NCBI RefSeq assembly: GCF_000021325.1
Contig: NC_011365.1
Location: forward strand, 1,800,001-1,864,000
Source of the DNA: Gluconacetobacter diazotrophicus PA1 5
GTDB lineage: Bacteria > Pseudomonadota > Alphaproteobacteria > Acetobacterales > Acetobacteraceae
Direction of reading: 5' to 3'
Length of the DNA: 64,000 bases
In this document: one piece after another, positions 1-64,000 of the stretch
Layout: every line of letters begins with the position of its first letter
Numbering within the stretch: position 1 is the stretch's first letter
Program-made: the position numbers and the translations under genes
The notes under the pieces: generated by a model
The model's input: only the letters and a program-made list of their open reading frames with translations
Told to the model about the DNA's origin: nothing
The model's database searches: none

Positions 1-170
1 GACACCGCATGGTGGGTCAGGGCGATTTCCCGCCCGTCGAACGCGGGATCGGCCAGGGCGGCCAGCGGCGCACGCTCCAGCACCGTGACAGACAGGCCCG
101 CCGCGTCCAGCGACAGAGCCGTGGCCAGGCCCGCGGGGCCGCCACCAATGATCGTAACGTCGCTGTGCAT
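1..170 (-). CDS. FAD-dependent monooxygenase, N-terminal part (UbiH/COQ6-like)
   Basis: Only the first 56 or so codons are present; the rest lies beyond the window edge. The protein starts MHSDVTIIGGGPAGLATALS, a classic FAD-binding beta-alpha-beta turn (GGGPAG), and about 50 residues in has GREIALTHHAV, which resembles the conserved DGR-ALT stretch of UbiH/VisC/COQ6 hydroxylases that act in ubiquinone ring hydroxylation. The start at 168-170 is backed by an AGGAGG box at 176-181 with 5-nt spacing. It is transcribed in the same direction as the neighbouring nitroreductase, 23 nt downstream of that gene's stop. The family call is good; the exact hydroxylation position cannot be told from this fragment. 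Confidence 0.72.
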   Translation of the reverse strand, partial: MHSDVTIIGGGPAGLATALSLDAAGLSVTVLERAPLAALADPAFDGREIALTHHAV

Positions 171-193
171 GGCGTCCTCCTCTGGTCCCGCGG

Positions 194-781
194 TCAGTGA
201 TCGGCGTCGAAGACGACCGGCGTGCCGTGCCATTCGGCGACGTACCCGCCGACCGGGCGGCGGGTCGGCACCGGGCGGGCGGAATCCGGGGTGCCCACGA
301 ACAGGAAGCCCGCCAGGCGATGTGGCGCCGCGAAGCCCAGTGCGGCCGCGACGGCAGGATCATACGTCATGTCGCCCGTCACCCACACGCCCCCGAAACC
401 GGTGGCATGCAGGGCATTGAGGACGTTCATTGCCGCGGCGGCGACGGCCATTTCCTGCTCGATCACCGGGATCTTGTCGTCGGGATGCAGATGCATGCCC
501 AGTGCGATGGTCAGCGGCATGGTGGAAAAGCGCACGCGGCGTTTTTCTATCTTCGCGGCCGGGAGGTCCGGGTCACGCGCCAGCATGCCGGCCACCACCA
601 GTTCGGCCAGTTTCGGCCGGGCGTCGCCCCGGACCAGGACGTAGCGCCACGGCCGCAGCTTGCCATGGTCGGGCGCGCGCATCGCCGTGGAGAGGATGTC
701 TTCAAGCACCGAACCCTCGGGCGCGGGGTCGGACAGCATGTCGGTCGATGAACGGGACAGGAGAGCGTCGAGCACGGCCAT
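194..781 (-). CDS. Nitroreductase family protein (YdjA-like)
   Basis: A 195-residue FMN-dependent nitroreductase-fold protein. Near residues 30-45 it carries [13 protein letters not shown], the phosphate-binding stretch of the YdjA-type compact nitroreductases, and near the C-terminus [13 protein letters not shown] and FLFVGTP, the usual second half of the flavin site. The reading frame is open further upstream, but the start at 781 (MAVLDALLS) is chosen because AAGGAG lies just upstream and the upstream residues show no family similarity. Members reduce nitro compounds, quinones or small aldehydes using NAD(P)H; the natural substrate is unknown. It shares orientation with the flavoprotein gene at the window edge. 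Confidence 0.8.
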
Positions 782-1008
782 CCGGGATGCTCCTTTATAT
801 AGGGTCGGCCCGACATGCCGCCAGGCCTGTGACATCCGGCCGGCGGCCGCGAGCGGCAGCGGGTCGGCACCATGCCGCAGAAGGCAGGCCAAGCCAATAT
901 CCGCCGATGCCCCCCCACGGGCCGGACACTGCACACGTCCGGCGACCAGCGGGAGGAACGCACGGGAATGGTGGCCTAACGCGGCCTAGTCCTGTAGGAG
1001 AACGGGAC

Positions 1009-1605
1009 ATGGATACTGCCCGCACAGCCACGATTCATCGCGTCACCAGCGAGACCGACATCACGATCCGCCTGGACCTGGACGGCACCGGCCAGTCGCG
1101 CATCGCGACGGGGATCGGCTTCTTCGACCATATGCTGACGGCGCTGGCCCGGCATGGGATGTTCGACCTGGATATCGAGGCCAAGGGCGACCTGCATATC
1201 GATTTCCATCACACCGTCGAGGATACCGGCATCGCGCTGGGCCAGGCCTTCGTCCGGGCGATCGGCGACAAGCGGGGCATCAGGCGGTTCGGCCATGCGC
1301 TGGTGCCGCTGGACGAGGCGTTGAGCGAGGTGGTGGCCGACATATCCGGCCGGCCCTACCTGGCGTGGGCGGTAGACTTCACCCGCGACAAGATCGGGGA
1401 GATGGACACCGAGCTGTTCGAGGAATTCTTTCGTGCCTTCGCCATGAGCGCGCTGGTGACGCTGCATGTCACGCAGAAGGCCGGCCGCAACTGCCACCAT
1501 ATCGCCGAGGCGTCGTTCAAGGCGGCGGCGCGGGCGCTGCGGATGGCGACCGAGGCCGACCCCCGCGCGGCGGGCGCGATTCCGTCCACCAAGGGCGTGC
1601 TGTGA
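1009..1605 (+). CDS. hisB: Imidazoleglycerol-phosphate dehydratase HisB
   Basis: A 198-residue monofunctional HisB, the seventh enzyme step of histidine synthesis, which dehydrates imidazole glycerol phosphate to imidazole acetol phosphate. The manganese-binding histidine motifs of the duplicated half-domains are clear: [13 protein letters not shown] near 35-50, [14 protein letters not shown] near 65-80 and [17 protein letters not shown] near 160-180. TAGGAG lies just upstream of the ATG at 1009. It is the first gene of a tightly packed operon; its stop overlaps the GTG start of the next gene by 4 nt. Confidence 0.97.
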
Positions 1606-1985
1606 CGACATATTCCTCCTGGTTTCGGGCGGAGGGCAACCGGCCGCCGGTTCTGGTGGCCGAGCGCCTGTCCTGGCGGGTGCTGATCCTGGGCTGGCTG
1701 GGGCTGGTGCTGCAGGGAAGCTGGATCGCGGGCCTGCTGGCCGGCGCGGCCAGCCTGATCCTGACGCTGGTGGTCGGGCACACGGCGCTGGCGGTGCCGC
1801 TGTGGCTGGGCATGCATCTGGCGCTGGGACTGTGCGCCGCCGACATAAGGGAATGGGAGTTGCGGCTGAACGGGCTGACGGCCGGCCCGGTGGTGCTGGC
1901 GCGCGGACGGGATGCCGCGCTGCTGCGGCTGCTGGACCGCCACCCCGAGATCGCGACCCGGCACCGGCCGGCGGCGGAGGCATGA
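1602..1985 (+). CDS. DUF2628-type small membrane protein
   Basis: A 127-residue protein read from a GTG that overlaps the hisB stop. The middle holds two or three hydrophobic segments ([46 protein letters not shown]), followed by [27 protein letters not shown]. Small membrane proteins of the DUF2628 type sit between hisB and hisH in many alphaproteobacteria, and both position and profile fit. Its function is unknown. It overlaps hisH by 4 nt (ATGA), so it is almost certainly translationally coupled with the histidine genes. Confidence 0.75.
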
Positions 1986-2659
1986 GCATGGCAACCGCGA
2001 CGCAATCCATCGTGGTGATCGACTACAACGGCGGCAACCTGGCATCCGCCGCGCGGGCGGTGGCGCGCGCCGCCGCCGATAGCGGGATCGACGCCACCGT
2101 GACGATCACCGCCGACCCCGAGTCGGTGCGGCAGGCGGACCGGATCGTGCTGCCTGGACAGGGTGCGTTCGCCGATTGCGCGGCGGGGCTGGCGGCGGTG
2201 CCCGGGCTGAAGCCCGCGATCATCGATGCGACCGAGGCCGGCACGCCGTTCCTGGGCATCTGCGTGGGTATGCAACTGATGGCCCAGCGCGGGCTGGAAC
2301 ACGCGGTGACGCCGGGATTCGGCTGGATTTCCGGCGAGATCGCGCGGATGGAGGCACCGGGACTGCGCCTGCCGCAGATGGGCTGGAACCGGCTGGATTT
2401 CACACCGGGCGCGCATCCGCTGACCGAGGGGCTGGACGCCGACGCCCACGGCTATTTCGTGCATTCCTACGCGCTGCGTCACGGGGCGGTGGACGAACTG
2501 GTGGCAACGACCGACTATGGCGGGGCGGTGCCGGCGATCGTGGCCCGGGGCAATCGCGCCGGCACCCAGTTCCATGTCGAGAAGAGCCAGACGGTCGGCC
2601 TGCGGATCCTGTCGAATTTCCTGCGCTGGTCGCCCGTTCGCGAAGGAGCCGCCGCATGA
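1982..2659 (+). CDS. hisH: Imidazole glycerol phosphate synthase glutaminase subunit HisH
   Basis: A 225-residue class I glutamine amidotransferase subunit that hydrolyses glutamine and channels ammonia to HisF. The nucleophile elbow GICVGMQ places the catalytic cysteine at residue 94; QFHVEKSQ supplies the His198/Glu200 pair. [12 protein letters not shown] near the N-terminus is typical of HisH. Start codons at 1982 and 1988 are both possible; the first overlaps the upstream stop. Its partner hisF lies two frames downstream in the same operon. Confidence 0.96.
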
Positions 2660-4011
2660 ACGAGATCGGCACGCCGCCCCAGACCCGCCCACGCGCCGAA
2701 CGGGTGCAGGCGCTGCATGAAGACGATCTGCAGGCGCTGTGCGAAGCCACCGACGCCGCGATCCTGGATGGCGGGGGGTTCGGCTGGCTGACCACGCCCG
2801 GCCGGCAGGCGATGGAGCGCTATTTTCGCGGCGTGCTGATGGTGCCGGAGCGCATGCTGTTCGTGGTCCGGCTGGACGGCATCATCGTGGGTGCCGCCCA
2901 ACTGGTGCGCCCGCCGCGCAATAACGAGGCGCAGGCCATGAGCGCCACGCTGATGCACCTGTATGTCGCGCCCTATGCCAGGGGCCTGGGGCTGGGCCGG
3001 CTGCTGCTGCTGGAGGCCGAGCAATGCGCGCGGGCCATGGGGTACCAGATCCTGAACCTGGACGTGCGCGAGACGCAGGAATCGGCCATCCGGCTGTTCC
3101 GCGCCTTCGGCTTCCATCACTGGGGCACCCATCCCAGCTATGCCCGCACGGAGGGGCGCACGGTGCGGGGCCTGTTCTTCACCAAGCGCCTGCAGGACAA
3201 TGAACGGGTGGTACCCGCGCATCCGCAGGCCGCTTCCATTCCCATTCCTGCCACGGGACCCGCCAGCGTGACCGGACACAGCCTGACCCTGTACCCCGCC
3301 ATCGACCTGAAGGACGGGGCATGCGTGCGCCTGCGCCGCGGGGAAATGGACGATGCCACGATCTATTCCGACAATCCGGGCGCGCAGGCCCGTGCCTGGG
3401 TGCAGGCGGGTTGCCGGTGGCTGCATGTCGTGGACCTGAACGGTGCGTTCGCCGGCCGGTCGGCCAATGGCGACGCGGTCGAGGCGATCATCGCCAACGC
3501 CACCGTGCCGGTGCAGCTGGGCGGCGGCCTGCGGGACATGGCGGGCATCGAACGCTGGCTGGCCGCCGGTGTCACGCGCGTCATCCTGGGCAGCGTCGCG
3601 GTCAAGGACCCCGAGCTGGTGCGCGCGGCCTGCCGCGCCTTCCCCGGCCGGATCGTGGCGGGGATCGACGCGCGATCGGGCCAGGTGGCGACCGAGGGCT
3701 GGGCCGAGACGTCGGACATGAAGGCGGTCGAACTGGCCCGCCGGATGGAGGGCGTGGGGGTGGCCGCGATCATCTTCACCGAGATCAGCCGCGACGGCAT
3801 GCTGACGGGCATCGACATCGCCCAGACCGTCGAGATGGCGAATGCGCTGTCGATCCCGGTCATCGCCAGCGGCGGGGTCGGCCATGCCGACCACCTGCAT
3901 GCCCTGCGTGCCGCGACGGTGCAGGCACCGGGGATCGAGGGCGTGATCGTCGGCCGGGCGCTGTATGACGGCCGGGTGGACCCGGCCGAGGCCTTGCGGA
4001 TCCTGTCCTGA
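2656..4011 (+). CDS. hisA: GNAT acetyltransferase in frame with HisA isomerase
   Basis: One uninterrupted 451-codon frame. Residues 1 to about 190 are a GNAT N-acetyltransferase: [20 protein letters not shown] is the acetyl-CoA binding motif A and [16 protein letters not shown] is motif B. After a Pro/Ala-rich linker ([19 protein letters not shown]), residues from about 208 are a full HisA TIM barrel: [31 protein letters not shown] and IASGGVGH, the phosphate-binding loops of the ProFAR isomerase. An in-frame GTG at 3268 could start HisA alone, but no clear ribosome site precedes it. The frame overlaps hisH by 4 nt and hisF by 1 nt. Whether one fused or two separate proteins are made is undecided. 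Confidence 0.88.
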
Positions 4012-4787
4012 TGCTGAAGCTGCGGGTCATCCCCTGTCTGGACGTCAAGAACGGGCGCGTCGTGAAGGGCGTCAACTTCGTATCGCTGCGCGATGCCGGG
4101 GACCCGGTGGAGCAGGCGGCGGTCTATGATGCCGCCGGGGCGGACGAACTGACCTTCCTGGACATCACGGCCAGCCACGAGAACCGGGACACGATCCTGG
4201 ACGTGGTCAGCCGTACCGCCGAGCGGATCTTCCTGCCGCTGACGGTGGGGGGCGGCGTGCGGACGACCGACGACATGCGGCGCCTGCTGCTGGCCGGGGC
4301 GGACAAGTGCGCGATGAATTCCGCCGCCGTCGCCCGGCCCGACCTGGTCAGCGAGGCCGCGCGGAAATTCGGCAGCCAGTGCGTGGTGGTGGCCGTCGAT
4401 GCCCGGTCGGACGGGCATGGATCGTGGGAAGTGTACACCCATGGCGGCCGCACGCCCACCGGGCGCAACGTCATCGACTGGTGCCGCGAGGTGGTCGAAC
4501 GCGGCGCGGGCGAGATCCTGCTGACCAGCATGGACCGCGACGGTACCGGCAGCGGGTTCGACCTGGACCTGCTGCGCGCGGCGTGTACTGCGGTACGGGT
4601 GCCGATCGTGGCCTCGGGCGGGGTCGGCACGCTGGAGCATTTCGTCGAGGGCGCGCGCGCGGGCGCCACCGGCCTGCTGGCCGCCAGCGTCTTTCATTTC
4701 GGCCAATTCACCATTCCGCAGGTCAAGCAGGCGCTGGCCGATGCCGGCCTGCCGGTGCGCCACACGCCCGCACACCCCGCACCCTGA
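4011..4787 (+). CDS. hisF: Imidazole glycerol phosphate synthase cyclase subunit HisF
   Basis: A 258-residue TIM barrel that uses ammonia from HisH to form imidazole glycerol phosphate and AICAR. It begins [20 protein letters not shown], with the catalytic Asp in CLDVKNGR, and has [36 protein letters not shown] (second catalytic Asp) and [11 protein letters not shown], all diagnostic. The ATG overlaps the last base of the hisA stop (TGATG). Confidence 0.97.
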
Positions 4788-4828
4788 ACCGCGCCCCGAG
4801 CCGCGCCGGACACCCAGCAGAGGGCATG

Positions 4829-5356
4829 ATGCCAAAGATCCTGAAGACGACCCGCAAGAGCGCCGAGACCAAGGCCGTGGACGACAAGGCCGCCGGCAAG
4901 AAAACCGTCAGCAAGAAGACCGTTGCCAAGAAGGTCGGTGCCAAGAAGACGGTTGCCAAGAAAGCCGTCGGCAAGAAAGTCGCGACGACCGCCCCCCTGC
5001 CCCCCGCCGTCCCTCCGGCAGCGACGGCCGAGGTGCTGGACCGCCTGTTCGACGTCGTGACCTCCCGCAAGGGCACCAACCCGTCGATCAGCCATTCGGC
5101 GCGGCTGCTGGCGCGGGGCCGGCGCAAGATCGCCCAGAAATTCGGCGAGGAAGCGGTCGAGTGCCTGATCGAGGCGGTCGCCGGCAACACCGGCGAGTTG
5201 GTGGGCGAAAGCGCGGACGTGCTGTACCACCTGATCGTCATGTGGGTGGATGCCGGCGTTCACCCGGCGGAGGTGTGGGCCGAACTGCACCGCCGCGAGG
5301 GCACCAGCGGCATCGCCGAAAAGGCCGCCCGCCCCCACGACCCGCTGGCGGAATAA
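4829..5356 (+). CDS. hisE: Phosphoribosyl-ATP pyrophosphatase HisE with lysine-rich N-terminal tail
   Basis: Residues from about 65 to the end form HisE, which removes pyrophosphate from PR-ATP in the second step of histidine synthesis: [34 protein letters not shown] and [13 protein letters not shown] carry the acidic metal ligands EEA-E and E-D of the MazG-like fold. Ahead of it is a tail of roughly 60 residues built from KKTVAKK-type repeats and a Pro/Ala linker, unusual for HisE (normally near 100-110 residues). ATGs at 4826 and 4829 are tandem; the second has better spacing from GAGGG. The tail resembles histone H1-like bacterial tails and that of TopA in this window. Confidence 0.93.
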
Positions 5357-5373
5357 CACACTACCGAGGAGAG

Positions 5374-5760
5374 ATGTCCATGGCCGTTTCCGGACTGGGT
5401 CCGTACGATCCGCAGAACGTCTTCGCCAGGATCCTGCGTGGGGAAATCCCGTGCCGCAAGATCTATGAAAACGAATACGCCCTGGCTTTCCACGATATCG
5501 CGCCCAAGGCGCCGGTGCATGCGCTGATCATCCCCAAGGGGCCTTACGTCTCCTTCGCGGATTTCAGCAGCCAGGCCAGCGACGCCGAAATCGGCGGCTT
5601 CACCCGCGCGGTGGGCCATGTGGCGGCGCAACTGGGGCTGGAGGATGCGGGCTACCGCCTGCTGTCGAACATGGGCGCGGCCGCCGGCCAGGAAGTGCCG
5701 CATTTCCACGTCCACCTGTTCGGCGGCGCCGCGCTGGGGCCGATGCTGCAGCACGGCTGA
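5374..5760 (+). CDS. HIT family nucleotide hydrolase/transferase
   Basis: A histidine-triad protein of 126-128 residues. The signature HFHVHLFGG near the C-terminus contains the H-x-H-x-H triad, and NVFARILRGEIPCRKIYEN near the start matches the HinT/Hit branch, which hydrolyses nucleoside phosphoramidates. ATGs at 5374 and 5380 are in frame; AGGAG at 5367-5371 fits the second (8 nt). It commonly follows hisE in this lineage. It ends 30 nt before cas3 with no obvious terminator between. Confidence 0.93.
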   Translation: MSMAVSGLGPYDPQNVFARILRGEIPCRKIYENEYALAFHDIAPKAPVHALIIPKGPYVSFADFSSQASDAEIGGFTRAVGHVAAQLGLEDAGYRLLSNMGAAAGQEVPHFHVHLFGGAALGPMLQHG

Positions 5761-5790
5761 CGGGCGACACCGGCGGGAGGCCCGCTCGTC

Positions 5791-8139
5791 ATGGATATCT
5801 TCGCTCATTCGCTCCCTGACGACCCCTCGACAGAACGATGGGAAACGTTGCGCGCGCATTCGCTGCGTGTCGCGGCCCTGGCCGAGCAATTCGCCGCCGT
5901 GTTCGGCGCCGCGCACAAGGGCCGGGCGCTGGGGTTGCTGCATGATATCGGGAAATGTTCGGCGGCCTACCAAGACTATATTCGTAAGCCCGGGCCGTGC
6001 CACGGACCTGACCACAGCACGGCGGGCGCCCGCGCCGTGGTCGCGTCCTATGGACCGCTAGGACGGCTGCTGGCCTTTGCCATCGCGGGGCACCATTCCG
6101 GCCTGATGGACGGGTCGGGCCATGACGGCCCCGGACGGTCGCTGAACGAACGCCTGGACGAGCAGGCTTATGCCGTTCCGGCCTCGGACAATTGGCCGGA
6201 CTATTGTCCCGCGCGGCCGACCCTGCAGGATCTGGTGGACGAGTCGCCGCCGGTCGCCAGCACGGATTATCCGGGATTCGCGACCTCGTTTTTCGTCCGC
6301 ATGCTGTTTTCCTGCCTGACGGATGCCGATTTCATCGCCACCGAAGGATATTACGCGGAATCGGCAGGATTGCCGCCACCCGCGCGCGGCGGAACGATCA
6401 CCCAGGCCCATCTGGATGCCATCCGACGGTTCATGAAGACACGGCGGCGGGACGATACACCGCTGAACCGGCTGCGCAGCCGGATTCTGGACCATGCGAT
6501 CGGCAAGGCCGCCCTCGGACCCGGCCTGTTCACGATGACGGTCCCTACAGGCGGGGGCAAGACGCTCGCCTCGCTCAGCTTTGCACTGGACCATGCGGTG
6601 CGGCATGGGCTGCGCCGCGTGATCTATGTGATCCCGTTCACATCGATCATCGAGCAGACGGCGACGGTGTTTCGCGAGGCTCTGGGTACGACGGACGGCA
6701 TCCTGGAACATCATTCGAATTTCGACTGGGACCGACGCGCGCCGGCCGGCGAGAACGACGAGGAAGCCGAAGGCGCTGACGGCCTGGCGAAATTACGGCG
6801 CGACGCGGAAAACTGGGACGCACCCATTATCGTCACGACCAGCGTGCAGTTCTTCGAATCGCTGTTCGCGGCACGGGGCAGCCAGGCCCGCAAGTTGCAC
6901 AACATTGCAGGCAGCGTGATCATCCTGGACGAGGTGCAGACGCTGCCGCTGCATCTACTGCGCCCCTGCCTCGCGGTCCTGGACGAACTGGCCCGCAATT
7001 ACGGCGTGAGCATCGTGCTGTGTACCGCCACGCAATCCGCCCTGCGGCAGATCGACGACGCGTTGCCGCCTGGGCGAAAGGGACGCCGGGCGGGGCTGGA
7101 TATCCAAGACACGCACGAACTAGCCCCCGAACCCGCAGCGCTCTATGACGCGCTGCGCCGCGCTACCGTCACCTGGCGCAAGGAACCGGTATCCGACGGC
7201 GAGATCGCCGCGCGTTTCGCGGTGCGCGAACAGATGCTGTGCATCGTCAATACCAGGGCGCACGCGCATGATCTGTTCACCGCCATTGCCGATCAGGACG
7301 GTGCACGGCACCTGACAACGCTGATGTGCCCGCTCCATCGGCGCGCCACCCTGGTAGCCATACGCCAGGATCTGAAAAACGGACGGCCTGTCCGGCTGGT
7401 CTCCACCAGCCTGATCGAAGCCGGTGTCGATGTCGATTTCCCCGAGGTCTGGCGGGAAGCCACCGGATTATCCTCGATCACGCAGGCCGCCGGACGATGC
7501 AATCGCGAGGGCCGCCTGGACGAGCCAGGCCCGGTGGTGGTGTTCGAGACGCCTGACCCTGCCGACCCCACGCAGCCATGGCTTGTGCGTGCCATGCGCC
7601 CCTTCTGGCAGGCCACGCGTCCGATCCTGCGCCAGGGACTGGACCCGCTGAGCCTGGAAGCCATTCATGCCTATTTCCGCGAACTGTATTTCCAACATAG
7701 CCATGACACGCACGGACACGACGGCCTGGACGCCGCGCGGATCGGCACCGTGCGCTACGCAATCCTGGAGGCCATCGCGCAATCGGGTGCCGGCCACACC
7801 TATCCGTATGCCACCATTGCACGGGCCTTCCGCATGATCGACACGGTCATGGAGTCCGTCATCATCCCGTGGGACGAAACCGTACGGCAAATGCTGCATG
7901 CCCTTGACCACGCACCCGTCCCACCGGCCGGATTCATGCGGCGCCTGCAACAATACTGCGTGCCGGTCCCCGCACCCATCCGGCTGAAATTGCTGGCCGC
8001 CGGCGCCCTGCGCACCGTCAAGCCCGAAGCGTATGGCGACCGGTTCGTCTACCTGGAATCAATGGATCTTTACGATGCCCGCCGGGGTCTGAAACTGGAT
8101 GATCCCACGTTCCGCCATGCGGAAAGCAATGTGTGGTAG
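5791..8139 (+). CDS. cas3: Cas3 HD nuclease-helicase (type I-C)
   Basis: A 782-residue single-chain Cas3, the effector recruited by Cascade to nick and shred target DNA. The N-terminal HD nuclease has HDIGK at residues 51-55 and AGHHSG further on. The helicase follows: TVPTGGGKTL (Walker A) near 250-260, ILDEVQTLP (motif II) near 380, LCTATQSAL (motif III), and VSTSLIEAGVDVDFP and ITQAAGRCNREG (motifs V and VI). GGGAGG precedes the ATG by about 10 nt. It sits apart from the other cas genes, 30 nt after the HIT gene, and is followed by a hairpin and the reverse-strand crRNA-like unit. All motifs look intact. Confidence 0.96.
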   Translation: MDIFAHSLPDDPSTERWETLRAHSLRVAALAEQFAAVFGAAHKGRALGLLHDIGKCSAAYQDYIRKPGPCHGPDHSTAGARAVVASYGPLGRLLAFAIAGHHSGLMDGSGHDGPGRSLNERLDEQAYAVPASDNWPDYCPARPTLQDLVDESPPVASTDYPGFATSFFVRMLFSCLTDADFIATEGYYAESAGLPPPARGGTITQAHLDAIRRFMKTRRRDDTPLNRLRSRILDHAIGKAALGPGLFTMTVPTGGGKTLASLSFALDHAVRHGLRRVIYVIPFTSIIEQTATVFREALGTTDGILEHHSNFDWDRRAPAGENDEEAEGADGLAKLRRDAENWDAPIIVTTSVQFFESLFAARGSQARKLHNIAGSVIILDEVQTLPLHLLRPCLAVLDELARNYGVSIVLCTATQSALRQIDDALPPGRKGRRAGLDIQDTHELAPEPAALYDALRRATVTWRKEPVSDGEIAARFAVREQMLCIVNTRAHAHDLFTAIADQDGARHLTTLMCPLHRRATLVAIRQDLKNGRPVRLVSTSLIEAGVDVDFPEVWREATGLSSITQAAGRCNREGRLDEPGPVVVFETPDPADPTQPWLVRAMRPFWQATRPILRQGLDPLSLEAIHAYFRELYFQHSHDTHGHDGLDAARIGTVRYAILEAIAQSGAGHTYPYATIARAFRMIDTVMESVIIPWDETVRQMLHALDHAPVPPAGFMRRLQQYCVPVPAPIRLKLLAAGALRTVKPEAYGDRFVYLESMDLYDARRGLKLDDPTFRHAESNVW

Positions 8140-8142
8140 ACA

Positions 8143-8175
8143 GCGGTTTCCGGCCGGGACACGGCCGGAAACCGC
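8143..8175. terminator. Perfect 14-bp hairpin between cas3 and the crRNA-like unit
   Basis: GCGGTTTCCGGCCG pairs completely with its inverse around a 5-nt loop, starting 4 nt after the cas3 stop. Neither strand has a T-run after it, so it may act as an RNA end or processing signal rather than a textbook intrinsic terminator. It serves cas3 on one strand and the crRNA-like unit on the other. Confidence 0.6.
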
Positions 8176-8238
8176 CCGATATCCGCATCCTGCGCATCAC
8201 AGAAAACGTTTCAATCCACGCTTCGGGTAAAGCGACCA
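8143..8238 (-). ncRNA. Stand-alone crRNA-like RNA: one diverged repeat, one spacer, one hairpin
   Basis: Read on the minus strand. From 8236 to 8208 lies a single 29-nt CRISPR repeat variant. It starts GTCGCT and ends AGCGTGGATTGAAAC exactly as the array repeats do, but the middle is shorter. The stem survives as CGCTT/AAGCG, a compensatory C-G to T-A exchange relative to CGCTC/GAGCG, so Cas5 recognition and the 11-nt handle TGGATTGAAAC should be kept. About 32 nt of spacer-like sequence follow (8207-8176), then a perfect 14-bp hairpin with loop TGTCC (8175-8143) that could stop transcription or define the 3' end, although no T-run follows. The spacer begins GTTTTCTGTGAT, matching 11/12 to 9043-9054 upstream of cas5. 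Expression is inferred from the promoter. Confidence 0.75.
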
Positions 8239-8244
8239 ATGATA

Positions 8245-8274
8245 ATTTTACCTTGTGCGGATCGTCCGGGTCAA
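8245..8274 (-). promoter_or_regulatory. Sigma70-type promoter of the crRNA-like unit
   Basis: On the minus strand TTGACC (8274-8269) and TAAAAT (8250-8245) are separated by 18 bp. Transcription would start near 8238, one or two bases before the orphan repeat. This spacing suggests the promoter belongs to the repeat rather than to cas3 or vapC, which lie in the wrong place or orientation. Confidence 0.65.
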
Positions 8275-8299
8275 AGGTCTGATCGCGTGACGATACCCG

Positions 8300-8710
8300 T
8301 CAGGCAACATTCGTGAACCAGTCTTCGGCCCTGAGCCCCGCAACGCGCCTGAACTCGCCCAGATTGCCTGTGACGACCACCAACCCCCGGCTGCGGGCGT
8401 GTCCCGCGATCATCAGATCATAGGGGCCGATCACGCAGCCCCTGCGTTCGAGATCGTCCCGGATCTCGGCCGTATGGGACGCCGCCGCGCTGTCGAACGG
8501 CAGGACATTCAGTCTGTCCGCGAAATGCTCGACCTCTCGCCTGACACGCACGGGATCGGACGACCGCTCCGCCCCATAGAGCAGTTCGTATAGCACGACA
8601 TCGGAGATACAGAGGTCTTCGGCGTAGGCATTGAACCGCGCCCGCAGGCCCTGCGGCCGGTCCCGCAACACACGGATGCACAAGTTGGTGTCCAGCAGAA
8701 AGCGCAGCAT
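8300..8710 (-). CDS. vapC: VapC-type PIN-domain toxin
   Basis: A 136-residue PIN-domain ribonuclease. The first acidic residue is in MLRFLLDTNLCIRVL, the second in YELLYGAE (Glu), and later acidic ligands are in GPYDLMIAGHARSRG and GNLGEFRRV. These are the four metal-binding positions of VapC toxins, which cleave tRNA or rRNA. It overlaps the antitoxin gene by one base (TGATG), the normal vapBC coupling. The pair lies inside the cas locus in reverse orientation, between cas3 and cas5. Confidence 0.9.
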   Translation of the reverse strand: MLRFLLDTNLCIRVLRDRPQGLRARFNAYAEDLCISDVVLYELLYGAERSSDPVRVRREVEHFADRLNVLPFDSAAASHTAEIRDDLERRGCVIGPYDLMIAGHARSRGLVVVTGNLGEFRRVAGLRAEDWFTNVA

Positions 8711-8934
8711 CAGAAGCGCTCCCGTTCCTGCATCGCCGGCTGGCTGCGTTCCCCCAGGTCCAGGCCGGGAGCGGCGAAAAAATCGTCCCAGGCTGCTTCA
8801 GCGGGCGCGATAATCCGACGCGGGCCTTCGGGAACAATCACCACCTCCCGCACGCCTTCTCCAAAGGCCACGGCCTTCGGCAGGCGAACCGCCTGGGAAC
8901 GATTGGAGAGAAACAAGGTCGTGCGCGTGAGCAT
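8710..8934 (-). CDS. vapB: VapB-type antitoxin
   Basis: A 74-residue protein. The N-terminal part, TTLFLSNRSQAVRLPKAVAF, is the swapped-hairpin (AbrB/MazE-like) DNA-binding domain of VapB antitoxins; the acidic/aromatic tail EAAWDDFFAAPGLDL would wrap the VapC toxin. AGGAGG lies at 8943-8948 with 8-nt spacing. It is expected to repress its own promoter through the palindrome just upstream. Confidence 0.88.
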   Translation of the reverse strand: MLTRTTLFLSNRSQAVRLPKAVAFGEGVREVVIVPEGPRRIIAPAEAAWDDFFAAPGLDLGERSQPAMQERERF

Positions 8935-8946
8935 CGGCTTCGCCTC

Positions 8947-8966
8947 CTGTATGGATATACATACAG
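8947..8966. promoter_or_regulatory. Inverted repeat upstream of vapB, likely VapBC operator
   Basis: CTGTATG and CATACAG are perfect inverse copies separated by 6 bp. The site begins 13 nt upstream of vapB and touches its ribosome binding site, a usual place for a toxin-antitoxin autoregulatory operator. Binding by VapB is inferred. Confidence 0.55.
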
Positions 8967-9039
8967 CATATCCAATTCAACCGCGTAGCATATTCTTTAG
9001 CCCGCTCGGTCCTTCGAACCCCACCATCATAATATCATT

Positions 9040-9080
9040 TTCGTTTTATGTGATCGTCATGATGGGATATCATGACGATC
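9040..9080 (+). promoter_or_regulatory. Predicted target of the crRNA-like RNA and palindrome in the cas5 promoter region
   Basis: TTC at 9040-9042 (the type I-C PAM) is followed by GTTTTATGTGAT, which matches the first 12 nt of the spacer at 8207-8196 except for position 6. Weaker similarity continues to about 9071 (GATG and GGATATC shared, one gap). The segment overlaps a perfect 12-bp palindrome, GATCGTCATGAT (9052-9063) and its inverse (9069-9080), around GGGAT. A possible core promoter, TTTATG (9045-9050) and TATCAT (9068-9073) 17 bp apart, lies within it. It is 108 nt upstream of cas5 and 106 nt from vapB. The promoter assignment is tentative; the match itself is read directly. Confidence 0.7.
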
Positions 9081-9187
9081 TTCACAAAGTTGTGCTTTGC
9101 GCCTCTCCGACCTGGAGAAGATAATCCCAAGTAACGCCTGTGGAATTGTCATAAGACAAACACCAGAACCAGACGGAGCCAGTCCTG

Positions 9188-9859
9188 ATGGGTATTCGAC
9201 TCCATGTCTGGGGTGAACGCGCATGCTTTACGCGACCCGAACTGAAATCGGAGCGTGTGTCGTATGATGTCCTGACGCCATCGGCGGCGCGGGGCATCGT
9301 GGAAGCCATCCACTGGAAGCCGGCCATTCGCTGGCATATCGACCGCATCCATGTCCTGAAGCCGATCCGCTTCCAGTCGATCCGCCGGAACGAGGTCGGG
9401 GCCAAGGTGAGCGCCGTCCTCGCGGCCCGGGCCATGACTGCTGGCCACACATCGGGCCTGGGCTTGGCGGTCGACGAGAATCGCCAGCAGCGGGCGGCGA
9501 CGATCCTGGTCGACGTAGCCTATGTCATCGAGGCGCACTTCACCCTGACGGCACGGGCCGGCGCGGGCGACACGGCGGCGAAGCATCTGAGCATGTTCAA
9601 CCGGCGGGCCACGCAGGGGCAATGTTTCCATCGCCCTTGCCTGGGAACGCGGGAATTTCCGGCGGATTTCGCATTGATTACCGAGGAAGCTCCCCTGCCC
9701 GCCTCGGCGTTTCCGCCCGATCTGCAAGCGGTCGATCTGGGCTGGATGCTGCACGACATCGATTTCGCGGACCAGCGCACGCCGCGCTTTTTCCGTGCCT
9801 GCATCGAGAGCGGCGTGATTGCGGTGCCGGCGGCCGACAGTCCGGACCTGATCGCATGA
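9188..9859 (+). CDS. cas5c: Cas5 (type I-C, pre-crRNA processing subunit)
   Basis: A 223-residue RAMP protein. In type I-C systems, which lack Cas6, Cas5 cuts the repeat at the base of its stem and caps the 5' handle in Cascade. The N-terminal WGERACFTRPELKSERVSYDVLTPSAARGIVEAIHWKP carries the motif of Cas5c, including the Tyr-Asp-x-x-Thr-Pro-Ser-Ala-Ala-Arg turn and the IHWKP stretch. GGAG lies 9 nt before the ATG. It opens the operon cas5-cas8c-cas7-cas4-cas1-cas2 and overlaps cas8c by 4 nt. Confidence 0.95.
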   Translation: MGIRLHVWGERACFTRPELKSERVSYDVLTPSAARGIVEAIHWKPAIRWHIDRIHVLKPIRFQSIRRNEVGAKVSAVLAARAMTAGHTSGLGLAVDENRQQRAATILVDVAYVIEAHFTLTARAGAGDTAAKHLSMFNRRATQGQCFHRPCLGTREFPADFALITEEAPLPASAFPPDLQAVDLGWMLHDIDFADQRTPRFFRACIESGVIAVPAADSPDLIA

Positions 9860-11679
9860 CGATCCAGAAGCGTCCGGGCCCACTGGAAGCACTGGTCGAT
9901 TTCTACGCCCGCATGGACGATGCCGAGGACCCTGGCTGGGGGCGGGAGAAATTCGGCTGGTGCGTCGTGATCGACGCGGAAGGCCAGCCGATCGATGTGC
10001 TGGACCAACACGACCATGACGGCAGGAAGCCCCGTCCCCGGCTGTTCCTTGTCCCGGCTGCCGTCAAGCGCGCGTCCGGCATCGCGCCGAATTTCCTGTG
10101 GGACAAGACATCCTACGTGCTGGGCCGCACCGCCGGCGCCGGCAAGCGCACCGTGCAGGAGCATGAAGCCTTCGTCGCGTTCAACCTGAAACGGATGGCG
10201 GAAACATCCGACGTGGGCCTGGTCGCATTCCGGCGGTTCCTGGAACGCTGGACGCCCGCGCAGTTCGACACGCCCCTCTTCCCGGCGGAGATGCTGGACG
10301 CGAACATCATGTTCCGCCTGGAGGGCGACAGGGACTACCTTCATCGCCGCCCGGCGGCGCAGCGACTGGTCGAGGCGCCGCTCGATAACGGGCATGAACG
10401 GCAATCATTCTGTCTGGTGACGGGGCAGCGGGCGGCGCCGGCCCGGCTACATCCGACGATCAAAGGCGTGGAAGGCGCGCAGACGTCCGGGGCCAGCCTG
10501 GTATCGTTCAATCTCGATGCATTCTGTTCCTATGGCCGGAAGCAAGGCGACAACGCTCCGACATCGCAGGCGGCCGCCTTTCGTTATGGGGCCGCGCTGA
10601 ACCGGTTGCTGACACGCGACGGGCCCAACCGGCTCCGGCGGCCGATCGGGGACGCGACCGTGATATTCTGGGCGGATGGCAGCGATGCGCAGGTCGCGAA
10701 AAAGGCCGATGCGTGGATTCAGGAGGCGATTGCGCCGAACCTGCTGGACGCGGATGCCGCGCGCCGGATCGGCGAGGAACTGACCGCGCTGGCCCAAGGC
10801 CGCCCCCTGTCGCAATTACGGCCGGACATCCCACCCGATACACGTTTTTACGTTATGGGCCTGTCGCCCAACGCAGCACGCCTGTCGGTGCGTTTCTGGT
10901 TGTCGGATAGCCTGGATGTCTTCGCCCATCGCCTGGCGGAGCATTACGAGGACACCCGCATTGCGCCATCCCCGTGGTCGCGTCCACCCACCGTCAACCT
11001 GCTGCTGGCGCGCACCGTGGCGGCACAGGACAAATACGACAACATTCCGCCACTACTGGCCGGGGAAATCATGCGTGCGATCCTGACCGGCACGCCCTAT
11101 CCGCGAACGTGGCTGGCCGCGATCCTGATGCGGCTGCGCGCGGGCGACGATCCGGCAACGGGCTGGCATGCCGCCGCCCTGCGTGCCGTGCTGCAGCGCC
11201 GGCGACGCCTGACGAAAAATGCTTCGGACAATGGAGATGTTCCTGTGAGCCTCAATCGGGACTACCCCAGTATCGGGTATCAACTCGGCCGCCTCTTCGC
11301 CGTTTACGAACTGGCGCAGCGGGCTGCGCTGGGCATAGGCGTGAAAGCGACAATGCGGGATAAATACTTCGCCGCGGCCTCGGCCGCACCGGCCAGTATT
11401 TTTCCCGTCATCATCCGCAACAGCCAGAACCACCTGTCGAACGTCCGCAAGCGGACCCCCGGTTGGGCCGGCGTGATCGAACGCGAACTGGACGAGATTT
11501 TCGGACGCATCACGCCGTCCGGACCCCACGTGCTGCCCCGCGCATTATCCCTGGAACATCAGGGAGAATTCGCCATCGGCTATTACCACCAGCGTCGGGA
11601 GAGGATTGGCGGCCGGATGGCCGAGACCGCCTTGCAGGACGACGAGCAGGACATCGAGGACAATGCAACCCATGACTGA
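9856..11679 (+). CDS. cas8c: Cas8c large subunit of Cascade (Csd1)
   Basis: A 607-residue Csd1-family protein, the subunit that reads the PAM and recruits Cas3 in type I-C Cascade. Recognisable family stretches are PRLFLVPAAVKRASGIAPNFLWDKTSYVLG near 60-90, FCLVTGQRAAPARLHPTIKGVEGAQTSGASLVSFN near 180-215, GDATVIFWAD, LSPNAARLSVRFW near 335, and SIGYQLGRLFAVYELAQRAALG near 470. The start overlaps the cas5 stop (ATGA), and its end overlaps the cas7 start. Length is normal for the family. Confidence 0.95.
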   Translation: MTIQKRPGPLEALVDFYARMDDAEDPGWGREKFGWCVVIDAEGQPIDVLDQHDHDGRKPRPRLFLVPAAVKRASGIAPNFLWDKTSYVLGRTAGAGKRTVQEHEAFVAFNLKRMAETSDVGLVAFRRFLERWTPAQFDTPLFPAEMLDANIMFRLEGDRDYLHRRPAAQRLVEAPLDNGHERQSFCLVTGQRAAPARLHPTIKGVEGAQTSGASLVSFNLDAFCSYGRKQGDNAPTSQAAAFRYGAALNRLLTRDGPNRLRRPIGDATVIFWADGSDAQVAKKADAWIQEAIAPNLLDADAARRIGEELTALAQGRPLSQLRPDIPPDTRFYVMGLSPNAARLSVRFWLSDSLDVFAHRLAEHYEDTRIAPSPWSRPPTVNLLLARTVAAQDKYDNIPPLLAGEIMRAILTGTPYPRTWLAAILMRLRAGDDPATGWHAAALRAVLQRRRRLTKNASDNGDVPVSLNRDYPSIGYQLGRLFAVYELAQRAALGIGVKATMRDKYFAAASAAPASIFPVIIRNSQNHLSNVRKRTPGWAGVIERELDEIFGRITPSGPHVLPRALSLEHQGEFAIGYYHQRRERIGGRMAETALQDDEQDIEDNATHD

Positions 11680-12610
11680 AGCGACCGCCATGCAGAATCG
11701 CCATGAATTCGTACTGTTCTTCGACGTTACCAACGGAAATCCGAATGGAGACCCGGATGCAGGCAACATGCCGCGCCTGGACCCGGAAACCAATCAGGGC
11801 CTGGTGTCCGACGTCGCGCTGAAACGCAAGGTCCGGAACTACGTGTCGCTGGCCCGGCCCGACATGCCGGGATTCGAAATATACATGAGCGAAGGGATGG
11901 CCCTGAACAGGCAGCACCGAAAGGCATGGAACGCAATCATGCCTGAAGTGACCAAGGACGAGTCCTTCAAGACCCTTCCGAAGGACGAGGACAAGGCACG
12001 CGCCCTGACACGATGGATGTGCACCAATTTCTGGGACATCAGGACGTTCGGTGCGGTGATGACGACCAGCGTCAATTCGGGACAGGTACGCGGGCCGGTG
12101 CAGTTTTCGTTCGCCCGTTCGGTGGAGCCGGTCCTGCCGCTGGAAATCGCCATCACGCGCATGGCCGCCACGACCGAGGCCGACGCCGAAAGCAAGGGTG
12201 GCCGGACAATGGGGCGCAAGCATATCGTGCCTTACGGGCTGTATCGCATGCATGGCTACATCTCCGCCCCCCTGGCATCGCATCCCGTCAAGGGAACAGG
12301 TTTTTCGGAATCGGACCTCGAACTGCTGTTGGAGGCCCTGACCGGCATGTTCGATCATGACCGATCCGCCGCGCGGGGAGAGATGGCAACGCGCAAGCTG
12401 ATCGTATTCCGCCATGAATCGGCGCTGGGTAACGCGCGGGCCCAGGATTTGTTCGATCGGGTTACGGTGCAACGCGCCTATCAGGGCAGCGCACATCCGA
12501 TTGGCAGTGCGGCCATCGACAACTGGCCGCCTGCCCGGGCCTGGGGCGATTATCAGGTGCTGATCGACCGGGACGCAGTACCGGCGGGAATCGAGATCAT
12601 CGAACGGTAA
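11672..12610 (+). CDS. cas7c: Cas7 (type I-C backbone, Csd2)
   Basis: A 312-residue RAMP protein that forms the crRNA-binding filament of Cascade. The N-terminal FFDVTNGNPNGDPDAGNMPRLDPETNQGLVSDV is the hallmark of Cas7 in types I-B and I-C; FWDIRTFGAVM and GRKHIVPYGLYRMHGYIS follow as expected. The ATG at 11672 overlaps cas8c by 8 nt, with GAGGA 11 nt upstream; an in-frame ATG at 11690 is the alternative. Confidence 0.96.
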   Translation: MTEATAMQNRHEFVLFFDVTNGNPNGDPDAGNMPRLDPETNQGLVSDVALKRKVRNYVSLARPDMPGFEIYMSEGMALNRQHRKAWNAIMPEVTKDESFKTLPKDEDKARALTRWMCTNFWDIRTFGAVMTTSVNSGQVRGPVQFSFARSVEPVLPLEIAITRMAATTEADAESKGGRTMGRKHIVPYGLYRMHGYISAPLASHPVKGTGFSESDLELLLEALTGMFDHDRSAARGEMATRKLIVFRHESALGNARAQDLFDRVTVQRAYQGSAHPIGSAAIDNWPPARAWGDYQVLIDRDAVPAGIEIIER

Positions 12611-12618
12611 GCGCCCGG

Positions 12619-13275
12619 ATGCACGCCCCGCCCGATAATGCGACCGAAGACGCGTTGGTTCCCATTTCCGCCTTGCAGCATCATCTGTTCTGCCCCAGGC
12701 AATGCGCGCTGATCCATGTCGAGCGGATCTGGGCGGAAAATGGTGCGACGGCGGAGGGCCGCATTTTGCACGAACGGGTGGATGACGGCCGTCCCGATCG
12801 CCGGACAGGCGTACGCACGGTCCGCGCGCTGACGATACGGTCGCTGACGCTGGGTGTCTTCGGCAAGGCCGATGCAGTGGAATTCCACGGTGTCGAGACC
12901 GCCGCCGTGCCCTATCCGGTCGAATACAAGCGCGGCCGCCCCAAGGCCCATCGCGCCGATGAGGTCCAGCTTTGCGCCCAGGCCATCTGCCTGGAAGACA
13001 TGTTCGGACATTCCGTGCCGGAGGGCGCGTTGTTTTACGGCCAGCCCCGGCGGCGCACGGTGGTGGTGTTCGATGGTGCCCTGCGTACGCTGACCGAGCA
13101 AACCGCGCGGAAGGTCCGCGCCATGATCGCGGACTGCCTGACTCCACCGCCTGTCTACAAGGCCTCTTGCAATCAATGCTCCCTGCAGCACGCCTGCCAG
13201 CCGCGCCGATTGGAAAAGCCTCCCTCAATCGGCCGCTGGTTTGCGACACAACTGCTGGAAGAAGACAACGCGTGA
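12619..13275 (+). CDS. cas4: Cas4 exonuclease
   Basis: A 218-residue RecB-type nuclease that trims prespacers and selects PAM-adjacent ends with Cas1-Cas2. Active-site residues appear in order: His in GRILHERVDD, Asp in VFGKADAVEF, the E-x-K pair in PVEYKRGRP, and Gln in DEVQLCAQA. Iron-sulfur cysteines are in FCPRQC at the start and CNQCSLQHAC at the end. It lies 8 nt after cas7 and overlaps the cas1 ATG by one base. Confidence 0.95.
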   Translation: MHAPPDNATEDALVPISALQHHLFCPRQCALIHVERIWAENGATAEGRILHERVDDGRPDRRTGVRTVRALTIRSLTLGVFGKADAVEFHGVETAAVPYPVEYKRGRPKAHRADEVQLCAQAICLEDMFGHSVPEGALFYGQPRRRTVVVFDGALRTLTEQTARKVRAMIADCLTPPPVYKASCNQCSLQHACQPRRLEKPPSIGRWFATQLLEEDNA

Positions 13276-14315
13276 TGCGCCGCCACCTCAATACCATCTA
13301 TGTGACGACCGAGGATGCCTGGCTGCGCAAGGATGGCGCCAATGTGGTGGTCGAAGTCGAGGGCCAGGAGCGCGGTCGGGCCCCCATGCATCTGCTGGAC
13401 GGGATCATGTGCTTTGGCCGGATCGGTGCGTCACCGGCGCTGATGGGGGCCTGCGCGGAATCGGGCCTCGCGCTGTCATGGCTCTCCCCACAGGGGCGCT
13501 TCCTCGCCCGGGTCGAGGGACCAAGAAGCGGCAACGTGTTGCTGCGACGAACCCAGTATCGCACGGCAGACAGTACCGAACGCGCCTTGCCGATCGTGCG
13601 AAACATGGTCGCCGCCAAGGCCGCCAATCAACGCACCGTCATCCGCCGGGCCCTGCGCGACCACGGCCCTGGACTGAATGCGCAGGAGAGGACCCGACTG
13701 GACGAAGCCGAACGGCGCCTGACCATTATCGTGCGCCATATCACCCAGGCCCCGGATGTGGCCACCGCACGGGGTATGGAGGGCGAGGCGGCGCAAGTCT
13801 ATTTCGGAATCTTCAATCTTCTGATTCGGGTCGAAGGCGATGCATTCACCTTCGGTGGCCGGTCGCGGCGGCCGCCGCTCGACCGCGTGAATGCCCTGCT
13901 CTCGTTTCTCTATGCCGTTCTGGGACATGATTGCCGCTCCGCGCTCGAAAGCGTCGGTCTGGACCCGCAGGTCGGTTTCCTGCATGCGGATCGGCCGGGA
14001 CGAAATAGCCTGGCACTGGACATGATGGAGGAATTGCGCCCCGTTCTGGCTGACCGACTGGCCGTGAGCCTGATCAATCGACGGCAGGTCGCGGCAGGTG
14101 ATTTTACCGTCAGCGATGGAGGCGCCGTCCTGCTGAACGACGACGCCCGCAAGACGGTTCTCGTAGCCTGGCAGGACCGCAAGAAGAAGGAATTGCGGCA
14201 CCCATTCCTTAATGAGTCCCTGACGTTCGGCCTTGTCGCACATGTCCAAGCGCTGCTTCTGTCCCGACACCTTCGTGGCGAACTGGACGGTTACCCAGCA
14301 TTCGTGTGGAAATAG
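13275..14315 (+). CDS. cas1: Cas1 integrase
   Basis: A 346-residue Cas1 of the type I-C group. It integrates new spacers at the leader end with Cas2. The N-terminal beta domain (LNTIYVTTEDAWLRKDG-NVVVE) is followed by a helical domain with the metal ligands: Glu in GMEGEAAQVYFG near 165-180, His in VGFLHADRPGRNSLALD near 235, and Asp in that same stretch. Nothing is missing. The start overlaps the cas4 stop (TGATG). Confidence 0.96.
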   Translation: MRRHLNTIYVTTEDAWLRKDGANVVVEVEGQERGRAPMHLLDGIMCFGRIGASPALMGACAESGLALSWLSPQGRFLARVEGPRSGNVLLRRTQYRTADSTERALPIVRNMVAAKAANQRTVIRRALRDHGPGLNAQERTRLDEAERRLTIIVRHITQAPDVATARGMEGEAAQVYFGIFNLLIRVEGDAFTFGGRSRRPPLDRVNALLSFLYAVLGHDCRSALESVGLDPQVGFLHADRPGRNSLALDMMEELRPVLADRLAVSLINRRQVAAGDFTVSDGGAVLLNDDARKTVLVAWQDRKKKELRHPFLNESLTFGLVAHVQALLLSRHLRGELDGYPAFVWK

Positions 14316-14318
14316 GCG

Positions 14319-14609
14319 ATGCTGGTGCTGATTACCTATGATGTAAACACCGAGGATGCGGCAGGCCGTAGACGGCTACGGCGCGTAGCACGCGCCTGCC
14401 TCGATTTCGGCCAGCGCGTGCAATATTCGGTGTTTGAATGCGAGGTGGACCCCGCACGCTGGACGGCCCTGCGGGCGCGCCTGATCGCAGAGACCGACAC
14501 CACAAAGGACAGCCTGCGCTTCTATCAGCTTGGAGCGAAAGGAAAGCAGCGGGTGGAACATATCGGTGCAAAGCCCGTCCTGGACCTGGATGGACCGCTT
14601 CTGTTCTGA
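14319..14609 (+). CDS. cas2: Cas2
   Basis: A 96-residue ferredoxin-fold protein that bridges two Cas1 dimers. It starts [31 protein letters not shown], with the conserved Asp after the first strand, and has QYSVFECEVD, typical of type I-C Cas2. It is 3 nt from cas1, and the CRISPR leader begins right after it. Confidence 0.96.
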   Translation: MLVLITYDVNTEDAAGRRRLRRVARACLDFGQRVQYSVFECEVDPARWTALRARLIAETDTTKDSLRFYQLGAKGKQRVEHIGAKPVLDLDGPLLF

Positions 14610-14791
14610 TCCTGCGCGATACGAAAGCTGTTGGGCAAACCCCTGCCGATTCGCGCATCTACCATGTGGTTTCCTATCAATGTGTTATGCCCCAACGCAG
14701 ATCGCTTGCCATACTCACTGCACCAATCTGGCGATGGTTCGCGGAACAGACCCATTTTCCCTTTTCTTGACAAGATGATAGTATGCGCGCC
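14610..14791 (+). promoter_or_regulatory. CRISPR leader
   Basis: 182 bp between cas2 and the first repeat, relatively AT-rich near its end (ACCCATTTTCCCTTTTC) and without a gene. It should contain the array promoter and the Cas1-Cas2 integration signals. TTGACA at 14767-14772 looks like a -35 box but has no -10 at the right distance before the first repeat, so the promoter cannot be placed exactly. Confidence 0.7.
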
Positions 14792-17700
14792 GTCGCTCCC
14801 TGTGCGGGAGCGTGGATTGAAACAAGCGCGACTCGCCAATCGGTGAAGCGCGCTGCGGGTCGCTCCCTGTGCGGGAGCGTGGATTGAAACCGGATGGCAT
14901 CGGGGTGAAATGCGCGAACAGGTCGTCGCTCCCTGTGCGGGAGCGTGGATTGAAACGTCAGCATGCTCATAAAATCCGCCAGATTGGGCGTCGCTCCCTG
15001 TGCGGGAGCGTGGATTGAAACTCGCATCTGCTGACCTGATCAAGCGCAACAAGGTGTCGCTCCCTGTGCGGGAGCGTGGATTGAAACCGGTCAGGACGAT
15101 GGGCAGATCCGCAGACTGTCCGTCGCTCCCTGTGCGGGAGCGTGGATTGAAACCGATATGGCATCGGAATGGGGCGTCAGCATTCTGGTCGCTCCCTGTG
15201 CGGGAGCGTGGATTGAAACGCCAGCCGCCCGTCCGGACTGGGAGCGGCTGGATGTCGCTCCCTGTGCGGGAGCGTGGATTGAAACTACGAGACCGTGACG
15301 GCGGCGGTGGCTGACTTTGGTCGCTCCCTGTGCGGGAGCGTGGATTGAAACATCCCGGGCGAGCCGCTGCCCGTCATGGACAAGAGTCGCTCCCTGTGCG
15401 GGAGCGTGGATTGAAACCCCGGCCAGCGCAAAATATCCCGCGCCGTCCACGGTCGCTCCCTGTGCGGGAGCGTGGATTGAAACCGATCCTCCCGTGGCAC
15501 CGGGGGTTCCCCCAAGGAGTCGCTCCCTGTGCGGGAGCGTGGATTGAAACGCCCCCCAAAGGTTGGGTTGATCGTTCGGGAAAGGTCGCTCCCTGTGCGG
15601 GAGCGTGGATTGAAACCCGATTCCGGTCCCGAGTTGAATGCGCGCGAACTCGTCGCTCCCTGTGCGGGAGCGTGGATTGAAACTGTTGCAGCAGGCCCCA
15701 CGCAAGGGATGGCCGATGTCGCTCCCTGTGCGGGAGCGTGGATTGAAACTCCCGGGCGAGCCGCTGCCCATCATGGACAAGAAGGTCGCTCCCTGTGCGG
15801 GAGCGTGGATTGAAACACGGAATTTTACGCTCCGACATCATCTAACCCGCGTCGCTCCCTGTGCGGGAGCGTGGATTGAAACAGGAGGGTGATATCGAAC
15901 GAATATCCGATCGGAAGTCGCTCCCTGTGCGGGAGCGTGGATTGAAACATCAACACGCCGGCGCCGATCGAGATCATCTCCCCGTCGCTCCCTGTGCGGG
16001 AGCGTGGATTGAAACCAGCGGTTCCGTTCGGAATTCGAGGAATTCCAGCGTCGCTCCCTGTGCGGGAGCGTGGATTGAAACTTTACCGAAACCGTTATCT
16101 CGGCCGGAGCGCCGAACGTCGCTCCCTGTGCGGGAGCGTGGATTGAAACATGCGCGAGGCTGCCGCTTTCATCCGCGCTAACGTCGCTCCCTGTGCGGGA
16201 GCGTGGATTGAAACTGCGCACGCTGGCCATCGGCGCGTCCTGGTATAAGTCGCTCCCTGTGCGGGAGCGTGGATTGAAACTGGGTGACGTAGATATACGA
16301 CCCGTCGCTAACCTGTCGCTCCCTGTGCGGGAGCGTGGATTGAAACGTGTAGATCATCCCTGGCGTAAGAACGGTGAAGCGTCGCTCCCTGTGCGGGAGC
16401 GTGGATTGAAACAGGGGCGGCACAGCGCCACCCCTAACGCCTCTGGTCGCTCCCTGTGCGGGAGCGTGGATTGAAACGTATGGGGCGGGCGCCCACGAAC
16501 CGGACGACGGAAGTCGCTCCCTGTGCGGGAGCGTGGATTGAAACCCTGATGGTTGATGGGGCCGACCGTTGTCATGTTGTCGCTCCCTGTGCGGGAGCGT
16601 GGATTGAAACTGGAGCGCCGCCATTTCGCCATGTCGGTCCATGGGTCGCTCCCTGTGCGGGAGCGTGGATTGAAACGGGATGTTGTCGAGGGTGAGGAAT
16701 CGCGGGCATGTCGCTCCCTGTGCGGGAGCGTGGATTGAAACTTTGGAGCGGTCAGGTTGGCCGACACCAACCAAAGTCGCTCCCTGTGCGGGAGCGTGGA
16801 TTGAAACGCGATCACGTTGCGGATCGACCGTTCGGAACGACGTCGCTCCCTGTGCGGGAGCGTGGATTGAAACCTCGGGATGTTGATTGCCCGGTCAACA
16901 TTTGCAGGGTCGCTCCCTGTGCGGGAGCGTGGATTGAAACCATGGGGATCAGGCCGAGTAAAACAGAACGTCAAGTCGCTCCCTGTGCGGGAGCGTGGAT
17001 TGAAACGCCGCAAGCGCGAAAACATGGACCAGATCAAGGCGTCGCTCCCTGTGCGGGAGCGTGGATTGAAACCCGAGGTCCAGCAGCGCCTGCTCGGCGT
17101 CGTCCAGTCGCTCCCTGTGCGGGAGCGTGGATTGAAACCGGTAACTCTCGGGATAGCGGTCCTGAATGGTGGGTCGCTCCCTGTGCGGGAGCGTGGATTG
17201 AAACCGCCTTTGGATGCGAACTCGTCGGCGATCAGGCGGTCGCTCCCTGTGCGGGAGCGTGGATTGAAACCGTCAGGAAGTCGGTGCGCCCGCTCTCGAT
17301 CGGGGGTCGCTCCCTGTGCGGGAGCGTGGATTGAAACACGGCCAAGCGGATCGGTTGGAGACGTGGCGCGCGTCGCTCCCTGTGCGGGAGCGTGGATTGA
17401 AACCGGTTCGTCCAGCAGCGCACCATGCAGAGCGGGATGTCGCTCCCTGTGCGGGAGCGTGGATTGAAACATCTCATCCGCGACCCGCTCCAGCCCTTCC
17501 GCCAGGTCGCTCCCTGTGCGGGAGCGTGGATTGAAACAGGCGCAGGTCAGCCCGGTAGCCGGTGATGAGGGTCGCTCCCTGTGCGGGAGCGTGGATTGAA
17601 ACTCGGGCGACGGCGCGCGGGCCGGGTTCTCGGGCGTCGCTCCCTGTGCGGGAGCGTGGATTGAAACCGCACTGGTCGAGGCTTACGGCAAGCTCTCCAA

Positions 17701-17998
17701 GGTCGCTCCCTGTGCGGGAGCGTGGATTGAAACAGGAACAATCACTGCCCGCAATCCAGACAATTCCGGTCGCTCCCTGTGCGGGAGCGTGGATTGAAAC
17801 GTCGATACCCAGCCACTGCGGCATCTCGAAATTGTCGCTCCCTGTGCGGGAGCGTGGATTGAAACCAGAGCGCGGGCATTCTTCGCGAGAGGGGTCTGGT
17901 GTCGCTCCCTGTGCGGGAGCGTGGATTGAAACGGTCGGCTGTCCGGAAACGATCTGTCCAATCCCTGTCGCTCCCTGTGCGGGAGCGTGGATTGAAAC
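14792..17998 (+). CRISPR. Type I-C CRISPR array, leader-proximal part, 49 repeats
   Basis: Forty-nine 32-nt repeats, starting GTCGCTCCCTGTGCGGGAGC and ending GTGGATTGAAAC, with a 7-bp stem CGCTCCC/GGGAGCG. The period is about 66 nt, giving 48 complete spacers of about 33-36 nt. No mismatch was seen among these repeats. The orientation (cas2, leader, array) means the newest spacers are near 14824. Two spacers, 15352-15385 and 15750-15784, cover nearly the same sequence with a 1-nt offset and one difference. The array goes on after an IS3 element that entered the next spacer. Confidence 0.99.
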
Positions 17999-18074
17999 TT
18001 CGACCAGATCATGGCGGGCGGAAGCACTGAAGCGTCCCGGGTTTCGCGGAGGCTCCTATCTGTGAGAAGGAGCT

Positions 18075-18401
18075 ATGATGAACACGATGAGCCAGAGATT
18101 TTCGCCTGAGGTCCGTGAGCGTGCGGTCCGTATGGTTGGGGAGCATCGGGCCGATTACGGGTCGGAATGGGCTGCGATGACATCGATTGCTGCCAAGATC
18201 GGTTGCACGGCGGAGACCTTGCGCCGCTGGTGCCGCGATGAGGCCAGGCGGCGAGCGGGACCGGCGGGGCAAGCTGGTGACGAACGCGTTCGGCTCAAGG
18301 AACTTGAGCGCGAGGTCAAGGAGTTGCGCCGCGCCAACGAGATCCTGCGCAAGGCATCGGCGTATTTTGCGATGGCGGAGCTCGACCGCCGCGGGAAATG
18401 A
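18075..18401 (+). CDS. IS3-family transposase OrfA
   Basis: A 108-residue helix-turn-helix protein: [21 protein letters not shown], then [22 protein letters not shown], and a leucine-zipper-like helix ([21 protein letters not shown]). In IS3 elements OrfA binds the ends and is fused to OrfB by -1 frameshifting; orfB overlaps here by 4 nt. An ATG at 18078 is equally possible. Confidence 0.92.
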
Positions 18402-19306
18402 TGATGGCGTTCATCGACGCCCATCGCGAGGACTTGGGTATCGAGCCGATCTGCCGCGAACTGGCGATTGCCCCATCCTCCTATCACGAACATGCTGTCC
18501 GTCTGGCGGACCCCGCCAGGCGGCCTGCGCGTGCCCGGCGCGACGACGAACTGAAGGACGAGATCAAGCGGGTATATGACGCCAGTTCAAAGCTCTACGG
18601 GACGCGCAAAGTCTGGCATCAGATGCGCCGTGAAGGCATTGAGGTGGCCAAATGCACCGTGGAACGCCTGATGCGTGCCATGGGCCTAGCCGGCATTCGG
18701 CGAGGGAAGAGGACGGTCACGACCATCAGCAATCCCAAGGCTCCGTGCCCGCTGGACAAGGTGAACCGCGCATTCCGCGTGAGCCGGCCGAATGCCCTGT
18801 GGGTGGTCGATTTCACCTACGTCCACACATGGGCCGGCTTCGTCTATGTCGCCTTCGTGATCGACGCCTATGCCCGGCGCATCGTCGGCTGGAAGGTCAG
18901 CACGTCAGCCACCGCGGGCTTCGTGCTGGACGCCCTGGAGTAGGCGATCCATGCCCGCAGGCCCGGACCCGAGGATGGCTTGATCCACCATAGTGACAGG
19001 GGCGTCCAATACCTCGCCATGAATTACACCCAGCGCCTGGCCGAGGCCGATCTGGTACCCTCGGTCGGCAGCGTCGGGGACTCCTATGACAATGCCCTGG
19101 CCGAGACCATCAACGGCCTCTACAAGGCCGAGGTCATCTGGCGGCAGCCTTCCTGGCCGACCGTATCGGCCGTGGAAATGGCAACATTGCGCTGGGTCGA
19201 TTGGTTCAATAACCATCGCCTCTTTGGCCCCATCGGCTATATCCCACCCGCCGAGGCCGAAGCCAACTACTATGCAGCCCTCGAGATCATCGATATGGCT
19301 GCGTGA
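18398..19306 (+). pseudogene. IS3-family transposase OrfB, nonsense mutation
   Basis: The integrase catalytic domain is complete except for one stop. VVDFTYVHT carries the first Asp, [12 protein letters not shown] the second and [14 protein letters not shown] the Glu. At 18941-18943 the codon is TAG, whereas the copy at 53616-54524 has CAG at that point (the reading there runs [16 protein letters not shown]). The break falls between the first and second catalytic residues, so neither half can be active. Confidence 0.92.
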
Positions 19307-19354
19307 CTCAAACCAAATGGCCTCCGGGAAACCCGGGACGCTTCACACGATAAC

Positions 19355-20112
19355 GTCGCTCCCTGTGCGGGAGCGTGGATTGAAACTTAGTTTCATGAGT
19401 TTGGTGAGTTATACGAACTGTCGCTCCCTGTGCGGGAGCGTGGATTGAAACCGTGATGCGTGGGGCACGCGCGAACGACTTGGCCTGTCGCTCCCTGTGC
19501 GGGAGCGTGGATTGAAACAGCCTTCGTCAGCCAGCGGTCACGTGGAGGCGGTGTCGCTCCCTGTGCGGGAGCGTGGATTGAAACCGTCTCAACGTTGGGA
19601 AGCTCTTTTACCGCCATGGTCGCTCCCTGTGCGGGAGCGTGGATTGAAACTCTCATGCGACGTCTCCAAACGGCAGGGTCTGCTGTCGCTCCCTGTGCGG
19701 GAGCGTGGATTGAAACATCGCGCATGGACCGCACCACGGGATTCCGGTCGTCGCTCCCTGTGCGGGAGCGTGGATTGAAACTGGATCTCACGGCCCCGAA
19801 AGCACCCCTGAACTGGTCGCTCCCTGTGCGGGAGCGTGGATTGAAACGGAATGTGAGGGATCGCGATGCGGAATGATTGGTGTCGCTCCCTGTGCGGGAG
19901 CGTGGATTGAAACCGTCACTGTGACGGGCGCTGACACGTTCACGTATCGTCGCTCCCTGTGCGGGAGCGTGGATTGAAACACGAACAGGATGACGCCCAG
20001 GCCGCCGATGCCGAGTCGCTCCCCGTGCGGGAGCGTGGATTGAAACGCCGACCGCGTCGGACAGGAGTCGCAAGGTTGTCGTCGCTCCCCACGCGGAAGC
20101 GGGGATTAAAAC
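19355..20112 (+). CRISPR. Type I-C CRISPR array, leader-distal part, 12 repeats
   Basis: Twelve more repeats on the same 66-nt period, continuing the array after the IS3 element; with the first part this makes 61 repeats and 60 spacers, one of them split. Repeats decay towards the end: the one at 20015-20046 has a single T-to-C change in the loop, and the one at 20081-20112 has several changes, including the 3' end (GGGGATTAAAAC). These are the oldest spacers, and the insertion may cut them off from the leader promoter. Confidence 0.97.
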
Positions 20113-20122
20113 ACGGCAAGAA

Positions 20123-20154
20123 TGCGCCTCGCATGCAGGGGCATAGATCGAAGC
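20123..20154 (+). repeat. Relic CRISPR repeat beyond the array end
   Basis: TGCGCCTCGCATGCAGGGGC followed by ATAGATCGAAGC can be aligned to the repeat with about 20 of 32 positions identical. It follows the last recognisable repeat after only 10 nt, as if a spacer were partly deleted. It is a plausible fossil repeat, not a functional one. Confidence 0.5.
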
Positions 20155-20209
20155 TATACAAGGACTCGGGTTCACTTCAGCGACCATCCCGAGAGAAGCT
20201 GCTGTCGGT

Positions 20210-22075
20210 CTACCCATCCAGCGACTGCAATTCGAACAGGCGGCGATACAGGCCCCCGTCCTGGGTGATCAACTGGGCGTGCGATCCGTCTTCGCGCAGT
20301 TCGCCGCGGGCGAAGACCAGGATGCGGTCCAGGCCGACCACGGTGGACAGGCGGTGGGCGATGACCAGTACCGTGCGGCCGACCATCAGGCGTTCCATCG
20401 CATCCTGCACCAGGATTTCCGATTCCGAGTCCAGGCTGGACGTGGCCTCGTCGAAGATCAGGATCGGGGCGTTGGCCAGGAAGGCGCGGGCGATGGCCAC
20501 ACGCTGGCGTTCGCCGCCCGACAGCTTGACGCCGCGTTCGCCCACCATGGTGGCGTAACCCTTGGGCAGGCGTTCGATGAAGCCCGCCGCGTTGGCCTGG
20601 CGGGCCGCTTCCTCGATCTCCGCCATCGGGGCACCGGGGCGGCCATAGGCGATGTTTTCGGCCAGCGAGCGATGGAACAGCACCGGTTCCTGCTGCACGA
20701 TCGCGATCTGCGCCCGCAGGCTGGACTGCGTGACGGTCGCGATGTCGGTGCCGTCGATCAGGATCCGGCCATCCGTCACGTCGTACAGCCGCTGCAGCAG
20801 CTTCACCAGCGTCGTCTTGCCCGAGCCCGACGGGCCGACCAATGCGACCCGGCTGCCGGCGGGAATGTCGATGGACAGGTCGCGGAACAGCAGGCCGCGC
20901 TGGCCGCGATAGCCGAAGCCGACATGGTCGAACCGGATCGCGCCGTGCGTCACGCGCAGCGGCGGGGCATCCGGCCGGTCCGGCACCCCGGGCGGCAGGC
21001 GGTAGATGGCGACCAGTTCCTCCATCTCGTTCACCGAGCGCTGGACCATCGAGATCTGCTGCCCGATATCGCGCAGGTAGCCCTGGACCAGGAAGACCAT
21101 GGTCAGCACATAGGCCACGTCCCCTGGGCCGGCCTGGCCGCGCCACCACAATGCCAGTACCGCGCCAATCAGCAGCACGCGCATCAGCAGGGCCGCCACG
21201 TTCTGCAGGTTTCCCGAATTGGTGCCGCGCACCCAGGACCGTTCCGTGCGGCGCTGCCAGCGCGAGAGGATCCAGGACAGGCGGGCTTCTTCCCGGACTT
21301 CCGCCCCGAAGGCCTTGACCACCGCGTTGCAGGTGACGGCGTCGGCCAGGGCCGCGCCCATGCGGGTGTCCCACCTGTTGGCCAGCCGCGCGGACGGCGC
21401 GACATAGCGCAGGGTCAGCGATGTGGACATCGTGACCAGGGCCACGGAGCTGACCCCCAGCAGCAGCCCCATCGACGGCCAGTGCAACGCCAGCACCAGC
21501 GTGGTCGCGCCCAGCACCAGCACGCCGGGCAGCAGCATCAGCATCAGCGTGTCGGCCAGGGTATCGACCGCCCACATGCCGCGCGTCAGCCGCCGCACCG
21601 TCGATCCGGCGAAGGTGTTGCCGTGCCAGTCGGTGGAAAAGCGCTGGACGCGGGCAAAGGCGGTTTCCGCGATGCCGCGCATCGTCCGGGCCGTCAGGTG
21701 CGTGATCCCCAGATAGGACATGCGCCGCCCCGCCACGCCCAGCAGACCCAGCAGCACCAGCCCGCCCAGCATCCACAGCACGCCGCGCCGCGCGGCCTCC
21801 ATCGCCGGCGTCACGGCCGGAAGGACGCCGCCCGACACAGCGGCGGGGCCGGCATGGGCGACGTCGTCCACCATCCAGCCGGCCAGCAGCGGCGTGACCA
21901 CGTCGGCCACCGTCGCCACCGCGACGCCCGCCAGCGTCCAGGCCAGCGCGCCGGGATAGGCCAGCCAGCGCCGGATCACGAAGCCCAGCACGTCGGCGAA
22001 TTCGTTGCGCGCGCGACCGTCCCGGGCCGACGCGGCTTCTGGCGCGGTCTCTGGCGCGGTTTGTGTATCCGTCAT
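20210..22075 (-). CDS. ABC transporter, fused permease and ATPase
   Basis: A 621-residue half-transporter of the MsbA/lipid-exporter type. The N-terminal membrane domain (residues about 35-330) has six hydrophobic segments; the nucleotide-binding domain has VALVGPSGSGKTTLVKLL (Walker A), VKLSGGERQRVAIARAF (signature) and ILIFDEATSSLDSE (Walker B). VLVIAHRLSTVVGLDRILVF gives the H-loop. The frame is open upstream to 22174, but the start at 22075 (MTDTQTAPE) is preferred because the upstream stretch is Arg-rich shadow coding. The substrate is unknown. It is divergent from nth. Confidence 0.9.
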   Translation of the reverse strand: MTDTQTAPETAPEAASARDGRARNEFADVLGFVIRRWLAYPGALAWTLAGVAVATVADVVTPLLAGWMVDDVAHAGPAAVSGGVLPAVTPAMEAARRGVLWMLGGLVLLGLLGVAGRRMSYLGITHLTARTMRGIAETAFARVQRFSTDWHGNTFAGSTVRRLTRGMWAVDTLADTLMLMLLPGVLVLGATTLVLALHWPSMGLLLGVSSVALVTMSTSLTLRYVAPSARLANRWDTRMGAALADAVTCNAVVKAFGAEVREEARLSWILSRWQRRTERSWVRGTNSGNLQNVAALLMRVLLIGAVLALWWRGQAGPGDVAYVLTMVFLVQGYLRDIGQQISMVQRSVNEMEELVAIYRLPPGVPDRPDAPPLRVTHGAIRFDHVGFGYRGQRGLLFRDLSIDIPAGSRVALVGPSGSGKTTLVKLLQRLYDVTDGRILIDGTDIATVTQSSLRAQIAIVQQEPVLFHRSLAENIAYGRPGAPMAEIEEAARQANAAGFIERLPKGYATMVGERGVKLSGGERQRVAIARAFLANAPILIFDEATSSLDSESEILVQDAMERLMVGRTVLVIAHRLSTVVGLDRILVFARGELREDGSHAQLITQDGGLYRRLFELQSLDG

Positions 22076-22298
22076 GATGTCCTGGCCGGTCGCGACGGCC
22101 ATCCTTTTCCATCCGCTCCGGCCCCGCGGGCGGCGGCGTGGGCCGTCCGGCGCTGCGATGGAAACCGGAGGCAATCCCTCGATCGTGCCCGGACTATCGC
22201 CGCGCCGCCATGCGAACGCAAGCGAGGCGGCGATTTACAGCGCCCCCCGCCCGGCCGAAAAGAGACGCCCACGACCCCGCATTGCACGACAGGACCGC

Positions 22299-22985
22299 AT
22301 GACCCAGTCCCCCCGCCCCGCCTCGGCCCGCCGCCGCATGACGCTGAAGGAGGTCGAACGCTTCATTACCCTGCTGGCCGAGGCGCACCCCGATGCGGCG
22401 AGCGAGCTGGATTTCGTCGATGACTATACGCTGCTGGTGGCCGTGGCGCTGTCCGCCCAGGCCACCGATGCCTCGGTGAACCGGGCGACGAAGGGGCTGT
22501 TCCGCGACGCCCCCGACCCCGCCGCCATGGTCGCGCTGGGCGAGGACGGGGTGGCGGCGCATATCCGCTCGATCGGGTTATGGCGGACCAAGGCACGCAA
22601 TGTCGTCGCACTCTCGCAGGCCCTGCTGGACCAGCATGAGGGCCAGGTCCCCCGCGACCGCGCGGCGCTGGAGGCCCTGCCCGGGGTGGGGCGCAAGACG
22701 GCGAACGTGGTGATGAACGTGGCGTTCGGCGACAGCACGATGGCGGTGGATACGCACATCTTCCGTATCGGCAACCGCACCGGCCTGGCCCCCGGCAGGA
22801 CCACGCGCGCGGTCGAGGACCAGTTGGTGGCCCGGATACCGGCCCCGCTGCTGCGCCCGGCGCATCACTGGCTGATCCTGCACGGGCGCTATGTCTGCAA
22901 GGCCCGGCGGCCGGAATGCTGGCGGTGCCCGGCACAGGAACCGTGCCAGTACACGGCCAAGGTGCTGGTGGCGCCGGCCCGGTAA
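22299..22985 (+). CDS. nth: Endonuclease III
   Basis: A 228-residue base-excision DNA glycosylase/AP lyase for oxidised pyrimidines. The helix-hairpin-helix LPGVGRKTANVVMNVAFG supplies the catalytic Lys, and VDTHIFRIGNR the catalytic Asp. The C-terminal CKARRPECWRCPAQEPC is the [4Fe-4S] loop with the C-x6-C-x2-C-x5-C pattern. AGGA lies just ahead of the ATG at 22299; an in-frame ATG (MTLKEVERF) 14 codons later is a possible alternative. Confidence 0.96.
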   Translation: MTQSPRPASARRRMTLKEVERFITLLAEAHPDAASELDFVDDYTLLVAVALSAQATDASVNRATKGLFRDAPDPAAMVALGEDGVAAHIRSIGLWRTKARNVVALSQALLDQHEGQVPRDRAALEALPGVGRKTANVVMNVAFGDSTMAVDTHIFRIGNRTGLAPGRTTRAVEDQLVARIPAPLLRPAHHWLILHGRYVCKARRPECWRCPAQEPCQYTAKVLVAPAR

Positions 22986-22988
22986 CAG

Positions 22989-25118
22989 TTACTCCCGCTG
23001 GGCCAGCGGCAGGGTCGGCATGCCATGCTGCCCCGGCGCCAGCACCCACGGCCTGGCCCCGCGCACCCCACGATCCGAGACCACATGCGGCCCGTCCGGG
23101 CGCAGGAAGACCGCCTGCGCGCCGCCTTGCCATACGGTCAGCCCGTCGAGCGTACGGGCGGCGGGGCAGCCCTGATCCATCGGCACCAGCGTCACCAGCA
23201 GGGTAACCCCCGCGCACTCGGCCGGGGCGGCGGCGGAAAGGCGCAGGCGGACCCGCCCGCCATCCATCCGGCAGGCTTCGTCACGGCAGGCGAGGCGGCC
23301 GTCCGCCTGCGGCAGTGAGGCCAGCGGAAGAGCCAGGGCCTGTTGCCAGTCGGATTCGACCGCCTTGTCGGCCCCCGGATGCGGGCCGATGCGCAGCACG
23401 GCGCCGTCACGCACCGCCACCGCCCGTCCGTCGGGGGACAGCAGCACATCCGGCCGCGCCACCAGGACGGGCGCCGCCAGCGCCAGGGCCATCGGGGCCA
23501 CGCCCCACCAGCGCCAGCGCCGGGTCCAGAGACAGAGCCAGCACAGGCCCAGCATCCACGCGGCGAGTCCCCAGGACGGCATGGCCGGCACCATCACCCG
23601 CGCCGCCGGCCAGCCGGACACCGCATGCGCCAGGCCCAGCACCAGCCGGATACCCCAGCCCATGGGCACCAGCGCCACGGGGTCCGCGCCCCACGGCATC
23701 AGCAGCAGGGCGATCACTCCCCAGGGCAGGATCCACAGCGCCATCAGCGGCACGGCCAGCAGGTTGGCCAGTACGAACCAGGGCTGGAGCGTGCCGAAAT
23801 GCGTCATCACCACCGGCACGGTGGCGCCCCCCGCCAGCAGGCTGGCCAGCGCCAGATGGGCGACGTGCAGGGCGGGACGCCGCCACCAGTCGGGTTGTTC
23901 CCTCAGGCGGGACAGGGCCGGCCGCGTCGCCTCGAACCCCGCCGCCAGGGCCATGACGGCGGCCAGCGACATCTGCAGCGGGGCCTCCAGCAGGTCGGCG
24001 GGGCCGGTCAGCAGCAGCAGCGTCGCCCCCACCGCCAGCCCGCGCATCGACAGTGCCCGCCGGCCCGTCAGGATGGCCAGCACCACCAGGGCGGCCATGG
24101 TCAGGCTGCGCAGCGCGGGCAGGTGCGCGCCGGTCAGCACCACATAGACGATGCCCGCCGCCAGCCCGGCCAGCGCCGCGACCTGCCGGCACGGCCAGTA
24201 GAGCGTCGCCCGTTCGGAACAGGCCAGCAGCAGCCGCGCCGCCGCCATCACCAACCCCATGACGATGCCCAGATGCAGCCCCGCGACGGCCAGCAGATGG
24301 GCAAGCCCAGCATCGGCGAACGCGTCGCGGTCGGCCTGCGGCATCGTGGCGGCCGAGCCGGTCAGGACCGCCGCCGCCACGCCGCCCGGCGCGCCCGGCA
24401 GCACGCGCAGGATGCGCGCCACCACCCGTTCGCGCAGCCCTTCCAGAGTACGCGGCGGCGGGGGCGGACCGGCGGCCTGCACCGGCCCCAGCGCGGTGCC
24501 GGTTCCCGCCGTGCCGTCGAACCAGGCGCGGCGCTGCCGGTCGGGGCCGCCGGGCCAGGCGGGCGGGGCCGGTGGCCGCAGCATGGCGCGAACCCGGACC
24601 GTCATGCCCGGGACCAGCACCGCCGGATCGTCCGGCCGCAGGCGCACGCGCAGGATGCGGCGCAGGGGCGGCATGCCGGCATCGATCGCATCGTCCAGGA
24701 CCGCCCCGGCCAGGTCCACCCTGCGGGTGGCCGGGCCGTCATCCCCCGGCCGGGGCGGCAGCAGCACGACCGCGACGACCTGGCCGGTCACGATGGTGGC
24801 CCGGCGCGGCAGGTCCGGCAGCGGCGGCTGGCGATGCGTTGCCGTGCATGCCACCACGAACCCCACGGCCACCGCCGCCGCCCCCCCGCCCGCCACCCGG
24901 GGCACCAGATCGTAGGGGCGACGCGCGATCCAGCCCAGCGCCGCCGCCACCACGCCGGCGGCGGCCAGCATGGCCGCCCGGCCCGGTTCCTGCCGCAGCG
25001 AGAAATACAGGGCGATCCCGAGGCCGATCCCCACCGGCAGCCACAGCGCCAGACGCGCGGCCAGCGCGTCCGCCACCGTTGCCCTGTCCGCTTCGCGTCG
25101 TCCGTCTGCCATGCCCAC
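22989..25118 (-). CDS. comEC: ComEC/Rec2 family DNA uptake channel
   Basis: A 709-residue polytopic inner-membrane protein. The N-terminal region (about 100-230) is the DUF4131/OB-like periplasmic domain; the competence core follows with [21 protein letters not shown] near 280 and [26 protein letters not shown] near 330, the most conserved ComEC stretches. The C-terminal 170 residues are globular but lack the HxHxDH zinc signature of the beta-lactamase-like domain found in many ComECs. It would pass single-stranded DNA inward. dprA, which loads incoming DNA, lies 4.5 kb away. Convergent with nth (3 nt between stops). Confidence 0.9.
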
Positions 25119-25169
25119 GGGGGCAGACTAGACGCCGGTCGCTGCAAGTTGAAGGGAGCGGCCCCGCCT

Positions 25170-25187
25170 CTTTTTCTGAAGAAAAAG
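25170..25187. repeat. Short A/T-rich hairpin between comEC and gltX
   Basis: CTTTTTCT and AGAAAAAG pair around GA, followed by GCGGCAAAAAGACTTTTATT. It stands out from the GC-rich surroundings in the 176-nt gap between two divergent genes. It might be a dispersed intergenic element or a terminator for either strand; its role is unknown. Confidence 0.4.
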
Positions 25188-25294
25188 CGGCAAAAAGACT
25201 TTTATTCGTTCCGGGGCATCGTGTGCCCCGGCGCACCAGCCAACCGATCCAGTCCCTTTTAAGCAGGCGGCATCCCATGATATGGAGCCGCCTC

Positions 25295-26695
25295 ATGACC
25301 GTTCGCACGCGCTTCGCACCGAGCCCGACCGGGTTGCTGCATATCGGCAACGCCCGCGCCGCCCTGTTCAACTTCCTGTACGCCCGTCACCATGGCGGCA
25401 AGTTCCTGCTTCGTATCGAGGATACGGACCGCGAACGCTCGACGCAGCAGGCGGTGGACGTGCTGTTCGACGGGCTGGCCTGGATGGGCATCACCCCGGA
25501 CGAGGAGCCGGTGTTCCAGTCCACGCGCCAGGCGCGGCACGCCGAAATCGCGCACCACCTGCTGGCGCAGGGGCTGGCCTATCGCTGCTACTGCACGCCG
25601 GAAGAACTGCAGCAGATGCGCGACCAGGCGGCGGCCGAGGGGCGGCCGCCCCGCTATAACGGCTACTGGCGCGACCGTGACCCGTCCGAGGCACCGGCCG
25701 GCGCGCCCTACACGGTGCGCATCCGTGCCCCGCGCGAGGGCGAGACGGTCATCCACGACCTGGTGCAGGGCGATGTCCGCGTGGCGAACGCCGAGCTGGA
25801 CGACATGATCATCCTGCGCGGCGACGGCACCCCGGTGTACCAGTTGGCGGTGGTGGTGGACGACCATGACATGGACATCACCCACGTCATTCGCGGCGAC
25901 GACCACCTGACCAATACCTTCCGCCAGGCGATGATCTATCGCGCCATGGGGTGGGACCTGCCGGCGTTCGCGCATCTGCCCCTGATCCACGGGCCGGACG
26001 GCGCCAAGCTGTCCAAGCGGCACGGCGCGCAGTCGGTCGTGGAATTCCGCGAGATGGGATACCTGCCCGAGGCACTGAACAACTACCTGCTGCGGCTGGG
26101 CTGGGGCCATGGCGACGCCGAGATCCTGTCGCGGGACGAGCAGATCCAGCTGTTCGACCTGGACGGCGTCGGCCGGTCGGCGTCCCGCATGGATTACGTG
26201 AAGCTGCAGCACCTGAACGGGGTATGGCTGCGCCAGGCGGACGATGCGCGGCTGACCGACGATATCGTGGCCCGGCTGGCGGACCGGCCGGACGTGAGCG
26301 TGGATGAGGCCGTGCGTGCGCGGATCCTGGCGCTGATGCCCGGGCTGAAGGAACGGGCGAAGACGCTGGTGGACCTGGCCGACAGCGCCGCCTTCCTGGG
26401 CCGGCACGTGCCGCTGGCGTTCGACGCCAAGGCCGAGAAGCTGCTGACGCCGGAAGCGCGGGCGATGCTGGGCGAACTGGCCCGCGACCTGGCGGTGATC
26501 GAGCCGTTCGACGCGCCCGCGATCGACGTGGCGCTGCGCCGGTTCGCCGAACATCACGGGCACAAGCTGGGCCAGGTGGCGCAGCCCCTGCGCGCGGCGA
26601 TGACGGGCGGCGCGACCTCGCCGGGGATCGACGCCACGCTGGCGGCGCTGGGCCGGGACGAGGTGATGGCCCGGATCGGGGCGGTCGCGCGATGA
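25295..26695 (+). CDS. gltX: Glutamyl-tRNA synthetase
   Basis: A 466-residue class I synthetase that charges tRNA-Glu (and, in many alphaproteobacteria, tRNA-Gln). [22 protein letters not shown] holds the HIGH-type signature, [11 protein letters not shown] follows, and the second signature is KLSKRHGA near 240. The C-terminal helical anticodon-binding domain is complete. GGAG lies 7 nt before the ATG at 25295; an upstream in-frame ATG at 25277 is less well placed. The stop overlaps pyrB by 4 nt. Confidence 0.96.
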
Positions 26696-27657
26696 CCGAC
26701 GGTCCGCGCGCGGCGGCACCCCGCTTCTTCCCGCAGCATGCACGGCATCTGCTGGGCCTGCAGGGCATGCATCCGACCCGGATCGAACCGTTCCTGGACC
26801 TGGCCGAAAGCTATGCGCTGATGAGCCGCTCGCGCAAGACGCCGCGCGACCGGCTGCTGGGGCGCACGGTCATCAACCTGTTCTTCGAGGACAGCACCCG
26901 GACGCGGACGTCGTTCGAACTGGCGGCGAAGCGGCTGGGCGCCGACGTGATCAACATGACGGTGGCCAGTTCGTCGGTGAACAAGGGCGAGACTCTGCTG
27001 GACACGGCGGCGACGCTGAACGCGATGCGGACCGACCTGCTGGTGGTGCGCCATTCGCAGTCCGGCGCGCCGGCGCTGCTCGCCCGCAAGGTCGAGGCCA
27101 GCGTGGTGAATGCCGGCGACGGCACCCACGAACACCCCACCCAGGCGCTGCTGGACGCGCTGACCATCCGCCGGCATTTCGGCACGCTGCACGGCCTGAC
27201 GGTGGCGATCTGCGGCGATGTCAGCCACAGCCGCGTGGCACGGTCGAACATCCACCTGCTGACGGCGATGGGGGCCAGGGTACGGGTGGTGGGACCGCCC
27301 ACGCTGATCCCCGGCGCGATCGGCGCCCTGGGGGTGGATGTCCATTACACGATGGAAGACGGGCTGCGCGACGTGGACGTGGTGATGATGCTGCGCATGC
27401 AGCGCGAGCGCATGAGCGGCGGCCAGGTGCCCAGCGCGCGCGAATATTTCCGCTTCTACGGCCTGGACCGCAAGCGGCTGGCGGTCGCGCGGCCCGGGGC
27501 GCTGGTCATGCATCCCGGCCCGATGAATCGCGGGGTCGAGATCGACAGCCGCGTCGCCGATTCCGACCAGAGCGTCATCCGCGAGCAGGTCGAGATGGGG
27601 GTGGCCGTGCGCATGGCCGTCCTGGACCTGCTGTCGCGTGCCGGAGATCAGTCGTGA
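26692..27657 (+). CDS. pyrB: Aspartate carbamoyltransferase catalytic subunit
   Basis: A 321-residue enzyme for the first committed pyrimidine step. [21 protein letters not shown] is the carbamoyl-phosphate signature, [16 protein letters not shown] and [13 protein letters not shown] complete the active site. It overlaps gltX (ATGA) and the downstream dihydroorotase-like gene (GTGA), so all three are probably co-translated. The paired inactive dihydroorotase suggests the dodecameric PyrB/PyrC' type of complex. Confidence 0.96.
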
Positions 27658-28946
27658 CCGCTACCCTGTTTGAAAACGTCCGCCTGATCGACCCCGCGCG
27701 GGGCCTGGACCGGCCCGGGCGACTGCTGGTGCGCGACGGCGTGATCGCCGGGACCGACCTGCCGGGTGCCGAAGGCGCGCCCGAGGGCGCCGGAATCGTC
27801 GACGGGGGCGGGTCGATCCTGTGCCCCGGACTGGTGGACATGCGGGTGGCGATCGGCGAGCCCGGCTTCGAGTATCGCGAGACCGTGGCCTCCGCCGCGC
27901 GGGCGGCGGCGGCGGGCGGCATCACCACGATGGCCGTGCTGCCCAACAGCCAGCCCGCGACCGACGACCCGGCGCTGGTGCGCCACCTGCGCGCGCGCGG
28001 CGAGGAGACGGGCATGGTCTCGATCCTGCCCTATGGCGCGCTGACCCGGCGATGCGAGGGCGGCGAACTCGCCGAGATCGGCCTGTTGAACGAGGCCGGG
28101 GCCGTGGCCTTCACCGATGGGCCGCGCGCCCTGGCCGATGCGCGGATGATGCGGCTGGCGCTGACCTATGCGCGCGGGTTCGACGCGCTGGTCGTCCAGC
28201 ACCCCGAGGACCCGTCGCTGGCGCGCGGCGGCTGCGCCACCGACGGCGAACTGGCGACACGGCTGGGCCTGCCGGGCATTCCGGCGGCGGCCGAGGCGAT
28301 CATGATCGCCCGCGACCTGCGGCTGCTGGAACTGACGCGCGGGCGGCTGCATTTCAGCCACGTCTCGACGGCGGAGGGGCTGGCGCTGATCCGTGCGGCC
28401 AAGGCGCGCGACCTGCGCGTGACCTGCGACACCGCGCCGCCCTATTTCGACCTGAACGAGACCGCGATCGGCGATTTCCGGACCTATGCCAAGCTGTCGC
28501 CGCCCCTGCGCGGCGAGGCCGACCGGCAGGCGGTGTGCACGGCGCTGGCCGACGGGACGATCGACGCCATCGCATCCGACCACGCGCCGTGCGACGCCGA
28601 CGACAAGCGCCAGCCCTTCGCCGTGGCCTCGGCCGGCGGAACGGGGCTGGCGACCCTGCTGGCCGTGACGCTGGCGCAGGTCCATGGCGGCAGCCTGCCG
28701 CTGGTCGAGGCGCTGGGCCTGCTGACCCACCGTCCCGCCGCCCTGCTGCGCAGCCGGGCCGGCACGCTGGCCGACGGGGCCGTGGCGGATCTGTGCCTGT
28801 TCAACCCCGACCGCGCCTGGAAGGTCGAAGCCGACCAGATGCCGGGCAAGGCGCAGAACACGCCCTTCGACGGGCGGGCGCTGGAGGGGCGGGTATTGGG
28901 CACCTGGAAGGCCGGACGCATGGTCTTCGGGCAGGACGCGCCATGA
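27654..28946 (+). CDS. pyrC: Dihydroorotase-like protein lacking the HxH metal motif (PyrC'/PyrX type)
   Basis: A 430-residue amidohydrolase-fold protein following pyrB. Active dihydroorotases have H-x-H-L-R-E-P-G after strand 1; here the aligned stretch is [16 protein letters not shown], so both metal-binding histidines and the substrate arginine are replaced. Other landmarks remain: [14 protein letters not shown], and [12 protein letters not shown] near 310. By analogy with the non-catalytic PyrC' that holds aspartate carbamoyltransferase together in pseudomonads, it is likely structural, and a working pyrC should lie elsewhere. The start is a GTG inside the pyrB stop; the end overlaps plsY. 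Confidence 0.85.
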
Positions 28947-29581
28947 ACGGCGCGATTCCGGCCTTCGCGCTGCCGCTTCTGGCCGCGATCGGCGTGCTGG
29001 CCTACTGCATCGGCAGCATTCCCTTCGGCCTGCTGCTGACGCAGTTCGGCGGGGCGGGCGACATCCGCACCATCGGGTCGGGCAATATCGGCGCGACCAA
29101 CGTGCTGCGCACCGGACGGCGCGGACTGGCGGCGGCGACGCTGCTGCTGGACGGGGCCAAGGGCGTGTTCGCGGTGATGTGCGGCTTCATCCTGTCGCCC
29201 TTCCATACCGGGCCGGCCATGGCGGTCGCGGCGCTGTTCGCGGTGGTCGGCCACTGCTTCCCCGTCTGGCTGAAATTTCGCGGCGGCAAGGGCGTGGCCA
29301 CCGGCCTGGGCGCGGTGCTGGCGCTGTCGCCGCTGACCGGCCTGGCCTGCTGCGCCATCTGGCTGGGCGTCGCGCGGCTGACGCGGATATCGTCGGCGGG
29401 GGCGCTGGCGGCGTTCGCGGCGATGCCGATGATGCTGGCGGCCCTGAACCACACCGGGGACGGTCCCGCGATCCCGGTCGGCGGGCTGCTGATCGCGCTG
29501 CTGGTCATCGCCCGCCATCGCGGCAATATCCGCCGCCTGGTGGACGGTACCGAGCCCCGGATCGGACGGAAGCGCCCGTGA
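28943..29581 (+). CDS. plsY: Glycerol-3-phosphate acyltransferase PlsY
   Basis: A 212-residue membrane enzyme that transfers acyl groups from acyl-phosphate to glycerol-3-phosphate in phospholipid synthesis. The three PlsY motifs are seen: AYCIGSIPFGLLL with GSGNIGATNVLRT, then HCFPVWLKFRGGKGVATGLG, and the C-terminal RHRGNIRRLVDGTEPRIG. Hydrophobic segments alternate with these loops. It overlaps both neighbours by 4 nt. Confidence 0.95.
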   Translation: MNGAIPAFALPLLAAIGVLAYCIGSIPFGLLLTQFGGAGDIRTIGSGNIGATNVLRTGRRGLAAATLLLDGAKGVFAVMCGFILSPFHTGPAMAVAALFAVVGHCFPVWLKFRGGKGVATGLGAVLALSPLTGLACCAIWLGVARLTRISSAGALAAFAAMPMMLAALNHTGDGPAIPVGGLLIALLVIARHRGNIRRLVDGTEPRIGRKRP

Positions 29582-30765
29582 TACCGGCCGGACCGCTGGC
29601 CGCCCGCCTGCGCCTGGCGCGCACCGAGGGGGTCGGCCCGGTCGGCTATCGCAAATTGCTGCTGGATTACGGCGACGCCGAGCGTGCGCTGGCCGCCCTG
29701 CCCGCCCGGGCGCGGGCGGCGGGGCGGGCCCGCGCGTTGCGCATTCCGCCGGCCGAGGACATCGCGGCGGAAATCGACGGCACCATGGCCCTGGGCGGAC
29801 GGATCATCATGCTGGGCGATCCGGACTATCCGCCGCTGCTGGCCGGCATTCACGACGCGCCGCCGGCGCTGTCGGTGCTGGGTGACGCGGCCCTGCTGGC
29901 GGGATGCGGCATCGCGATCGTGGGCGCGCGCAACGCGTCGTCGAACGGCGCGCGCATGGCCGAAAGCCTGGCGGCGACGCTGGCCAGCCAGGGGCTGACG
30001 ATCATATCGGGCCTGGCGCGGGGAATCGACGCCGCCGCCCATCGCGGCGCGATGCGTGCCGGCGTCACCATCGCGGCGGTCGCCGGCGGGCTGGACCGGC
30101 CCTATCCGCCGGACCACGCGGAATTGCAGGGCAGGATTGCACAGCACGGGGTAGTGGTCACGGAAACCCCGCTGGGCACGGCGCCGCAGAGCCGCCATTT
30201 CCCGCGCCGCAACCGGCTGATCGCCGGCCTGGCGCTGGGCTGCGTGGTCGTCGAGGCCGCGCTGCGATCGGGCAGCCTGATCACGGCCGACCTGGCCGCC
30301 GGCTACGGCCGCGTCCTGTTCGCCGTGCCCGGATCGCCGCTGGACGCGCGCAGCCGCGGCAGCAATGCCCTGCTGCGGCGCGGCGCGATCCTGACCGAGA
30401 GCGAGCAGGACGTGCTGGCCGAGCTGCCCGCCGGATGGCAGGGGCGCAGACAGCCCGAAAGCAGACAGCCCGAAAACGGCGTGGCGCAGACCCAGGCGGC
30501 CTGGCCGGAACCGCCCGCGTTCCCCGCCCCGACGCCCCTGTCGGAGGGTCCCGGCGGGCAGGCGGAAATCCGTGATGCGATCCTGACGCTGCTGTCTTTC
30601 ACGCCAACGCCGGTTGACGATCTCGTACGGCGCTGCCAGTTCTCGACATCGGCTATCCTGACCGTACTGTCGGAACTGGAGCTGGCAGGCAACATCGAGA
30701 CCCTTCCCGGTGGAAGCGTTGTCCTTCCGTCCCAGCCCGACGAGACCGGCCGGACCCTGGAATAG
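29578..30765 (+). CDS. dprA: DNA processing protein DprA
   Basis: A 395-residue recombination mediator that protects incoming single-stranded DNA and loads RecA. The Rossmann core has IAIVGARNASSNGARMAE, IISGLARGIDAAAHRGAM, GGLDRPYPPDH and FPRRNRLIAGLA, all typical. The C-terminal 70 residues form the winged-helix DprA tail (LLSFTPTPVDDLVRRCQFSTSAIL). The start is GTG at 29578, overlapping plsY; no upstream ATG in frame is plausible. Together with comEC it suggests a natural transformation pathway. Confidence 0.94.
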   Translation: MIPAGPLAARLRLARTEGVGPVGYRKLLLDYGDAERALAALPARARAAGRARALRIPPAEDIAAEIDGTMALGGRIIMLGDPDYPPLLAGIHDAPPALSVLGDAALLAGCGIAIVGARNASSNGARMAESLAATLASQGLTIISGLARGIDAAAHRGAMRAGVTIAAVAGGLDRPYPPDHAELQGRIAQHGVVVTETPLGTAPQSRHFPRRNRLIAGLALGCVVVEAALRSGSLITADLAAGYGRVLFAVPGSPLDARSRGSNALLRRGAILTESEQDVLAELPAGWQGRRQPESRQPENGVAQTQAAWPEPPAFPAPTPLSEGPGGQAEIRDAILTLLSFTPTPVDDLVRRCQFSTSAILTVLSELELAGNIETLPGGSVVLPSQPDETGRTLE

Positions 30766-30786
30766 ATTGCGTGATCCGGAGACAGA

Positions 30787-33561
30787 ATGACTGACGTCGT
30801 CGTGGTCGAGTCGCCTGCCAAGGCGAAGACGATCAACAAGTATCTGGGGGACGGATTCACGGTTCTTGCCTCGTTCGGCCATGTCCGCGACCTGCCGCCG
30901 AAGGATGGCAGCGTCCGCCCCGACGAGAATTTCGCCATGGACTGGCAGGCCGACGAGCGCGGCAGCCGGCAGATGGCCGCGATCGCCAAGGCGTTGCGCG
31001 GGGCGCGGCATCTGTACCTGGCCACTGACCCGGATCGCGAGGGCGAGGCGATTTCCTGGCATGTCCGCGCGATGCTGGAGGAAAAGAACCTGCTGAAGGG
31101 GGTGGACGTCCAGCGCGTCACCTTCAACGAGATCACCAAGAGCGCCATCCGCGCCGCGATGGCCCAGCCGCGCGACCTGGACCAGCCGCTGATCGAGGCC
31201 TATCTGGCCCGGCGCGCGCTGGATTACCTGGTGGGCTTCACCCTGTCGCCCGTGCTGTGGCGCAAGCTGCCGGGGTCGCGCAGCGCCGGCCGGGTACAGT
31301 CGGTCGCCCTGCGCCTGATCTGCGAGCGCGAGGCGGAGATCGAGAGCTTCCGCGCCCGCGAATACTGGACGGTGGCCGCGCAGTTCACCACGCCCGGCGG
31401 CGCGGCCTTCACCGCGCGGCTGACGCACCTGGCCGGCCGCAAGCTGGACCAGTTCGACCTGCATGACGAAGCCGGGGCCATGGCGGCCAAGGCGGCCGTC
31501 GAGGCCGGGCGCTTCGCCGTGCAGTCGGTGGAACGGCGCAAGGTCCGCCGCAACCCGCCGCCGCCCTTCACGACCTCGACCATGCAGCAGGAAGCGTCGC
31601 GCAAGCTGGGCATGGGCGCGCAGGGCACCATGCGCACCGCCCAGCAGCTGTACGAAGGCATCGACCTGGGCGGCGAGACGGTCGGTCTGATCACCTATAT
31701 GCGAACCGATGGCGTGCAGATGGCCGGCGAGGCCATCGCCGCCATCCGCGGCCATATCGGCGAGAGCTTCGGCGCGCCCTACGTGCCCGAGAAGGCCCGG
31801 ATCTATTCCACCAAGGCGAAGAACGCCCAGGAAGCGCACGAGGCGATCCGCCCCACCGATGTCAGCCGCACCCCGGCGCAGATGGCCCGCTACCTGAATG
31901 ACGAGCAGCGGCGGCTGTACGAACTGATCTGGAAACGGTCGGTCGCCAGCCAGATGCAGTCGGCCGAACTGGACCAGGTGATCGTCGAGATCGCGGATGC
32001 CGGAGGGGCCGCCACCCTGCGCGCCACCGGGTCGATGATCGCCTTCGACGGGTTCCTGAAGCTGTACAGCGAAGGCCGGGACGACGCCGCGCCGAAGGAC
32101 GAGCAGGACGACGACAGCCGCATGCTGCCGCCGATGCGCGAGCGCGACGCGCTGAAAACCGGCGAGGTCGCGGCCGACCAGCATTTCACCCAGCCGCCGC
32201 CGCGCTTCTCCGAAGCGTCGCTGGTCAAGAAGATGGAAGAGATCGGGATCGGCCGGCCGTCGACCTATGCCTCGATCCTGACGGTGCTGCGCGACCGCAA
32301 TTACGTGCGGCTGGATGCCCGCCGCTTCGTCCCCGAGGACCGGGGGCGGCTGGTCACCGCGTTCCTGACCTCGTTCTTCGAACGCTATGTGGACACGCAG
32401 TTCACGGCGGGGCTGGAAGAGCAGCTGGACGACATATCCGGTGGGCGGGCCGACTGGCGCGACGTGATGTCGGCCTTCTGGCAGGATTTTTCCCGCGCGG
32501 TGGACCAGACGAAGGATCTGAAGATCTCCGACGTCATCAGCGCGCTGGATGCCGACCTGGCGCCGCATTTCTTCCCCGCGCACCTCGACGGCAGCGATCC
32601 GCGCGTCTGCACCGCCTGCGGCACCGGGCGGCTGGGGCTGAAGCTGGGGCGGTACGGCGCCTTCATCGGCTGTTCCAACTATCCGACCTGCCAGTTCACC
32701 CGCCGCCTGGTGGTGGACCCCAAGGAGGACGGCGAGGCCGACACGCTGAAGGACGGCATGCGCCTGCTGGGCCAGACGCCCGGCGGCGAGGATGTGACCG
32801 TGCGGCGCGGCCCGTGGGGCCTGTACGTCCAGCAGGGCGAACCCGACCCCGAGGACAAGAAGGCCAAGCCCCGGCGCGCCACCATTCCGCGCGGGATCGA
32901 AGGCGACAAGATCACGCTGGACCAGGCGCTGGGCCTGCTCTCGCTGCCGCGGGTCGTCGGCATCCATCCGGAAACCGGCGAGCAGATCGAGGCCGGGCTT
33001 GGCCGCTTCGGGCCATACGTGAAGATGGGCGCGGTCTATGGATCGCTGGACAAGGATGACGACATCCTGACGGTCGGGCTGAACCGGGCGGTGGACGTGC
33101 TGGCCCGCAAGCTGGCCTCGGTCCGCACCATCGCGCCGCACCCCAAGGATGGCGAGCCGGTGATCGTCCGCAAGGGACGGTTCGGACCGTATATCCAGCA
33201 TGGCACGATGGTGGTGAACGTGCCCCGGGGCGAGGCCATGGAGGACGTGACCCTGGACCAGGCGGTGGCGCTGCTGGCCGAAAAGGGCAAGCCGCTGAAG
33301 CCCAAGGGCAAGGCCGCGGCGAAGAAGGCCCCCGCCCGGAAGACGGCCGCCAGGAAGGCGCCGGCCAAGACCGCGGCGAAGAAAGCCGCCCCGGACGGGG
33401 ATGCCGATACGCAGGCCAGGGCCGCGAAACCCCCGGCGCGCAAGGCCGCCGCCCGCAAGACCCCGGCCGGCAAGGCAACGGGCAAGACCGCGAAGGGCAA
33501 GGCCGAACCCGGCGAGGGTGCCGGGCCCCGCACGCGGCGCACGGCGACCGAGGCCGGCTGA
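30787..33561 (+). CDS. topA: DNA topoisomerase I with Lys/Ala-rich C-terminal tail
   Basis: A 924-residue type IA topoisomerase. TOPRIM: DVVVVESPAKAKTINKYLG and YLATDPDREGEAISWH; catalytic tyrosine 304 in LITYMRTDGVQM. One four-cysteine zinc element (CTACGTG..CSNYPTC) lies near 605-640, followed by TopA C-terminal repeats (GRFGPYVKMG, GRFGPYIQHG). The last 90 residues are almost entirely KAAAKKAPARK-type, a basic tail expected to bind DNA, similar to the HisE tail. It begins 21 nt after dprA, a common alphaproteobacterial order. Confidence 0.96.
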   Translation: MTDVVVVESPAKAKTINKYLGDGFTVLASFGHVRDLPPKDGSVRPDENFAMDWQADERGSRQMAAIAKALRGARHLYLATDPDREGEAISWHVRAMLEEKNLLKGVDVQRVTFNEITKSAIRAAMAQPRDLDQPLIEAYLARRALDYLVGFTLSPVLWRKLPGSRSAGRVQSVALRLICEREAEIESFRAREYWTVAAQFTTPGGAAFTARLTHLAGRKLDQFDLHDEAGAMAAKAAVEAGRFAVQSVERRKVRRNPPPPFTTSTMQQEASRKLGMGAQGTMRTAQQLYEGIDLGGETVGLITYMRTDGVQMAGEAIAAIRGHIGESFGAPYVPEKARIYSTKAKNAQEAHEAIRPTDVSRTPAQMARYLNDEQRRLYELIWKRSVASQMQSAELDQVIVEIADAGGAATLRATGSMIAFDGFLKLYSEGRDDAAPKDEQDDDSRMLPPMRERDALKTGEVAADQHFTQPPPRFSEASLVKKMEEIGIGRPSTYASILTVLRDRNYVRLDARRFVPEDRGRLVTAFLTSFFERYVDTQFTAGLEEQLDDISGGRADWRDVMSAFWQDFSRAVDQTKDLKISDVISALDADLAPHFFPAHLDGSDPRVCTACGTGRLGLKLGRYGAFIGCSNYPTCQFTRRLVVDPKEDGEADTLKDGMRLLGQTPGGEDVTVRRGPWGLYVQQGEPDPEDKKAKPRRATIPRGIEGDKITLDQALGLLSLPRVVGIHPETGEQIEAGLGRFGPYVKMGAVYGSLDKDDDILTVGLNRAVDVLARKLASVRTIAPHPKDGEPVIVRKGRFGPYIQHGTMVVNVPRGEAMEDVTLDQAVALLAEKGKPLKPKGKAAAKKAPARKTAARKAPAKTAAKKAAPDGDADTQARAAKPPARKAAARKTPAGKATGKTAKGKAEPGEGAGPRTRRTATEAG

Positions 33562-33563
33562 CG

Positions 33564-35909
33564 ATGGGGGGACGGAACCCGTCCGACCCTCAGCCGACCG
33601 CCTGCCCGTCGCCCGACGTTCCGCCGACCGATCCGCGCCCCCCGGCCCCGCCGCAGCCGGGCGGGGGCCTGCCGGACCGCGAGGCGCTGCGCCGGTTCGT
33701 CACCGAGGCCAGCGGCCGTGTCGGCAAGCGCGAGATCGCGCGCGCCTTCAACCTGGGTCCCGAGCACAAGGCGGCGCTGCGCGCCATGCTGCGCGAACTG
33801 GCGCTGGAGGGCACGCTGGTCCCGGCCGGCGCCAGGCGCTTCCGCGCGTCCGCCGCCATGCCCGAGGCCGCGTTGGTGCAGGTGACGGGCACCGACCCGG
33901 ACGGCGACCCGATCGCCCGCCCCGTGGTGTGGGATGGCGACGGCCCGGCGCCGGTCGTCTTCATGCATCCCGAGCAGAAGGGCCGCCCCGCGCTGGCGCC
34001 CGGCGAGCGGGTGGTGGCGCGGCTGAAGCGACTCGGCCCCGGCCGGTACGAAGGCCGCACCCTGCGCCGCCTGACCGATGCGCCGGGCCGCATCGTGGGC
34101 GTGTTCCGCCCGACGACCCTGTATGACGGCCCTGGGCCGCTAGCCCCGCCCCGCCGGCACGCCGAGGCCGGGCGCCTGGTTCCGGCCGACCGCCGGGCGA
34201 AGGCGGAATGGATCATCCCCGCGGGCGAGACGATGGGCGCCGAGGCCGAGGAGGTCGTCGTGGCCGAGCCGCTGCCGCTGGCGGGGTCCGGCCTGAAACC
34301 CGCGCGGATCGTGGCCCGGCTGGGCCCGATGGGCGATGCGCGGTCGGTCAGCCTGCTGGCGATCCACACCCATTCGATTCCCGACCAGTTCCCCGCCGAG
34401 GCGCTGTCCGAAGCGGAACGGGCGCGCGGCGTGTCGCCCGAGGGTCGCGAGGATCTGCGCGACGTGCCGCTGATCACCATCGACGGGGAGGATGCCCGGG
34501 ATTTCGACGACGCGGTCTATGCCGAGCCGGACGGCGACGGATTCCGCCTGATCGTCGCCATTGCGGACGTGGCGCATTACGTCCGCCCCGGATCGGCCCT
34601 GGACCGCGAGGCGCGGCGGCGGGGCAATTCGGTCTATTTCCCCGACCGGGTGGTGCCGATGCTGCCCGAGGCGCTGTCGAACGGATGGTGCTCGCTGCGC
34701 CCGGGCGAGGATCGGGGCTGCCTGTTCGCCGAGATCTTCATCGACGCGGCGGGGAACAAGACCCGCCACCGCTTCGGCCGCGGCATCATGCGCAGCGCCG
34801 CGCGCCTGACCTACGACCAGGCCCAGGCGATCGTCGGAAACGTGGAGGAGAGCCAGCAGGAAACCGGCCTGCCGGACGGGCTGATCAACACATTGTTTAC
34901 GGCGTGGCGCGCACTGTCGACGGCGCGCGCGCGGCGTGGCACGCTGGATCTCGATGTGCCGGAGCGCGTGGTGCGACTCGACACGTCCGGGCGGATCACC
35001 GCCATCGAACCCCGCCCCCGTCACGACAGCCATCGCCTGATCGAGGAATTCATGGTGCTGGCCAATGTTGCCGCCGCCGAGGAACTGGAACGAAGGCGCC
35101 GGCCCTGCCTGTATCGTATCCACGCGCCGCCTTCGCCCGAACGGGCCGAGGCGATGCGCGACAGCCTGTCGGCCATGGGGTTCGACCTGCCGCCGCCCGG
35201 GGCGCTGCGCGCGCGCGACCTGGGCGCGGTGCTGGCGCGCGCCGCGCAGGGCGAGGCATCCGGCCCCGCCAGCGGCACGCCCGTCAGCGGAACCCTGGTC
35301 AGCGAGACGATCCTGCGGGCGCAGAGCCAGGCCGAATACAGCCCCGACAATATCGGCCATTTCGGCCTGGCGCTGCCGGCCTATGCCCATTTCACCAGCC
35401 CGATCCGCCGCTATGCCGACCTGCTGGTGCATCGCGCCCTGATCGGGATGGGCACGCAGCCGGCCGACGGCATGCCGGCCGCCGACGCCGCATGCCTGGA
35501 CGAGATCGGCGAGCAGGTCAGCACCGCCGAGCGCCGCGCCGCGCTGGCCGAGCGCGAGACGACGGAACGCTATGTCGCCGCATGGCTGGCGGACCGGGTC
35601 GGGGCGGAATTTTCCGGCCATGTGTCGGGCGTAACCCGGTTCGGCGCGTTCGTGACATTGACGCAGACCGGCGCCACCGGTCTGGTACCGGTATCGACCC
35701 TGCCCGACGATGTCTGGACGCATGACGAAAAGACCCAAACCCTGCGTGGCCGCCACGGTGGACTGGCCTTGCGGCTGGGCCAGCCGGTCACGGTACGGCT
35801 GGTCGAGGCGACACCGGTGACCGGCGGGCTGCTGTTCGCCCTGGTGGGCGCGAATCCAGCGGCGGCGTCCGGCCCGGCGCGCCGCGCGCGTGGCACGCGC
35901 CCACGCTGA
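33564..35909 (+). CDS. rnr: Ribonuclease R
   Basis: A 781-residue 3'-5' exoribonuclease. A winged-helix N-terminus (GKREIARAFNLGPEHKAALRAML) precedes cold-shock domains; the RNB catalytic core has ITIDGEDARDFDDAVYAE (metal-binding Asps), VAIADVAHYVRPGS and HFTSPIRRYADLLVHRAL; an S1 domain closes it (AEFSGHVSGVTRFGAFVTL). It starts 2 nt after the topA stop and overlaps the next gene by one base. Confidence 0.95.
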   Translation: MGGRNPSDPQPTACPSPDVPPTDPRPPAPPQPGGGLPDREALRRFVTEASGRVGKREIARAFNLGPEHKAALRAMLRELALEGTLVPAGARRFRASAAMPEAALVQVTGTDPDGDPIARPVVWDGDGPAPVVFMHPEQKGRPALAPGERVVARLKRLGPGRYEGRTLRRLTDAPGRIVGVFRPTTLYDGPGPLAPPRRHAEAGRLVPADRRAKAEWIIPAGETMGAEAEEVVVAEPLPLAGSGLKPARIVARLGPMGDARSVSLLAIHTHSIPDQFPAEALSEAERARGVSPEGREDLRDVPLITIDGEDARDFDDAVYAEPDGDGFRLIVAIADVAHYVRPGSALDREARRRGNSVYFPDRVVPMLPEALSNGWCSLRPGEDRGCLFAEIFIDAAGNKTRHRFGRGIMRSAARLTYDQAQAIVGNVEESQQETGLPDGLINTLFTAWRALSTARARRGTLDLDVPERVVRLDTSGRITAIEPRPRHDSHRLIEEFMVLANVAAAEELERRRRPCLYRIHAPPSPERAEAMRDSLSAMGFDLPPPGALRARDLGAVLARAAQGEASGPASGTPVSGTLVSETILRAQSQAEYSPDNIGHFGLALPAYAHFTSPIRRYADLLVHRALIGMGTQPADGMPAADAACLDEIGEQVSTAERRAALAERETTERYVAAWLADRVGAEFSGHVSGVTRFGAFVTLTQTGATGLVPVSTLPDDVWTHDEKTQTLRGRHGGLALRLGQPVTVRLVEATPVTGGLLFALVGANPAAASGPARRARGTRPR

Positions 35910-37699
35910 TGCGCGCGCCATCCGTTCCCGTTCCGGCGGGCCCCGTTTCGGCGGGCTGGATCCCCGCCCCGCTCCGTGGGGCCGGGCGACGGGTCACGTC
36001 CGTGATCCTGCCGACGCGCACGATCGCCATCATGCTGATCGTCATCCACCTGATGACGCCCGTCCTGGCCCCCGTGGCGGCGCGCGCCGCCGGCACGCCC
36101 GCGCCACCCCCGCCCCCCCGGCCCGCGCCGACCCCCGGACAGGATACGAGGAGCCAGGATACGAGCCAGATTCTGGTCCAGGCGGACCCGGTGCCCCAGG
36201 CGGGCCAGTTGGACGCGGACATGACGATATCGGTCGTGAACGCGGCCCTGACCTTCCTGCTGCCCCGAACGCTGGAGAGCCACACGCCGCGCGATTTCTG
36301 CCTGTGGGGCCTGAACGGGCTGAGCGCGATCGACCCGTCCCTGACCGTCGTCGAGCAGAAGGGGCCCGAACAGAAAGGGGCGAACCAGAACGGGATCATC
36401 CAGCTTTCGCTGGGGCAGGAAATCGTGCTGCGCCTGCCCGCCCCCCCCGATTCCGACCAGGCGGGATGGACGGACCTGACCGTGCGGTTGATGCAGGCCG
36501 CCTGGGCCCGGTCGGGCACGGTGCGCGGCGCCGGCGCGGACGGTCTGATGCAAAGCTTCTTCGACGAACTGTTCAACCACATGGACCCGTATTCGCGTTA
36601 CGTCGCGCCCAGCCCGGCCACGACCGACCGCGACACGCGCACCGGCGGCGAGGCCGGGACCGGGCTGACATTGGGCCGCGACGCACGCTCGATCCTGATC
36701 ACCGGGGTCAATGCCAACGGGCCGGCCTGGCCGGCGGGTCTGGCGACGGGCCAGCGGCTGTACGCGGTCAATGGCCGTTCGACCCGTGACCAGGCGCCCG
36801 GAACGGTCGCCCAGTGGCTGCTGGGTGCGCCCGGCAGCACGGTGACGGTGACGGTTGGCGACGGGCGCGCCCGGCGCACCGTGACGCTGCGCCGGGCCTC
36901 GGTCCCGCCGGAGACGGTCTTCGCCTATGCCGCGGAACATATGGTGGTGATCCGCGTCACCGCGTTTTCGGCCGACACCGCGCAGGAAATGAGCCAGTAC
37001 CTGGACCAGGCATCCGACGACCAGCACCTGCGCGGACTGGTGCTGGACCTGCGCGGCAATCGCGGCGGGGTGCTGCAGCAGGCGGTGACGGCCAGCGCGC
37101 TGGTGCTGGACCAGGGCGTGGCGGCGATCACCCACGGGCGGGACCCGGAGGCCAACCATGTCTGGGCGGTGCAGGGCGGCGACATGACCGGGGGCGTGCC
37201 GATCGTGGTGCTGGTGGACGGGCGGACCGCCAGCGCGGCCGAGATCCTGGCCGCCTCGCTGGCCGACCACCGGCGCGCCGTGGTGGTGGGCAGCGCCACG
37301 CTGGGCAAGGGACTGGTGCAGACGATCGGCCAGATGCCCGACGGCGGTGAATTGTTCGTGACCTGGAGCCGCGTCCTGGCGCCGCTGGGCTGGCCGCTGC
37401 AGGGGCTGGGCGTCATGCCGCAGGTCTGCACCAGCCGGGGCGAAAGCGACCTGGAACGGCAGTTGCAGGACCTGGCGGCCGGCCAGGTGGACATGCGCGA
37501 CGCCGTCCAGGCGACACGCGCCACGCGCTATCCCGTGCCGGTGTCGCGCATCCTGGACCTGCGCCGCGCCTGCCCGGCGGCGATCGGCACCGATTCCGAC
37601 CTGGATGCCGCGCGGTCGCTGATCGACAATCCCGCCGAATATCGCGCCGCCCTGTCCGCCATCCCCGAGGAGAGCCCCTATGCGCCGCAGGCTGAATAA
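35909..37699 (+). CDS. S41 family (C-terminal processing) peptidase
   Basis: A 596-residue exported protease. A hydrophobic segment near residues 34-60 (TRTIAIMLIVIHLMTPVLAPVAARA) looks like a late signal/anchor, followed by a Pro-rich linker. A PDZ domain (GVNANGPAWPAGLATGQRLYAVNGRS) precedes the S41 core: LRGLVLDLRGNRGGVLQQAV, then DGRTASAAEILAASLADH with the catalytic Ser, and GSATLGKGLVQ with the Lys. Ctp proteases trim periplasmic proteins and cell-wall hydrolases. The start may lie downstream (MLIVIH) given the unusually long N-terminus. Confidence 0.9.
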   Translation: MRAPSVPVPAGPVSAGWIPAPLRGAGRRVTSVILPTRTIAIMLIVIHLMTPVLAPVAARAAGTPAPPPPPRPAPTPGQDTRSQDTSQILVQADPVPQAGQLDADMTISVVNAALTFLLPRTLESHTPRDFCLWGLNGLSAIDPSLTVVEQKGPEQKGANQNGIIQLSLGQEIVLRLPAPPDSDQAGWTDLTVRLMQAAWARSGTVRGAGADGLMQSFFDELFNHMDPYSRYVAPSPATTDRDTRTGGEAGTGLTLGRDARSILITGVNANGPAWPAGLATGQRLYAVNGRSTRDQAPGTVAQWLLGAPGSTVTVTVGDGRARRTVTLRRASVPPETVFAYAAEHMVVIRVTAFSADTAQEMSQYLDQASDDQHLRGLVLDLRGNRGGVLQQAVTASALVLDQGVAAITHGRDPEANHVWAVQGGDMTGGVPIVVLVDGRTASAAEILAASLADHRRAVVVGSATLGKGLVQTIGQMPDGGELFVTWSRVLAPLGWPLQGLGVMPQVCTSRGESDLERQLQDLAAGQVDMRDAVQATRATRYPVPVSRILDLRRACPAAIGTDSDLDAARSLIDNPAEYRAALSAIPEESPYAPQAE

Positions 37700-37717
37700 C
37701 CCGCCGGACGCCGGAGC

Positions 37718-38056
37718 ATGACCGAGGCCCGGCTGCGCACGGGGCTGTGGGCCGCCGCCGTGATCCGGCAGGCGAACCAGGACGGCCATCCCGCCATGGT
37801 CCTGCGGCGCGGCGATGCCGATGCCGGGGGCGTGCTGGCGGTGCTGCTGGGCCGCGACGGCCGCCTGTCGGTGCTGGGCCAGACCCGCGCGCCGGACGGG
37901 CGTCCGGCCTGGATCCGCGGCACGGGGACCGATCCGGTCGACCAGCAGGCCGCCGACGCCTACGTCGCCCGGCAGGTGAACCGCGACCCCGATCTGTGGG
38001 TGCTGGAATTCGACGCGCCGGACCTGATGCCGCCTTTCGAGGCCGTGCTGATCTGA
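37718..38056 (+). CDS. DUF1491 family protein
   Basis: A 112-residue soluble protein: RLRTGLWAAAVIRQANQDG-PAMVLRRGDADAGGVLAVL, then ADAYVARQVNRDPDLWVLEFD, the conserved features of DUF1491 proteins of alphaproteobacteria. The function is unknown. CCGGAG precedes the ATG, and the gene follows the S41 peptidase by 18 nt, so it is likely in the same transcript. Confidence 0.8.
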   Translation: MTEARLRTGLWAAAVIRQANQDGHPAMVLRRGDADAGGVLAVLLGRDGRLSVLGQTRAPDGRPAWIRGTGTDPVDQQAADAYVARQVNRDPDLWVLEFDAPDLMPPFEAVLI

Positions 38057-38268
38057 CCGCCGCCACCCCCCGAATTGTGTGTCAAATGCCACACAGCCGG
38101 ACCGGCCCTGTCACAGGCATGCCGCATTCGGTGGTATGCATGGCACCTATGGATTGCCATAAGCCCATCTTTCGGCAAAAGAAGGCAATGACTGAAAGGC
38201 CTGCCGAAGGGCGCGTTCACTCGACCGGACAGCATACCGGTACCGTCCGGCGAAGGGAGAAGAGACAT

Positions 38269-39411
38269 ATGACAGTGCGGCACGGATTGCTTGCGGGGTC
38301 TTTCCTGGCGGCGACGCTCGCCTTCGGCTCTGTCCTGTCCGTTGCCCCGGCCCATGCCCAGCCGGTGCAGGGCCTGTATGTCGCCGGCGAGGGTGGGGCC
38401 AGCTTCAACCAGGACCAGCGCGTCCGGTCCTCGCCCAATTTCCCCGACGGACGCGACAGCTACCATACCGGCGCGACCGGCATCGGCAGCATCGGCTGGG
38501 GGCTGGGCAACGGCTTCCGCGTGGAGGTCGAGGGCGACTACCGCAATAACGGGCTGAAGAATTTCGGGTCGGCCGGCGTTCCGTCCAGCCATGTCGGCGG
38601 GCGGCAGCAGACCTATGGCGTCATGGCCAATGCGCTGTTCGACCTGGATATCGGCAAGAGCTGGCTGTTCCCCTATTTCGGCGCCGGTGTCGGCTATGCC
38701 TGGCAGGCGATGAACGCCAGCGTGACCGCGCCCAATTTCAGCCAGCAGATCGGCGGTACCTTCGGCAACTTCGCCTATCAGGGCATTTTCGGCCTGGCTT
38801 TCCCGGTGCCGTGGGTCGTCGGGCTGTCGGCGACGGCGGAATACCGGTTCTGGACCATGCTGGGCCCGCAATCGCATGGCGCGCGGTCGATCGGCACGGT
38901 CGGCGGGTACGACACCACCCGTGCCTACGGCCCCGCGGCCGGCAACCGCGACACGATGACGGACTTCAACCATTCGCTGATGCTGGGCCTGCGCTACGAA
39001 TTCAATCCGGCCCCGCCCCCGCCCCCGCCGGCCCCCGAGCCGGCCGCCCCCGCCCCGACGCAGAGCCGCACCTATCTGGTGTTCTTCGACTGGGACCAGG
39101 CCGTGCTGACCGATCGCGCGCGCGCCATCGTGGCGACGGCGGCGCAGGCATCGACCCGCACCCAGACGACGCGGATCGAGGTCGACGGCTATACCGACAA
39201 TTCCGCCGCCCATCCCGGCCCACGGGGCGCGCGCTACAACATGGCGCTGTCGGTCCGCCGCGCGCAGGCGGTCCAGGCCGAGTTGATCCGCGACGGCGTG
39301 CCCGGCACGGCGATCGACGTCCACGGCTTCGGCGAGACCCACCCGCTGGTGGCAACCGGCCCCAACACCCGCGAACCGCAGAACCGGCGGGTCGAGATCA
39401 TCCTGCACTGA
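38269..39411 (+). CDS. OmpA-family outer membrane protein
   Basis: A 380-residue protein with a cleavable signal peptide (ending SVAPAHAQ near residue 30), an eight-strand-type barrel region (GLYVAGEGGASFNQDQ ... LRYEFNPAP), a Pro-rich hinge (PAPPPPPPAPEPAAPAP), and a C-terminal OmpA domain that binds peptidoglycan: YLVFFDWDQAVLTDRARAIV, EVDGYTDNSA, LSVRRAQAVQAELIRDGV and NRRVEIILH. AGGGAGA lies upstream. The 212-bp gap before it probably holds its promoter, and a GTGTG/CACAC dyad near 38080. Confidence 0.93.
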   Translation: MTVRHGLLAGSFLAATLAFGSVLSVAPAHAQPVQGLYVAGEGGASFNQDQRVRSSPNFPDGRDSYHTGATGIGSIGWGLGNGFRVEVEGDYRNNGLKNFGSAGVPSSHVGGRQQTYGVMANALFDLDIGKSWLFPYFGAGVGYAWQAMNASVTAPNFSQQIGGTFGNFAYQGIFGLAFPVPWVVGLSATAEYRFWTMLGPQSHGARSIGTVGGYDTTRAYGPAAGNRDTMTDFNHSLMLGLRYEFNPAPPPPPPAPEPAAPAPTQSRTYLVFFDWDQAVLTDRARAIVATAAQASTRTQTTRIEVDGYTDNSAAHPGPRGARYNMALSVRRAQAVQAELIRDGVPGTAIDVHGFGETHPLVATGPNTREPQNRRVEIILH

Positions 39412-39439
39412 CCGGGGCAGGAGGGCCCGCACCGCCTTC

Positions 39440-40345
39440 ATGTTCCTGCGTCAACTGACCTATCTGATCGCCCTCGACCAGTTCCGGCACTTTTCCCGCG
39501 CCGCCGAAAGCTGCGGCGTTTCGCAGCCGGCCCTTTCCGCCGGCATCCGGCAGTTGGAAAACGAGCTGGGCGTTGCGATCATCCACCGCAATCGCCGCTT
39601 CCACGGGCTGACCGACGAAGGACGGCGCGTGCTGGTCTGGGCGAAGCAGACCCTGGCCGCGCTGGACGGGCTGCGGCAGGAAGCCGCCTTCGCGCGGGAT
39701 GTCTGCGGCGGTTCCCTGTCGATCGGCGTCATGTCGCCGGCCCTGCAGACCGTTCCGCTGCTGCTGGAAATCTTCCGCGACGCCATTCCGGGCCTGCACC
39801 TGGAAGTCCTGTCCGGCACCGCCGCCGACATCGCGCACCGGCTGCGCGAACAGCACCTGCATCTGGGGGTCATGTACCTGGACCAGATCCCGGCGGACGG
39901 CCCGTTCGATACGCTACCGCTTTATACCGAGCAATATGTGCTGGCGGGGAGCGCGTCGGCCCGGATGCCGGCCGGACCGTCCTGCGGCTGGGCCGATGCC
40001 GCGGACCTGCCGCTGTGCCTGTTCAGCCGCACCATGCGCAGCCGACAGATCGTCGATGCCGGCTTCCTTGAGGCCGGGGTCAGGCCGAGCATCATACTGG
40101 AAACGGATTCGATCAGCGTCCTGCATTCCGAACTGCGGGCGGGGCGGCTGTGCAGCATCCTGCCGGTGGCGGCCCTGCCGGAAACGGTGGGGGATGCCGG
40201 CCTGCGCACCATCCCGATCATGCCCTGCGTCGCGCCGCAGGTCGGCATCGTGAAGCTGCGCCAGCCGGTCATGTCGCCCGTCCTGTCGCGCATATGGGAC
40301 GTCTGCGGCCGCCTGCAGGCCGGCGACGTCTTCGCGGCCGTCTGA
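39440..40345 (+). CDS. LysR-family transcriptional regulator
   Basis: A 301-residue LysR protein. The N-terminal helix-turn-helix is FSRAAESCGVSQPALSAGIRQLENELG; the rest is a periplasmic-binding-protein-like effector domain (GGSLSIGVMSPALQTVPLLLEIF...). It follows ompA by 28 nt. Its target genes are unknown; the adjacent esterase is convergent, not divergent, so the classical pairing does not help. Confidence 0.93.
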   Translation: MFLRQLTYLIALDQFRHFSRAAESCGVSQPALSAGIRQLENELGVAIIHRNRRFHGLTDEGRRVLVWAKQTLAALDGLRQEAAFARDVCGGSLSIGVMSPALQTVPLLLEIFRDAIPGLHLEVLSGTAADIAHRLREQHLHLGVMYLDQIPADGPFDTLPLYTEQYVLAGSASARMPAGPSCGWADAADLPLCLFSRTMRSRQIVDAGFLEAGVRPSIILETDSISVLHSELRAGRLCSILPVAALPETVGDAGLRTIPIMPCVAPQVGIVKLRQPVMSPVLSRIWDVCGRLQAGDVFAAV

Positions 40346-40393
40346 ACACACGCCGCCTGTCGCCCGGTCCGGGAATGACGCACGCCCCCGCGA

Positions 40394-41368
40394 TCAGACG
40401 AACCGTTCCCGCCGCATCCAGCTTTCGGCCATCGCCGGCCATTCAACGGTCTGCGTCCCGGGTGCGCCCAGGCCGAAACCGTGCCCCCCGGTGGGAAACA
40501 GGTGCCGCTCCACCCGCACGCCCGCGCTTTCGCAGGCCGCCTGCAAGATCGCCGTGTTCTGCGGGTTCGAGACCGGGTCGTCCGCCGCCTGCGCCAGAAA
40601 GAAGGGCGCCAGCCCGGAATGGACATGGGTCTGTACCGACCAGCGCGCGCTCTCCACTGGGGTCGGATGATCGCCGATCAGCACGCGCCGGCTGGATGTG
40701 TGCTGATATGGCGGCTCCAGCGTCACGATCGGGTAGACCAGCATCGTCAGATCCGGGCGGCCGGATTCCCGGTCCAGGGCGTCGATGGGCGCGTAGTCGA
40801 GCCGTTCGGCACAGGCCGTCTGCATTCCCAGCAGATGACCGCCGGATGAAAAGCCCAGTACGCCGATCCTGCGGGGATCGATACCGAGATGACCGGCCTG
40901 ACCACGCATCGTCCGGATGGCGCGCCCGGCATCCTGGAACGGGGCCAGGCTGCCGGCCGCCCAGTCCTCGGGGGGCAGGCGATAGGTCAGGACGAAGGCC
41001 GTCACACCGATCGAGGCCAGCCATCCGGCGGCCGGCATGGCTTCCTTCTGCACCTCGATCCGCCTGTAGCCGCCACCGGCGGCGATCAGCATGGCGGCGC
41101 CGTTGGGACGGGCGGGGCGCAGCACGGTCAACCGAGGAATGGCGACCCGCGTGACGGCACCGGAGGCCGAGACATGTTCCCGCCCGGTCGGGCCGCCCCC
41201 ACCCGGCGGCGGCCCGGGCCAGATCGCAAGGCCCGACGGCGGGGCCGGCCGGTCGTCATCATGACCGGCCCCGCGGTGGCGGGGCCGGAAGGGTTGCGTC
41301 CGCGCGCATCCGGGAAACGCGCCCCCGGCCAGCGCCGCGGTGGCCGCCACGAAAGTACGCCTGTCCAT
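40394..41368 (-). CDS. Secreted alpha/beta hydrolase (acetyl-xylan-esterase-like)
   Basis: A 324-residue esterase. The N-terminus MDRRTFVAATAALAGGAFPGC has a twin-Arg-type opening (DRRTF) and ends in a lipobox-like AFPGC, suggesting Tat export and lipidation. AAGGGYRRIEVQKEAMPAAGWLA is the oxyanion region, GVLGFSSGGHLLGM the nucleophile elbow with the catalytic Ser, and FPTGGHGFGLG the catalytic His. GAGGGG supports the start at 41368 over an upstream in-frame ATG at 41413. It may deacylate plant or cellulose-associated sugars; the substrate is inferred only by family. Confidence 0.85.
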   Translation of the reverse strand: MDRRTFVAATAALAGGAFPGCARTQPFRPRHRGAGHDDDRPAPPSGLAIWPGPPPGGGGPTGREHVSASGAVTRVAIPRLTVLRPARPNGAAMLIAAGGGYRRIEVQKEAMPAAGWLASIGVTAFVLTYRLPPEDWAAGSLAPFQDAGRAIRTMRGQAGHLGIDPRRIGVLGFSSGGHLLGMQTACAERLDYAPIDALDRESGRPDLTMLVYPIVTLEPPYQHTSSRRVLIGDHPTPVESARWSVQTHVHSGLAPFFLAQAADDPVSNPQNTAILQAACESAGVRVERHLFPTGGHGFGLGAPGTQTVEWPAMAESWMRRERFV

Positions 41369-41486
41369 CACCCCTCGCTTCCCCACTGCGGCCGGTGTGC
41401 CCGGCGCCATCATAAGCAGCCTTTATCACGTGATCACAACAAACGATTGGACCTGACGGGCGGGCGCACCCAACGTCGCCACCCTG

Positions 41487-43496
41487 ATGAGACCCGCCGC
41501 CCGCCGCGCCGCCGCCGTTCAGCCAGGAATGCCTGTGGCGCCGCATATCGCGCAACGGCTGTCATGGCTGTATGCGCCGTCGAAGGAAGATTTCGCCTTC
41601 GCGCTGCGCACCGCCCTGGCGGCCATCCTGTCGCTGCTGATCGCCATGTGGATGGAATTGGACAGCCCGCAATGGGCGCCGCTGACCGTATGGGTGGTGG
41701 CACAGTCGTCCCGGGGCGAAAGCCTGTCCAAGGCCCGCTGGCGGGTCGTGGGCACCCTGGTCGGCTCGGTGGCCGCCATGGCGCTGGTCGCCGCGTTTCC
41801 GCAGGCGCCGGGCCTGTTCTTCTGCAGCCTGGCCGTTTGGATCGGCCTGTGCTGCGCCGTGGCGACCCTGCTGGACAATTACCGCGCCTATGGCCTGATC
41901 CTGACCGGCTTTACCTCCGCCATCGTCGCCACGGGCGCCATCCTGGAGCCCGACCACGTATTCGAAATCAGCATGGCCCGCACCAGCTATATCCTGCTGG
42001 GCGTGATCTGCGAGGCCACGCTGGCCGTCATATTCATGCCGTCACTGCTGGCGCAGGCCCGCCGGACGCTGCATCTGCGCCTGGCCACCACGTTCGGCGA
42101 GACGCGCGCCGCCGCCGCCGGCCTGCTGGAGGGCGACATCCGGCCCGATGCGCTGGGCAAGGTCCTGATGGACCTGGTCGCATTCAACAGCCAGATCGAA
42201 TTCGCTGAAATCGAACTGGAACCCGGCAGCCGAACCGGCGACCACGCCCGGGCAGCCCTGGCGGGAATGCTGGTCATGCTGGCCCGCGCGCGGGGCCTGT
42301 CCCTGCTGGCCGCCGGGCCGCACGCCGACCGCACCGCCCGGGACGAGGCGCGCGCGGTGGGCCACATCCTGCGGGACAGCCGGCTGGACGGATCGGACGC
42401 GGCCCGCACCCCACCCCTGCGGCACGCATGGCAGGACCGGCCCGCCGCCATGGACACGGCAGAGGATTCGATCCTGCCGCGCCTGTTCACGGCGCTGCTG
42501 GACGATACGGATCACGTCATGGCGGAAATCGTGGCCAGCGACCGGCCCGTGCGGGGCGATCGTTTCCGGTTCCGCACCGTCTCGCGCCGTCATGCGGTCG
42601 AGGCCGTGGAAAACGGCGTCCGCGCCGGTTGTGCGATCATCGGCGCCTGGCTGATCTGGGAGGTCACGGCCTGGCAGCACGGTCCCGCCTTCGTCTCGTT
42701 CGTGGCCCTGGTCTATGGCCTGCTGGCCACGCGGGAAAACCCGATCCTGGCCGGCATGCCGTTCATGACGGGCGGCCTGTACTGCGCGCTTGTCGCCATG
42801 CTGTTCGTGTTCCTGGTCATCCCGGCCATCACCGCGCCGGAAGTCCTGGTGCTGGCGCTGCTGGTGCCCATGACGATCGGCGGCCTGGCGGCCCGGAACG
42901 CCCGGACGGCGGGCTACGCGTTTTCGTTCAACATGTTCCTGCCGGTGCTGATCGGCCCGATGAACCAGGCACGCTATGACGAGGTCTCGTTCCTCAACAC
43001 CACATGCGCCTTCCTGCTCAGCATCCTGTTCGCGGTCCTGACCTATCGCGTCATCGTGCCGTTCCGGGTCGATTCCCATATGCGGCGCACCGCAGCGTGG
43101 ACCGAGCGGCGCCTGCGCGGCGTGGCCGGCCGGCATGCCCGCCTGTCCGGCCATCAATGGCTGGCGACCACTGCCAGCAGCCTGGTCCGTATCCTGCGCA
43201 ACGCCTCCGCCGTGCCGCCCGACATGCTCGCGCAGTACATGCAGGCCCAGCTTCGCGCCATGACGGTCGGCACCTGCGTGATCGAACTGCGCACCATCGC
43301 CCGGCAGGACCACCTGCCCGGCGATGTCAGGACAGCCCTCTGGTCATTCCTGGACCAATGGAAAAAGGGCCATCCCGGACTCCAGGCCGTCCAGGCCTGG
43401 ATGGATGACAGGCAACGGGAGACACGCGACGAGGACGAGAGGACCGAGATGCGCAGGATCATATCCTGCCTGCATCTTATCCGGATCAGCGGCTGA
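41487..43496 (+). CDS. FUSC-family (AaeB-like) aromatic acid efflux protein
   Basis: A 669-residue inner-membrane protein with two hydrophobic blocks (about 30-190 and 370-530), each followed by a soluble helical region. LRTALAAILSLLIAMWMELDSPQWAPLTVWVVAQSSRGESLSKARWRVVGTLVG is the FUSC/AaeB signature, repeated in weaker form after NGVRAGCAIIGAWLIWEVTAW. Relatives export hydroxylated aromatic acids. Divergent from the esterase with 118 bp between. Confidence 0.88.
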   Translation: MRPAARRAAAVQPGMPVAPHIAQRLSWLYAPSKEDFAFALRTALAAILSLLIAMWMELDSPQWAPLTVWVVAQSSRGESLSKARWRVVGTLVGSVAAMALVAAFPQAPGLFFCSLAVWIGLCCAVATLLDNYRAYGLILTGFTSAIVATGAILEPDHVFEISMARTSYILLGVICEATLAVIFMPSLLAQARRTLHLRLATTFGETRAAAAGLLEGDIRPDALGKVLMDLVAFNSQIEFAEIELEPGSRTGDHARAALAGMLVMLARARGLSLLAAGPHADRTARDEARAVGHILRDSRLDGSDAARTPPLRHAWQDRPAAMDTAEDSILPRLFTALLDDTDHVMAEIVASDRPVRGDRFRFRTVSRRHAVEAVENGVRAGCAIIGAWLIWEVTAWQHGPAFVSFVALVYGLLATRENPILAGMPFMTGGLYCALVAMLFVFLVIPAITAPEVLVLALLVPMTIGGLAARNARTAGYAFSFNMFLPVLIGPMNQARYDEVSFLNTTCAFLLSILFAVLTYRVIVPFRVDSHMRRTAAWTERRLRGVAGRHARLSGHQWLATTASSLVRILRNASAVPPDMLAQYMQAQLRAMTVGTCVIELRTIARQDHLPGDVRTALWSFLDQWKKGHPGLQAVQAWMDDRQRETRDEDERTEMRRIISCLHLIRISG

Positions 43497-43516
43497 ACCG
43501 GCAGGCCGGTCGCCTT

Positions 43517-44809
43517 CTACCCGATCGGCCTGGATCGCGCGTACCATGTAGCGTTGAGCAGGATCAGGGTCACCACGACGGTCGCGGCGCCGCCGACCGT
43601 CAGCATCAGCGCCGGCGCCAGGCCCGTTCCCAGGAACGCCGCGATCCAGGTTTGCAGCAGGGCGTTGCCGGCGGCGATCAGGTTGCCGCACTGATAGGCC
43701 AGCCCCGGAAAGGTGGCCCGGACCGACGGGGGCGAAAGCTCGCTCAGGTAGGCGGGCACCACGCCCCACGCGCCCTGGACGCAGAACTGGATGCAGACGG
43801 CACCGGCCGCCAGCCAGAAGGCGGAATGGGACAGCGCCCACAGCGGCAGGAACGGCAGAGTCAGGATACCCGCCAGGGCGATGCTGTACTGCCGGCCGAT
43901 CTTCTGCGACAGCACGCCGAAGAACAGGCCGCCGGCGATGGCGGCGATGTTATACAGCACCACGATCAGCGTGATCGTGGGGTGCGGCAGCCCGCGCTCC
44001 AGCCCCAGGAACACTTTCGGATACAGGTCCTGGGACCCGTGGCTCATGAAGTTGAACGCGGCCATCAGCGTCACCGCGAACAGGCAGAGCGCCGCATTGT
44101 TCCTGACGATGGACCACAATCCGGGCGCGCGCACGGCGTCGGTGCCCTGCTGGCGATGGCGCTGCAGCCATTCGGGGCTTTCCGGCACCCGCACCCAGAT
44201 ATACAGCGCGGCCACCAGCGCGCCGCCGCCGAGGATGAACAGTCCGCGCCAGCCCACGACAGGCAGCAGCAGGAAGAGCAGCGATGCCAGCAGATAGCCG
44301 GCAGGATAGCCGGCCTGCAGGATGCCCGACGCGGTACCGCGCCATGACCGCGGAATGCTTTCCATGAGCAGGGACGTGCCCACCCCCCACTCGCCGCCCA
44401 GCGCCACGCCGAACAGGGCGCGCAGGAACAGGAAGACGGTCACCGTCGGCGCGAAGGCGGACAGGATCTCGATCACGGAATAGACGACGATGGTGGCGAT
44501 CATCACCGGCTTGCGGCCATACCGGTCCGCGGCATGCCCGCACAGGAAGGCGCCGATCGGGCGCGTCAGCAGCGTCAGCGTCGGTGCGAGCAGGATGCTT
44601 TGCAGCGAGACCTGGAAGCTGTGCGCGACGTCGTCAAGCGTGAACAGGACGATGAAGAAGTCACAGGCATCCAGCAGCCATGCCAGCAGCGAGGCCGCGA
44701 CCACATGCAGCGCCGTCGCCCGGTCGAAGGCCGGGTCGCGGGCCGGGCCCAGCCCGGACGCCCGCGATGCCCCGCCCGGCCCGATCGTGGCCGTGGCGTC
44801 ACCGTTCAT
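43517..44809 (-). CDS. MFS transporter, SHS/lactate-permease-like
   Basis: A 430-residue twelve-helix MFS protein. GHAADRYGRKPVMIATI is motif A after helix 2, and LLDACDFFIVLFTLDDVA at the start and GGEWGVGTSLLMESIPRSWRGTASGILQAGYPAGYLL are typical of the sialate/lactate proton symporter branch. GGAG sits 7 nt before the ATG at 44809; an ATG at 44821 is the alternative. The substrate is likely a small carboxylate. The 278 bp between it and the next gene hold no recognisable gene. Confidence 0.85.
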   Translation of the reverse strand: MNGDATATIGPGGASRASGLGPARDPAFDRATALHVVAASLLAWLLDACDFFIVLFTLDDVAHSFQVSLQSILLAPTLTLLTRPIGAFLCGHAADRYGRKPVMIATIVVYSVIEILSAFAPTVTVFLFLRALFGVALGGEWGVGTSLLMESIPRSWRGTASGILQAGYPAGYLLASLLFLLLPVVGWRGLFILGGGALVAALYIWVRVPESPEWLQRHRQQGTDAVRAPGLWSIVRNNAALCLFAVTLMAAFNFMSHGSQDLYPKVFLGLERGLPHPTITLIVVLYNIAAIAGGLFFGVLSQKIGRQYSIALAGILTLPFLPLWALSHSAFWLAAGAVCIQFCVQGAWGVVPAYLSELSPPSVRATFPGLAYQCGNLIAAGNALLQTWIAAFLGTGLAPALMLTVGGAATVVVTLILLNATWYARSRPIG

Positions 44810-45087
44810 GCCTGTCTCCATCTTGCTGGTACATCCTTCGTTTCACCGCCAAGGGTGGCAATAGCCTGATGCCGCCCAGAATCGCACCGGGAATCACCGA
44901 TGTCTCTCCCGGACGCATCACATATTCGCATTCGGGACTCAGGATCAGGCCCGGAATGGCGGGCCGTTGCAAGGTGCCGGTGCCGGCACGCAAAGCGCCG
45001 TGTCTTCCACACGATTTTTCTGGAATGTCCACATGCGGGAATCGACCGGCGGATCATCGGCCGCCTGCGCCGGCCCCGAACCCCGCC

Positions 45088-45627
45088 TTACCCTGGCAGC
45101 ACGTTGACGGACTGTACCCGCCAATGGTCGCGCGCGACCAGCATCGTGCGCGTCGCCGGCACGATATCGAGACGGGATTCCATCGCCGGCGTGCCGCCCA
45201 GCGCCACCAGCACCATCGCCCGCACGACGGCCGGGCGCACGGCCACCACCAGATGATCATGGGTGTGCGATACCTTCGCCATCCATCGCGTCACCCGTCC
45301 GAACATGGCCGCCCGGCTCTCGCCGCCCGGCGGCGCGAAGGCCGGATCGCCCAGCCACTGCACGACCTGGTCCGCCGGCAGGTCGTGCAGCGCCTTTCCC
45401 GCCCAGTATCCGCAATCGCAGTCGCGCAGGGCGTCATCCGGCTGGACGGCCCGGCCGCTCCAGGCCTGTACGGCGGGATGGTCCGCCCCGCTGGTGATGA
45501 TCGGCACGTGTTCGGGCCATGACAGCGATCCGGCGAGCGCCATGTCGCAGGGGTCCGACGGCCGGGGCAGGATGCCGCGCCGCAGGGCCGCCGGCGGCGG
45601 CAGGGCCAGGCAGGTCATGCGTATCAT
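45088..45627 (-). CDS. Histidine-phosphatase-fold protein lacking catalytic histidines
   Basis: A 179-residue protein last in the cobalamin cluster, overlapping the upstream gene by 4 nt. Its layout matches the histidine phosphatase superfamily (ITSGADHPAVQAW, CDCGYWAGKALHDLP, FAPPGGESRAAMFGRV, DHLVVAVRPAVVRAMVL), the fold of alpha-ribazole phosphatase. However, the N-terminal R-H-G is not found (LRRG instead) and the second histidine (usually in S-H-G) is Arg-Pro. It may be an inactive or altered member; its role in B12 synthesis is inferred only from position. Confidence 0.7.
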   Translation of the reverse strand: MIRMTCLALPPPAALRRGILPRPSDPCDMALAGSLSWPEHVPIITSGADHPAVQAWSGRAVQPDDALRDCDCGYWAGKALHDLPADQVVQWLGDPAFAPPGGESRAAMFGRVTRWMAKVSHTHDHLVVAVRPAVVRAMVLVALGGTPAMESRLDIVPATRTMLVARDHWRVQSVNVLPG

Positions 45628-46655
45628 GCCGGCCGCCATGCGGACAGGGCCTGTTCCAGGCGAGTCCATTCGTCCGGCCGGCGCGGCAGCCCCAGGCGCA
45701 ACCATGACGGCCGTTCGGGGAAGGCGCGCGCCACCAGCCCGCGCTGGCAGAGGAACCGCCACAGGGACGGCGCCTGTGCCGCCCGCGCCAGGACAAACAG
45801 GATCGATTGACCTGCCACCTCGATATCCTCCCGTGCAAGGCAGCGCGCCAGCCGCGCCGCATCCGCGCGCACCCGCCCGCGCGTGGCGTCGCGCCATGGA
45901 CGATCCGCCAGCGCCTGGCACCCCGCCGCCAGCGCCAGCGTGCCGACCGCCCATGCCCCCATGATGTCGCGCAGGCGCCCGGCCAAGGCGGGCGCGGCCA
46001 GCGCGAATCCCAGCCGCACGCCGGGAAGTCCGTAACTCTTGCCGAACGAACGCAATACGATCAGGCCCGGATGCGGCAACAGGGGCGCGATGCTGCAGGA
46101 TTCGAAATCCGCAAAGGCCTCGTCGACGATCAGGATCCCGCTGTACGATGCGCACCGGTCCGCCAGGGCCGCGAGCCACGCGGCATCGCACACGCGGCCG
46201 TCGGGATTGTTCGGATTGCACACGACGCACACGCCGCCCGGCACCGCCGCCGCGTCTTCCAGGTCCTGCATCCCTGTGACCTCATGAATCCGCGCGCCGG
46301 CCCCGCGCCACGCGTCGGCATGGCCGCCATAGGTGGGGCCCAGGATCGTTACCGCGCGCGGTCCCAGCAGGAACGGCAGCAGGGCGATCAGCATCTGCGT
46401 GCCCGGGCCGGCCGCAACGCAATCGGGATCGGCCACGCCATAGGCTTCGGCGGCCACCCGGCGCAGCCTGTCCTCATCATCCCGTTCCGGCAGGCGCGTC
46501 AGTGCCGCGCCATCGGGCATCGCGAACGGATAGGCATAGGGACTGATCCCCGTCGAAAGGTCGACGAACGGCGCCGGGGCATCGGGGAATGCCCGCATGA
46601 CCGCGCGGACCTGACCGCCATGGGCGGGCATGGGGTCCATGAACGTGGCCGGCAC
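45624..46655 (-). CDS. cobC: Threonine-phosphate decarboxylase (cobalamin biosynthesis)
   Basis: A 343-residue PLP enzyme of the aminotransferase fold, which makes aminopropanol phosphate for the nucleotide loop of cobalamin (CobC in the Pseudomonas scheme, CobD in enterics). HGGQVRAVMRAFPDAPAPFVDLSTGISPYAYP opens the family; CNPNNPDGRV and the PLP lysine in RSFGKSYGLPGVRLGFA are diagnostic. The start is uncertain: a GTG at 46655 or ATGs at 46640 and 46631 have no good ribosome site. A short frame with a strong Shine-Dalgarno ends one base before the GTG. Confidence 0.9.
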   Translation of the reverse strand: MPATFMDPMPAHGGQVRAVMRAFPDAPAPFVDLSTGISPYAYPFAMPDGAALTRLPERDDEDRLRRVAAEAYGVADPDCVAAGPGTQMLIALLPFLLGPRAVTILGPTYGGHADAWRGAGARIHEVTGMQDLEDAAAVPGGVCVVCNPNNPDGRVCDAAWLAALADRCASYSGILIVDEAFADFESCSIAPLLPHPGLIVLRSFGKSYGLPGVRLGFALAAPALAGRLRDIMGAWAVGTLALAAGCQALADRPWRDATRGRVRADAARLARCLAREDIEVAGQSILFVLARAAQAPSLWRFLCQRGLVARAFPERPSWLRLGLPRRPDEWTRLEQALSAWRPA

Positions 46656-46656
46656 G

Positions 46657-46692
46657 CTAGGCTGTCATATTCGAATGGTTTCTGCGGCTCAA
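46657..46692 (-). other. Possible leader mini-ORF before cobC
   Basis: On the minus strand AAGGAGG at 46703-46697 is followed, 4 nt later, by TTG and 11 codons (LSRRNHSNMTA, then TAG). The stop lies one base before the GTG of cobC. Because cobC lacks its own ribosome site, this could be a translational coupler; it could also be chance. Confidence 0.3.
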
Positions 46693-46775
46693 CGATTTCC
46701 TCCTTTCCGTCGTCTAGCAGAATGCGTGACGGGGTCAAATCGACCGGGAGGTATCGACCTGGCCCGGTGTGCCGG

Positions 46776-48254
46776 TCAAGGCGCGCCGGACAGACCCGCG
46801 ACCGGCCGCGCCAGGGCCAGCAGGGCCTCGATATCGACATGCGCCTCCAGATGGTCGGCCAGGGCGTTCAGGGCGTCATCCACCAGGTGGCCATGGTCGC
46901 GCGGCGATATGCGCGCCGTCCCCAGTCGCGCCAGCAGCGCGGCCCGGGCGGCCCCCGTCCGGAATATCCCGTGCAGATAGGTCCCCCACACGCGGCCATC
47001 GGCCGACACCGCCCCATCCGGGCCGGACCCGGTGCGGGCGAAGGGCCGGGTTCGATCCGGCCCATCGGTCCGGCCGACATGGATTTCGTAGCCGCTCAGG
47101 GATGCCCCTTCCGGCAGCAGGACGCCGGCGACTTCGGACAGGCGCTTGCGCCGCGTCAGCACCGTTCGCACATCCAGCAGGCCGAGCGCCTCGACCTCGC
47201 CCTGCGGTCCCTCGACCCCCTCCGGGTCGGCGATCGTCCGGCCGAGCATCTGGTATCCGCCGCAGATCCCCAGCACCCGCCCGCCGCGCCGCACATGCGC
47301 GCGGATGTCGGTATCCCATCCTTCCTGACGCAGGACCGATAGATCAGAAATCGTCGCCTTCGATCCGGGCAGGATGATCAGGTCGCATACCGGCAGGGGC
47401 CGCCCGCGCGGCACGATCCCGACGGACAGCGCGGCCTCGGCCCGCAGCGGGTCGAGATCGTCGAAATTCGCGATCATGGGCAGGTGCGGCACGGCGATCC
47501 GAAGCGCGCCGGACGCATCGCCCCCGGCAGCCAGGTCCGCCGCGTCCTCCGCCGGCAGGGCCTCGACCCGCGTCAGGTAAGGTACCAGCCCCAGCGGCCG
47601 CCAGCCGGTATGCGCCGCGATCGCCGACATGCCCGTCGCGAACAGGGATGGGTCGCCGCGCATGCGATTGACGATGAATCCCTTGATCCGGTCCGCATCC
47701 GCCGGGTCCAGGACGGCCTGCGTGCCCACCAGGCTGGCGATGACGCCCCCCCGGTCGATATCGCCGATCAGGACGACATCGACATCCGCCGCCTGCGCGA
47801 AGCCCATGTTGGCGATGTCGCCCGCGCGCAGATTGACCTCGGACGCCGAACCCGCGCCCTCGACCAGGACGACGTCGGCCTCGCGCGCCAGGGCCCCGAA
47901 GCTGGCCAGGATTTCGGGCATCAGGGCCGGCTTCATCGCCTGATAGTCCCGCGCCCGGGCCGTGCCGCGCGCCCTGCCGCCCACGACAAGCTGGGCCCCG
48001 GTCGCACTCTGCGGTTTCAGCAGGACGGGATTCATGTGCACCGACGGCGCGATACCGCATGCCAGCGCCTGCAACGCCTGTGCCCGCCCGATTTCGCCGC
48101 CATCCGCGGTGACGGCGGCGTTGTTGGACATGTTCTGCGGCTTGAAGGGCCGTACCCGCAAACCGCGCCGCGACAGCGCCCGCGCGAGGCCCGCGACCAG
48201 CACCGACTTGCCCACGCTCGACCCCGTTCCCTGGAACATCAAGGCGCGGGCCAT
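46776..48254 (-). CDS. cobQ: Cobyric acid synthase
   Basis: A 492-residue amidotransferase that amidates four side chains of adenosylcobyrinic diamide. The synthetase half starts [25 protein letters not shown] (P-loop) and has [13 protein letters not shown]; the glutaminase half has [10 protein letters not shown] (nucleophile Cys) and WGTYLHGIF (His). It overlaps the cobO stop by one base. Confidence 0.97.
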
Positions 48255-48877
48255 CAGAATTCGATCCCCTCCTGCGATTTCACGCCGGCCCGGAAATGGT
48301 GTTTGACCAGGGTCATCTCCGTGACCAGGTCGGCGTCCGCGATCAGATCCAGCTTCGCGTTGCGCCCGGTCACGACGACATGCTGCATCGCCGGCCGGGC
48401 GCGCAGACCCGCCAGGACCCGGTCGAGCGGCAGATGGTCGTAGCGCAAGGCGATGTTGAGTTCGTCAAGGATCACCAGCGCCACGTCGTCGCGCGCCAGG
48501 GCGGCCCTCGCCACGTCCCATGCCCGCGCGCAGGCGGCGATATCGCGGGCACGGTCCTGGGTTTCCCACGTGAAGCCCTCGCCCATCGTGTGCCACTCCA
48601 GCAGATCGTCGAAACGGGCGAGCGCCGCGCGCTCGCCCGTCTGCCATGCGCCCTTGATGAACTGGACGACCACCACGCGCCGTCCATGGCCCAGCATCCG
48701 TAGCGCGAGCCCGAAGGCCGCTGTCGATTTGCCCTTCCCCGGCCCGGTATGAACGACCAGAAGCCCTTTTTCCACGGATTTCCCCGCGACTTCCCGGTCC
48801 TGGATTTCCTTACGCCGTCGCATCTTCTCCTGATGGCGAAGGTCGAGACTGTTACCTTCATTTTCGGAATCGGTCAT
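48254..48877 (-). CDS. cobO: Cob(I)yrinic acid a,c-diamide adenosyltransferase
   Basis: A 207-residue CobO/BtuR-type adenosyltransferase, which adds the adenosyl ligand to the corrin cobalt. [28 protein letters not shown] is the P-loop, [12 protein letters not shown] and [15 protein letters not shown] (Walker-B-like) follow, and [21 protein letters not shown] is typical near the end. First gene of the minus-strand cobalamin operon, with a 140-nt leader upstream. Confidence 0.96.
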
Positions 48878-49020
48878 CCGGCGGTCCTTAAGGGATGACG
48901 GGGCGAGGGAATGCCGGACGACCGATACCGGCCTGTGTCAGGCCGTCATCCGTCTTCCCTTTTCATTCCCTTCCGGGAACTATCGCGGCAGAGGCTACGC
49001 GACACACTATAAGCTGTCAA
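48878..49020 (-). promoter_or_regulatory. Promoter and structured leader of the cob operon, possible variant cobalamin riboswitch
   Basis: On the minus strand TTGACA (49020-49015) and TAGCCT (48997-48992) are 17 bp apart. The leader after them contains AGTTCCC, GAAAAGGGAA and GACGGATG, similar in order to the 5' half of the cobalamin aptamer, but the GCCACTG and other 3' landmarks were not found. GGGAATG pairs with CATTCCC and GGATGACGG with CCGTCATCC in an interleaved order, so a pseudoknot or switching fold is possible. The 216 bp upstream, to 49236, hold no gene I recognise. Confidence 0.4.
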
Positions 49021-49236
49021 AAACGCCGTTTCACGCGCCGTGTTGGCATGAGGTTTGCTCGGACATCGCCTCGGCCTGCCGCATTCGTTCCGCGCATGCT
49101 CACGAATACGTCATCTCATATACCGCACCTTTCCGTGATTTCGGGGGGTTGTAATGCCAAGTAATTTATTGGAGTATTGTTTAGGCGCTACACGCGCCGA
49201 TTACGTTTTTGTTTCACTTATCCGGTTTTGCTTGTA

Positions 49237-49914
49237 ATGCACCGACTTTTTTTGGTAGAAAATCTCTCTATCATTGCCACATCAGAAAGACTTTCCGCCA
49301 GGGCGCGACTGACGTCCATCGGGAAACCCCTTCTGGCTCTGGTCATTGCAGGCGCGATGGTAACGGCAACGGCTCACGCCCGTGAAGAACACGCAGCGCC
49401 CCATGCGGCACCGGCGCCCAGGGGCGGCGGCGGGGGGCATCCCGGATTCGGAGGACGCCCGGGGTTCGAAGGACATCCGGGAATGGGCGGGCACCCGGGC
49501 TTCGACGGCCATCCGGGCTTTGGCCACGCGGGCGGACGTCCCGGTTTCGGTCGCGGCCCCGAACGATATGGCTTCCATGGACGGGACGTGCATCGTTTCG
49601 GGGACCACGATCTCGCCATGTGGCGCGGCGGTCACTGGGGCCGGGAATATCACAACGGCCGATATGGCTGGTGGTGGAATACCGGGGGGGGGCCTGGTAC
49701 CTCTATGATGCGCCCGTCTACCCATATCCCACGGTCGTTTCCGAGACGATCGCCGAGGAGGCCATGAACGGAGGTGAAGGCATGGGCCCCGCCGCGCCGC
49801 CCCCCCATGGCGCTCCCGCCCCCCGTGCAGGTCCTGTATTACTGCAACGCTCCGGCCGGCTATTACCCTCAGGTCCAATCCTGTCCCGGTGGGTTTCAGC
49901 CCGCTTCACGCTGA
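49237..49914 (+). pseudogene. Exported Gly/His/Pro-rich protein, frameshifted twice
   Basis: A signal peptide (LLALVIAGAMVTATAHA) leads into GHPGF-type repeats (about residues 60-110) and WRGGHWGREYHNGRYGWWWNTGG. The frame then breaks in a run of nine G (49684-49692); a different frame continues WYLYDAPVYPYPTVVSETIAEEA, and after a run of seven C (49800-49806) a third frame gives VQVLYYCNAPAGYYPQVQSC to a stop at 49912. The end pattern YYC-P-GYYP-VQ-C is common in small alphaproteobacterial envelope proteins, so all three pieces belong together. Either a pseudogene, a phase-variable gene or sequencing errors at homopolymers. The start at 49237 is tentative. Confidence 0.65.
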
Positions 49915-49947
49915 TCCTTCCAGACATTTCCATGACACGGAGATTCC

Positions 49948-50451
49948 ATGATGTTCAAACGCAGTCTGGTCGTCGCCTCGCTGGCGGCGCTTGCCCTTCA
50001 GGGATGCGCGGAAACGCCGTCCGGTCCGACGGTCCAGGTCATGCCGCCGCCGACCAAGCCGTTCGAGATCTTCCAGGCCGACGACAGGTTATGCCGGAAC
50101 TTTGCCGCCAGCCAGGTGGCGGGACAGGCTGAGCACGCCAACAATCGCGCCCTCGCCGCCGGCCTGATCGGCACGGCCCTTGGGGCCGGTCTCGGCGCCG
50201 CAGCGGGCGGCGGGTATGGCGCGGGCATCGGCGCGGGCGGCGGGGCGATTGCGGGAACGGCGGTCGGTTCGTCGGGCAGTGCCGGCGCCCAGGGCGGAAT
50301 CCAGGGCCAGTACGACACAGCCTATGCCCAGTGCATGTACAGCAAGGGCAATATCGTCCCCGGCGTAACGCCGCCCCCGCCGCCCCCCGGCGCCTACGGA
50401 CCGCCGCCCGGCCCGGCCCCGTATCCCACGGCTCCGCAGCAACTGCAGTAA
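49948..50451 (+). CDS. Glycine-zipper lipoprotein
   Basis: A 167-residue predicted lipoprotein: signal sequence ending LALQGC (lipobox, Cys at about 20), then a soluble stretch FQADDRLCRNFAASQVAGQAEHANN, a glycine-zipper segment (GTALGAGLGAAAGGGYGAGIG) likely to insert in a membrane, a QYDTAYAQCMYSKGN box and a Pro/Gly tail. Such proteins are found in the outer envelope; the exact role is unknown. It lies 33 nt after the frameshifted gene and is followed by a hairpin terminator. Confidence 0.85.
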   Translation: MMFKRSLVVASLAALALQGCAETPSGPTVQVMPPPTKPFEIFQADDRLCRNFAASQVAGQAEHANNRALAAGLIGTALGAGLGAAAGGGYGAGIGAGGGAIAGTAVGSSGSAGAQGGIQGQYDTAYAQCMYSKGNIVPGVTPPPPPPGAYGPPPGPAPYPTAPQQLQ

Positions 50452-50471
50452 CGGCACCCGGCCCTGCGAAC

Positions 50472-50509
50472 CCTTGTCCGGTTGGCCCGTTCGGCCCGAC
50501 CGGACAAGG
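50472..50509 (+). terminator. Hairpin after the glycine-zipper gene
   Basis: CCTTGTCCGGT (50472-50482) pairs with ACCGGACAAGG (50499-50509), 11 bp, 21 nt after the stop codon. There is no T-run, so its strength is uncertain. Confidence 0.6.
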
Positions 50510-50652
50510 ACGGCAGCGTCAGGATGCGACGAGACGCTCGACAGGCACGGGCATATGGTGACCCCAGCCGTTCGACCAGTTTGCTCTCGTCGACCACCAC
50601 CACGTGACGTGCTCCCCGAATTTGGGCCAGCGCGAGCTGGAATCTCCCGGGG

Positions 50653-50890
50653 TCAAGGCTCAACCGGCAGGTGTGCCGCAGAGCCGTTCAGCAGCGATAT
50701 CGGCGGCTTGTTGCCGATGGCGCTGTGCGGTCGGACCTCGTTGTAGTCCTGACGCCAAGCCTCCATTTTTGCCCGGGCGTCGTCAAGGCTCATGAACCAG
50801 TGCGTGTTCAGACACTCGGCCCGGAATTTGCCGTTGAAGGACTCGATGAAGCTGTTGTCGGTCGGCTTGCCCGGGCGGGAAAAGTCGAGC
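50653..50890 (-). pseudogene. IS407-type IS3 transposase, C-terminal fragment
   Basis: The last 79 codons of an OrfB: LDFSRPGKPTDNSFIESFNG, FRAECLNTHWFMSLDDARAKMEAWR and YNEVRPHSAIGNKPP, the end of the catalytic domain of IS407-group elements (the Glu in FIESFNG). The rest is missing: the frame is cut at 50890 by the end of a different IS3 element. A TGACGTGCTCCCCGAATTTG end sequence near 50609 may be the old terminal repeat. Confidence 0.85.
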
Positions 50891-50942
50891 ATGAAGCGTC
50901 CCGGGTTTCCCGGAGGCCATTTGGTTTGAGTCATACCAACGG

Positions 50943-51449
50943 TTATAGACACAGACCTGTGTGAGCCCACTTTCTGAGCCCGATGGATCGGATGGTGTCA
51001 GGCAGGGCGGCAAGCTTGTTCCAGGCGGAACAGGCGGCGTCGATGATATGATCGATGCCGTCGAAGACGGTATTGGACAGCCAGTTGGCGCGCAGGAACT
51101 GCCAGACATTTTCGACCGGGTTCAGTTCGGGCGCGCGGGACGGCAGGAAGATCAGGCTGACATTGCGGGGTAGCTTCAGTTTACTGGTGGTATGCCATCC
51201 TGCGCGATCAAGCAGCACGACAGCGTGGGCACCGCGGGCGACGCAGCGCGAGATTTCCTCGATGTGCAGCCGCATGCTGGCGGTGCCGATGAACGGTAGC
51301 GCCAGGCCGGCGGCCTTGCCGCGCGCAGGGCAGATCGCTCCGAACAGCCAGGCATTGTCGTAGCGCTGGTCGGCCGGCTGGCGTGGCCGCGTGCCGCGCC
51401 GGGCCCATTGTCGGACGATGCCGTTCTTCTGGCCGATGCGGGCTTCGTC
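50943..51449 (-). pseudogene. IS630-like transposase, C-terminal half
   Basis: Catalytic part of the interrupted transposase: DEARIGQKNGIVRQWARRG holds the first Asp of the DDE triad, VVLLDRAGWHT the second and LPSRAPELNPVENVWQFLR the Glu. It continues to a stop at 50943. The first codons read through from the IS110 end and are not part of the original gene. Confidence 0.85.
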
Positions 51450-52968
51450 CTTACATGAGGGTTCAGGTGTCAACGTATTTTCGCGATGGCGTGTCTCCTG
51501 TCCCTATGGTCTTAAGTCAGGTGCTTTTATGGGCTCGGGGCCCTTCCGTATCGCAGCAGCGGCTGCATCACCTTACATGCGGTCGGATCGCGCGAGCGAC
51601 CCGCACCATAATGCCTCTTGCACGAGGCTCTGCCCCGACGACGCGCGACCCACCTGAAACGCGGTAGCGTGGCGCTACCAAAGAAGAAGACGGTCGCGTT
51701 CCCCGTATCGCCGCCGACGACTGATCGGCCCGCGGCACTTCTGTCTATCTATTCTGCGGTCGTTCCGGTGCCGAATGCGAGACCGTCCGGTATCGATCCT
51801 GTCTCCACATAGCGCCAAAGCGCAATCAGAAGCTTTCTCGCCATGGCCACGATCGCAATGCGGCGTGTCCGCCCTTTCAAGGTGCCGACGCGCTCACGAA
51901 ACCATGAGGCGAGCCCGCTTGCGGGCTGATAGCGTAGCCAAAGCCAGGCGAGTTGGATCATCGCCGTCCGCGCTCGCGGGTTTCCGGCCCGGCTGATGCT
52001 TCGATCACGATCCATGCTGCCACTTTGATAAGGCATAGGCGTAATGCCGACGTAACTGGCCAGTTGGCGACGGTTGTCGAAGCGGCGATAGAACACCTCC
52101 CGAACGAGAACGGCAGCGAAATTCTCGCCGATGCCGCGGATCTGTTTCAGCGAGACGATCTTTTGAGTCACACGGTCATCCATCGCTGCGGCGTCCAGTG
52201 TCTTGGCCCGTTCAGTTTCCAGTTCTCGGATCAGTTCCAACGCCAGGAGAAGCCGACGACGCAGGCGGTCGAGTTCAGCACGAAGGAACGGCGGCAGTTC
52301 CCGCCCGTCGCCCGTGCGCAACGCGGCGACGTCGCGTTCCCAGGACCGTAACGACGGTCTACCCCGGATGCCCTGGGTAAACAGCAGCGCCTCTATTCTG
52401 TTTTCGATACGCAGCCTTTCCTGAACAAGGTGTTCGCGTTCGCGGTGTGTACGTTTGGCATCCTCCTCGTCGGGCGTCGGCACACGCACCATGCTGCATA
52501 TCTGGCGATCACCATTAAGCCATGCCGCAAGAACACGCAGCATGCCTTCCGCGTCGAGACGGTCCGTCTTGGCCCGACGTGCGCGACGATTGACCAGAAT
52601 GCTCGTGGGCTCAAGCACATACGCGGCGATGCCGTGCGCTGTCAGCAAACGATACAGCCAGAAGCCATCGCGGCCGGCCTCGAAACAGCATGACACCTCC
52701 GCGACATCACCCGGCTGGGTCGACGCGCGCGTTTGAAGCTCCGCGATCAATTTCAGCAGCCCTGAGGCGTCTCCACCTTCGAGGCGATGCAATCGGGATT
52801 TCGTGGCTCCCGAGATAGTCTTTACCGCGACAAGCCAGGAGGAAACGCTGAGTTCGATGGCAATGTGAATGGCGTTCTCGGATGACATGGCAGGAACTCC
52901 CTCGTCATTGGTGCTGACACGCTTGAGATTGAGCCTTTCTTGCCGGCGGTGTCTGCCCTCATAGCATC
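51450..52968 (-). mobile_element. IS110-family element inserted in the IS630 transposase
   Basis: The limits follow from rejoining the host reading: WFQ (ending at 52969) and DEARIG (starting at 51449). The 1519-bp element contains one transposase gene with 80 bp of non-coding DNA upstream and 299 bp downstream, and no obvious long terminal inverted repeats. The long downstream non-coding end is where IS1111-like members encode their guide RNA. Confidence 0.82.
51749..52888 (-). CDS. IS110-family transposase
   Basis: A 379-residue DEDD transposase. The RuvC-like N-terminal domain has HIAIELSVSSWLVAVK (first acidic residue, Glu here), CCFEAGRDGFWLYRLL and RRARRAKTDRLDAEGMLRVL (Asp pair); the C-terminal transposase-20 domain has IRGIGENFAAVLVREVF, YVGITPMPYQSGSMDRDRSISRAGNPRAR and ends near FGTGTTAE, with the conserved Ser in PYQSGS. 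It looks intact. In IS110 elements the enzyme works with a guide (bridge/seek) RNA. Confidence 0.9.
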   Translation of the reverse strand: MSSENAIHIAIELSVSSWLVAVKTISGATKSRLHRLEGGDASGLLKLIAELQTRASTQPGDVAEVSCCFEAGRDGFWLYRLLTAHGIAAYVLEPTSILVNRRARRAKTDRLDAEGMLRVLAAWLNGDRQICSMVRVPTPDEEDAKRTHREREHLVQERLRIENRIEALLFTQGIRGRPSLRSWERDVAALRTGDGRELPPFLRAELDRLRRRLLLALELIRELETERAKTLDAAAMDDRVTQKIVSLKQIRGIGENFAAVLVREVFYRRFDNRRQLASYVGITPMPYQSGSMDRDRSISRAGNPRARTAMIQLAWLWLRYQPASGLASWFRERVGTLKGRTRRIAIVAMARKLLIALWRYVETGSIPDGLAFGTGTTAE

Positions 52969-53530
52969 TGGAACCAGATCTCGATCGGCTTGCCCTTGGG
53001 CAGATGGCCGGTATGGGCATTCAGGATGCGGGGGAAGTTTTTTTGAATGCCTCCATGACGCCAGCGTCCTGACCCGGGTGACGTGGCCGGGCGCTGACAT
53101 AGGAAAAACCAAGCCGTTTCAGCAGAGTGGACACATGACGCTCATGATAGACGACGCCGAAGCGCTCTTCGATCACGCGTTGCAGATCGACCCGGCGCCA
53201 GCGCACCACGCCATCGCGCTGCCGATCCGGGCCTGCCTCGACCAGGGCCTTCAATTCGGTCTGCTGTGCGACACTCAGACGGCAGGCCGGCCCTGCGTGC
53301 AGATGATCGCGCAGGCCATCCGGCCCTTCAGCATTGAAGCGGTGAACCCAGTCCCGCAGCGTCTGGCGGTCCATGCCGCCCACGCGGGCCGCATCGGTGC
53401 GGCTGGCCCCGTCACGGATCGCCGCCAGGGCCAGAAGCCGGCGCGCAGCGTTCGCGTGCCGGCTGCGCGCCGCAAGTCGCCTCAGATCAGAGGCCGAATA
53501 GTCATCCCGTAGCTTCACCGCTCTCGTCAT
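52969..53530 (-). pseudogene. IS630-like transposase, N-terminal half
   Basis: From MTRAVKLRDDYSASDLRRLA: winged helix-turn-helix of IS630 transposases (SRTDAARVGGMDRQTLRDWVHRFN, then RWRRVDLQRVIEERFGVVY and STLLKRLGFSYVSARPRHPGQD). GGAGGA lies 8 nt before the start at 53530. A run of seven A in the transcript (53044-53038) separates two frames; a -1 slip gives EAFKKNFPRILNAHTGHLPK, so programmed frameshifting is likely. The frame then runs into the IS110 element after EIWFQ. Confidence 0.8.
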
Positions 53531-53615
53531 CAGCCAGATCCTCCCAAAATCAAGAGAATCAGAGCCGGCGCCGTTCGTCACTTCACACACGAGTCAGTGG
53601 CTACGGCCTTTGGTA

Positions 53616-54524
53616 TCACGCAGCCATATCGATGATCTCGAGGGCTGCATAGTAGTTGGCTTCGGCCTCGGCGGGTGGGATATAGCCGATGGGGCCAAAG
53701 AGGCGATGGTTATTGAACCAATCGACCCAGCGCAATGTTGCCATTTCCACGGCCGATACGGTCGGCCAGGAAGGCTGCCGCCAGATGACCTCGGCCTTGT
53801 AGAGGCCGTTGATGGTCTCGGCCAGGGCATTGTCATAGGAGTCCCCGACGCTGCCGACCGAGGGTACCAGATCGGCCTCGGCCAGGCGCTGGGTGTAATT
53901 CATGGCGAGGTATTGGACGCCCCTGTCACTATGGTGGATCAAGCCATCCTCGGGTCCGGGCCTGCGGGCATGGATCGCCTGCTCCAGGGCGTCCAGCACG
54001 AAGCCGGCGGTGGCTGACGTGCTGACCTTCCAGCCGACGATGCGCCGGGCATAGGCGTCGATCACGAAGGCGACATAGACGAAGCCGGCCCATGTGTGGA
54101 CGTAGGTGAAATCGACCACCCACAGGGCATTCGGCCGGCTCACGCGGAATGCGCGGTTCACCTTGTCCAGCGGGCACGGAGCCTTGGGATTGCTGATGGT
54201 CGTGACCGTCCTCTTCCCTCGCCGAATGCCGGCTAGGCCCATGGCACGCATCAGGCGTTCCACGGTGCATTTGGCCACCTCAATGCCTTCACGGCGCATC
54301 TGATGCCAGACTTTGCGCGTCCCGTAGAGCTTTGAACTGGCGTCATATACCCGCTTGATCTCGTCCTTCAGTTCGTCGTCGCGCCGGGCACGCGCAGGCC
54401 GCCTGGCGGGGTCCGCCAGACGGACAGCATGTTCGTGATAGGAGGATGGGGCAATCGCCAGTTCGCGGCAGATCGGCTCGATACCCAAGTCCTCGCGATG
54501 GGCGTCGATGAACGCCATCATCAT
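53616..54524 (-). CDS. IS3-family transposase OrfB, uninterrupted
   Basis: A 302-residue frame nearly identical to the damaged OrfB at 18398-19306 but with CAG where that copy has TAG. All three catalytic positions are present ([35 protein letters not shown]). It cannot act as an element by itself: orfA is truncated and the right end is displaced by 2.7 kb of inserted DNA. The stop codon coincides with the TCA flank. Confidence 0.9.
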
Positions 54525-54679
54525 TTCCCGCGGCGGTCGAGCTCCGCCATCGCAAAATACGCCGATGCCTTGCGCAGGATCTCGTTGGCGCGGCGCAACT
54601 CCTTGACCTCGCGCTCAAGTTCCTTGAGCCGAACGCGTTCGTCACCAGCTTGCCCCGCCGGTCCCGCTCGCCGCCTGGC
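54521..54679 (-). pseudogene. IS3-family OrfA fragment
   Basis: The last 52 codons of orfA ([20 protein letters not shown] ... AELDRRGK). Identity to the copy at 18075 stops at 54679, where unrelated sequence of a host gene begins, so the helix-turn-helix part and the left end of the IS are lost. Confidence 0.9.
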
Positions 54680-55053
54680 AACGACCTTCCCCTGTCGCAT
54701 GCCCTCATCCTGAAGGCCGCCCTGCTGACGATCGGCTATATTGAGGAAAACGGCCCGATCGGCCTCACTCCAACCAAGGCGCTCAAGCGCTATTTTGTCG
54801 CATGGGCCGCCGAGGCATTTGAATGGCCCGGCTATATGGTCGAAGACCTCTACGCCGTCAACAAAGTCCTCAATGAACACGATTTCCCGCCGCTGGTGAT
54901 CCTGCATGAGGTTCTGCTCAGCGCGAAGCTCGCACGGCATTTCAAGGGCACCCTACGACTGACCGACCTGGCAAGAAAGCTCCAGTTGGAACCAGCCCGG
55001 CTCTGGATGCTGTTGACGACCCATCTCCTCTTTGTCGTTGACCACAGCCCTTA
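54680..55053 (+). pseudogene. Unidentified gene, middle fragment (continues at 57442)
   Basis: An open frame without its start: [78 protein letters not shown], to FVVDHSP. It stops in the TTA target of an IS1182 element. Joined to 57442-57765 across both insertion sequences with one TTA kept, it reads on as VDHSPYTRSDEPLFGNWDIF in the same frame, so both pieces belong to one gene. I do not recognise the family; it looks soluble and helical. The left part was removed together with the IS3 end. Confidence 0.75.
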
Positions 55054-56505
55054 GCAGGCTGTCGGGTTGGGGTACCTGGCTCTGGCGATCTGCGGTAAGC
55101 TTTCAGGATGAGCAGCTTCATTCCGTTTGATCGATCGCAGCCGTATCTTCTGCCGCCGGATCTGAAGTCATGGCTGCCGTCGGACGATGTGGCGCATTTC
55201 ATCGTGGCGGCGGTAGAGCGGGTGCCGTTGAGGGCATTTTCCGTTCCTATGCGGACTGGCGGCAAGGCGCAGTATCATCCGCGCCTGATGCTGGCGCTGC
55301 TGATTTACGCCTATGCGAACGGCGTGTTCTCATCGCGTCGGATCGAACGGGCGACATATCGTGATATCGGTATGCGCTTTGTGGCGGCGAACCTGCATCC
55401 TGACCATGACACGATCGCGACGTTCCGGCGCGGCAACCGCACGGCGATCGAGGCAGCGTTCATGCATGTACTCCTGCTGGCACGCGAGACGGGACTGGTG
55501 CGGCTTGGCACGGTGTCGATCGACGGCACGAAGATCGATGCCAATGCCTCGAAATACCGTTCCATTCGTTATGATCGCGCGAAAGAGCTGCGCGAGAAAC
55601 TGGCCACCGATATCTCCACCCTGATGGAACGGGCAGAGGCGGCGGATACAACCGATGTGGATCATCAGGCGTTGCCGGAGGAACTGGCCCGGCGGGAGGC
55701 TCTGAAGGCAAAGCTGGATGAAGCCTGTGCGCGACTGGAGGCGGAAGCCCGCGAGCAGGCCAAGACCGCCCGACCAGAATATGAGCGCAAGAAGGCAGCT
55801 TTTGATGCGAAGCGGGGACGGCGCGGTCGGCCGCCGAAAGAACCGGACGATGAACCGCCACCAGACCGGCAGATCAACCTGACCGATCCGGACAGCAAGC
55901 TGATGCGCCGCTCCGACGCGCATGAATACCGGCAAGCCTACAATGCCCAGGCCGTGGTTTGTGCCGAGGGCAGCCAGTTGATCTTGGAAAATGGCGTCGT
56001 TGCGACGACGGCGGACGCGCCCAGCTTCGCCGCCACCATCCTGGGTATGGAGGAGAGGATCGGCCTGCCACGAACCGTCCTCGCCGACACGGGTTTCGCC
56101 AGCGGCAAAGCCGTCGAAACGTTGCAGGCCAGCGGCGTGGACCCGCTGGTCGCCATCGGACGCCCTGTGAATCGGCGCCCTTATGACTTCCGGCCAGAAC
56201 CGCCACCCAGGGAGCCGCGCCGGATCACCGAGCCCTGGCGCCTGGAAATGAAGGCCAGGCTGCAACAGAACCCGGCAAAAGCCCTTTACGCCTTACGCAA
56301 GCAGACCGTCGAACCGGTCTTCGGTATCATCAAGAGCGCCATGGGCTTCACCCGTTTCCATCTCCGTGGCCTCCCCAACGTCGCAACAGAATGGACGCTC
56401 GTCGCCCTCGCATATAATTGCCGTAGGATCACGCGACTGACGGCCGCATAAACGCCGTCGTCGCCATCACTCATCACTACGGCAGCGCCCAATCCGACAG
56501 CCTGC
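55054..56505 (+). mobile_element. IS1182-family element
   Basis: Ends GCAGGCTGTCGGGTTGGGG and its inverse GCAGGCTGTCGGATTGGGC form terminal repeats of about 19 bp with one or two differences. TTA flanks both sides (55051-55053, 56506-56508). One transposase gene fills the 1452-bp element. The right TTA is also the target of the adjoining IS5 element. Confidence 0.88.
55108..56451 (+). CDS. IS1182-family transposase
   Basis: A 447-residue protein: FDRSQPYLLPPDLKSWLPSDDVAHFI at the start, then RTGGKAQYHPRLMLALLIYAYANGVFSSRRIE, GTVSIDGTKIDANASKYRSI (first catalytic Asp), VLADTGFASGKAVETL (second) and KQTVEPVFGIIKSAMGF (Glu). A coiled-coil-like charged insert lies in the middle (about 185-245). 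All catalytic parts are present, so it may be active. Confidence 0.93.
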   Translation: MSSFIPFDRSQPYLLPPDLKSWLPSDDVAHFIVAAVERVPLRAFSVPMRTGGKAQYHPRLMLALLIYAYANGVFSSRRIERATYRDIGMRFVAANLHPDHDTIATFRRGNRTAIEAAFMHVLLLARETGLVRLGTVSIDGTKIDANASKYRSIRYDRAKELREKLATDISTLMERAEAADTTDVDHQALPEELARREALKAKLDEACARLEAEAREQAKTARPEYERKKAAFDAKRGRRGRPPKEPDDEPPPDRQINLTDPDSKLMRRSDAHEYRQAYNAQAVVCAEGSQLILENGVVATTADAPSFAATILGMEERIGLPRTVLADTGFASGKAVETLQASGVDPLVAIGRPVNRRPYDFRPEPPPREPRRITEPWRLEMKARLQQNPAKALYALRKQTVEPVFGIIKSAMGFTRFHLRGLPNVATEWTLVALAYNCRRITRLTAA

Positions 56506-56508
56506 TTA

Positions 56509-57438
56509 GAGCCCGATCCGAAAGTTCTTCAACCGTGACAATGCCTTGCTGTCCGTCGTGTGAGCATTCGGATCGAGGCGATCAATGTCCATGCGGTTGA
56601 GGAAGCAATGGATTGTTCCCAGTCTTTGGCGAGCCGCCTGCACCGTCCCAGCCATGCGAATGTCCGTTCAACCACCCAGCGGCGCGGCAGGATCTGAAAG
56701 CCCTTCGCCGTATCGGACCGCCTGATGATTTCAAGGGTCCATTTTCCCATGGAGGCGAGCGCGGATCGCAATTTGTCGCCAGCATAGCCGCCATCAGCGA
56801 AGATGTGGCGCAGCCAGGGAAAGCGCCTGCGTATCGCTGCCAGGACATCAACAGCCCCATCACGGTCCTGGATGTCGGCGGCATGAACGAGGAGAAAGAT
56901 CAGGAAGCCGCAGGTATCCGTCACAATATGGCGCTTGCGGCCCTTGACCTTCTTCCCCGCGTCATAGCCCGAAAGCCCGCCACTTTCCGTGGTTTTCACC
57001 GACTGGCTGTCAATCACGCCCGCGCTCGGAGAGGCTTCACGCCCCTCGATCTCGCGCAGGCTCATGACCAGCACCGTATTCATGACTTCGAACACTCCGG
57101 CACCACGCCAGGCGTAAAAATAGCGCCTGACGGTCGAGACCGGCGGAAAGCATTTCGGCAGCAGGCGCCACGCACACCCGGCCGAGGCTATGTAGAGCAT
57201 CGCGTTGACCACCTCGCGCATATCCGTAGTGCGGGGGCGACCGCCCCGTTTCGCCGGGGGTACAAATGGCATGATCAAAGCCCACTCCCCGTCCGTCATA
57301 TCCGATGGATATCGCAACCCTTCCCGGCTATGTTCACGTCGGGCAATACCAGTCCATGTCACCATTCACTCCATCTCTTCGCAAAGACGGATGAATCACA
57401 ACAGGCTGGTATTGTTCAAAAACTTTCGGATCGGGCTC
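56509..57438 (-). mobile_element. IS5-family element of IS1031 type
   Basis: A 930-bp element with ends GAGCCCGATCCGAAAGTT and the exact inverse, flanked by TTA on both sides (56506-56508 and 57439-57441), the TNA-type target of this group. Length and ends match IS1031, an element known from acetic acid bacteria. Confidence 0.93.
56529..57365 (-). CDS. IS5-family (IS1031-type) transposase
   Basis: A 278-residue DDE transposase: YPSDMTDGEWALIMPFVPPAKRGGRPRTTDMREVVNAMLYI, AGVIDSQSVKTTESGG (first Asp), KGRKRHIVTDTCGFL, IFADGGYAGDKL (second Asp) and WVVERTFAWLGRCRRLAKDWE (Glu). Complete. Confidence 0.93.
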   Translation of the reverse strand: MVTWTGIARREHSREGLRYPSDMTDGEWALIMPFVPPAKRGGRPRTTDMREVVNAMLYIASAGCAWRLLPKCFPPVSTVRRYFYAWRGAGVFEVMNTVLVMSLREIEGREASPSAGVIDSQSVKTTESGGLSGYDAGKKVKGRKRHIVTDTCGFLIFLLVHAADIQDRDGAVDVLAAIRRRFPWLRHIFADGGYAGDKLRSALASMGKWTLEIIRRSDTAKGFQILPRRWVVERTFAWLGRCRRLAKDWEQSIASSTAWTLIASIRMLTRRTARHCHG

Positions 57439-57441
57439 TTA

Positions 57442-57765
57442 CACCCGGAGCGATGAACCACTGTTCGGCAACTGGGATATCTTTCTCAACGTCATCAATA
57501 TCGAGGCCCACGTTGCCGTCACTGAAGAGCGGTTATGTTCGGTTCTCTACGGCGGCGAGGAAGAGGATATCCGTCGCCGGGATTTCAAGCTGACCGCCAG
57601 TCTGTATGTGCATGTCCTGCGTCCGCTATGCTGGGCAGGATTGCTCCACGAGCACCGAACAGGCACCGGCTTCAGCAGGCGGGAATTCTATACCAAAACG
57701 CCCTTATGGCCAGCAGCGCTCAAACTCGAGACGGATCGACACTTGCTGCCGGCGACGCGTCACTG
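57442..57765 (+). pseudogene. Unidentified gene, C-terminal fragment
   Basis: Continuation of the fragment at 54680-55053: SDEPLFGNWDIFLNVINIEAHVAVTEERLCSVLYGGEEEDIRRRDFKLTASLYVHVLRPLCWAGLLHEHRTG, ending at TGA 57763. The phase fits exactly when both IS elements and one TTA copy are removed. Confidence 0.75.
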
Positions 57766-57885
57766 ACCATCGCCAGCCGCCAACGCGGGTGCGCGTTGCA
57801 ATGGCTGCGCCCGGAGACAGTCTCGCCCAATACGAAAGGCGGCTCCCGGAGACCGGAAGCCGCCCATGGTACTCATCAACAGATC

Positions 57886-58130
57886 TCACTCGGCTGCGAC
57901 CGCATCAGGACCGTCGGTCATGCGCGCCGCCCCTTCTTCCCTGTCAGTTGGCTCCGGCGCATTCGCGGTCCGCAGAGCCTCGGGTAGCCAACCAGAGCCG
58001 TCCAAGAGCCGCTCGGCGGCCTGCGCCATGTCGGCCTTCTTCAGATGGGCAATACGGTCAGCAGCCTCATCGCCGCGTGCTTCGCGCACGGCTGCAAGGA
58101 TACGTGCCTTGGTGACACGGCCGAGATAGA
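57886..58130 (-). pseudogene. ParB-like protein, C-terminal remnant
   Basis: Residues YLGRVTKARILAAVREARGDEAADRIAHLKKADMAQAAERLLDGSGWLPEALRT resemble the C-terminal end of plasmid-type ParB proteins (K-M-A-A-E-L-G-WLP). The N-terminal nuclease/CTP domain is missing because the frame enters the IS481 end at 58131. This hints at a plasmid or genomic-island origin for the neighbourhood. Confidence 0.6.
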
Positions 58131-59174
58131 TGTTTGGTCCCGGGATTTGGTGGTGCATTATTTTCACATGAGTGGAAGGATGCGCTATGGGCCAGGTTCA
58201 CCACGGAAGCGCCACGACGACAGCGGCAGTCCGTCGAGCGATACAACATAGTCAAGAGAGCCTGAGGGTTCTGGCGAAACGCTACGGGATCAACCCGAAG
58301 ACGGTCGCCAAATGGAAGGGGCGGACCGATACGTCGGATCGACGCACCGGTCCGAAGGTCGCATCCTCAACCATCCTGTCGACCGAAGAAGAAGCGATCG
58401 TTGTGGCCTTCCGTCGCCATACCCTGCTGCCTCTTGATGATTGCCTTTATGCGCTTCAGGCGACGATCCCGCATCTGACGCGATCTTCCCTGCACCGTTG
58501 TTTTCAGCGCCATGGGATCAGCCGCCTGCCCGAGACCGAAGGCGACAAACCAAAACGGTCGAAGTTCAAGAGTTATCCGATCGGCTATTTTCACATCGAC
58601 ATTGCTGAAGTCCGCACTGAAATGGGGCGCCTTTATCTTCTGGTGGCGATCGACCGGACCTCGAAATTCGCTTTTGTCCAATTGCACGAGAAAGCGACAC
58701 GTCGCGTTGCCGGTGACTTCCTGCGTGCTCTGGCCGCTGCGGTTCCCTACCGCATCCATACCGTGCTGACCGATAACGGCACGCATTTTACCGATCCGGC
58801 CGGCAATGGATGGACACCCGAAGACATCAAGGCCATGCGGGCGGATGGTGTCCTGTTCCGGTGCCACTCTTTTGAACTGGCCTGTGCTGATCTCGATATC
58901 GAGCATCGACTGACAAAGCCGCGACATCCCTGGACGAATGGCCAGGTCGAGAGGATGAACCGCACGATCAAGGACGCCACCGTCAAGCGCTTCTACTACG
59001 AAACACATGACCAGTTGCGTCAACACCTCGCCGACTTCGTTACCGCCTACAATTTCGCCCGCAGGCTCAAGACCCTGCGCGGCCTCACTCCATATGAATT
59101 CATTTGTCAGCAGTGGGAAAAAGAACCATCACGGTTCATACATAATCCGCACCACCAAATCCCGGGACAAAACA
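58131..59174 (+). mobile_element. IS481-family element
   Basis: The ends TGTTTGGTCCCGGGATTTGG (58131) and the inverse TGTTTTGTCCCGGGATTTGG (59174) form a 26-bp terminal repeat with one difference. The similarity may extend a few bases further outwards (TAGA), so the limits could be off by about 4 bp and no target duplication could be assigned. Confidence 0.88.
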
Positions 59175-59179
59175 TCTAG
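58187..59179 (+). CDS. IS481-family transposase
   Basis: A 330-residue protein: helix-turn-helix ESLRVLAKRYGINPKTVAKWKGR, then integrase core with FHIDIAEVRTEMGRLYLLVAIDRTSKF (first Asp), VLTDNGTHFTD (second) and RHPWTNGQVERMNRTIKDATVK (Glu). GGAAGGA supports ATG 58187 over an upstream ATG at 58172. The C-terminal residues NPHHQIPGQNI are encoded by the terminal repeat and the stop lies just past it. Confidence 0.92.
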   Translation: MGQVHHGSATTTAAVRRAIQHSQESLRVLAKRYGINPKTVAKWKGRTDTSDRRTGPKVASSTILSTEEEAIVVAFRRHTLLPLDDCLYALQATIPHLTRSSLHRCFQRHGISRLPETEGDKPKRSKFKSYPIGYFHIDIAEVRTEMGRLYLLVAIDRTSKFAFVQLHEKATRRVAGDFLRALAAAVPYRIHTVLTDNGTHFTDPAGNGWTPEDIKAMRADGVLFRCHSFELACADLDIEHRLTKPRHPWTNGQVERMNRTIKDATVKRFYYETHDQLRQHLADFVTAYNFARRLKTLRGLTPYEFICQQWEKEPSRFIHNPHHQIPGQNI

Positions 59180-59496
59180 CTCATCCGTCATCGGCCGGGC
59201 TACCGGCGGCTCTGCTCTTTCCCTTCCTGCCTGTCGCACTGAATTCCTTGATCCTGGTCGCGACCGGACTGTTGTTCCACAAGGCGATGGGCCGAACCTA
59301 TCCGCATCTCATTCCTGCGCCCCAACCGGGAAGCCAAAGCTCGGGCCAAGTGTCGATGGAAGACATCGACACCGCTCTCGCGGCCGCAGGTGACACCTTC
59401 GACATCGACCCGGACGACCTTCGACGTCTGCTGTCTCTCGCCGAACAGAATGCGATTCGCAGATCAATAAACAGCACGCAAAAATCACGAAGATAA
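59180..59496 (+). pseudogene. HPP-family membrane protein, C-terminal remnant
   Basis: An open frame from the IS481 edge: PAALLFPFLPVALNSLILVATGLLFHKAMGRTYPHLIP (last membrane segment of HPP proteins), then GQVSMEDIDTALAAAGDTFDIDPDDLRRLLSLAEQNA, a linker seen in HPP-CBS fusions. The N-terminal membrane part is missing, and the usual CBS domains do not follow. About 160 bp after it (59497-59655) hold nothing recognisable. Confidence 0.65.
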
Positions 59497-59655
59497 TATT
59501 CGACACGACAAAATGCGAACGTAACAATACCTACACTTGATGTTCCGCGTGAGCCGCCCCCAGTGCAGAGCGCACCATGATTGCAATGTAACTCCCGAAA
59601 ACCGCAATCCTGATGAAGTGGCTCGACTAGAAACGTAACGAAGACCTACCCGCGT

Positions 59656-60141
59656 TCAGTCTCTTCCCATTCGGGTAATCACATGGCTGGTGTCCAACCG
59701 ACTGCCCAGCGCTGCCTGTTCCAATTGGTTGCGCAGGGCGTCAATCTCCGACTTCAGTCGCATCAGTTGTTCTGGCGTTCGTCCCGTTGCCTCCAGGATA
59801 CAGGCCGGGATCGACGCTGCTTGCGCCTCGAGCGCCCTGCCCTGCGACGTCAACGTCACCCTGACTTGGCGTTCGTCCTTCGTGTCGCGTGTTCGTTGAA
59901 GCAAACCACCCGCCTCCAGTCGCTTGATCAGCGGCGTCAGGGTACTGCTCTCAAGCGCGAGTTTCTCCCCGATCTGCCCCACCAGCAGCCCATCCTGCTC
60001 CCACAGCACCGTCATTACGAGATATTGTGGATAGGTTAGGCCGATCGCATCCAACAGCGGCTTGTAGACGCGGTTGAAAGCGTGACTGGTGGAATAGAGC
60101 GCGAAGCACAGGAAATGCTCCAGGGTCGGGGCGCCAGGCAT
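59656..60141 (-). CDS. ohrR: OhrR, MarR-family organic peroxide sensor
   Basis: A 161-residue MarR protein beginning EHFLCFALYSTSHAFNRVYKPLL, where the cysteine in LCFALY is the reactive peroxide-sensing residue of OhrR. The winged helix follows: LVGQIGEKLALESSTLTPLIKRLEAGGLLQRTRDTKDERQVRVTLT. AAGGAG precedes the start at 60141; the frame is open further upstream. It is divergent from ohr, the gene it should repress. Confidence 0.92.
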   Translation of the reverse strand: MPGAPTLEHFLCFALYSTSHAFNRVYKPLLDAIGLTYPQYLVMTVLWEQDGLLVGQIGEKLALESSTLTPLIKRLEAGGLLQRTRDTKDERQVRVTLTSQGRALEAQAASIPACILEATGRTPEQLMRLKSEIDALRNQLEQAALGSRLDTSHVITRMGRD

Positions 60142-60169
60142 GGCAAGTCTCCTTCGAACCCTTCCACAT

Positions 60170-60260
60170 AAGTCGCACACGATTTTATCGCCAGCGCATA
60201 GCTGGCGGATCAGCCATGCAAAATTCCACATATCGGACGATTTAGTCGTGTGCGATTTAA
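60170..60260. promoter_or_regulatory. Paired OhrR-type operators in the ohrR-ohr gap
   Basis: TCGCACACGA (60173-60182) and TCGTGTGCGA (60246-60255) are exact inverse copies, each in an AT-rich frame (TAAGTCGCACACGATTTTA; TTTAGTCGTGTGCGATTTAA). The two sites lie near the two expected divergent promoters, as OhrR boxes would. Confidence 0.65.
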
Positions 60261-60337
60261 TATCCATCGAAAGCGAACGGAGCCGGATCTTCCCGCCCGC
60301 GCTTCCGAAAGCAACGCGTCGCCAGAAGGACCGAACC

Positions 60338-60766
60338 ATGTCCGTAAATGTTCTCTACCGCACTTCCGCCCGCGCCACCGGTGGCCGCGATGGCCGTTCC
60401 GCCACCCTGGACGGCGCGCTGGACGTCAAGCTGACCACCCCCAAGGAACTGGGCGGGCCGGGCGGCGACGGCAACAACCCCGAGCAGCTTTTCGCCACCG
60501 GCTATGCCGCCTGCTTCCTGGGGGCCATGAAGTTCGTGGCATCGCGAGGTGACACGACCAAGGTGCCGGCCGACGCCACCGTGACCTCGACCGTCGGCAT
60601 CGGCCCGCGTTCCGAAGGCGGGTTCGGGCTGGAGATCGCCCTGGCCATCGCCCTGCCGGGTGTCGAGCGCGCCGCCGCCGAGGACCTGGTCGCCAAGGCC
60701 CATCAGGTCTGCCCTTATTCCAACGCCACGCGCGGCAATGTCGACGTGAAGCTTTCCGTCGTCTGA
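60338..60766 (+). CDS. ohr: Organic hydroperoxide resistance protein Ohr
   Basis: A 142-residue thiol peroxidase that reduces organic hydroperoxides. LYRTSARATGGRDGRSATLDGALDVKL and NPEQLFATGYAACFLGAM hold the catalytic Arg and the first Cys; AHQVCPYSNATRGNVDVKL holds the second Cys. Start at 60338 with AGAAGGA upstream. Followed by a hairpin terminator. Confidence 0.96.
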   Translation: MSVNVLYRTSARATGGRDGRSATLDGALDVKLTTPKELGGPGGDGNNPEQLFATGYAACFLGAMKFVASRGDTTKVPADATVTSTVGIGPRSEGGFGLEIALAIALPGVERAAAEDLVAKAHQVCPYSNATRGNVDVKLSVV

Positions 60767-60776
60767 CGGCGCTGCC

Positions 60777-60803
60777 CTCACCGGCCCATGACGGGCCGGT
60801 GAG
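60777..60803 (+). terminator. Terminator after ohr
   Basis: CTCACCGGCCC pairs with GGGCCGGTGAG (11 bp, loop ATGAC), starting 11 nt after the ohr stop and followed by TTCCCCTTCTTCTTC. Confidence 0.8.
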
Positions 60804-60836
60804 TTCCCCTTCTTCTTCACGTAAGAGTTCCTCGCC

Positions 60837-61223
60837 ATGACCTCCGAACTATGGGCCCTACTGGGATCCGCCATTCTCTGTCTTGTGCTGCCCGCGCTAT
60901 ATGGGCCCCTCTATTCCCGCCAGGTCGGACAGGCCGGCGTGATCGGCAACCGCGAGAGCCTTGCCGAGCCGACGGGCGCTGCTGGTCGGGGTCTGCGCGC
61001 GCACCGCAACCTGATCGAGAATCTGGTACCATTCGCCATCGCCGTGCTGATCGCACGCGCCGCCGGCATTTCCAACGGGACGACCGTCCTGGGCGCTTGG
61101 CTGTTCCTGGGGGCACGGATCGTACATGCCGCGAGTTATGTCGCCGGCATTCCAGGTGTCCGCACCCTGGCGTGGGTCGTGGGTGTCATCGGTACAGTGC
61201 TGATCATCGTCCAGATTTTCTGA
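60837..61223 (+). CDS. MAPEG-family membrane protein
   Basis: A 128-residue four-helix membrane protein: SELWALLGSAILCLVLPALYG, GRGLRAHRNLIENLVPFAIAVLIARAAG (the R-A-H-x-N-x-x-E glutathione-site motif of MAPEG proteins), LGARIVHAASYVAGIPGVRTLAW and a last helix. Bacterial MAPEG proteins are often near peroxide-stress genes; here it follows ohr but after a terminator. Confidence 0.85.
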   Translation: MTSELWALLGSAILCLVLPALYGPLYSRQVGQAGVIGNRESLAEPTGAAGRGLRAHRNLIENLVPFAIAVLIARAAGISNGTTVLGAWLFLGARIVHAASYVAGIPGVRTLAWVVGVIGTVLIIVQIF

Positions 61224-61783
61224 TCGTGTTTCCGAATCGCCCGAACTTTCAACTGGGCGGTGATGGCTTCGAACAGGATTTGTCGAGGGACCGGGGCACC
61301 AACAGGCGTCGGAACCACACGAATGCCGCGCACTCCGGCGCAGGTTCGTGGATAAAAAAACCACGAACCGACGACAGGATGCTCAATCATTCAGCGTTTC
61401 GGCTGGCTTGATGTCAGGCCATTCATAACAAACTGCCAGGAGCTTTGCCCGGAACATCGAGAGTAGCGGCCTCACGGTCTGCCTTTTTTAGCGGGGGCCT
61501 CAGCCACACCGCCAACCCGCTGCACCTGCCGGGCCACGGTGCGCACGCCTTGGTCTATCTGCTGGAACCGCGCTCTGGTCCGCTCGGGCCATCAATGACG
61601 GCGACAGGACATATTCACCTGCTGGCTGGGTGATCCGGGCCGCAATGCGCCCAACCTGCTGCGCCACGTCCCTCCTGAACCCCGAAACACGTCTCTTTCT
61701 GAACGATTGGGAGGCCCCCGCGCGGCGCAGCTCCGGGATGTCACGCTTGTGATAATTCGCCGCACCATGCGTATTGTTTAATA
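61224..61783 (+). other. Gene-poor stretch with a hairpin and a decayed regulator fragment
   Basis: GGTTCGTGG (61342-61350) and CCACGAACC (61360-61368) form a 9-bp hairpin around ATAAAAAAA. Near 61640-61710, LGDPGRNAPNLLRHV and, after a frame change, LLNPETRLFLNDWEAPA resemble the ligand-binding part of XRE/MmyB regulators. No intact gene is seen. The regulator reading is tentative. Confidence 0.35.
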
Positions 61784-61798
61784 TAGACGATCGGTCTA
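61784..61798. promoter_or_regulatory. AcuR operator upstream of acuR
   Basis: TAGACGATCGGTCTA, near-palindromic, 11 nt before the acuR start. The same 15 bp occur before acuI at 62463-62477. Such paired sites are typical of TetR-family autoregulation. Confidence 0.75.
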
Positions 61799-61809
61799 AT
61801 TATCATTCC

Positions 61810-62424
61810 ATGGATGCTGACCCTATCCCGCGCCGACGCGGACGCCCCCCGAAATTGGCCGACGATTATGGGCAGACGCGCGATCGCCTGATCCGCGCAG
61901 GAGTCGTCGCCCTGACGGAGCAGGGATTCGCGGCCACCGGGCTGGAGGGGCTGCTGCGCGGGGCGGGCGTGCCGAAAGGGTCGTTCTATTATTATTTCGA
62001 CAGCAAGGAGGCATTCGGCCTCATCCTGATCGAAACCTACGCCGCCTATTTCAATGCCAAGCTGGATCGCTGGCTGACGGACCGGCAGGTGGCACCGCTA
62101 GATCGCCTGCGCAATTTCGTCGCAGACGCGACGGCCGGTATGGCTCGGCATGATTTCCGGCGCGGCTGTCTGGTCGGCAATCTTGGGCAGGATCTCGCCA
62201 TTCTGCCGGACGCCTACCGCCAAGCCCTGCGCGACGTGCTGAAGGGCTGGGAGACACGCCTGGTCGCCTGCCTGGAGGAATGGGGCAGCCCGACAGCCGC
62301 AGCGCAGGCGGCGTTTTTCTGGACGGGGTGGGAAGGCGCCGTCCTGCGCGCCCGGCTGGAACGTGGACCGCAGCCGCTCACCCTGTTCCTCGACGGGTTC
62401 CTGGCCCTGATCGAAGCCCGATAG
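61810..62424 (+). CDS. acuR: TetR-family repressor, AcuR-like
   Basis: A 204-residue TetR protein: [68 protein letters not shown] is the DNA-binding domain, close to AcuR, which controls acrylyl-CoA reductase in alphaproteobacteria. The C-terminal [14 protein letters not shown] stretch fits that group. Start at 61810 keeps the operator upstream. Confidence 0.82.
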
Positions 62425-62462
62425 GGGCGCACAAACCGCCAGAGCCTATACATATTATTTTG

Positions 62463-62477
62463 TAGACGATCGGTCTA
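62463..62477. promoter_or_regulatory. AcuR operator upstream of acuI
   Basis: A second exact copy of TAGACGATCGGTCTA, 20 nt before the acuI start. Confidence 0.78.
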
Positions 62478-62497
62478 TATGGAAAGGAAGCCGTGAC

Positions 62498-63481
62498 ATG
62501 TTCGACGCCCTGATGATCGAAAAAACCGCAGACGGAACACAATCGGTCCATGTCGGGCCGGTGGCCGACGACCGGCTGCCTGACGGCGACGTGACAGTGC
62601 GCGTCGAATGGTCGACCCTGAATTACAAGGATGCACTGGCCATCACCGGCCGCGGCCCCGTCGTGCGGCAGTTTCCGATGGTCCCCGGCATCGATTTCGC
62701 CGGCACGGTGGAAACCTCCGCCCATCCCGGCATTGCCCCAGGCGACCGCGTGGTGCTGAACGGCTGGGGCGTGGGCGAGAAGCACTGGGGCGGCCTGGCC
62801 GGAAGGGCCCGCGTGAAGGGGGAGTGGCTGGTGCCGCTGCCCGACGCCTTCACCACGCGCCAGGCGATGGCCATCGGCACGGCGGGCTATACCGCCATGC
62901 TGTGCGTGCTGGCGCTGGAACACCAGGGCATCACGCCCGATCGCAGTCCCGTGCTGGTAACGGGAGCGGCCGGCGGCGTGGGCAGCGTGGCCGTCATGCT
63001 GCTCGCGCGCCTGGGCTATCACGTCGCGGCTGTGACCGGCCGCCCAGGGGAACAGGACTACCTGACCGAACTGGGTGCCTCCGAGGTCCTGCCGCGCGAC
63101 GGGTTTTCCGGACCAAGCCGCCCGCTGGAAAAAGCGCGCTGGGCCGGAGCGGTGGATGTCGCGGGCGGAGCGGTGCTGGCGAATGTCTGCGCCGCCATGC
63201 TGCCCGACGGTGTGGTGACCGCATGCGGGCTGGCCGCCGGAATGGATTTTCCGACGACGGTCGCCCCCTTCATCCTGCGCGGGGTCACGCTGGTTGGCAT
63301 CGACAGCGTGATGTGCCCCCGCCCGCGGCGCCTGGCCGCATGGCGCCGGCTGGCCGAACTGATCGACCCCGCGAAACTGGAAGCCATGGTCACCGAAATC
63401 CCCCTGGCAGACGCACCGGCCACTGCTACAGCATTGCTGGACGGCAAGGTCAGAGGGCGCATCATCCTGCGCGCACCGTGA
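62498..63481 (+). CDS. acuI: Acrylyl-CoA reductase-type MDR oxidoreductase AcuI
   Basis: A 327-residue zinc-free medium-chain reductase of the YhdH/AcuI group, which reduces acrylyl-CoA to propionyl-CoA with [38 protein letters not shown] is diagnostic, [16 protein letters not shown] follows, and [22 protein letters not shown] is the nucleotide-binding turn. AAGGAAG precedes the ATG. With acuR it forms a compact regulated module that may detoxify acrylate. Confidence 0.88.
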
Positions 63482-63588
63482 ACTTGAAAAACGTGCTTCG
63501 TCAGATCAAGGCGGGCGGCATCAATTTTTATAGTGGGGGGCGTTCGCTTGTAGAGCGCTCACGCTTTACATGTCATGTGGAGATTACC

Positions 63589-63829
63589 TCAACCTTGTGA
63601 CCCTGCCTGCGCAGAATGACATCCCGCTGCAAACAGCTCGGGCAGGCTGGCAATCATGAAGGCTGACGCATAAGTACCCTTTGCATCGTGAGCCCATGCG
63701 GCAGCAAACACCACAAAGGCTGCGCCCAGTTGATGCCCCCATCATGATCCAGTCATAGATTACCGGAGCATCACGCTTGCTGAACGCCCGATTAATAAGA
63801 TCCACCGTCGGCATCGTTTTGCTTATCAT
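63589..63829 (-). pseudogene. MFS transporter, C-terminal remnant with frameshift
   Basis: Minus-strand reading DLINRAFSKRDAPVIYDWIMMG continues after a G-run in another frame as HQLGAAFVVFAAAWAHDAKGTYASAFMIASLPELFAAG to a stop at 63589. This is the end of an MFS transporter (helices 11-12). The start is missing and a G5 run shifts the frame. 63482-63588 hold nothing recognisable. Confidence 0.65.
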
Positions 63830-63890
63830 CCAGGTTTTCTAAGCACGCTTCGCGCCCTTGCCGGCGGATTTTCCTCCGCCAACAGCGCCC

Positions 63891-64000
63891 TCACCCTGCC
63901 CACGCCGAGCGGCGGATGACACTACAGAAATTTCCCGCGTGGAAATGCGGATCCTTGTCGGCCAAGACGTCGGCCTTCACGTTGCCAAATGTCGTCTCCG
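63891..64000 (-). CDS. C-terminal end of an unidentified protein, cut by window edge
   Basis: Minus-strand frame ETTFGNVKADVLADKDPHFH then AGNFCSVIRRSAWAG, to a TGA at 63891-63893. The pattern is vaguely like C-termini of HD-domain hydrolases, but the fragment is too short for a family call. Confidence 0.35.
   Translation of the reverse strand, partial: ETTFGNVKADVLADKDPHFHAGNFCSVIRRSAWAG

Follow-up and report, generated by a model that had tools for sequence, protein, structure and literature searches.

The type I-C CRISPR-Cas locus of Gluconacetobacter diazotrophicus PA1 5 raises the question of what a CRISPR guide does when it stands outside the array. The locus lies in a stretch of 64,000 nucleotides of the 3.91 Mb genome, to which we refer in its full length as the window, and comprises cas3, cas5, cas8c, cas7, cas4, cas1, and cas2 together with an array (Table 1). 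In the gap between cas3 and cas5, the minus strand carries vapB, vapC, and then, behind cas3, a degenerate repeat (psi-R), a guide, and a hairpin whose arms are 13 bp long. A reading of the sequence alone had proposed that this orphan spacer matches the cas5 promoter region behind a TTC PAM, and that the system would thereby repress its own cas5-cas2 operon. Our analysis suggests that the CRISPR machinery probably uses the guide not as a weapon but as a gene switch, keeping the toxin-antitoxin pair, and perhaps its own cas genes, repressed. The identity of the controlled gene is less certain than that reading held.

Table 1. Features of the type I-C locus and of the gap between cas3 and cas5, in window positions
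Feature	Position	Strand	Remark
cas3	5791..8139	+	
Hairpin closing the unit where a second repeat is expected	8143..8175	-	13-bp arms GCGGTTTCCGGCC...GGCCGGAAACCGC; fold -33.1
Guide, spacer-like	8176..8207	-	begins GTTTTCTGTGATGCGCAGGATGCGGATATC; 32 nt up to the hairpin
Degenerate CRISPR repeat (psi-R) GGTCGCTTTACCCGAAGCGTGGATTGAAAC	8208..8237	-	6-bp stem and 3' handle TGGATTGAAAC of the array repeat retained
Promoter-like TTGACC-18-TAAAAT directly upstream of psi-R	8245..8274	-	consensus match
vapC, tRNA(fMet)-specific endonuclease toxin	8300..8710	-	passes the cut-off of the VapC model; E 3e-44 against a solved VapC
vapB, antitoxin	8710..8934	-	
Palindrome TGTATGGATATACATACA before vapB	8948..8965		
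Promoter-like ATCACA-17-TATGAT facing vapBC	9026..9054	-	first hexamer inside the guide's seed match
TTC PAM	9040..9042	+	
Target (protospacer, 34 nt assumed)	9043..9076	+	seed 9043-9054 equal to guide 1-12 save for base 6; further on, similarity weaker and gapped
cas5 (type I-C), first gene of the operon across from the target	9188..9859	+	
cas8c	9856..11679	+	
CRISPR array	14792..19980	+	59 exact repeats of 32 nt, the first from 14792 and the last from 19949; insertion sequence inside

The guide unit and its target

The 3' handle of psi-R is identical to the handle of the array repeat, and its 6-bp stem is intact. With handle, stem, TTC PAM, and seed pairing all present, the unit has the makings of a CRISPR-like guide that a type I-C Cascade could use. 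The guide's own DNA is preceded by AAC, not TTC, and the TTGACC-18-TAAAAT site (8274-8245) is likely the unit's own promoter. A hairpin similar to the one that closes the unit was found by blastn at the equivalent place in a sister species (locus L062).

Directly after TTC, the plus strand reads GTTTTATGTGAT at 9043-9054, and the minus-strand guide reads GTTTTCTGTGAT from 8207. Base 6 is the sole difference, and the coordinates given in the sequence-only reading are exact. That reading had also judged a chance match very improbable; indeed, when the gap was dinucleotide-shuffled 20,000 times, TTC followed by an 11/12 match never arose (30 of 20,000 when no PAM was required). PAM and seed together, TTCGTTTTNTGTGA, have a single exact site in the whole genome, at the target (9040-9054), and the next site carries one mismatch; the genome-wide search that the reading had recommended thus returned no better target. 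A perfect phage or plasmid match, which it had named as contrary evidence, did not emerge either: among the matches listed for the phage and plasmid collections (8 of 25 each), none was significant or convincing (lowest E 0.4 and 0.3). Since the guide appears genuine, the PAM is right, the pairing is of the seed type with base 6 free, the similarity goes beyond the seed, and no better target was found in the genome or among the phage and plasmid matches listed, Cascade binding without cutting, as originally proposed, is the natural interpretation. Coincidence has only the short length of the seed in its favor, and we give it a negligible probability in view of the shuffles, the sole exact genomic site, and the recurrence in relatives described below. 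It was rejected by dinucleotide shuffles, by reversed, reverse-complemented, and dealt guides, and by the genome-wide pattern search.

As had been noted from the sequence, the similarity does not end with the seed. It extends through GGATATC with three one-base gaps and two mismatches, giving a local score of 18, which none of 3000 shuffles of the 8935-9187 gap reached (shuffle maximum 17); the post-seed stretch alone is weaker, its score being reached by 21 of 3000 shuffles. Because the similarity continues past the seed, the guide may derive from the target region. The unit could then be an ordinary self-derived spacer in the remnant of a broken array, devoid of a regulatory role, and the score of the whole alignment does look as if the guide came from the target. 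However, the same arrangement recurs with unrelated sequences in 17 modules and with mismatches spaced at six bases, which is not expected of remnants, and we consider this explanation very improbable.

The target sits between divergent genes, vapB (start 8934, minus strand) and cas5 (start 9188, plus strand), at 108 nt from the former start and 145 nt from the latter. By eye, we also observed a perfect 12-bp inverted repeat with a 5-nt loop, GATCGTCATGAT-GGGAT-ATCATGACGATC (9052..9080), which begins in the seed match and ends just past the target; it is possibly an operator for another regulator. A different inverted repeat lies near the equivalent place in L062 (by eye).

Recurrence and layout of the cassette in 82 loci

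We surveyed 82 loci, consisting of the window's first 24 kb and of loci L024-L104. Some are partial contigs, one genome contributes two pieces (L063 and L064), two copies come from a single genome (L037 and L065), and seven loci were added separately, some of them from other phyla; the partial matches G785, G795, and G887 were left out. A first scan collected degenerate repeats outside arrays whose next 12 bases matched a TTC-preceded site at most 1200 bp away on either side. This yielded 18 guide-target pairs in 16 of the 82 loci, and reversed guides yielded 0. Relative to the direction of its unit, the target is upstream in 17 of the 18 pairs; the exception is the second target of L078.

A second scan considered only targets upstream of the unit and covered 114 candidate units with at most one mismatch in the repeat tail, with bases 1-5 and 7-11 as the seed positions. 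All ten positions were matched at 10 sites, and TTC preceded every one of them (eight sites without the near-duplicates L024, of the window, and L063, of L062). Reversed guides gave one such site and reverse-complemented guides three, none with TTC, and guides dealt to other units gave a mean of 1.05 full seed sites, 0.2 with TTC (20 rounds). At a seed match of at least 9/10, TTC was present at 19 of 45 real matches, compared with 0 of 15 for reversed and 0 of 33 for reverse-complemented guides, and with an average of 0.5 of 18.8 for dealt guides.

The second scan gave 44 rows, of which 17 modules were retained. Half of the rows (22) had two repeat-tail mismatches (4 at 9/10, 18 at 8/10) and were left out as noise, because the controls, with all tails counted, yielded 15 and 21 rows at 8/10 and 1 and 1 at 9/10. 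Also left out were L024, L063, the second L073 target, and the 8/10 rows of L044 and of L070 at +15252. L070 was kept among the 17 although it reaches just 8/10, and three of the modules (L059, L060, and L061) share one genus.

Type I effectors flip bases out of pairing every six bases. Across the 17 modules, mismatches fall on base 6 in 12 modules and on base 12 in 14, as compared with base 13 in 3 and base 9 in 5. Bases 12 and 13 took no part in the selection of modules, and chance would place a mismatch there in about 3 of 4. Mismatches at 6 and 12, and not at 13, correspond to the six-base rhythm of Cascade pairing. Of the 17 modules, 14 retain the psi-R hairpin; 300 rounds of shuffling gave 6.4 on average and 12 at most. 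Given the PAM and seed match, the recurrence in relatives, the TTC at full matches, and the six-base rhythm, the unit very probably serves Cascade-guided gene control. As a single case, L061 has mismatches in its first 12 bases at 6 and 12 only.

The cassette occupies the gap between cas3 and cas5 in 14 of the 17 modules; in L026 it is found on the minus strand between cas7 and cas4, and L078 and L101 have it upstream of cas3. Between target and unit, 10 modules, the window with its vapB and vapC included, have a start codon behind a Shine-Dalgarno-like stretch, a count that rises to 12 if the doubtful L061, whose frame merely runs into cas5, and L071 are added. The ORFs in this slot encode arginine/lysine-rich peptides in L034, L073, and L062, and in L081, L088, and L101 the encoded peptides contain a hydrophobic stretch; L038 and L055 have other ORFs, and L041 has an ATG-ATA-ATA-GCG mini-ORF. 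No slot ORF passing the Shine-Dalgarno filter was found in the five remaining modules, L026, L059, L060, L070, and L078, of which L026 encodes a comparable arginine-rich peptide, but with no clear Shine-Dalgarno sequence before it. The distance from target to start is 48-89 nt in the peptide cassettes and 138 nt in L041, the window's 108 nt being that to vapB. The peptides of L034 and L073 are relatives of the L062 peptide (3 and 0 of 2000 shuffles as good), and the L026-L062 pair taken alone is weak (60 of 2000). The arginine/lysine-rich peptides of L034, L073, L062, and L026 share a pattern and are possibly an undescribed toxin family. Kinship of the L038 peptide with the other arginine-rich peptides was not supported, as 1176-1819 of 2000 shuffles scored as well.

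Several modules depart from the common layout. L073 (G1142), oriented as the cas operon, has one guide and, upstream of its unit, two TTC-flanked targets in inverted arrangement at 8008 and 8026, to which a pair of Cascade complexes could bind in close proximity. In L078 (G693), likewise oriented, targets at 5247 and 5392 flank a single unit, one ahead of its repeat and the other about 60 nt downstream, and no toxin ORF was found; by its sequence, this arrangement is of the CreR-like kind discussed below. In L059, L060, and L061, the target stands beside a TTGACG hexamer right before the unit, with scant space for a toxin.

The putatively controlled gene

A sister-species comparison is offered by L062, whose cas8c is 72% identical to the window's, and by the near-identical L063. 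On the minus strand behind cas3, both carry a hairpin, the unit, a gene for a 32-aa peptide, and the target, followed by cas5; vapBC was not found in either. The peptide of L062 is small and arginine/lysine-rich, and its gene occupies the slot that vapBC fills in the window. The end of cas3 and the start of the hairpin are 83% identical to the window's over 53 bases. The L062 guide, CTTCCGTGTGAA, faces CTTCCTTGTGAC behind TTC with mismatches at bases 6 and 12 only, and between the window and L062, guide and target are altered in concert at seed bases 1, 4, and 5 (read by eye). Because the two have changed together, the comparison suggests that their pairing is kept by selection. Target and unit are 176 bases apart in L062 and 823 in the window. 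As the difference of 647 bases is close to the 665 bases at most (8313-8977) over which the window's vapBC is homologous to plasmid copies, vapBC most simply took over the toxin slot.

This homology ends 43 nt upstream of vapB, and the homologues lie on plasmids of Komagataeibacter, Roseomonas, and Acetobacter (among the matches listed, 15 of 50). Inverted repeats resembling TGTATGGATATACATACA precede the plasmid vapB genes (by eye), and the palindrome in the window is a probable VapB operator. Two Komagataeibacter plasmid copies have GGGACA-17-TATACA ahead of the vapB palindrome; at the matching spot, the window by our own reading has TATGCT, with no match to the first hexamer, and vapBC may retain its own promoter at the palindrome. 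A hidden second toxin was not found next to vapBC: in the space from target to unit, no ATG other than those of vapB and vapC follows a Shine-Dalgarno-like stretch. Among the 82 loci, vapBC fills the slot only in the window and in L024 (a vapC-like match in L060 lies elsewhere). We take L024 to be a second assembly of the window's strain and for this reason do not count it as independent.

Promoter-like sites, called at a 9/12 match to the consensus, numbered two in a scan of 8130-9300, where 0.4 were expected: that of the guide unit and one on the vapBC strand that overlaps the target and matches the consensus at just 9 of 12 positions. No plus-strand site that could serve cas5 was found in 8130-9300 at 9/12. 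The target had been placed in the cas5 promoter region, and it does lie upstream of cas5; however, this region is the intergenic stretch between the divergent vapB and cas5, and the promoter-like site in it faces vapBC. Nevertheless, cas5 may be repressed as well, since L062 has a TTGACA that faces cas5 and stands a few bases beyond the distal end of the protospacer.

The best explanation, to which we give an even chance of being correct, is a type I-C cassette resembling CreTA or CrePA, with vapBC in the toxin slot and cas5 possibly co-repressed. The course that we infer, from transcription and processing through Cascade binding and repression to toxicity and the effect of vapBC release, would be as follows. 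A CreA-like guide RNA would be transcribed from its own promoter at 8274-8245; psi-R would serve processing by Cas5c, the hairpin would end the guide RNA, and this RNA would load Cascade. Cascade would bind the target (9040-9076) through seed pairing too short for Cas3 cutting and silence the promoter facing vapBC, and cas5 may be co-repressed, the target lying between divergent genes. vapBC would be freed once Cascade disappeared, was titrated by crRNAs, or was inhibited by an anti-CRISPR. Where the sister species has its small peptide gene, the slot holds a complete operon of a type known from plasmids of acetic acid bacteria, and because this operon carries its own antitoxin, its release need not be toxic like that of CreT. 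Several observations weigh against this explanation: the antitoxin just mentioned, the distance between vapB and target, the promoter that vapBC may have at its palindrome, the promoter-like site with its 9/12 match, the five modules without a slot ORF, the restriction of slot-borne vapBC to a single strain (the window and L024), and the hexamers of L062 and L071. A TTGAC hexamer by the target is on the unit's strand in 10 of the 17 modules and on the opposite strand in those two, a difference that separates the readings weakly because plus-strand modules share the direction of unit and cas genes.

The guide might instead send Cascade to the cas5 promoter only and thus limit cas5-cas2, with vapBC as a passenger. 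Such CreR-like autoregulation is of a published kind (PMC12737573, PMC13131331), and it would fit the target's place upstream of cas5, the L062 hexamer facing cas5, the lack of a convincing toxin ORF between target and unit in L059, L060, L061, and L078, and the two targets that flank the L078 unit. We nonetheless consider it doubtful. No promoter-like site was found on the plus strand of 8130-9300, the L026 cassette lies far from cas5 and its TTGACC and peptide ORF point the same way as the unit, and in all pairs but one the unit, by its own orientation, has its target upstream. Of the proposed self-repression of cas5-cas2, the guide, PAM, and seed stand, but cas5-cas2 as the repressed operon is not established: the position of the targets, vapBC in the slot, and the promoter-like site facing it point to the vapBC side, and in view of the L062 hexamer cas5 may be controlled as well.

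Improbable, in our estimate, is the idea that vapBC displaced an older peptide toxin and left the guide unit and target behind as functionless relics. It would accord with the restriction of vapBC to what we take to be one strain, with its homologues on plasmids of the family, and with the peptide gene of the sister species, but decay would then be expected, whereas the 11/12 seed with its PAM, the promoter-like site, the hairpin, and the handle are all intact. Because the promoter-like site faces vapBC, L062 has its TTGACA, and some modules lack a toxin, we rank control of the vapBC side, with or without cas5, before control of cas5 alone, and the latter before a relic. Returning to control of the vapBC side, we tentatively consider that a single target may act as both guard and feedback switch. 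Cascade would then control vapBC, the replacement of a CreT-like peptide, together with the divergent cas5 operon, within a widespread type I-C family of cassettes with interchangeable toxins.

Known systems and further features of the array

In the papers covered, CreTA has been characterized in archaeal systems and in bacterial types I-F and I-E (PMC8501985, PMC10097628, PMC12055562). The Acinetobacter I-F module lies in the cas3-csy1 gap (PMC10097628) and that of Citrobacter rodentium type I-E, whose toxin must be translated, in the cas3-casA gap (PMC12055562), both in the place corresponding to the window's. Shared with CreTA are a degenerate-repeat guide by the cas genes, a partial seed match behind a PAM in a nearby putative promoter, and a toxin-like gene in the cassette; moreover, the AUA-AUA mini-ORF of L041 is like that of the Haloarcula hubeiense CreT (PMC8501985). 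The window differs in its subtype, I-C, in the complete protein pair in its slot, and in having a single repeat and a hairpin instead of the usual two repeats (PMC8501985). Its toxin ORF and guide are on the same strand, whereas in Acinetobacter and Citrobacter they are opposed (PMC10097628, PMC12055562).

In CrePA, a Cascade-bound guide represses a protein toxin, which is released by anti-CRISPRs (PMC12737573), as we propose for the window. CreP, however, is typically a KilA-N protein acting on FtsZ (PMC12737573), and VapC, unlike CreT or CreP, comes with its antitoxin VapB. CreR likewise uses a degenerate-repeat guide that partially matches a cas promoter region (PMC12737573, PMC13131331) and is described for type I and V-A systems (PMC12737573), more specifically I-B, I-E, and V-A (PMC13131331). 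It is generally uncoupled from a toxin gene (PMC12737573). The window, by contrast, has vapBC in the space from target to unit, and its promoter-like site over the target is oriented toward vapBC. In type II systems, scaRNA and long tracrRNA also repress without cutting through short guide pairing (PMC8730458), but these are Cas9 systems based on tracrRNA. In the literature searched, which for CreR and CrePA consisted of reviews, no such system is described for type I-C and none with a vapBC output, which is no proof of absence. If our interpretation is true, guard or feedback cassettes whose toxins can be exchanged occur in type I-C loci across several branches of the phylum, and this plant-associated bacterium would be a tractable case of an ordinary toxin-antitoxin operon under CRISPR control.

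The array itself showed several features. It is split by an insertion sequence (window about 18028-19345) whose inverted ends are near-identical by eye and which contains an ALIL frameshift pseudoknot at 18359-18473; another ALIL copy with the same score lies on the minus strand at 54449-54563. Two array spacers (15353-15385 and 15750-15782) are 97% identical, as if one protospacer had been acquired twice or one copy had been duplicated and mutated. At its distal end, 20015-20112, the array continues with a one-base variant repeat and a more degenerate repeat, GTCGCTCCCCACGCGGAAGCGGGGATTAAAAC.
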